In this document: one piece after another, positions 1 through 21,075 of the stretch
Numbering within the stretch: the stretch's first letter is position 1
Layout: each line of letters opens with the position of its first letter
Virus record (IMG/VR): IMGVR_UViG_3300037296_000217
Span: 1-21,075 of that record
From: a virus
Direction: 5' to 3' (one strand)
Length of the DNA stretch: 21,075 bases
Program-made: the position numbers and the translations under genes
Notes under the pieces: generated by a model
What the model saw: only the letters and a program-made list of their open reading frames with translations
Told to the model about the DNA's origin: nothing
Database searches by the model: none

Positions 1-262
1 ACCCTTCCCCTGTGCGTGTGGCGAGATATGCGCGGGCGTTTTCCATGTCGTTTGGAACGGCCATTTGGGACAGATTTACGAACCCAAATTCCTGCATTAT
101 CATAACCATTTCAGACAGTTCATGCAATGAATTATCGCGCGCGCGGTCATATCCGAGGTGGCCGACATGGTACTGGCACCAGTCGCCGCGCTCGGCTGCA
201 TTTGCCCACTGGCAGAATGTCCGTGTGGATGAAGCCACGGCCCTAAGTGTTGTTTCTGTCAC
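1..262 (-). CDS. Hypothetical phage protein, cut by the left window edge
   Basis: The reading frame starts at a GTG that overlaps the stop of the gene before it (GTGA) and stays open to base 1, so about 87 residues are seen and the C-terminus is missing. The visible protein begins (M)TETTLRAVASSTRTFCQWA and continues with a Trp/His/Tyr-rich patch near residues 28-38 and a Met-rich helix around residue 50. It has no signal peptide or membrane segment. I do not recognise the family. The tight coupling makes it the next gene of the leftward early operon. The GTG start rests on the 4-base overlap, because no strong ribosome site is visible. Confidence 0.6.
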   Translation of the reverse strand, partial: MTETTLRAVASSTRTFCQWANAAERGDWCQYHVGHLGYDRARDNSLHELSEMVMIMQEFGFVNLSQMAVPNDMENARAYLATRTGEG

Positions 263-567
263 TGTTTTGACTTCCTCTTGCAGCGCCTTTTTTTCCGCGC
301 GTATTTAAACTGATTGTAGGCCATGACTGTGATCACGTTGCCGGTTGTGGCATCTACTGCGGCCCTGAATACTTGGCCGGTTACTGCCCTTCCCGCGTAG
401 AGGCAGATCACCTTGTCCTGCATCCCTACACACTCCAGAACGTCGCGCCGGTTGTGTTTGACTGCATGTGCTATCCCCCTGACGAACATGCCGGGACAAA
501 TGCCTGGTATGCGCTCTAGCGCGCGGATACGGGCGTGCAGCATGGGGTAATTCGCCTTGATGATCAT
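259..567 (-). CDS. Small basic hypothetical protein
   Basis: This is a 102-residue protein. The ATG at 567 is chosen because GGAGAG lies about 9 bases upstream and the frame before it overlaps the preceding gene. An earlier in-frame ATG (690) would overlap that gene by more than 100 bases. The protein starts MIIKANYPMLHARIRALERI and has a middle stretch with short strands (VICLYAGRAV, VFRAAVDATTGNVI). It ends in a very basic tail (KYARKKRRCKRKSKQ) of the kind that contacts nucleic acid. I do not recognise the family. It sits directly after an HTH gene and is coupled to the gene that follows. Confidence 0.6.
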   Translation of the reverse strand: MIIKANYPMLHARIRALERIPGICPGMFVRGIAHAVKHNRRDVLECVGMQDKVICLYAGRAVTGQVFRAAVDATTGNVITVMAYNQFKYARKKRRCKRKSKQ

Positions 568-569
568 TT

Positions 570-1085
570 TTAATCTCTCCGATTGAGAGCCTTCTTGATC
601 GAGTGCGTTACGTTCGATGCGGGACGCCCAACAATCTTGGCGATCTGTGCGTATTGGCATTTCGAGGCTTCGCGCATTTCCAACATGCAATCTGACCTGA
701 CTAAGGCTGTCTTTTTGCCCTTATCACTCGCGTCATAAATCACCGCCTCTTCGACGCCCTCACGCTTGCAAAACGCTTTGAGGGCCAAAATTGCAGCGGA
801 TGGATCTCCAGATTCTGTGCGCGCCTTTGGGATTTTCTTTGTGGCGCGCAGGTCAGAAGTTATAGTTTCGGTTGAGCATTTCAGTTTAACGGCAATATCA
901 AGCGTTGAATTTCCTGCCGAATACATCTCAGAGACGACCTTGCGGCGCTCTTCAAAGTGCATCCGTTCAGGCTTTGCAGATGGAGGCGGTGGCGCGGATT
1001 TCTTGGCCTTGGGCGCGCGGATCAGGCTTTCCCCTGTCCAGTCAGGCGCGGTGTCTGCGGAGATTGTACGGGTGTGGCGGGTCAT
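570..1085 (-). CDS. Two-HTH DNA-binding protein, C-terminal part DnaA domain IV-like
   Basis: This 171-residue protein starts at an ATG overlapping the methyltransferase stop (ATGA). Residues 1-43 are a Pro/Lys-rich lead. Residues 45-80 look like a helix-turn-helix (SAGNSTLDIAVKLKCSTETI). Residues 132-168 look like a second one (YAQIAKIVGRPASNVTHSIK), resembling the DNA-binding C-terminal domain of DnaA-like proteins. I infer a DNA-binding regulator or replication accessory factor. The position at the distal end of the early leftward operon would also suit an activator of later genes. No DnaA ATPase domain is present. The DnaA-like reading comes from pattern alone; the general DNA-binding assignment is firmer. 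Confidence 0.6.
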   Translation of the reverse strand: MTRHTRTISADTAPDWTGESLIRAPKAKKSAPPPPSAKPERMHFEERRKVVSEMYSAGNSTLDIAVKLKCSTETITSDLRATKKIPKARTESGDPSAAILALKAFCKREGVEEAVIYDASDKGKKTALVRSDCMLEMREASKCQYAQIAKIVGRPASNVTHSIKKALNRRD

Positions 1086-2506
1086 GTTTCCATCCTTTCG
1101 AGTATCCACGCGATGCACGGCACGGCCATGCTGTTGCCCAACGCCTTGTATCGCGGGCCGTCCGATGCGGGCTTATTGCGGTATGTGACGTTGGTGTGTT
1201 GATCGGGAAAACCTTGCAGGCGCTCACATTCGACGGGCATCAGCAGGCGCACGGACGGCTGAAATAGGACAGGGGGCGCAGAGGTGTTTGGGATCGTGTG
1301 GCACAACCCTTCGGATGGTATGCTGCGGTTTGTCTTGCTGGTGATCTGGTTTGGATCGAACACTGACGCCACGGACTTGCCAGCTATATACGATTGCTGC
1401 TTTGCCCCCGTCTCAGCCGCCAAAGCTCCGACAATCGCGCCGTCACCATTGATAAGCCGTACCTCGTCGCGCGTATTTTGGGTAAACGCCACATATGAGC
1501 GCGATGATCCACCATCAGCCGCGCGCAGACTGACAGTCTGGCCCACGCTTTCGACCTGCGCACCATCGTCGCGGCCCCGCAGGTCGAAGGCTACCGGATA
1601 CACTAGATCGGTCGCGTCCTTGTAATCGCGCGCTTTCAGTGCGTCCGCACTGCCGTCCTCGGAATACTCACCAAAAGCAACCATGCGCGCGGCATGTACG
1701 GGCACCAGCGCGCCCTGTTCATGTGGCATCCGTGACGCGCTTTTGTGCATCCCTGCTGTCAGGGTGTGGGAGACTCGCTGCCCATCGTCAGCGCCCTTTC
1801 CAGCAACTCCGGCAAAATCTTGTCCCGTTTCGCGGCGCGGCGGAGTATCCCCGCGCAGTCTGTCTGGCTCAAGAAGTACTTTGGCGGGATCGCATGAACC
1901 TCCAAAATCGACGACAACGAACACGCGGCGGCGCCGCTGCGCCACTCCGAACCACTGAGCGTCAAGAACGCACCAAGAGAGCCGTGCCCTTGGCCCCTGC
2001 ACCATACCTTCACTGGGCCATGCTCCGTCTGTTGGTGGCTGTAGGGCATCCACTGCGCCGACAAGTCCGCCCAAGAAGCACCCGAATGCGTTGCCTTTAT
2101 CGCTGAGAACGCCGGGGACATTTTCCCATAGGACGGCGAGTTTTCCATCAGGTCGAGCATCGACGATTGCATGGCATGTCTCCACAAATTTTAGGGTCAG
2201 GTTGCCGCGCGCATCGGATACGCCACCGCGCAGGCCCGCGATTGAAAAGGCTTGGCATGGGGTTCCGGCCACCAGCAGGTCGGGCAGCGGTACGCCATGA
2301 GCGCGCGCCAGCTCCGGCGTCACTTCGGTCATGTCACCCCAGAGCAAAGGTTCGCCTTGGTTGTGGTCTTCGGGCAGGCGGTATCCAAACCTCTCTTGCA
2401 GCACGGCGCGGGGGAAGGGTTCAATCTCGGACGCGAGACGCCAATCAACCCACGGGGCGGCGACTTCGGGCGCGCCAATACCAGAACAGAGGGTCCAACC
2501 TATCAT
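1082..2506 (-). CDS. DNA (cytosine-5) methyltransferase
   Basis: This complete 474-residue C5 methyltransferase transfers a methyl group from S-adenosylmethionine to cytosine in DNA. All key motifs are visible: motif I (TLCSGIGAPE, residues 5-14), motif IV with catalytic Cys84 (GTPCQAFS), motif VI (ENV, 128-130), motif VIII (QRRRR, 190-194), motif IX (RLLMPVECERLQGFPD, 420-435) and motif X (YKALGNSMAVP, 453-463). The region between VIII and IX is long (about 220 residues) and holds recurring segments such as HTLTAG, QTVSLRA and GALAAETGA, so the target-recognition part may bind more than one site. No cognate restriction enzyme is next to it, so it is probably an orphan enzyme that protects phage DNA from host restriction. 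The start overlaps the stop of the gene before it. Confidence 0.95.
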   Translation of the reverse strand: MIGWTLCSGIGAPEVAAPWVDWRLASEIEPFPRAVLQERFGYRLPEDHNQGEPLLWGDMTEVTPELARAHGVPLPDLLVAGTPCQAFSIAGLRGGVSDARGNLTLKFVETCHAIVDARPDGKLAVLWENVPGVLSDKGNAFGCFLGGLVGAVDALQPPTDGAWPSEGMVQGPRARLSWCVLDAQWFGVAQRRRRVFVVVDFGGSCDPAKVLLEPDRLRGDTPPRRETGQDFAGVAGKGADDGQRVSHTLTAGMHKSASRMPHEQGALVPVHAARMVAFGEYSEDGSADALKARDYKDATDLVYPVAFDLRGRDDGAQVESVGQTVSLRAADGGSSRSYVAFTQNTRDEVRLINGDGAIVGALAAETGAKQQSYIAGKSVASVFDPNQITSKTNRSIPSEGLCHTIPNTSAPPVLFQPSVRLLMPVECERLQGFPDQHTNVTYRNKPASDGPRYKALGNSMAVPCIAWILERMET

Positions 2507-2814
2507 GGCTGCGGCTCCCCGTTATCTCGCTTTGTCATATCAACACCAAACTGCGCGGCGATAGCCTCACTGCCAGCGGGGAAAACAATCGCTGTATTGT
2601 TCAGAAACAGGGCTTCCACGTCATAGCGAATGTCCTGCCAAGCATCGACCGCTCTCATGTCTCCCGTGCTTGCCAGCCGGTTGCGAACCATTGCGCCCTC
2701 AACGGATTCATCACACTCAACAGCCACGCCGCGAAGCGTGAACCCGGCAGGCAGGATCTTCTGAATGCGCGCCAGCATCGACTTCGTGATTTTCTTCTCC
2801 CAATCGTATTTCAT
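2503..2814 (-). CDS. Hypothetical protein between initiator and C5 methyltransferase
   Basis: This 103-residue protein is coupled at both ends by 4-base overlaps (initiator upstream, C5 methyltransferase downstream), which supports both its start and its reality. It begins MKYDWEKKITKSMLARIQKI. The centre has several acidic and hydrophobic strands (GVAVECDESVEG, DIRYDVEALFLNNTAIVFP) and the C-terminus is polar. It has no membrane segment, signal peptide or Cys clusters. I do not recognise the family. The position suggests an early function linked to replication or DNA modification, but that is inference from context only. Confidence 0.65.
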   Translation of the reverse strand: MKYDWEKKITKSMLARIQKILPAGFTLRGVAVECDESVEGAMVRNRLASTGDMRAVDAWQDIRYDVEALFLNNTAIVFPAGSEAIAAQFGVDMTKRDNGEPQP

Positions 2815-3683
2815 GCTGCTATTCCTCGCTCTTTGAGTTTTTCTATGGTGACTAGGCCCGCATTCAACAACTCATTTGCCAAGCCTACGTTGATCGCGCT
2901 TGGCGAAACGGCTTTCCCGTTGTTGACCATGTTTGCGTAGAAGGTCAGGCGCTCGTCGTTGGTGAAAACCTTTTTCGCCGCTGGGGCTTTGTGGTTCTTC
3001 CAGCGTTCATCGGCCAGCCAACCGTCCGACATTTTGAGATATTGGCGGCGGTTCCCTTCGTTCTCGGCTTCGTAGGCCATCGCAGCCGCAACGATGTGCG
3101 CGGGGTCTGCCCCTGCCTCAACCGCAGCATCGAAAAGCTGCCTTGAATTTTGTTCACCGTTGGGTCTTGGGTGCGCTTCCCAAAAATCATTGAAAAAATC
3201 TGTGTGTGGGTCGATTTTCGACACACACTGTTCCTTTACAGGTTCCTTTACAGGTTCCTCTCCACTGGGGTGGAGTTTGCTATGCTCAAAAGTGGAGTTT
3301 GCTCCGTTCAAAAGTGGAGTTTGCTCCGTAGCTGTCTCCACTCCGGTGGAGTTTGGGCTGTCTCCACTTTGTGGAGTTTGCCTTGTGGTCAGGTCTACAT
3401 CGCACCCCAAGATGAAGTAGGTGCGGCGTTTTGACGTGCCTGGTATTGTTGAACGTCTGCGCTCCAAAAGGCCGACCGTTTGGAGGGTATCAAGGCACTT
3501 ATTCAACCCGCCGTTTGACAGTCCGGTTTTGCGCATCAGTGTCTCCTGAGACGGGAAACATGCGCTCTCTGGGTCGCGTTCGTCATTGTGATAATCACAC
3601 AGGTGGAACAGCACGCGAAACGCGCCTGACGTGATCAGCTTGGGGTCTAGCGTTGCCAGCCAGTATGTCGCTTTGTGGCTCAT
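2811..3683 (-). CDS. Phage replication initiator (lambda O-like organisation)
   Basis: This 290-residue protein has three parts. Residues 1-95 are a winged helix-turn-helix of the replication-initiator type (ACFPSQETLMRKTGLSNGGL is the HTH core). Residues 100-151 are a low-complexity linker (Thr, Pro, Asn, Glu, with EPVKEPVKE). Residues 160-235 resemble the C-terminal domain of phage replisome organisers, with FNDFWEAHPRP and a later DGWLADERW. The inferred role is to bind the origin and recruit the host helicase or its loader. The linker DNA carries a repeat array, as lambda O carries its origin. The start overlaps the winged-HTH gene upstream (ATGA) and has GAGGGTGAT before it. No separate helicase loader gene is recognisable nearby. 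Confidence 0.8.
   Translation of the reverse strand: MSHKATYWLATLDPKLITSGAFRVLFHLCDYHNDERDPESACFPSQETLMRKTGLSNGGLNKCLDTLQTVGLLERRRSTIPGTSKRRTYFILGCDVDLTTRQTPQSGDSPNSTGVETATEQTPLLNGANSTFEHSKLHPSGEEPVKEPVKEQCVSKIDPHTDFFNDFWEAHPRPNGEQNSRQLFDAAVEAGADPAHIVAAAMAYEAENEGNRRQYLKMSDGWLADERWKNHKAPAAKKVFTNDERLTFYANMVNNGKAVSPSAINVGLANELLNAGLVTIEKLKERGIAA
3230..3381 (-). repeat. Iteron array inside the initiator gene, probable origin of replication
   Basis: On the plus strand GTGGAGTTTG occurs five times, starting at 3270, 3292, 3314, 3346 and 3371; the first three are exactly 22 bases apart. Copies 1, 4 and 5 are preceded by CTCCAC, forming short dyads (CTCCAC-3/4 bases-GTGGAG) at 3260, 3336 and 3362. 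Next to them, GTTCCTTTACAG is repeated in tandem at 3230 and 3242. An A/T-rich stretch lies at 3181-3200, and a near-palindrome built on GTGTGTG/CACACAC is at 3202-3228. The repeats are read in different frames by the gene (QTP, NST, KLH), so the conserved unit is the DNA and not a peptide. Iterons inside the initiator gene plus an A/T-rich flank is the lambda-type origin layout. Confidence 0.75.
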
Positions 3684-4327
3684 ATCACCCTCCTCAGTTG
3701 CGTCAGTCGCCGAATAGCGCCCGCAGGGTGTCCAGATTTCAGGCGCGCGATTAAGGCGTTCAGGTCGCCCTCTTCGGCCACCAGTGCCGCCAGATCGTCG
3801 CGGTGCGCTGCGCGGTACCAGTACAGGCCCGCCATGGGGTCAATATCTACCCGTGCGGCCACCAGAACGCGGCCCACGTCTGTTGCAGGTACGCCTTCGG
3901 GCGGGTTCCAGCTTGGGGCGGGTTCCGGCGCTTTGGTGACGGGCGCGAAAATTGGTTCCGGCTCAATCACGGGGGCGGCTGGCGCGGGCTTTGGGGCGAC
4001 CGTAGGCGCGGCTGGCGCTGTCTTTACGTCCTCAACCACAACGGCGGCACGCGGGGTGTCCGGTTGCTGCACGTTGACGCGGTATGACGCTGGCGTGGCC
4101 TTGCCGCCCCCGCTGTCCACAACGATTAATTCACCACTGTCCACAAGTGCCGCGATAGCGTCAGAAACGGCGGTTTTGGTCACGTTGCAAAAGTCGGCAA
4201 TGGTGCGCAGGGGCATAGACACGCCGCCGCGCCAGTTTGCGCATGTTGCAAGGACCATGAGGACCATGCGGGGCGTTCCCTTGGCTGTGCTGTAGTGTAA
4301 GACGCGGGATAGGGTGTGCTCGGTCAT
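3680..4327 (-). CDS. Winged helix-turn-helix protein with Ala/Pro-rich linker
   Basis: This 215-residue protein starts at an ATG overlapping the adenine methyltransferase stop (ATGA). Residues 1-85 are a winged HTH: the segment MPLRTIADFCNVTKTAVSDA is the HTH core, followed by SGELIVV as the wing strand. Residues 90-150 are a low-complexity linker rich in Ala, Pro and Val. The C-terminal 65 residues are helical (DDLAALVAEEGDLNALIARL). This layout, DNA-binding domain then linker then small helical domain, matches the initiator next to it, so I infer a second replication or regulatory factor acting at the same origin. It ends by overlapping the initiator start. Confidence 0.7.
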   Translation of the reverse strand: MTEHTLSRVLHYSTAKGTPRMVLMVLATCANWRGGVSMPLRTIADFCNVTKTAVSDAIAALVDSGELIVVDSGGGKATPASYRVNVQQPDTPRAAVVVEDVKTAPAAPTVAPKPAPAAPVIEPEPIFAPVTKAPEPAPSWNPPEGVPATDVGRVLVAARVDIDPMAGLYWYRAAHRDDLAALVAEEGDLNALIARLKSGHPAGAIRRLTQLRRVI

Positions 4328-4983
4328 TGGAACATCTCCCCTTGGCGTCCGTCTTTGCGGTCCAAGAAGCGGTAAGCCGTCTCGCCCTCCCATTCAGCGT
4401 CCCAGATAAACCACCCGTTGCGCTGTGGAGGTGAGCCTTTGCCGGTGAAGTCCACTTTCCAGCGGCAGACATATGCGCGGCTGATAGGATGCCTTGCCAA
4501 GATCGGCGCAAGGCCAGCGGCGGCAGGCCAGTCCCAATTCAGGAACAGCGCAACGTAGGTGCAGCCCAGATCAAGCGCATGGGTCAGCCAGCGGCCCTTA
4601 CCGTCACGCGCGTTGATCTGATTGTAGGGCGGGTTGGTGACCATCGCATCGGCGCGGCGCGTGGTTGTGTCAAAGTAATCGCCCAACTCTGCACCGCAGC
4701 CACGGTCAATGAGGTCTGTCTTGATCGTCGGCAAGCCAAACGCTTCAATCTCGCGCGACATTGCCCCGTCACCGGCGGCGCTCTCCCAAATGCACGGGAA
4801 TTGCAGTAGGCGCGCGGACTCGGCTTTTAGTAAGGCGCGGGTCGGCTCTGGTGGTGTCGGGTAGAAATCATCGGCCTCACGCGGGGCTTCGGTCGTGCGC
4901 TCGAAGCCCTCCAGCGTTTTGACGATGTGCGTTGAGGTGTTGCCGGTGGCGCGGAATAGGCCGCGTGCAGATGTGGCGCTCAT
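4324..4983 (-). CDS. DNA N6-adenine methyltransferase
   Basis: This 219-residue class I SAM-dependent methyltransferase carries the N6-adenine signature. FYPTPPEPTRALL (residues about 40-52) is the usual N-terminal motif of phage adenine methyltransferases. ESAAGDGAM (about 67-75) is the SAM-binding motif I and TNPPYN (about 116-121) is the catalytic motif IV. It probably methylates adenine in phage DNA as an anti-restriction measure; the target site cannot be read from sequence. There is no restriction partner nearby. It overlaps its upstream neighbour by four bases and the winged-HTH gene downstream by four, so it is translated as part of the early leftward operon. Confidence 0.88.
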   Translation of the reverse strand: MSATSARGLFRATGNTSTHIVKTLEGFERTTEAPREADDFYPTPPEPTRALLKAESARLLQFPCIWESAAGDGAMSREIEAFGLPTIKTDLIDRGCGAELGDYFDTTTRRADAMVTNPPYNQINARDGKGRWLTHALDLGCTYVALFLNWDWPAAAGLAPILARHPISRAYVCRWKVDFTGKGSPPQRNGWFIWDAEWEGETAYRFLDRKDGRQGEMFQ

Positions 4984-5375
4984 GTCGTCACCACCTCGAC
5001 GCCCTGCGCCGCCAGAATTGCCCGCTTCATTATGAACGTGTCTGTGGGGTGGCCCTTGCTGTCCTCAACCACCTGCGCATTGATCCGCTTGTCGAAGTAC
5101 ACAAAGTCGGCCTTGTAGATCATCACGCGCCCGGTCGGCGTCAGTATCGGCCCGTCCCTGCCGTGAAGCTCGTATTCCACCTGCAATTTCAGATCGACGA
5201 TGATGCCCGCGCGCTCCAGGTTGCGCAGATAAGCAAACCGCTTGCCCTCGCGGGTGCTGTCGAACATGATGCCCTGCACGCAGATACGCTTTGTGCCGCG
5301 CACCCTGCCCTTGTCGGCCTTGGTGTCGGCCTGTGTCATTGCCACATAGTCGGCGGCTGTGATCTTGTCGGCCAT
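4980..5375 (-). CDS. DUF1064-type phage protein, nuclease-like fold
   Basis: This 131-residue protein matches the DUF1064 pattern. GIMFDSTREGKRFAYLRNLE (residues 35-54) carries the conserved FDS and basic helix, ADFVYFD (88-94) the acidic strand, and VVEDSKG (101-107) the E-x-K-type strand. This arrangement resembles PD-(D/E)XK nucleases, with Asp89, Glu103 and Lys106 as plausible active-site residues. Family members occur in phage replication clusters and are often suggested to be resolvase-like; the activity here is inferred. It lies between a 54-aa gene (TGATG overlap at its start) and the adenine methyltransferase (4-base overlap at its end). Confidence 0.75.
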   Translation of the reverse strand: MADKITAADYVAMTQADTKADKGRVRGTKRICVQGIMFDSTREGKRFAYLRNLERAGIIVDLKLQVEYELHGRDGPILTPTGRVMIYKADFVYFDKRINAQVVEDSKGHPTDTFIMKRAILAAQGVEVVTT

Positions 5376-5539
5376 CAGTCGTACCTCACAAATTCTTTTG
5401 CCGTTGCGCGGGCCAGTGCCTTGCAGAAGCGTTCGCGTATGGCCGTGGTCGCGGTGGATTTAGTCGAGCGGCAGGGGCATGGGGCCAGCGCCACGGCAAG
5501 GCTGTGCGCGTCCTGCACCGGCAGGCGGATAACGATCAT
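5375..5539 (-). CDS. 54-residue hypothetical protein
   Basis: This short gene starts at ATG 5539 with GAGGG four bases upstream and an in-frame stop 12 codons further up, so this is the only good start. It reads MIVIRLPVQDAHSLAVALA, then a Cys/Pro/Thr-rich middle (CPCRSTKSTATT) and a basic helix (ARATAKEFVRYD). Its TGA overlaps the ATG of the DUF1064 gene (TGATG), which supports translation. It is the first gene after the intrinsic terminator at 5594-5621, so it needs read-through, antitermination or its own promoter. No family is recognised. Confidence 0.5.
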   Translation of the reverse strand: MIVIRLPVQDAHSLAVALAPCPCRSTKSTATTAIRERFCKALARATAKEFVRYD

Positions 5540-5593
5540 GTCGCCCTCGCGGCGTATGGTTGTATCTTGTTAGCCCATCGCTCAACCTCATGG

Positions 5594-5621
5594 AAAAGGC
5601 CCGCGCTGCTACACGCGGGCC
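5594..5621 (-). terminator. Intrinsic terminator after the DUF2303-like gene
   Basis: A perfect 8-bp stem GGCCCGCG/CGCGGGCC with an 8-base loop is followed on the minus strand by TTTT. It begins about 8 bases after the TGA of the DUF2303-like gene. On the plus strand the stem is followed by AGATTTTT, so it could also stop rightward antisense transcription. Its place inside the leftward unit suggests a controlled break between the proximal and distal early genes. Confidence 0.7.
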
Positions 5622-5628
5622 AGATTTT

Positions 5629-6420
5629 TCAGCCGGTCACGAAAATGACAGTATCGCCGCCGATTTCGCCCTTGAGCGCGTCAACACAGCGATCAAACGC
5701 AGTGCGCATGACTGTATCTTTGTCGTGCATTTCAACCTGAAAACGCAGCTTCCCATCGTTGATGCGGTAACGGACCATGAACTTGATGCGCTGCGCTTCC
5801 ATGCCGCGATAGACAGGGGCCATGACAACGAAGTGATCTGGAAGGACGACACCGCCGCGACCTTCATTCTCTTCGATGTACTGGAACTGGCGTGAACCAT
5901 CGCTCAGGCGGGTGCTGCTTTTGAACTCCACCTTTTTGATGGCGTCAAACTTCATCACCATGTCCATCACATCAGCCGCGTCCGGCGTCACCACGTCAAC
6001 GGCATGGTCCTCCAAGAATAGGCCAAACTCGATCTGCGTCATGCCTTTTCCACAGATACCAAGCCACGCCTCTGTCACATCGTGCAGCATGGCCTTGAAC
6101 CCCGCCTTGTGGCGCTTGTGGCTTGGCTGGCTGGGCGCGTCACCGTCGATCACCGCGCTAATTTTGGCAGCTTGGTAATCGGCGCAGATCATGGTTTCCG
6201 GTGTTGGAAAGCGTTTAAGGTAAGCGGCCAGAGAAAGCACATCGACAAACTTGTGATCCGCCTCAATGCTGTCCGGCGCACTTTGGAACTCCTCAAGCGA
6301 TTTGACCTCAAAGCCATCCGGCACAACAGCAAACGCGCCGCGCTTCTCGGGCTTAAATCCCTGAACCGCAATAACCGCCGCAAAGTCCTGCGCCACTTCT
6401 GTTTCTGTACGATCAGCCAT
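5629..6420 (-). CDS. DUF2303 family protein (YfdQ-like)
   Basis: This 263-residue protein resembles the DUF2303/YfdQ family of prophage proteins. Recognisable stretches are ADHKFVDVLSLAAYLKRFP near residues 54-72, the helix FGLFLEDHAVDV (about 131-142), and the strand-rich C-terminal half with FKSSTRLSDGSRQFQYIEEN and VMRTAFDRCVDALKGEIG. Length is close to that usual for the family. The function is not established; members sit in early regions of temperate phages. Its start overlaps the preceding gene by 8 bases, and an intrinsic terminator follows immediately, so it ends the operator-proximal transcript. Confidence 0.8.
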   Translation of the reverse strand: MADRTETEVAQDFAAVIAVQGFKPEKRGAFAVVPDGFEVKSLEEFQSAPDSIEADHKFVDVLSLAAYLKRFPTPETMICADYQAAKISAVIDGDAPSQPSHKRHKAGFKAMLHDVTEAWLGICGKGMTQIEFGLFLEDHAVDVVTPDAADVMDMVMKFDAIKKVEFKSSTRLSDGSRQFQYIEENEGRGGVVLPDHFVVMAPVYRGMEAQRIKFMVRYRINDGKLRFQVEMHDKDTVMRTAFDRCVDALKGEIGGDTVIFVTG

Positions 6421-6736
6421 TGACGCTGCTCCCCTTGAACATGCCCTGCTGAACCATGTCTGGCGCTTGGCGCGTCAGGTGGCCCTTGGGGTCGGTGTAG
6501 AAAAATGATTGGCCGAAATTGACGGTCGGTGCGCGGGCAGTGACTTTAACTGTCGCCGCGATGCCTTGGTCGCCGTTGGGCGAGACTTCGAGCGTCACCG
6601 TCACGGTTCCCTTTTTGCCGGTGCGCAAAACAGCGTCCGTCACGTCCTTCAATTGCTGGTCAGCGGTTTCAATCGGCATACCGCCGTCGATCCGCCCGAT
6701 TGCCATCAGAAAATGGCTGTTTCCTTCGGTATTCAT
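6413..6736 (-). CDS. Hypothetical phage protein upstream of the DUF2303-like gene
   Basis: This 107-residue protein begins MNTEGNSHFLMAIGRIDGG; AAAGG lies upstream of the ATG. The middle contains alternating strands (GTVTVTLEVSP, ATVKVTARAP), suggesting a small beta-rich fold, and the C-terminus (SFFYTDPKGHLTRQAPDM) is polar. Its stop lies inside the start of the DUF2303-like gene, so the two are probably translated together and may form a functional pair. I have seen similar genes paired with DUF2303 in phages, but no function is known. It has no membrane or signal segments. Confidence 0.65.
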   Translation of the reverse strand: MNTEGNSHFLMAIGRIDGGMPIETADQQLKDVTDAVLRTGKKGTVTVTLEVSPNGDQGIAATVKVTARAPTVNFGQSFFYTDPKGHLTRQAPDMVQQGMFKGSSVNG

Positions 6737-6762
6737 GCTATAAACCTTTCATTGTCAGCAAG

Positions 6763-6795
6763 GTGGAGCGTCCGTTTGTGACGTGGGCGCTCCAC
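6763..6795 (-). other. Long hairpin in the gap between two early genes
   Basis: GTGGAGCGTCC pairs with GGGCGCTCCAC (11 bp including one G-T pair) around an 11-base loop. It lies in the 70-base gap before the 6413-6736 gene. No T-run follows on the minus strand, so it is not a standard terminator; an RNA processing or attenuation site is possible. Confidence 0.45.
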
Positions 6796-6806
6796 GCTGT
6801 TGAAAA

Positions 6807-7385
6807 TCACTTTTGATGTTTGAGTTGACGTGCGGCTGCGTTCTCTGCCGCCATCCGGTCGTGCAGAGCGTTGTATCGGTGGCGGCGCAGGCCAGTGACG
6901 CCAGAGTGACCGAAATTTGCCTTTGTCGCGGCACACAGGCGCTCATGGTTTGCCGCAACATACGCAAGCTCGACCTCAAAGGCTTCGACTTGTGAAAAGC
7001 CCCCCGCGCCTGAAACATGACGAACAGACGCAGGGGGGCGCGCAGTGCTTTGCGCAGTCACCTCGGGAGGAGGCGTTGAGGCAGAGTCCAAGGACTCAAC
7101 CAGCGGAGACACCGCCGCTGGACGGTATTCTGTGGGGGAGGTCATGCCGCACTGGCTTGTAGAATCGACGCAGCTAGTGTCAGGCTGTGAGGTATGAGAT
7201 TTATTCTGGTCCAAGCCATAAATGCGGCGTTCTTTTTGACCCTCGCACCCGTGGGACAAATTGCCCTTTTGGCTTACGTTTTCACACTCCAAGCGTTGAG
7301 CTGGGTAGACTACCTGTGCGGCGCCCTTATTCCCATGTACGCCATCGGAAAAATCGCATGGGTGTACTGGCTGTAGCGCGCTCAT
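6807..7385 (-). CDS. Hypothetical protein, N-terminus uncertain
   Basis: The frame is open for 192 residues from ATG 7385, which overlaps the Cro-like stop (ATGA) and has GGGGG about 8 bases upstream. An alternative start at 7145 gives 112 residues beginning MTSPTEYRPAAVSPL but has no ribosome site. The C-terminal 65 residues look like real protein (VEAFEVELAYVAANHERLCAA, then a helical Arg/Ala-rich end). The first 80 residues are rich in Cys, His, Ser and Gln and could be non-coding, because a codon-aligned membrane-type frame runs opposite (7194-7376). Function is unknown. The C-terminal part is well supported; the N-terminus is open. Confidence 0.5.
   Translation of the reverse strand: MSALQPVHPCDFSDGVHGNKGAAQVVYPAQRLECENVSQKGNLSHGCEGQKERRIYGLDQNKSHTSQPDTSCVDSTSQCGMTSPTEYRPAAVSPLVESLDSASTPPPEVTAQSTARPPASVRHVSGAGGFSQVEAFEVELAYVAANHERLCAATKANFGHSGVTGLRRHRYNALHDRMAAENAAARQLKHQK
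7194..7376 (+). CDS. Possible 60-residue membrane protein, antisense within the leftward operon
   Basis: The frame runs from ATG to TAG in the gap just beyond the Cro-like gene. The product is strongly hydrophobic with two likely membrane segments (residues about 3-31 and 40-58) and a short Asp-containing turn (WVDYL). Third-position GC (38 of 60) is higher than first-position GC (31 of 60) by my count, mildly in favour of coding. A caution is that its codons align exactly with those of the opposite frame, and the antisense of a hydrophilic protein is automatically hydrophobic. The ribosome site is poor (GTGAGGT ends right at the ATG). If real, it could be an exclusion-type membrane protein made in the lysogen, but this is speculative. 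Confidence 0.3.
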   Translation: MRFILVQAINAAFFLTLAPVGQIALLAYVFTLQALSWVDYLCGALIPMYAIGKIAWVYWL

Positions 7386-7690
7386 GACGAAGCCCCCGCA
7401 GATTTCCCCGCAGCCTGCCCTTGAACGGCGGGCGATGCGTTGCCACGTTTATTAGCAGGCAAGGAACCATCTTTAACGCCCCGATCAGCGGGCACAGATG
7501 GAGATTTTACCAATGCGGCAATTTCAACTTTACCGCCCGTCGCGCGATGGATGCGCAACGCGACCGCAAGGCTGGGCGTCTTTAGCTGCTGAACAATCTC
7601 GTTCATGTAGCTGGGCGAAACTTCAGCAACCAACGCAAGCTGGCGCTGCGTGATGCCTGATTTACCCAAGTATTCGGTCAATGTGTCCAT
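7382..7690 (-). CDS. Cro-like helix-turn-helix regulator
   Basis: This 102-residue protein starts at ATG 7690 and reads MDTLTEYLGKSGITQRQLAL. The HTH is at residues 12-35 (ITQRQLALVAEVSPSYMNEIV), followed by LAVALRIHRATGGKV, typical of Cro/YdaS-type phage regulators. The Ser/Gly/Lys-rich C-terminus lacks clear structure. An upstream ATG (7726) would place the operator 7699-7717 inside the gene, so 7690 is preferred. No ribosome site precedes it, and it coincides with the predicted start of transcription from the leftward promoter, so a leaderless message is likely. It is divergent from the repressor and is the first gene of the leftward early operon. Confidence 0.75.
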   Translation of the reverse strand: MDTLTEYLGKSGITQRQLALVAEVSPSYMNEIVQQLKTPSLAVALRIHRATGGKVEIAALVKSPSVPADRGVKDGSLPANKRGNASPAVQGQAAGKSAGASS

Positions 7691-7696
7691 GTCGCC

Positions 7697-7726
7697 ATTG
7701 TTCGCACATAGCGAACAAGAGGTCAA
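7697..7726 (-). promoter_or_regulatory. Leftward early promoter (PL-like)
   Basis: On the minus strand TTGACC (7726-7721) and AACAAT (7702-7697) are separated by 18 bases, and the operator 7699-7717 fills the spacer. The predicted transcription start, about 7 bases further, falls on the A of the Cro-like ATG at 7690. The rightward promoter has the same boxes, spacing and operator position. Confidence 0.65.
7699..7717. promoter_or_regulatory. Operator 1: perfect TGTTCGC-N5-GCGAACA
   Basis: This is a 19-bp dyad with perfect 7-bp arms and spacer ACATA. It overlaps the -35/-10 spacer of the leftward promoter, so a bound dimer would block the polymerase. It shares its consensus with the sites at 7733, 8266 and 8300. 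Confidence 0.75.
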
Positions 7727-7732
7727 CGATAA

Positions 7733-7751
7733 AGTTCGCTATTTGCGACGG
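7733..7751. promoter_or_regulatory. Operator 2: diverged copy (AGTTCGC-N5-GCGACGG)
   Basis: The left arm matches 6 of 7 positions and the right arm 4 of 7. Its start is 34 bp from that of operator 1. It lies just upstream of the repressor promoter region, where a bound repressor could contact polymerase. Confidence 0.55.
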
Positions 7752-7778
7752 GCGTATTCTGGCGTCAACTTATATAGT
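7750..7778 (+). promoter_or_regulatory. Candidate repressor-maintenance promoter (PRM-like)
   Basis: TATAGT at 7773-7778 matches the -10 consensus at 5 of 6 positions and would start transcription at about 7785, the A of the repressor ATG. No good -35 box exists around 7750-7755, where operator 2 ends. A weak -35 next to an operator is the arrangement of a repressor-activated promoter. This is inferred only. Confidence 0.4.
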
Positions 7779-7784
7779 GATGGG

Positions 7785-8093
7785 ATGAAACTTCGCATAA
7801 CAGAATGGCGCAAAAAGCGCGAATTGACTGTAGACGCTCTTGCTAGCAAGGCGGGGCTGAGCAAGTCCTATCTGAGCGAATTAGCTAACGGCAAAAAGAC
7901 AGTCAACGCGCGCCATTTAGAAATGTTGGCGAAGGCGCTTGGATGTTCCCCGCTAGACCTACTGGATGACTCTAGCGTTCAGCCTGACATTATAGAGCAT
8001 ATCCGTAAGATGCAGACGCTAACGCCAGACGATAGACAGGCGGTTATTCGTCACGCGGAGAGCCTTGCGCGGACAGATGAACAAAGCGGCTGA
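7785..8093 (+). CDS. Short CI-like repressor (XRE-family HTH)
   Basis: This 102-residue protein reads MKLRITEWRKKRELTVDALA. The XRE-type HTH spans residues 5-60 (LTVDALASKAGLSKSYLSEL, then NARHLEMLAKALGCSPLDLL). The last 35 residues form a short helical tail (EHIRKMQTLTPDDRQAVIRH), with no LexA-like peptidase domain. It therefore cannot self-cleave like lambda CI; induction must depend on another factor. Start 7785 is chosen because the longer frame from 7650 would run through the operators and the Cro-like gene. It is probably the lysogenic repressor that binds the four TGTTCGC-N5-GCGAACA sites. Little ribosome-site sequence is visible (GATGGG directly before ATG). Confidence 0.8.
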   Translation: MKLRITEWRKKRELTVDALASKAGLSKSYLSELANGKKTVNARHLEMLAKALGCSPLDLLDDSSVQPDIIEHIRKMQTLTPDDRQAVIRHAESLARTDEQSG

Positions 8094-8181
8094 ATCCAAG
8101 CCACTGTGAGAGAGCGCCCGGCGATAGGCTTGCAAGGGCCGCAATCAAACGTGCTTCGTCTTTTGTGTCTCGCTCATTCAT
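8044..8181 (-). CDS. Possible 45-residue protein opposite the repressor 3' end
   Basis: The frame from ATG 8181 has GAAGGG nine bases upstream and encodes MNERDTKDEARLIAALASLS, followed by an amphipathic helix and a polar tail. It overlaps the repressor's last 50 bases in antisense. If expressed it could give antisense control of the repressor message as well as a peptide. Length and composition alone do not prove it; a longer version starts at 8265. No family is recognised. Confidence 0.25.
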   Translation of the reverse strand: MNERDTKDEARLIAALASLSPGALSQWLGFSRFVHLSAQGSPRDE

Positions 8182-8265
8182 CGCTTTAGCACCCTTCCCG
8201 TTCATGGTCCGTTCTTGATAGCACTTCTTTAATGTCACGTTAAGATAAAACCCCTGCGTTCGCAA

Positions 8266-8284
8266 TGTTCGCTATTAGCAAACT
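8266..8284. promoter_or_regulatory. Operator 3: TGTTCGC-N5-GCAAACT
   Basis: The left arm is perfect and the right arm matches 5 of 7 positions; the spacer is TATTA. An extra half-site GTTCGC lies just to the left (8258-8263). It is placed 34 bp before operator 4, the same pitch as operators 1 and 2. Confidence 0.65.
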
Positions 8285-8290
8285 TTTCTA

Positions 8291-8320
8291 TTGACGGCGT
8301 GTTCGCCATATGCGAACAAT
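8291..8320 (+). promoter_or_regulatory. Rightward early promoter (PR-like)
   Basis: TTGACG (8291-8296) and AACAAT (8315-8320) are 18 bases apart, with operator 4 between them. Transcription would start near 8327, leaving about 30 bases of leader with AGGAG before the first gene at 8358. Apart from operators and promoter, 8182-8357 shows no other gene. Confidence 0.65.
8300..8318. promoter_or_regulatory. Operator 4: perfect TGTTCGC-N5-GCGAACA
   Basis: This is a 19-bp dyad with perfect arms and spacer CATAT. It lies between the -35 and -10 boxes of the rightward promoter, mirroring operator 1 in the leftward promoter. Confidence 0.75.
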
Positions 8321-8357
8321 ACCCTCATAGCCACACCGGCACATGAGGAGCAATCAC

Positions 8358-8528
8358 ATGAACCCCACGATTATCAAAATGGCCCTACGCGCCCTTGAGC
8401 GGCACGAGCGGGCGGAGCACAACACGGTCACGCTTTGCGGTGACAAGTATCACTGGCTCGACGGCGACGACGAGACGCCCCCGTCTGCGGCGAACGCTTA
8501 CCCCAGCGCCCACGCGCCAGCACAATGA
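8358..8528 (+). CDS. First gene of rightward operon, 56-residue hypothetical
   Basis: ATG 8358 has AGGAG seven bases upstream; the earlier ATG at 8343 would include that ribosome site and is rejected. The protein begins MNPTIIKMALRALERHERAE and has a helical N-terminus, a small strand segment (NTVTLCGDKYHWLDGDDE) and a Pro/Ala-rich end. It is the first gene behind the repressed rightward promoter, so it should be expressed immediately on induction. No family is recognised. Its TGA overlaps the next ATG (ATGA). Confidence 0.55.
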   Translation: MNPTIIKMALRALERHERAEHNTVTLCGDKYHWLDGDDETPPSAANAYPSAHAPAQ

Positions 8529-8764
8529 CCATCCACCGCCCCATCGCCCCCGCCCCTACAGCGCGCGGCAGATTTGCCCACATCGACAACAGCGAAGCAA
8601 CCAACGGTCGCATCTACACCTCGACTGAAATCGAAGGAATGACCGAGGCGGATATGATCGAGCGCCGCGACCAGCTTTCGGCGGGTGGCTTTCAAACGCG
8701 CGCCGCTGAATTGCAGAGAGGCTGGGCATTCCAGCACCGGTTCAACCGCGCCGACCACGCGTAA
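8525..8764 (+). CDS. 79-residue hypothetical protein
   Basis: It is coupled to the gene before it by a 4-base overlap. It reads MTIHRPIAPAPTARGRFAHI, then a stretch with EIEGMTEADMIERRDQLSAG as a likely helix, and ends FQHRFNRADHA. It is soluble, charged and has no Cys pairs. No family is recognised. Expression should follow the first gene of the operon. Confidence 0.55.
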   Translation: MTIHRPIAPAPTARGRFAHIDNSEATNGRIYTSTEIEGMTEADMIERRDQLSAGGFQTRAAELQRGWAFQHRFNRADHA

Positions 8765-8790
8765 ATCCAAGATCAACAGGAGACAGCACA

Positions 8791-9189
8791 ATGAACATCG
8801 AGCAATTAAAGCAGAAAATGGCGGATCTGGTCACAGAGATGCAGGGTAAGGGCGTAAAAACGCCAAGAGCTCAGGTGGCGATCACAGACAGCGGCGAGGA
8901 TTATGTTCATATAGGATGCCATTATAACCAGAAAATCTTTGGCGGAAGTGATTACGCCATCATCCATGGCGACACGTTGCCAGAAGCGATTTCAGCAGCT
9001 TTTGCGTTTGTCGCATCCATGCCCTCGCCAGAAGATGCGGTGAAGCACGAGTACCTGACGCGCGTTGCATCGGCCATCGACTACGCCACAGAAAACGCGC
9101 TGCCGGAAGAATACGTTGCCCCTCTACGCGGCGTATCAACCGCCATGACGGAAAACCTGCTGACGCACCGCAAGGCGGGTGCAGCATGA
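8791..9189 (+). CDS. 132-residue hypothetical protein
   Basis: ATG 8791 has CAGGAG upstream. The protein begins with a helix (MNIEQLKQKMADLVTEMQGK), then strands (AQVAITDSG, DYVHIGCHY, YAIIHGDTL), then two helices (LPEAISAAFAFVASMPS and EYLTRVASAIDYATENALP). This small alpha/beta layout is common in phage early genes; I recognise no family. Its stop overlaps the membrane-protein gene that follows (ATGA). Confidence 0.65.
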   Translation: MNIEQLKQKMADLVTEMQGKGVKTPRAQVAITDSGEDYVHIGCHYNQKIFGGSDYAIIHGDTLPEAISAAFAFVASMPSPEDAVKHEYLTRVASAIDYATENALPEEYVAPLRGVSTAMTENLLTHRKAGAA

Positions 9190-9413
9190 ACCGCCCCGAC
9201 GAGAACCTGCAGGACTTTGACCTCTACGCAGACGCCCGCCCTTTTGGCCGCGACCCGCACGGCTCTGGCCTTATTCGCGGCGTGATTATCGGCCTGATCG
9301 TCTGGGCCTGCATCTTGGCCGCAGTCATTGCCGGTTCGCATCTGGTCACCAGCGCCATGGAGCGCGCCACCCACGACACCGCCGGGATGATCTGCCCGAC
9401 GCCAGCCTGCTGA
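9186..9413 (+). CDS. 75-residue single-span membrane protein
   Basis: An N-terminal polar region of about 29 residues is followed by one strong membrane segment (residues 30-50, VIIGLIVWACILAAVIAGSH). The C-terminal part carries two Cys (MICPTPAC). It has no cleavable signal peptide, so it is probably an N-in inner-membrane protein. It is coupled to the gene before it and followed by GAGGA for the next gene. Function is unknown; small phage membrane proteins of this type can affect exclusion, but nothing here shows it. Confidence 0.6.
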   Translation: MNRPDENLQDFDLYADARPFGRDPHGSGLIRGVIIGLIVWACILAAVIAGSHLVTSAMERATHDTAGMICPTPAC

Positions 9414-9425
9414 GAGGATACAGCG

Positions 9426-9800
9426 ATGAGACTCCCGACAGCAGACCCCTACGCATGGTGGCGCGCGGCATTGACCGACCGCAGTACGCCCCGATTTGAT
9501 GGAGAGCCGCAGGCGGGCTTTTACAAGCGCCGCATGGTGCGCAACGGCCCTTTCCTGCCCGTAGAGGTCAAGTTGATTTCAGAGGTGGACGAGGCGGGCG
9601 AATTGAGCGCGCCAGAGACATACACCGCAGAACAGTTGGGCCGGTCGCAAGATGCCGCCCGCATCTGGACGCATCTGCGCCCGATCACGGAAGCCGAGTT
9701 TGACGCCTTGGTAGAAGAGCACCGCACCAACGATCTGATGGCGGCGACACACGCCGCCGTGAACCTTACGCAATCCCCCACACTTCCGAAAGGATACTGA
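9426..9800 (+). CDS. 124-residue hypothetical protein
   Basis: ATG 9426 follows GAGGA. The protein starts MRLPTADPYAWWRAALTDRS and has a strand-rich middle (RRMVRNGPFLPVEVKLISEV). The second half is helical and matches a common phage pattern in which an ARIWTHLRPITEAEFDALVE segment is followed by a polar tail. I recognise the pattern from other alphaproteobacterial phages but not a named family. It lies one step upstream of the coiled-coil gene and RecT, so it may belong to the recombination cluster. Confidence 0.65.
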   Translation: MRLPTADPYAWWRAALTDRSTPRFDGEPQAGFYKRRMVRNGPFLPVEVKLISEVDEAGELSAPETYTAEQLGRSQDAARIWTHLRPITEAEFDALVEEHRTNDLMAATHAAVNLTQSPTLPKGY

Positions 9801-9801
9801 C

Positions 9802-10560
9802 ATGCTTGATCAATCCCCCGCCGCCGCAGGCCATAACAACCCGCCTCCATTTGACCCCGCCGAGGTTGAGCGCCTGAACGCAGAGGGCGCGGCATTTCTC
9901 GACGCCGCCGCCGTGTGGCTGGAGAACGGCGACCTGAAATCCGAGGACGACGCGCAGCGCCTCAACGACTTCATCGAAGGTGTCAAAGGCCGCGAGAAGA
10001 TCGCAGAGGAAGCGCGCAAGGCGGCAAAGAAGCCCCACGACGATGCAGGCAAAGCTGTGCAGACCGCTTTCAAGCCCGTGGCCGATAAGATGGCCCTCGC
10101 CAAGACCAAAGTGCAACCCCTTCTGACCGCGTGGCTGCAAAAGAAAGAGGACGACCGTCTGGCCGAGGTCGAGCGCCAGCGCAAAGCCGCGCAGTTTGCG
10201 CAGGAAGAAGCCGACCGCGCCGCCGCCGCCGCCGCCGCCCGCAACGATATATCCGGAGAAGTGGATGCACAGGCCGCGCGTGAAGCTGCCGAAAAGCAGG
10301 CCAAGGAAGTTGAGCGCGCCGCAAAGCAGCGCAGCAACGTCACCAGCGCTACAGGCGGAGGCCGAACGGCCAGCTTGCGCACTGTGATCGACGCCGAGGT
10401 AACAAACGCCCGCGTCCTATTCATGCGCTACGCCGACCGCCCCGAAGTTCTGGACGTTCTGCGCAGTCTCGCCACCCGTGAGGCGCGCTCAAAAGACTTC
10501 AACGCAAAGACCGACACCATCGCCGGTGCCAAGATTACTATTTCACAGAAAGCAGTATAA
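9802..10560 (+). CDS. Coiled-coil phage protein directly upstream of RecT
   Basis: This 252-residue protein starts with GHNNPPPFDPAEVERLN near the N-terminus. It has long helical stretches at residues 70-180, including a heptad-rich, Ala/Glu/Arg-rich coiled coil (about 113-175, with an alanine run at 137-144). The C-terminal domain of about 70 residues (DAEVTNARVLFMRYADRPEV) looks globular. Proteins of this type occur next to RecT in phages; the function is unknown to me. It overlaps RecT by TAATG and is preceded by AAAGGA, so the two are translated together. It does not look like the exonuclease partner RecT normally has. Confidence 0.7.
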   Translation: MLDQSPAAAGHNNPPPFDPAEVERLNAEGAAFLDAAAVWLENGDLKSEDDAQRLNDFIEGVKGREKIAEEARKAAKKPHDDAGKAVQTAFKPVADKMALAKTKVQPLLTAWLQKKEDDRLAEVERQRKAAQFAQEEADRAAAAAAARNDISGEVDAQAAREAAEKQAKEVERAAKQRSNVTSATGGGRTASLRTVIDAEVTNARVLFMRYADRPEVLDVLRSLATREARSKDFNAKTDTIAGAKITISQKAV

Positions 10561-11669
10561 TGAGCCAGGTTGCAAAACTCCCGCTTCGTCAGGTCGATAA
10601 CGTCCAGAAGCTCTTGATGAACGATCAGGCGCGCGGCCAGCTTGCGGCGGTCGCGGCCAAGCACATGAGCCCCGAACGACTGATGCGCGTCACGGCCAAC
10701 GCAATTCGCACCACGCCGAAGCTGCAGGAGTGTGAGCCGCTATCCTTTCTGGGCGCTTTGATGCAATGCGCGGCCCTTGGGCTTGAGCCAAACACTGTGC
10801 TGGGCCACGCCTATTTGATACCTTTCGACAAAAGCACCAAGATCAACGGTAGCTGGGTCAAGGTTCCGCAGGTACAGCTCATTATCGGCTATAAAGGTCT
10901 TATCGACCTTGCGCGCCGTTCCGGCCACATCACCAGCATTTCCGCCAATATCCACTATTCCGATGATGAATTGTGGGAGTACGAGGAAGGCACCGAGGCC
11001 AAGCTGCGCCACGTTCCCGGCCCGCAGGACGGCAAGCCCCTTCACGCCTACGCTATCGCCAAATTCGTAGAAGGCGGTCACGCCTATGTCGTTCTGCCGT
11101 GGGCGCAAGTCCTGAAAATTCGGGACGGGTCGCAGGGCTGGCAGTCGGCGGTGAAGTTCGGCAAAAAAGAGGGTAGCCCGTGGTTCAGCCACGAAACCGC
11201 GATGGCGAAGAAAACCGCCATTCGCGCGCTGGCAAAGTTCCTGCCCCTTTCCGTCGAGTTCCGAGAAGCGGTTGCTGTCGATCAGGACGGCGGCGCGAAG
11301 GTGGACTATGCGCGGTTTGCCCTAAACCCCGAAGAAGGCGCGACCATTGAGGGGGAGTATGTCGAGGGCGGCGAGGCTGACACGCCCGACGACGATATCC
11401 TGAAAGATGATCAAGGTCAGGACGCACCCAAAGACACCGCGCCGGAAGATAAGAATGACGCGAAACCGGCGCCTGCAAAAGCGGACCACCCCGAAGTTGA
11501 CCCAAAGCACATCAAAGCCGCGCAGGACATTGAGGCGGATCTGAACGATAGCGCCCCGATTGAAGCCACTTTGAATTTCCACGCCGAAGCGCTGGACGCA
11601 ATGAAGGCAGACGCGCCGGAGTTCCACGCGGAGCTTATGGCAACAGTCGCGGCGTTTGGTGAAGAGTGA
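10560..11669 (+). CDS. recT: RecT-family single-strand annealing protein
   Basis: This 369-residue protein has the RecT signature: LGLEPNTVLGHAYLIPF (residues 73-89), VQLIIGYKGLIDLARRSG (105-122) and AMAKKTAIRALAKFLPLS (214-231). RecT coats single-stranded DNA and anneals complementary strands, supporting phage replication and recombination. The core ends near residue 250. The remainder is an acidic, Asp/Glu/Pro/Ala-rich linker (255-320) and a small helical end, so the protein is about 100 residues longer than a typical RecT; the tail may bind partners such as SSB. No YqaJ/RecE-type exonuclease is visible in this operon. It overlaps its neighbours on both sides. Confidence 0.92.
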   Translation: MSQVAKLPLRQVDNVQKLLMNDQARGQLAAVAAKHMSPERLMRVTANAIRTTPKLQECEPLSFLGALMQCAALGLEPNTVLGHAYLIPFDKSTKINGSWVKVPQVQLIIGYKGLIDLARRSGHITSISANIHYSDDELWEYEEGTEAKLRHVPGPQDGKPLHAYAIAKFVEGGHAYVVLPWAQVLKIRDGSQGWQSAVKFGKKEGSPWFSHETAMAKKTAIRALAKFLPLSVEFREAVAVDQDGGAKVDYARFALNPEEGATIEGEYVEGGEADTPDDDILKDDQGQDAPKDTAPEDKNDAKPAPAKADHPEVDPKHIKAAQDIEADLNDSAPIEATLNFHAEALDAMKADAPEFHAELMATVAAFGEE

Positions 11670-12211
11670 TGCGCGAGGCTGACCTGATACGCACAGTCTG
11701 GACGGGACACGCATTTGAGCCGGATGGCAACTTCGCCATGGCCGCGTGTCACGACAGGCTGGGCGAGGGTCAGGTGGTTCTGCTCGATCTGGACCCAGAC
11801 AGGTCAAAGAAGAGCCATAACCATCAGTTTGCCTTTGTGCGGACCGCTTGGGACAATTTGCCAGAGGCGCTGACAAACGCGCCGTGGGCAAAGACCGTCG
11901 AGACGTTCCGCAAGCACGCTCTGATAGCAACCGGCCACTGTGACACAGACATGATCGCCGTGGGTGACGAGCGGCGGGCCGAAAGGGTTGCGGCCTTCAC
12001 CGAGCGCATGGCGGTCAAGATGCACGGTTATGCCGTCACAACAATAGAGGGGCCGTGCGTCTACTGCCACACGCCTCACAGTCAAAGGCTCAAAGACATG
12101 GGCGGGGCGAAATTCAAACAGTCCAAGCAAGACATTCTTGAATGGATGGCCGCGCAGATCGGGGTTGAGACTGATGTGCTGGCGAAAATGGGAAAGAAAG
12201 GCACAGCATGA
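11669..12211 (+). CDS. Conserved alphaproteobacterial phage protein, unknown function
   Basis: ATG 11669 overlaps the RecT stop (TGATG); a GTG one codon upstream is an equal possibility. The 180-residue protein has an N-terminal part with EGQVVLLDLDPDRSKKSHNH, then FAFVRTAWDNLPE, and a later region with KTVETFRKHALIATGHCDTD. It ends FKQSKQDILEWMAAQIGV. I recognise this pattern as a protein common beside RecT or HNH genes in alphaproteobacterial phages, without a confirmed function. One CVYC pair is present (about residues 130-133). It is coupled to the next gene by ATGA. Confidence 0.7.
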   Translation: MREADLIRTVWTGHAFEPDGNFAMAACHDRLGEGQVVLLDLDPDRSKKSHNHQFAFVRTAWDNLPEALTNAPWAKTVETFRKHALIATGHCDTDMIAVGDERRAERVAAFTERMAVKMHGYAVTTIEGPCVYCHTPHSQRLKDMGGAKFKQSKQDILEWMAAQIGVETDVLAKMGKKGTA

Positions 12212-12414
12212 TGTTTACGCTTGGATTTATCACAGGGTTTTGTTTGACCATTGGTGCGCAGGTTTTCATCCTGATGCGAAAGCCGCGCCACAAGCCAATC
12301 GTGACGCCCGACAAGTTGGCCGATGCGAGGCGATATCTCGCCCTCATTGCCACCGGAAACACCCTTTCATTCTGTCAAAAACTGGCGGTCAAGGCGCTGG
12401 AGAAAACAGCATGA
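12208..12414 (+). CDS. 68-residue membrane-anchored protein
   Basis: Residues 3-22 form a strong membrane segment (FTLGFITGFCLTIGAQVFIL), followed by a basic stretch (RKPRHKP), which predicts a cytoplasmic C-terminus. The rest is a short helical domain (LADARRYLALIATGN, FCQKLAVKALEKTA). Translation is coupled by ATGA at both ends, and AAAGG lies upstream. Function is unknown. It sits between the conserved phage protein and the HNH nuclease. Confidence 0.6.
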   Translation: MMFTLGFITGFCLTIGAQVFILMRKPRHKPIVTPDKLADARRYLALIATGNTLSFCQKLAVKALEKTA

Positions 12415-12761
12415 CCAGAAAAGTACCAGAATGGGTTGGCAAGACCGACGACACGCCCGCCCCTACCCGCGTGCGGTTGCGCGTCTTCGATGCCCACGGC
12501 GGCAAGTGCGCCGAATGCGGCATGAAGCTGGGACCGGCTACCCCATGGGATCTGGATCACACGGTTGCGCTGGTGAACGGCGGCGAAAATGCCGAGGGCA
12601 ACCTACGCCCACTGTGCAATCCCTGCCATCGCGGCAAGACCGCCGCAGACGTAGCGCAGAAAGCCAAGGACCGCCGGGTGCGCGCCAAGCACATCGGAGC
12701 CACCCCGAAGAAACGCAAGATGCCATACCGCCGCTTCAACGGAGATCCGGTGTGGAACTAA
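12411..12761 (+). CDS. HNH endonuclease
   Basis: This 116-residue protein has the HNH motif with zinc knuckles: Cys33-x2-Cys36 (GKCAECG), the DLDHTVAL segment with His50, Asn60/Asn64 (GGENAEGNL) and Cys69-x2-CysHis (PLCNPCH). HNH proteins cut double-stranded DNA using one metal ion. Here it could act in packaging or homing, or degrade host DNA; its placement in the recombination cluster suggests DNA processing during replication. A longer in-frame start upstream (12138) would run through two coupled genes and is rejected in favour of the ATGA-coupled start at 12411. The C-terminus is a basic tail. Confidence 0.85.
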   Translation: MTRKVPEWVGKTDDTPAPTRVRLRVFDAHGGKCAECGMKLGPATPWDLDHTVALVNGGENAEGNLRPLCNPCHRGKTAADVAQKAKDRRVRAKHIGATPKKRKMPYRRFNGDPVWN

Positions 12762-12790
12762 CCGACAGACGCCAGCAAAGGAATGCACGA

Positions 12791-13459
12791 ATGCAGGGAA
12801 CAATAATAAATAGTAGAGAGCAATTCGTAGACGAAGCAACACCTGCTTCGATGCGCTCAAGGCCAGTCGATCACAGGGGCTTTCCGGTTCCGTGGTTCGT
12901 CACGAATAAAACGTCAGAAGGCCATTGGGACTTTGTAAAGATTGAGAGAGAGAGGTTCGCCGAGGCTCTGCGTTTTGAAAAGTGCTGGGTGAGCGGTCAG
13001 AGGTTGGGAAAGTTCCGCGCGTTCTGTGTTGGCCCTATGTGCGTCATCAACCGCACGGCAGGAGACCCGCCAGTGACGCGAGATATTGCGCTTTGGAGCG
13101 TCAAGATTTGCCCGTTCATGTCACGGCCTTTGGCACGCAGAGATGGCCACAAGGAGGGACTCGTTGAGACAAGCAACGTGTTTGATGGCGTTGGCGTCAT
13201 GCGGAATCCCGGCGTGACAGCGGTTTGGGTCACCAAAAACAGCGAATATCAGCGGGGGAGCGGGTTCTATCTCGGTGATCCGCATGAAGTGACTTGGTGG
13301 AGAGAAGGAAGGACGGCAACGCGCGCGGAAGTAGACGCATCAATTGCGTCTGGCATCCATCACCTTGAAAAGCTAGCCCGCGAAGAGGGACCGGAAGCCG
13401 AAGCCGAACTGCGCCTTTACAAACAGCGGGCAGAGCCAATCTTACCGAGGTCATCATGA
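12791..13459 (+). CDS. Conserved phage protein with GFPVPWFVT and CWVSGQRLG motifs, unknown function
   Basis: The 222-residue frame from ATG 12791 has AAAGGA eight bases upstream. It contains HRGFPVPWFVTNKT, then RFAEALRFEKCWVSGQRLGK and CVGPMCVINRTAGDPP, further ICPFMSRPLARRD, then NPGVTAVWVTKNSEYQ and finally a helix-rich end (ASGIHHLEKLAREEGPEAEA). I recognise this as a family widespread in Bradyrhizobium-like and actinobacterial genomes and phages, with no known function. The family's usual CxxC pair here reads CWVSGQRLG, with Ser in place of the second Cys, so a zinc site may be changed. It overlaps the next gene by ATGA. Confidence 0.7.
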   Translation: MQGTIINSREQFVDEATPASMRSRPVDHRGFPVPWFVTNKTSEGHWDFVKIERERFAEALRFEKCWVSGQRLGKFRAFCVGPMCVINRTAGDPPVTRDIALWSVKICPFMSRPLARRDGHKEGLVETSNVFDGVGVMRNPGVTAVWVTKNSEYQRGSGFYLGDPHEVTWWREGRTATRAEVDASIASGIHHLEKLAREEGPEAEAELRLYKQRAEPILPRSS

Positions 13460-13602
13460 GCCCCTCCCCCGAAGCCACCAGCCAGCGCCGCATGATTATC
13501 GCGCACCGCGTATACAACGCCGCGCTCCTGCTGACCGTGATCGGCGCGATGGTGTACGTCGCAGCCGCTGGCGTACTGCCGACTGAATTGGAGGGGAATT
13601 GA
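13456..13602 (+). CDS. 48-residue single-span membrane protein
   Basis: The start overlaps the previous stop (ATGA). The protein begins MSPSPEATSQRRMIIAHRVY and has one hydrophobic segment at residues 21-42 (NAALLLTVIGAMVYVAAAGV), then a short acidic tail (LPTELEGN). Basic residues before the segment suggest N-in topology. It is too small for a catalytic domain; phage genes of this kind are often Rz, holin or regulatory membrane peptides, but nothing here identifies it. Confidence 0.5.
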   Translation: MSPSPEATSQRRMIIAHRVYNAALLLTVIGAMVYVAAAGVLPTELEGN

Positions 13603-13603
13603 G

Positions 13604-13888
13604 ATGCGAGAGAGATGCCCAGACTGCCGATGCCTGACCAGTTCAGCGCCTGACCCTTGCCCAGAATGCGCGGCAGCGCGGCGGAAGCACGATGACGCCA
13701 CCCCGCCTCTTGAGCGCCCCGAGATAGGCCACCACGACGGCGAGACGTGCGGACGCTGGACCGACAACGACGACAGCGAGACGCCTACAACGTGGCCGTG
13801 CGATGGCGTGATGGAATATGCGGCCAAAGATGAACCTACCGTTTGGACGCGCTGCGACACCTGCGGCGAGATTGGAGAATGGATATGA
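13604..13888 (+). CDS. 94-residue zinc-ribbon-like protein
   Basis: ATG 13604 follows GGAGGGGAATTGAG. Four Cys in two pairs at the N-terminus (CPDC, then CPEC) and two more pairs towards the C-terminus (ETC/WPC and RCDTCG) give a compact zinc-binding pattern. The middle is polar (RRKHDDATPPLERPEIGHHD) with a His/Asp-rich stretch. It is probably a small nucleic-acid- or protein-binding zinc protein; no named family fits. It is coupled to the following gene by ATGA. Confidence 0.6.
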   Translation: MRERCPDCRCLTSSAPDPCPECAAARRKHDDATPPLERPEIGHHDGETCGRWTDNDDSETPTTWPCDGVMEYAAKDEPTVWTRCDTCGEIGEWI

Positions 13889-14163
13889 CACAGACAGTAA
13901 ATATGGTCCGTGAAGCTGCGTCGAATGACATCGCCACATTGCGCGCGCACATCATCGCCCTAGAGGCGCGCGTGGATGCTGCGGAGGCGATGGCGAACGC
14001 CGTGCAGAAAGAGGGCGCAGCGCGCGGGAATTATTTAGGCACCCCTACGGACCGTGGTGGACATTCAGGTCCAAAAGTGCAGGCGAAGGAAAGCTGGTTT
14101 GCCGCACGGTGCAAAATGTCAGACACCCTCGCTGCCTTCCGCGCCACAGGAGAAACCCCATGA
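13885..14163 (+). CDS. 92-residue helical phage protein
   Basis: ATG 13885 is preferred because TTGGAG lies eight bases upstream and the TGA of the zinc-ribbon gene overlaps it. Residues 6-45 form an amphipathic, coiled-coil-like helix (ASNDIATLRAHIIALEARVD). The rest is Gly/Pro-containing (GNYLGTPTDRGGHSGPKVQ) and ends in SWFAARCKMSDTLAAFRATG. It starts a run of small genes with MT-x-TD-type N-termini. No family is recognised. Confidence 0.55.
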   Translation: MTQTVNMVREAASNDIATLRAHIIALEARVDAAEAMANAVQKEGAARGNYLGTPTDRGGHSGPKVQAKESWFAARCKMSDTLAAFRATGETP

Positions 14164-14585
14164 CAGATACAGACACAAGCGCAGAGGCGGTGGAGTGGCC
14201 ACGCGAGACATGGATGGCGGAGCGCGACGATCACGATCAAGGCATAGTTTCTGCGGTCCTGTCTGAACACGCAACCGTAGCCCGATGGGCTGGCGATAGT
14301 GAGCGCGATAAGGAGTACCATCACTACATCGACATGGACGTGTATGACAGCGCGGAGAAGTACCACGCGGCACGATATGACGCCCTCGCTGCCGATAACG
14401 CTGCCCTACGCGCCCAGCTTGCCGAGGCACAGGCGCAGGTACAGACGGCGCGGGATGCTCTGCGTGAGGCTATTGCCCTTTGCGATTGGGATACCAGCGA
14501 CTGCGAACTTTTCGCGCTGGAAAATAAACTGCGCGCCCTGATCCAGCCCACAACAGACCGCCGTGACGCGGCAATGGAGGAGTAG
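14160..14585 (+). CDS. 141-residue protein with coiled-coil C-terminal half
   Basis: The gene starts at ATG 14160, overlapping the previous stop. Residues 13-70 are polar and acidic and include WPRETWMAERDDHDQGIVSA. Residues 75-105 form a heptad-repeat coiled coil (YDALAADNAALRAQLAEAQA), probably for oligomerisation. The end contains a conserved-looking Cys/Asp stretch (LCDWDTSDCELFALENKLRA). Function is unknown. Like its neighbours, it carries an MT-x-TDT N-terminus. Confidence 0.6.
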   Translation: MTDTDTSAEAVEWPRETWMAERDDHDQGIVSAVLSEHATVARWAGDSERDKEYHHYIDMDVYDSAEKYHAARYDALAADNAALRAQLAEAQAQVQTARDALREAIALCDWDTSDCELFALENKLRALIQPTTDRRDAAMEE

Positions 14586-14589
14586 AACG

Positions 14590-14772
14590 ATGGACGATTT
14601 GAGATACCACACCTGCACGGTAGATGATCCGTGGAGTGAAGCGACGGGCAAGCGGGGTATTCACCCTGACGCCATTGAAGGCGAACAGACAGAAAGTGAT
14701 TTTGGCGGTGACATCGTGCGCTGGCATTGCCCGACTTGTGGCGTGAGATGGAAACAGGAGCTACCCGAATGA
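14590..14772 (+). CDS. 60-residue protein with CPTCG zinc knuckle
   Basis: ATG 14590 is chosen because GGAGGAG is just upstream; an in-frame ATG at 14563 overlaps the previous gene. The protein reads MDDLRYHTCTVDDPWSEATG, has an acidic middle, and ends with WHCPTCGVRWKQELPE, a single Cys-x2-Cys pair. It probably binds zinc or acts as a small adapter. It is coupled to the MTPAQTD gene (ATGA). Confidence 0.55.
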   Translation: MDDLRYHTCTVDDPWSEATGKRGIHPDAIEGEQTESDFGGDIVRWHCPTCGVRWKQELPE

Positions 14773-15170
14773 CCCCCGCACAGACAGACGTGGAGCGCGT
14801 GGCGCGCGACCTTGAACACACAGGTGAGCTATCCATGCCATACCGCTGTGAGATTGCCGACATGCTGCGCGCTCTTGCAGGCCACACACAGCACAAGGCG
14901 GGTCTGACAGAAGATGCACGTATCATGCAAAAGCGCATTGGCTCTATGCCATTTCCCGAAGGGTTTCAGCAGATCGCGGACGATGCTCATGTTATGATTG
15001 CAAGGCAGGCATTTCGGATTGCCACCCTTGAAAAGCAGGCCCAGACGGTGCGGGATGCGCGGGATGATGCGCTGGTGGAGGCCGCAGCGATCTGCAACCG
15101 GTGCTATGGCACAGGGATCGGCACAGTCCATAAACTCATCCTCGCCCTCCGCACCCCATACCCTGATTAA
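14769..15170 (+). CDS. 133-residue helical protein, first of two MTPAQTD-start genes
   Basis: It begins MTPAQTDVERVARDLEHTGE; its first 22 coding bases are identical to those of the gene at 15488. It is mostly helical (ALAGHTQHKAGLTEDARIMQ, HVMIARQAFRIATLEKQAQT) with a Cys pair near the end (ICNRCYGTGIG) that resembles half a zinc finger. The C-terminus LALRTPYPD echoes LDALRTLSK in the second copy. Function is unknown; the shared ends suggest module exchange between small genes. Confidence 0.6.
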   Translation: MTPAQTDVERVARDLEHTGELSMPYRCEIADMLRALAGHTQHKAGLTEDARIMQKRIGSMPFPEGFQQIADDAHVMIARQAFRIATLEKQAQTVRDARDDALVEAAAICNRCYGTGIGTVHKLILALRTPYPD

Positions 15171-15308
15171 CAGGGCATCGCTGCGGCTGCGTTAGCCGCA
15201 TGGTCTGGCGTTTTGGTACGTCGTGGACCGTCTACCCAGAGCCGCCCCCACCGCGTGCGCCACATGAGGGCGGGGGCGGCGCGCTACAATAGAGAGGAAC
15301 ACACAGCT
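15171..15308. other. 138-base gap with two stem-loops
   Basis: TGCGGCT/AGCCGCA (15182-15200, 5-base loop) and GCCGCCCCC/GGGGGCGGC (15241-15249 with 15272-15280, 22-base loop) are seen. Neither is followed by a T-run. TACAAT (15285-15290) resembles a -10 box but has no -35 box, and AGAGAGGAA before 15309 is the ribosome site of the next gene. It may be an RNA-processing or transcript-pausing site. Confidence 0.4.
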
Positions 15309-15491
15309 ATGAGCGAAATGCCAAGCCGAATTTACACGCTGGAAGATCAGAATGGAAATCGAATGAATATCCCCGAGGACATCACGTTTGAGAAAGCCAT
15401 GGAGAAGATCACAGCAGGCTATGACGTGACCATTCACACCTATGTATTGCAGTCGCCACGCATTGTTTCACGCAAGGAACCCACCCAATGA
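15309..15491 (+). CDS. 60-residue hypothetical protein
   Basis: ATG 15309 has AGAGAGGAA upstream and is the first gene after the stem-loop gap. The protein reads MSEMPSRIYTLEDQNGNRMN, then a helix (FEKAMEKITAGYDVTIHTYV) and a short polar end. It is small and charged with one beta strand. No family is recognised. It overlaps the second MTPAQTD gene by ATGA. Confidence 0.5.
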   Translation: MSEMPSRIYTLEDQNGNRMNIPEDITFEKAMEKITAGYDVTIHTYVLQSPRIVSRKEPTQ

Positions 15492-15910
15492 CCCCCGCAC
15501 AGACAGACGAAACGAGGGTTGATATAATGACATGCCCCTTTTGCGGCGGCGCAGATTATCGCATTGAACCCGGCGGGCAGACATGGCGGGGTGTCAAAGG
15601 ATATTCAGCGCCACAATACTTTCATTTTTACCACAATGGCGTTGTGCCAGAAGGTGACGGGTTTCAATCGTGTGCCATACAAATACGCGCCAGAACGGAG
15701 ACAGAATGCACGTCGATTTGGAATAGCCGTGCTCTTGAGCGCGCCGCCATGCAGCCCAGCGTTGCGGCTATTGGTGATATGTATGTTTGTCCTGATGACG
15801 ATACAGCCCTGAACCATTTAGAGGCGTCCTATGGCAGTGACTTGCGCTGCGCCGTGTCTTGTATGCTTGACGCCCTCCGCACCCTATCCAAGGAGACACC
15901 AGATGCGTGA
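15488..15910 (+). CDS. Lar-like restriction-alleviation protein
   Basis: This 140-residue protein has the Lar-type pattern: CPFCGG (residues 16-21), then Cys62 and Cys74 and the ECTSIWNSRA segment (73-82). Lar-family proteins interfere with type I restriction by altering the balance of modification and restriction. This fits the two orphan methyltransferases on the left arm. It begins with MTPAQTDETR, identical at the DNA level to the earlier gene. A second start at 15527 (MTCPFCGG, with GAGGG eight bases upstream) may be the ancestral one. The C-terminal 50 residues (CPDDDTALNHLEASYGSDLR) have no clear match. Confidence 0.6.
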   Translation: MTPAQTDETRVDIMTCPFCGGADYRIEPGGQTWRGVKGYSAPQYFHFYHNGVVPEGDGFQSCAIQIRARTETECTSIWNSRALERAAMQPSVAAIGDMYVCPDDDTALNHLEASYGSDLRCAVSCMLDALRTLSKETPDA

Positions 15911-16208
15911 TGAATTGCAGCAAGTCGTGATCGACGCAATCAACGACAGCGAAGGCAACAGCGAAAAGATCACAGACGCCATACTCGCCGCCCTGCCCGA
16001 TATGGTGCAGCCGCTGGTGGACGCCCTAAAACCTTTCGCGGAATACATGCACACAGAAGATGGGCGTATGGACTTAGATAACGAAGGGAATGAAGTTCCA
16101 GACGATCAGTGCGTTGGGTGGATTTACTTGACGCATGGGGACTTTCGTAAGGCGCGCGCCAAGTGTCTCGCCGCGCTTGGTCTGGCACCGCAGGGGGAGC
16201 AGGGATGA
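15903..16208 (+). CDS. 101-residue hypothetical protein
   Basis: ATG 15903 has AAGGAG ten bases upstream and overlaps the Lar-like stop by eight bases. It begins MRDELQQVVIDAINDSEGNS, with helices through ILAALPDMVQPLVDALKPF, an acidic middle (EDGRMDLDNEGNEVPDDQC), then strands (VGWIYLTHGDF), and ends in APQGEQG. Similar ends occur in the next gene. No family is recognised. Confidence 0.6.
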   Translation: MRDELQQVVIDAINDSEGNSEKITDAILAALPDMVQPLVDALKPFAEYMHTEDGRMDLDNEGNEVPDDQCVGWIYLTHGDFRKARAKCLAALGLAPQGEQG

Positions 16209-16399
16209 TAGCGCGCACCATCATTGTAGCGACAGTATGCGCTTACCCGTCAGCCTTGGCGCTGCAATTTCCGGAGTGCTCTACTAACGCGCTGGTCTGT
16301 TTTCGAGAGATAGTGTTTCGGGAGCACGGCCCATTTGATTACATCGCCGCGCTACAGGCGGGGCTGGACAGGAACGCACCGCAGGGGGAGCAGGAATGA
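16185..16399 (+). repeat. Direct repeat of the gene-junction sequence (APQGEQ end)
   Basis: A 24-base unit ends each of two consecutive genes at 16185-16208 and 16376-16399; the copies differ at one base. It encodes the APQGEQ tail and carries CAGGGGGAGCAGG, the ribosome site for the next gene, and the next ATGA. It looks like a duplicated coupling module, similar to the duplicated MTPAQTD starts at 14769 and 15488. Confidence 0.6.
16205..16399 (+). CDS. 64-residue secreted or periplasmic protein
   Basis: The start overlaps the previous stop (ATGA). The N-terminus (MIARTIIVATVCAYPSALAL) is a hydrophobic signal-peptide-like segment with a possible ALA-L cleavage site near residue 19. The mature part contains two Cys (FPEC and ALVCF), so a disulfide in the periplasm is plausible. 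It ends APQGEQE. A periplasmic role is inferred only from the signal. It precedes the xis/int cluster and is coupled to the 29-residue ORF. Confidence 0.55.
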   Translation: MIARTIIVATVCAYPSALALQFPECSTNALVCFREIVFREHGPFDYIAALQAGLDRNAPQGEQE

Positions 16400-16485
16400 G
16401 CCGCGTTGAGTTTTACACCGTCGATCAGGCGGCGGAGATGGCGCAAGTGAGCCGCGCCACGATCTACCGGATGGAGGGGATATGA
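16396..16485 (+). pseudogene. 29-residue truncated excisionase-type HTH
   Basis: It is translated as MSRVEFYTVDQAAEMAQVSR, then ATIYRMEGI and stop. This is the N-terminal HTH of an excisionase/MerR-like DNA-binding protein, without the wing and the R-x-x-R-I-P part that the next gene still has. Its stop overlaps the next ATG (16482), and CAGGGGGAGCAGG precedes it. It could be a remnant of a duplicated xis gene or a genuine short HTH peptide. The frame differs from the gene that follows. Confidence 0.5.
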
Positions 16486-16775
16486 ACCAGCCAAAGCCAC
16501 ACAATCCTGACACCCTTGCCAGCCGCTGGGGAATTAGTGCTACAACGGTTCGCAATATGTGCGAGGATGGACGCCTGCCCCATTTCAGAATTGGCAAGCT
16601 ATACCGCATCCCCGCGGCTGCTGTTGAGGAATACGAAGAATGCCAGACATCACAATCGGACGGCTCCGCGGCGGATACTGTGTATCATGGCGAGAGGGCG
16701 GAAAGCGGCGGCGCTATCAACTTGCGGCACGCACGCAAAAGGACGCAGAGTCCGAAGGCCGCGACAGGTATTTAA
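16482..16775 (+). CDS. Excisionase-like HTH protein
   Basis: This 97-residue protein carries a helix-turn-helix/wing of the excisionase family: TLASRWGISATTVRNMCEDG (residues 11-30), then LPHFRIGKLYRIPAAAVEEY (31-50). Its ATG overlaps the truncated copy's stop (TGA 16483-16485). The last 45 residues overlap the integrase start in another frame by 136 bases and look like shadow sequence, so the functional part is probably the first 55 residues. Being just upstream of the integrase and similar to Xis, it probably directs excision or controls int. Confidence 0.7.
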   Translation: MNQPKPHNPDTLASRWGISATTVRNMCEDGRLPHFRIGKLYRIPAAAVEEYEECQTSQSDGSAADTVYHGERAESGGAINLRHARKRTQSPKAATGI

Positions 16776-17647
16776 AGGAGACTGTCACCCGCGGCGGTCA
16801 CACCATCGCCGTGCTTTGGGCGATGTATATTGAATACCTAGGCGACAAGCCTACCGCGGCGACAATGGGCTGGACAGGGAAAGCCGTCCTTGAACACTTC
16901 GGTTCACTGCGCCCCGACCAGCTTACCATATCAGACAGCCGCGGCTATATTGCAAAACGCACCGCGGCTGGGCGCAAGGTCGGCAGCATCCACACCGAAC
17001 TTGGGCACCTGAGAAGCTGCATGAATTGGGCAAAGAACAAAGCCGCGGCGATTGACCGGGTACCGCCCATTGAAATGCCCGCGAAGCCTGACAGCGATGT
17101 GCAGCCGCTCACGGATGTTGAGATCCAGAAGATCGTCGATAACTGCGCCGCGCCCCACGTGAGGCTTGCGGTGATCCTATTGTTGACGACAGGCGGTCGC
17201 GTTTCTGCCATTCTGGATCGAACATGGGATAAGATCGACTTTGACCGCGGCGTGATTGATTTGCGCCTGACCGATGGCGTCACACGGAAGGGGCGCGCGG
17301 TTCTGCCCATGAACGCACTTGCCCGCAACTCACTGAAACAGGCCTTTGATGCGCGAATGACGGATTGGGTTGTTGAGTACAACGGAAAGCCGATCAAGTC
17401 GATCAGGACAGGATATGCCGCGGCGTTGCGCCGTGCTGGCCTGTCGGGTATCCGCGTCCACCAGATCCGCCACACGGTCGCTGTTCGGATGCTAGCCGCG
17501 GGCCAGCCGATTGAGCGGGTCAGCCAGTATCTAGGCCACAGCAACATCCAGATCACGCAGAAAATATACGCCCGATTCCGGCCCGAACACTTGTCAGATG
17601 CCGCGGCGGTTTTGAACTTCGGAATGGGTGGGCTGAAAGGTGTTTAG
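16640..17647 (+). CDS. int: Tyrosine recombinase, phage integrase
   Basis: This 335-residue protein has the catalytic residues of the family: Arg187 (TTGGRVSAIL), Lys217 (RKGRAVLP), His274-x2-Arg277 (VHQIRHT), His300 (LGHSNIQIT) and nucleophile Tyr310 (KIYARF). The N-terminal 70 residues form a beta-type arm-binding region (MPDITIGRLRGGYCVSWREG). It integrates and excises the phage at the tRNA-Val core that follows it (17701-17755). Translation start 16640 overlaps the excisionase frame by 136 bases. The DNA is unusual: 10 of the window's 12 CCGCGG hexamers lie within this gene and an eleventh in the adjoining xis. Confidence 0.95.
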   Translation: MPDITIGRLRGGYCVSWREGGKRRRYQLAARTQKDAESEGRDRYLKETVTRGGHTIAVLWAMYIEYLGDKPTAATMGWTGKAVLEHFGSLRPDQLTISDSRGYIAKRTAAGRKVGSIHTELGHLRSCMNWAKNKAAAIDRVPPIEMPAKPDSDVQPLTDVEIQKIVDNCAAPHVRLAVILLLTTGGRVSAILDRTWDKIDFDRGVIDLRLTDGVTRKGRAVLPMNALARNSLKQAFDARMTDWVVEYNGKPIKSIRTGYAAALRRAGLSGIRVHQIRHTVAVRMLAAGQPIERVSQYLGHSNIQITQKIYARFRPEHLSDAAAVLNFGMGGLKGV

Positions 17648-17671
17648 GTTCAATGAACCCACAAACACTTT
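17647..17671 (+). repeat. Candidate integrase arm-site, copy 1
   Basis: GGTTCAATGAACC, a palindrome, is followed by C-ACAA-ACACTTTG. The same composite occurs at 17841, on the other side of the tRNA fragment. It begins at the last base of the integrase stop codon. Confidence 0.55.
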
Positions 17672-17700
17672 GCTAAATATGGCTAAAGGCCTTATTATTA

Positions 17701-17755
17701 TGGTGGGTCGTGAGAGACTCGAACTCCCGACATCTTCGGTGTAAACGAAGCGCTC
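17701..17755 (-). other. attP core: 3' part of tRNA-Val(UAC)
   Basis: On the minus strand the sequence folds as a tRNA 3' half: the D-stem 3' strand GAGC, anticodon stem CTTCG/CGAAG with loop TTTACAC (anticodon UAC, Val), the T arm (GGGAG with CTCTC), acceptor strand ACGACCC, discriminator A and CCA. The 5' acceptor and D arm are missing, so this is a fragment and not a tRNA gene. Being next to the integrase it is the phage attachment core. The phage attB is then the 3' end of host tRNA-Val, which integration would restore. Confidence 0.8.
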
Positions 17756-17840
17756 ACGACACAAGGCATTGAATAGTGCGAAACCAAACGCTTTGTAAAC
17801 AGCCATTTTCGAGGCTTGCAAAAATTAATCAGGTTCGCGC

Positions 17841-17868
17841 GGGTTCAGTGAACCCGTGAACACTTTGT
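17841..17868 (+). repeat. Candidate integrase arm-site, copy 2
   Basis: CGGGTTCA-G-TGAACCCG is a perfect palindrome with a 1-base centre, followed by TGA-ACACTTTG. It is a direct copy of 17647-17671 placed 194 bases away. A related ACGCTTTGTAA lies at about 17789-17799 between core and this site. Confidence 0.55.
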
Positions 17869-17889
17869 TAGAGGTATTGAGGCCACACG

Positions 17890-18423
17890 ATGACAGACGC
17901 CCTCCTCCCTTTCGGAAGCTATCAATACAACATCAAGGGTGAGATTGCGAAGGTGCAGCCCGAAACTCTGGCATCGCATGAAGCCGCGACCGATAGTCTA
18001 CAGTCAATCTATGACGAACAGCAGAGCGTCATGGTTGAATGGCTAGAGAGATTACCAGTGATGCAATCAACAGCGGTCTACAGATACTATGACGGTGATG
18101 GTGCGTTGCTATATGTTGGCATCGCTCATGATTTCGGTCGCAGGGACCAGCAGCATATAGAGAGGTCGCGCTGGCGTCATATGGCTACTCTGGTGCGTGC
18201 TGAGTTATTCCCTTGGCGCTACACCGCCCTTTCGATTGAGGGCTGCGCTATTCAGCACGAAGATCCGATCTATAACGCAGATCGACGCTCAGCCGCGGCG
18301 CTGACAGGGCTTGCAGAGAAGAAGCTATACAGGAAATCCAAGGGAGTGGTTTCGGGGCACGTCTCATGGCTAAAGCTAAAGGAATGCAAAGAGCCGTGGG
18401 GGCCGTGGAGCCGTCACCAATAG
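17890..18423 (+). CDS. GIY-YIG nuclease-like protein
   Basis: This 177-residue protein has a GIY-YIG-type domain at residues 60-135: AVYRYYDGDGALLYVGIAHD (GIY variant VYRYY, 63-67; YIG variant LYVG), then FGRRDQQHIERSRWRHMATL with the conserved Arg85 and His89, and LSIEGCAIQHEDPIYNADR, where Glu117 could be the metal ligand and Asn129 the second conserved residue. Proteins of this family cut DNA; here it may be a homing or anti-host nuclease. It is the first gene right of attP. It contains the only CCGCGG outside xis/int (18293). Confidence 0.75.
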   Translation: MTDALLPFGSYQYNIKGEIAKVQPETLASHEAATDSLQSIYDEQQSVMVEWLERLPVMQSTAVYRYYDGDGALLYVGIAHDFGRRDQQHIERSRWRHMATLVRAELFPWRYTALSIEGCAIQHEDPIYNADRRSAAALTGLAEKKLYRKSKGVVSGHVSWLKLKECKEPWGPWSRHQ

Positions 18424-18557
18424 GCCACCAGATCAAGGGCCGCGTAGAGCGCGCATATGCCCGCTCCGATCTGCTGGACCGCCGCCGCATTGTCATGGAC
18501 CGATGGGCCGCGCATGTGACCGGTGTAGGGGCTGACGTGGTGCAGTTACGGGGGTAG
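18366..18557 (+). pseudogene. C-terminal remnant of a second, unrelated integrase
   Basis: The 63-codon frame contains GHQIKGRVERAYARSDLLDR, then RRIVMDRWAAHVTG and VVQLRG. This is the characteristic C-terminal end (tyrosine-recombinase tail, AY-R-D-L-RR-M-WA pattern) of P4-like and alphaproteobacterial phage integrases. The catalytic core is absent. It overlaps the GIY-YIG gene by 58 bases. Shortly downstream lies a tRNA anticodon-arm-like stem-loop (CTGCC-7-GGCAG, 18558-18574). I read it as a fossil of an earlier integration module. It may still be translated, as no stop interrupts it. Confidence 0.5.
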
Positions 18558-18679
18558 AGCACTGCCTTCGGAGGGCAGCGCCAACCGCTTTTTTCACGCC
18601 GCGTTCGCCGTTTATGCATCGTTTGGTCACGGTTCGCGTGGGTTCGGGTGCGCTGTATCTTGGTCGGGACAAGAAACGG
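18558..18679. other. Gap with tRNA-like hairpin and T-run
   Basis: CTGCC-TTCGGAG-GGCAG folds like an anticodon arm (loop with CGG) and follows GGTAGAGCA, typical of a tRNA D arm. No T arm or acceptor stem is found. Eleven bases after the stem there is a run of six T, so it may act as a terminator. GGTTCGCG-T-GGGTTC (18631-18645) nearly repeats the sequence beside attP at 17833-17847. No gene is seen here. Confidence 0.4.
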
Positions 18680-18901
18680 TCAGCAGGCACGCCCGCCATA
18701 GACGGCAACTTCGCCGGCTTCTGCAAACGTTTGGGCGCTTTCCTTTATGCGTTCTATAGCATCCTCGACCGTTCCGCCGCCCTCCGATACAATAAATGCC
18801 GCCGCGTCGATAAGCAGATCAAGTGCGGCCTGCTTTGTTTCGCAATCTTCAATCGCGGATGATGTGTATTTGCACACCTGTTCTGCGTATCCAGTGCTCA
18901 T
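18680..18901 (-). CDS. 73-residue helical hypothetical protein
   Basis: ATG 18901 has AGGAGA seven bases upstream. The protein reads MSTGYAEQVCKYTSSAIEDC, then a helical hydrophobic stretch (ALDLLIDAAAFIVSEGGGT) and an acidic-basic end (ERIKESAQTFAEAGEVAVYG). It is the third gene of the leftward cluster. No family is recognised. Confidence 0.6.
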   Translation of the reverse strand: MSTGYAEQVCKYTSSAIEDCETKQAALDLLIDAAAFIVSEGGGTVEDAIERIKESAQTFAEAGEVAVYGGRAC

Positions 18902-18932
18902 GTCTATCTCCTATGTGTCGCGGGGCTTGGGG

Positions 18933-19067
18933 TCAGTCACAGACGAAGCGCCACGTCCACGGCCCCAGACAAATATCAACGTCTTTGTCTACATCGACGC
19001 CAAACGTCCACGATCCCCAACCACAGAATATCCATTCTCGGTACATGTATATCCGCTTATCTGCCAT
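18933..19067 (-). CDS. 44-residue Trp/Cys-rich protein
   Basis: ATG 19067 has GGGGGAG five bases upstream. The translation (MADKRIYMYREWIFCGWGSW, then TFGVDVDKDVDICLGPWTWR, FVCD) has seven aromatic Trp/Phe residues and three Cys among 44 and contains no stretch long enough for a membrane span. It may be a compact surface or zinc-binding domain. It lies between two leftward genes with the same orientation, which supports it. Confidence 0.45.
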   Translation of the reverse strand: MADKRIYMYREWIFCGWGSWTFGVDVDKDVDICLGPWTWRFVCD

Positions 19068-19069
19068 GC

Positions 19070-19309
19070 TCACTCCCCCTTTCGGCTCTTGGCCTGCGTT
19101 GCGTCCTGAATAAACAGCAGATCGTCAGCCGCTTGCGCTATGTCCCGCCAGCTAAACCCTTCTCTCCTAAGAAGTTTGCGCGTTTGGGTCGAGTTATAGC
19201 CAAGCTTTCCAGCCATTATCATCATCTCCATGCACCCATTAGAGGTCGATGGTTCCTGCATGTGTTCTCTCTGGAAGTCCCTGCCATCTCCGCGCATTGG
19301 TGCAATCAT
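19070..19309 (-). CDS. 79-residue hypothetical protein
   Basis: ATG 19309 overlaps the stop of the ribbon-helix-helix gene (ATGA) and has AGAGGG upstream. The protein has a Met-rich N-terminal part (EMMIMAGKLGYNSTQTRKLL) and a central helical segment (RREGFSWRDIAQAADDLLFI). The pattern of two helices around SW-D-IA suggests an HTH-like fold. Function is unknown. It is the second gene of the leftward cluster. Confidence 0.55.
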   Translation of the reverse strand: MIAPMRGDGRDFQREHMQEPSTSNGCMEMMIMAGKLGYNSTQTRKLLRREGFSWRDIAQAADDLLFIQDATQAKSRKGE

Positions 19310-19527
19310 GTCTTTACCCTCTTGGCCTGTGTTATTGTGCGCTTGAGGGTATTTCCAAAAATCCCGCGTGCAAATTCCGAACGATCAGGCGCACCCGATT
19401 CCGCAAAGGCTGCATTGAATGATGCCATTTCGGAGGGCGTTAGCTGCACCACAAGGCGTTCCGTGCGCTTCAAATGCTTTGGTACGGGGGGCCTGCCCAT
19501 GGTTGCCGCTCCGGTTTGTTGCTGCAT
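19306..19527 (-). CDS. Small ribbon-helix-helix-like regulator
   Basis: This 73-residue protein starts at ATG 19527 with GAGG eight bases upstream; ATG 19500 (MGRPPVPKHLKR) is an equally reasonable start. It reads RTERLVVQLTPSEMASFNAA, then FAESGAPDRSEFARGIFGNT, matching the strand-helix-helix pattern of CopG/MobC-type DNA-binding proteins. A frame extension to 19992 would cross the promoter region and the opposite gene and is rejected. It heads the leftward cluster (19306-18680) and is divergent from the gene at 19634, so it may regulate the region between. Confidence 0.6.
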   Translation of the reverse strand: MQQQTGAATMGRPPVPKHLKRTERLVVQLTPSEMASFNAAFAESGAPDRSEFARGIFGNTLKRTITQAKRVKT

Positions 19528-19566
19528 CCGCGTAACCTCATTCCGTTTATGGTGCAAGAATAACTC

Positions 19567-19595
19567 TTGCTGGTATTTATAACATGTGCAATAAT
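19567..19595 (+). promoter_or_regulatory. Rightward promoter of the divergent pair
   Basis: TTGCTG (19567-19572) and AATAAT (19590-19595) are separated by 17 bases; the -10 box matches 5 of 6. Transcription would start near 19602, ahead of the gene at 19634. It overlaps the leftward promoter at 19576-19603. Confidence 0.55.
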
Positions 19596-19603
19596 TATGG
19601 CAA
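19576..19603 (-). promoter_or_regulatory. Leftward promoter of the divergent pair
   Basis: On the minus strand TTGCCA (19603-19598) and TATAAA (19581-19576) are 16 bases apart and each matches 5 of 6 consensus positions. It would drive the ribbon-helix-helix gene and its three followers. Because both promoters share about 20 bases, only one can be occupied at a time. Confidence 0.6.
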
Positions 19604-19633
19604 GATTTAACACATAAATGGGATATGTAAAAA

Positions 19634-19954
19634 GTGGAAAAGACACTGCACAATTCGGACATCAGCGGCGCACGACAGAACGTGAAGGACATCAAGGTCG
19701 TCGGCAATGGTGACCTGTTCAAGTTGCTCTGCAAGGCGTCCAGCGAGACAGAGGGATGGATGAAGTCCACCAAGGCGATGCAAACACCTATGGGCTGCGT
19801 TGTCCAAGTCACGACACAACAGAAGGGCATCGACGGGACATACGCGGTTGCCGAGGCTCTTACATTTGTGCCGGGGGCGGTGATTGTTGATGATGAAAAT
19901 TCAGGGCGTAAGCTGGTTTCATCCGCTGACGTATCGCAGACCGCCGAAGAATAA
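19634..19954 (+). CDS. 106-residue hypothetical protein
   Basis: The frame starts at GTG 19634 after a weak ribosome site (GGGATATGTAAAAA); the preceding ATG reads only one codon before a stop. The protein includes HNSDISGARQNVKDIKVVGN, then LFKLLCKASSETEGWMKSTK, and strands GCVVQVTTQQKGIDGTYAVA. It has an Asp/Glu-rich end. Similar genes occur in roseobacter phages, but I know no function. It is driven by the rightward promoter and precedes the tRNA. Confidence 0.65.
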   Translation: MEKTLHNSDISGARQNVKDIKVVGNGDLFKLLCKASSETEGWMKSTKAMQTPMGCVVQVTTQQKGIDGTYAVAEALTFVPGAVIVDDENSGRKLVSSADVSQTAEE

Positions 19955-19961
19955 CGAAAGC

Positions 19962-20036
19962 AGGCGGGTAGCTCATTGGTAGAGCAGAGCACTCATAATG
20001 CTTTGGTAGCGGGTTCGATCCCCGCCCCGCCTACCA
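19962..20036 (+). tRNA. tRNA with CAU anticodon (Met, or Ile2 if lysidine-modified)
   Basis: A full cloverleaf is visible: acceptor AGGCGGG/CCCGCCT, D arm GCTC/GAGC, anticodon stem GAGCA/TGCTT with loop CTCATAA (anticodon CAT at 19994-19996), T arm GCGGG/CCCGC and encoded CCA. A1-U72 pairing excludes a normal bacterial initiator. Elongator Met and Ile(CAU) share this anticodon, so the identity depends on whether the host's TilS modifies it. A phage-encoded copy may supply codons or replace a tRNA cut by host defence. Confidence 0.9.
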
Positions 20037-20040
20037 CACG

Positions 20041-20200
20041 ATTGTTTAGATGGGCGGCGGCGTGGAAAATCGGAGACACGCAACGGTTGACGGGCTTTAT
20101 CCCAGTGCGGAGTCACTCCGATGCAAGTCGGGAAGCAGATGCCGCCGAAAGACGCCTAGCCAGATTAGCGACTGGCCCGCCCTTCTAAGCAATCAAGGAG
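20041..20200 (+). ncRNA. Candidate structured RNA after the tRNA
   Basis: There is no good gene here. GGCGGC (20052-20057) can pair with GCCGCC (20140-20145), enclosing smaller stems: CGTG/CACG, GGG/CCC, CGGAG-TCA-CTCCG and CCGA/TCGG. It is downstream of the tRNA in the same strand and would share its transcript. I recognise no known RNA family, and the stems are short. Confidence 0.3.
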
Positions 20201-20207
20201 AATGACG

Positions 20208-20402
20208 ATGCCGACATACCACCTCAGCGGACCCATAACTATCAACGCGGATATTGCGATGGACGCCGAGAGCGAAAGCAAGGCGTGGGATGAACTCAAG
20301 TTTAGGCTTCACGCCCAAATTTACTTGGCGGGGTACACGCCTGAAAGCGACACATCAGCCGAGATAACCAATACCGACTTGGCGATTTCCCGCGTTGCCT
20401 AA
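20208..20402 (+). CDS. 64-residue hypothetical protein
   Basis: ATG 20208 has AAGGAG seven bases upstream; an ATG at 20202 lies too close to that site. The protein begins MPTYHLSGPITINADIAMDA and has a helix (ESKAWDELKFRLHAQIYLAG) between two strands. It ends DLAISRVA. No family is recognised; it is likely a small soluble early protein. Confidence 0.55.
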   Translation: MPTYHLSGPITINADIAMDAESESKAWDELKFRLHAQIYLAGYTPESDTSAEITNTDLAISRVA

Positions 20403-20455
20403 TCCCAAGCACTCCCCCACCCCCAACAGGGCGCATAGCCCGAAAGGATAGAGCA

Positions 20456-20659
20456 ATGAACCACCCATCTACAGCGCAAGCCGTGCGATTTGAATATCAC
20501 AACCACAGAGGAGAACAGGGGCAGCGCCATGCGACCCCCATATCCGTGCGCTTTGGCTCCTCACAATGGCACAGCAAGGGGCAGTGGCTCATGAAGGCAT
20601 ATGACCACGACAAGCAGGCAGAGCGTGAATTTGCGCTTTGCGACTGCGACTTCACTTGA
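20456..20659 (+). CDS. 67-residue protein with W-x-S-x-W-H / QWLxKAxD pattern
   Basis: ATG 20456 has AAGGA upstream. The sequence VRFEYHNHRGEQGQRHATPI, then SVRFGSSQWHSKGQWLMKAY, and DHDKQAEREFALCDCDFT matches a small widespread family in phage and bacterial genomes that resembles the WYL-type beta fold. I do not know its function, and a ligand-binding or regulatory role is inferred from the fold. It is the last rightward gene of the window. Confidence 0.6.
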   Translation: MNHPSTAQAVRFEYHNHRGEQGQRHATPISVRFGSSQWHSKGQWLMKAYDHDKQAEREFALCDCDFT

Positions 20660-20817
20660 CCACCCCCACGCCATAGGAGGCAGAGACGCCCCCTTGAACG
20701 CAAATAGCCCGCGCCCCATTACAGGACACGGGCTAAACTGTGAGGACGCGCAACCGTCAAGGATTGCTTGACCGTTCAAATATCATCGCCGCCGGTTAAC
20801 GGCTCTATCGACATTTA
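20660..20817. other. Convergent gene gap with two stem-loops
   Basis: TAGCCCG/CGGGCTA (20705-20711 with 20729-20735, 17-base loop) is followed by TTTG on the minus strand, so it may stop leftward transcription. AACCGTCAAG/CTTGACCGTT (20752-20776) is a stem of about 10 bp with one mismatch. Both lie between the ends of two convergent genes and fit a bidirectional termination region. Confidence 0.5.
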
Positions 20818-21075
20818 TCATGCGGGTCTTGTGATCACAGCCCGAACGGCATTGCTGGAAGGCAAGCCAGAACTCACCTCCCACTCCAAAACCCAACTCG
20901 CGCCTCCATCTGTAGACTTCTCTACCTTGGCATGAGTGATGTAAGCCCCCACGCTCCGAACCACCCAAGATACTTCGTTGACAGGAATATTGGACGGTAG
21001 AATTACGCCGACCCAATTACCGCCGTCACCAAAAGGCGCACGGTAGTATGGGCTTGTACCAACAAAAAACGCATC
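20818..21075 (-). CDS. 3' end of a leftward gene, possible tail or fibre protein
   Basis: Eighty-five residues and the stop are present; the start lies beyond the right edge. The visible part reads DAFFVGTSPYYRAPFGDGGN, then strands (VGVILPSNIPVNEVSWVVRS, AYITHAKVEKSTDGGASWVL) and ends SNAVRAVITRPA. The many short strands with Gly/Asn turns resemble a beta-sandwich at the end of a receptor-binding or tail fibre protein, but no specific family is matched. It is convergent with the gene at 20456. Confidence 0.5.
   Translation of the reverse strand, partial: DAFFVGTSPYYRAPFGDGGNWVGVILPSNIPVNEVSWVVRSVGAYITHAKVEKSTDGGASWVLEWEVSSGLPSSNAVRAVITRPA

Follow-up and report, generated by a model that had tools for sequence, protein, structure and literature searches.

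Analysis of the window, the whole 21,075-base stretch of the virus record, revealed a repressor-like gene placed between two pairs of operators, as the original prediction had it. The features of this region are listed below by coordinates and strand.

7382-7690, minus strand: Cro-like HTH protein of 102 aa, with recognition helix SPSYMNEI, which resembles SKSYLSEL of the repressor; ATG at 7690
7697-7726, minus strand: leftward early promoter, TTGACC-18-AACAAT; its predicted start coincides with the cro-like ATG and its geometry is kept in relatives
7699-7717: O1L operator, perfect TGTTCGC-N5-GCGAACA, in the leftward promoter spacer
7733-7751: O2L operator, four mismatches with the inner half GTTCGC intact; its centre is at -43 from the repressor ATG
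7773-7784, plus strand: predicted repressor promoter; -10 TATAGT ends 6 nt before the ATG at 7785, with no good -35
7785-8093, plus strand: repressor-like gene of 102 aa, a Cro/C1-type HTH followed by two C-terminal helices, without a peptidase domain
8044-8181, minus strand: micro-gene of 45 aa, convergent with the repressor gene and overlapping its 3' end; proposed anti-repressor with homology to the C-terminal helices of the repressor
8200-8214: LexA (SOS) box GTTCATGGTCCGTTC, an alphaproteobacterial motif upstream of the micro-gene; putative LexA site
8266-8284: O2R operator, two mismatches, 34 bp upstream of O1R
8291-8320, plus strand: rightward early promoter, TTGACG-18-AACAAT; geometry kept in relatives
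8300-8318: O1R operator, perfect TGTTCGC-N5-GCGAACA, in the rightward early promoter spacer

Replication-initiation genes are found on the left side together with the Cro-like gene (7690-7382), and on the right side a short operon leads to recT and a tyrosine integrase. Gene order around the repressor is thus the mirror image of the lambda layout. The region is quite probably a temperate phage immunity region with a lambda-type two-sided switch, as one part of the full explanation developed below. A tRNA-Met (CAT) is present at 19962-20036, 2.3 kb past the integrase gene (16640-17647); it possibly marks the neighbourhood of an attachment site or is a carried tRNA.

The perfect sites at 7699 and 8300 and the diverged sites at 7733 and 8266 were found exactly where they had been predicted, and the 34-bp distance, measured start to start or centre to centre, was confirmed in both pairs. 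A pattern search of the window allowing three mismatches gave five matches against 1.6 expected, a result of modest significance, as 3 of 100 shuffled sequences also reached five. A position matrix built exclusively on left O1 operators from other loci ranked the four operators as the four best sites in the 21 kb, with scores of 20.1, 18.8, 18.2 and 14.8 (next site 11.9). Against the observed pair sums of 39 and 33, 200 Markov sequences, each 21 kb long, gave no more than 22. An extra half-site GTTCGC lies right before O2R (8257-8284; CGTTCGCAATGTTCGCTAT, the sixth-best matrix score in the window).

Both early promoters are sigma-70-like, with 18-bp spacers that hold the O1 sites. The predicted promoter boxes stand; the placement of the operator within the spacer is correct only in part, since each O1 operator fills the spacer and also runs on, its last four bases being the first four of the -10 box. 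Comparison with lambda DNA (J02459) further showed that an operator in the spacer is not the departure from lambda that had been supposed: the PR -35 lies 4 bp upstream of OR1, the last four OR1 bases are the first four of the -10, and OL1 is alike. The operator inside the promoter spacer was therefore rejected as a difference between the two systems and counted as a likeness, the first operator lying between the early-promoter -35 and -10 and running into the -10 in both.

Four features were overlooked in the earlier account: the repressor promoter and its -43 site, mRNA starts that are probably leaderless, the alternation of the left pairs by one turn described below, and the convergent micro-gene with its LexA box. 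The -10-like hexamer of the repressor promoter ends exactly 6 nt upstream of the ATG in the window and in many relatives, where the hexamers at this position are TATACT (pCB2047-A and L012), TATCGT (Pkon1), TATACC (L015 and L077) and TATCAT (L082). As this promoter has no good -35, its activation from O2L is likely. Most loci have 16-20 bp between the cro ATG and the centre of O1. Judged from the -10-to-ATG and O1-to-ATG geometry, the repressor and Cro-like mRNAs are probably leaderless; leaderless cI and cro mRNAs have been reported for PY54 (PMC4488713).

Protein searches identified Sulfitobacter phage pCB2047-A and Paracoccus phage Pkon1 as relatives, and further relatives were collected from viral contigs (L010-L015) and from prophages in genomes searched by family. 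Judging from the named phages, the relatives are apparently for the most part phages and prophages of Rhodobacterales. Duplicates were left out of all counts (L109 equals L083; L104 and L110 equal L010 and L011). Loci L101, L102, L103, L105, L106, L107, L111 and L112, and also L108, which ends before any right pair could appear, served as an out-of-sample set with the matrix frozen. DNA-level searches added no relative: a similarity search of phages with the switch region gave no match, one operator pattern scan of viral contigs gave a single unrelated coding match and another none, and a further scan gave 39 viral stretches of which one alone held even a weak match to the repressor profile. 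A scan of genome contigs with the first profile found distant HTH proteins only.

Some candidates were set apart. L100 is a copy with an internal stop, lacking operators and box, and was treated as decayed. L085 has left sites only, with no right pair, box or clear micro-gene. The Rhizobiales phages PBC5 and RHph_I1_23 were set aside as distant relatives; they carry arrays of TTCAGTCA half-sites (L006 3840-3910 and 4940-4995; L007 3865-3912 and 5150-5195) and no LexA box. These arrays flank both ends of the repressor region and one overlaps a TTGACTGA -35-like box, so their operator layout differs and the two-sided logic is the same. In pCB2047-A the annotated start of the repressor SUAG_00031 (L004 3974-4297) is probably 27 nt early, because the conserved -10, the O2 distance and the alignment agree on ATG 4001.

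Of 23 right pairs compared in the relatives, 20 had a spacing of 34 bp, the remaining three being at 33 or 35 bp; conservation of the spacing, whose absence had been named as grounds for refutation, is thus observed. With a leave-one-out matrix the best right pair was at 34 bp in 13 loci and at 33 bp in L014, and Markov controls never reached the observed right-pair sum in any of these. The right pair of L015, whose operator is based on GTGCA, is also at 34 bp. Among the new loci scored with the frozen matrix, six right pairs were at 34 bp and two at 35 bp. The right pair forms a self-contained unit, since about 0.45 to 4.0 kb separate it from the repressor ATG, depending on the locus. In the left pair, every locus has O2L 42-44 bp before the repressor start codon (-43 in the window and most relatives; -43 or -44 in all nine new loci), and the O1-O2 spacing takes only the values 33-35 or 44 bp, two classes about one helical turn apart. 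In L010 (5983-6001), and at the same place in L011, L081 and L102, a third high-scoring operator covers the repressor start at -9 and is spaced 34 bp from O2; its score is weak in L080 and L108, and the window lacks it. Its position resembles that of lambda OR3.

Four operator types were found across the loci (TGTTCGC, TGTCG, TGTCAC and GTGCA). A change of operator sequence is accompanied by a change in the recognition helices of both repressor and Cro, SKSY or SRSY occurring with TTCGC-type operators and SRSQ with TGTCG-type operators. The symmetric, OL/OR-like control by four operators that was originally proposed is supported, and its spacing is conserved.

At the sequence level, the lambda arrangement is matched by shared operators that lie on either side of the repressor gene and overlap with each of the early promoters. 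In lambda, too, cI lies between two operator groups, cro and replication genes are on one side and recombination and integration genes on the other, and the repressor start is at the ATG; the OR2 centre is 42 bp from the cI start compared with 43 bp here, where the mRNA start is a predicted one. Lambda differs in having three operators per side instead of two, an O1-O2 distance of 24 bp instead of 34 bp, one helical turn less, and a self-cleaving S24 repressor instead of a 102-aa, HTH-only protein. The immB region of the telomere phages N15 and PY54 (PMC4488713; AF064539) likewise has divergent repressor and cro genes, and N15 has operators on both sides of the repressor gene. Leaderless cI and cro mRNAs, as predicted here, are reported for PY54 (PMC4488713). 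N15 differs in its closer operators, annotated as blocks of 39 and 65 bp (AF064539), and in a repressor gene about twice as long.

At 10.5 bp per turn, the 24 bp between lambda OR1 and OR2 correspond to 2.29 turns and the 34 bp here to 3.24 turns. A contact between two dimers is the preferred account of the spacing, because 34 bp gives the helix face used in lambda one turn further on; the spacing is thus suggestive of cooperative binding at O1 and O2. It is rather unlikely that the 34 bp are instead set by an invariable promoter geometry, as would be the case if O2-bound repressor or Cro touched RNA polymerase at about -52. Such a geometry would agree with the right -35 box, whose distance to each of the two sites is likewise constant among the compared loci, and with L086, whose repressor (L095 3079-3687) carries an S24 peptidase domain and keeps operator pairs at 34 bp, so that the contact setting the spacing is not unique to the short C-terminus. 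However, in L010, L011, L081 and L102 the 34 bp recur between O2L and the third site, where the promoter context is another one, and the spacings of the left pairs, 33-35 or 44 bp, follow a helical-phase pattern. Looping of the DNA between the pairs by the repressor, which the original prediction had raised, gained no support: the pair-to-pair distance ranges from about 0.57 to 4.1 kb among loci without helical phase, although a loop may still form. Helical phasing of the two pairs was rejected on the O1L-O1R distances of the compact loci (601, 606, 583, 604, 574, 603, 591 and 592 bp), which keep no phase.

A small minus-strand frame past the repressor gene is present in all 14 short-repressor loci with a right pair and in all nine new loci; in the window GGAAGGG lies upstream of its ATG. 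A profile of the micro-proteins from the 14 loci matched the repressor C-terminal helices with a probability of 95.5 and a score of about 39, compared with 12 for shuffled sequences, 13 for column-permuted alignments and 11 for reversed sequences. The ten weakest members alone gave a score of 34, and independent micro-frames from the new loci matched the repressor C-terminus with a probability of 92.3; the window's micro-protein alone matched the C-terminus profile weakly (E 0.29). Because the homologous part lies mostly outside the repressor gene, the micro-gene is not an antisense echo of it.

The motif GTTC-N7-GTTC, or its complement, is located 12-24 nt before most micro-gene starts and overlaps the start in L015. 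Thirteen of 18 loci (13 of the 14 with a micro-gene) have it within 300 bp past the repressor gene, compared with 0-2 of 18 for any other spacer length from 3 to 13. LexA-type boxes were found in seven of nine new loci and, in all, in 20 of 23 short-repressor loci with a micro-gene; L012, L108 and L111 have the micro-gene and lack the exact box. L086, the locus with the S24-domain repressor, has no evident micro-gene and no LexA-type box, an apparent domain swap between self-cleaving and split control. The Caulobacter LexA box has the form GTTC-N7-GTTC (PMC12700426), and in Dinoroseobacter shibae of the Rhodobacterales the consensus motifs taken for LexA were of the GTTC/GAAC type (PMC6473078). 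The window holds a second GTTC-N7-GTTC or GAAC-N7-GAAC match at 2994-3008, within the replication region. A leftward promoter at O2R driving the micro-gene was rejected as a general explanation, since the micro-gene of L081 is still beside the repressor gene when the right pair there lies at a distance of 4 kb.

The AlphaFold model of the repressor consists of an HTH and two C-terminal helices (mean pLDDT 85). A fold search with this model ranked SinR of the SinR/SinI complex first in the PDB, in a loose domain alignment (rmsd 6.4). SinR/SinI is a host biofilm regulator and not a phage system, and it is not known to be under LexA. The likeness to SinR/SinI of Bacillus subtilis (PDB 1b0n) lies in an HTH repressor whose C-terminal multimerisation part is helical, and in a small antagonist built as a copy of this part, as the micro-protein homology indicates here. 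The best reading of the micro-gene, from these comparisons, is a DNA-damage-induced, SinI-like anti-repressor of a repressor unable to cleave itself.

It is quite unlikely that, in a real switch, the convergent frame instead encodes a co-repressor, or belongs to a LexA-controlled transcript whose synthesis, convergent with that of the repressor mRNA, counteracts the latter. Transcription itself could interfere, given that the frame runs against the repressor gene and extends into its 3' end, and P1 encodes a small co-repressor, Lxc (review). Antisense RNA, however, needs no protein homology, yet such homology with the C-terminal part of the repressor is kept in 14 loci and again in an independent set, and a damage-induced co-repressor would oppose induction. 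That the four sites are chance palindromes is extremely improbable: the raw pattern count, just modestly above shuffles, speaks for it, and it is contradicted by the matrix scores, the controls, the conservation in more than 20 diverged loci and the out-of-sample test.

Under the anti-repressor reading, the micro-gene product would join a known class. Small LexA-controlled proteins that inactivate a repressor, as predicted here, include Tum of 186, AntC of N15 and GftA/GfoA of Gifsy, whose repressor is likewise not cleaved; in the parts of the source consulted, no resemblance to the repressor C-terminus is reported for these proteins, and the Gifsy anti-repressor genes lie in a separate module instead of convergent beside the repressor (PMC3121763). 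Small anti-repressor proteins under other controls are also known (PMC10432266, PMC11323111). In the open-licence papers searched, no report was found of an anti-repressor that copies the repressor's own C-terminus and is convergent to it.

We therefore favour, with good confidence, a model that combines a two-sided switch of four operators with a LexA-controlled anti-repressor micro-gene. The 102-residue repressor and the Cro-like protein would bind the same four operators. Repressor at O1L and O1R would block RNA polymerase between the -35 and -10 of both early promoters, of which the leftward one would serve cro and the replication genes and the rightward one recT and the integrase gene. 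O2L and O2R, 34 bp further out, may hold a second dimer that aids the first through a face-specific contact, and the position of O2L would also suit activation of the predicted leaderless promoter of the repressor gene. Induction would be handed to the convergent micro-gene, as the repressor lacks a self-cleaving domain. DNA damage would lead to expression of this putatively LexA-bound gene, and its 45-residue product, a copy of the repressor C-terminal helices, may pair with the repressor and break its multimers. Both early promoters would then be freed.

For this widespread, mainly Rhodobacterales group of temperate phages, it seems likely that a split system takes the place of lambda's self-cleaving repressor: a short repressor acting on operator pairs with an invariant spacing of 34 bp, and a convergent, LexA-controlled micro-gene, a detached copy of the multimerisation helices, that would turn DNA damage into induction. 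No characterised switch of this kind in the same bacterial group was found in the open literature searched. The combination of 34-bp operator pairs with a GTTC-N7-GTTC micro-gene provides a signature for finding and annotating such prophages. The relatives also form a natural series in which operator sequences vary and the spacing stays, one helical turn beyond that of lambda, which makes the spacing rule directly testable. If true, the model would explain how phages whose repressors lack a self-cleaving domain respond to DNA damage.
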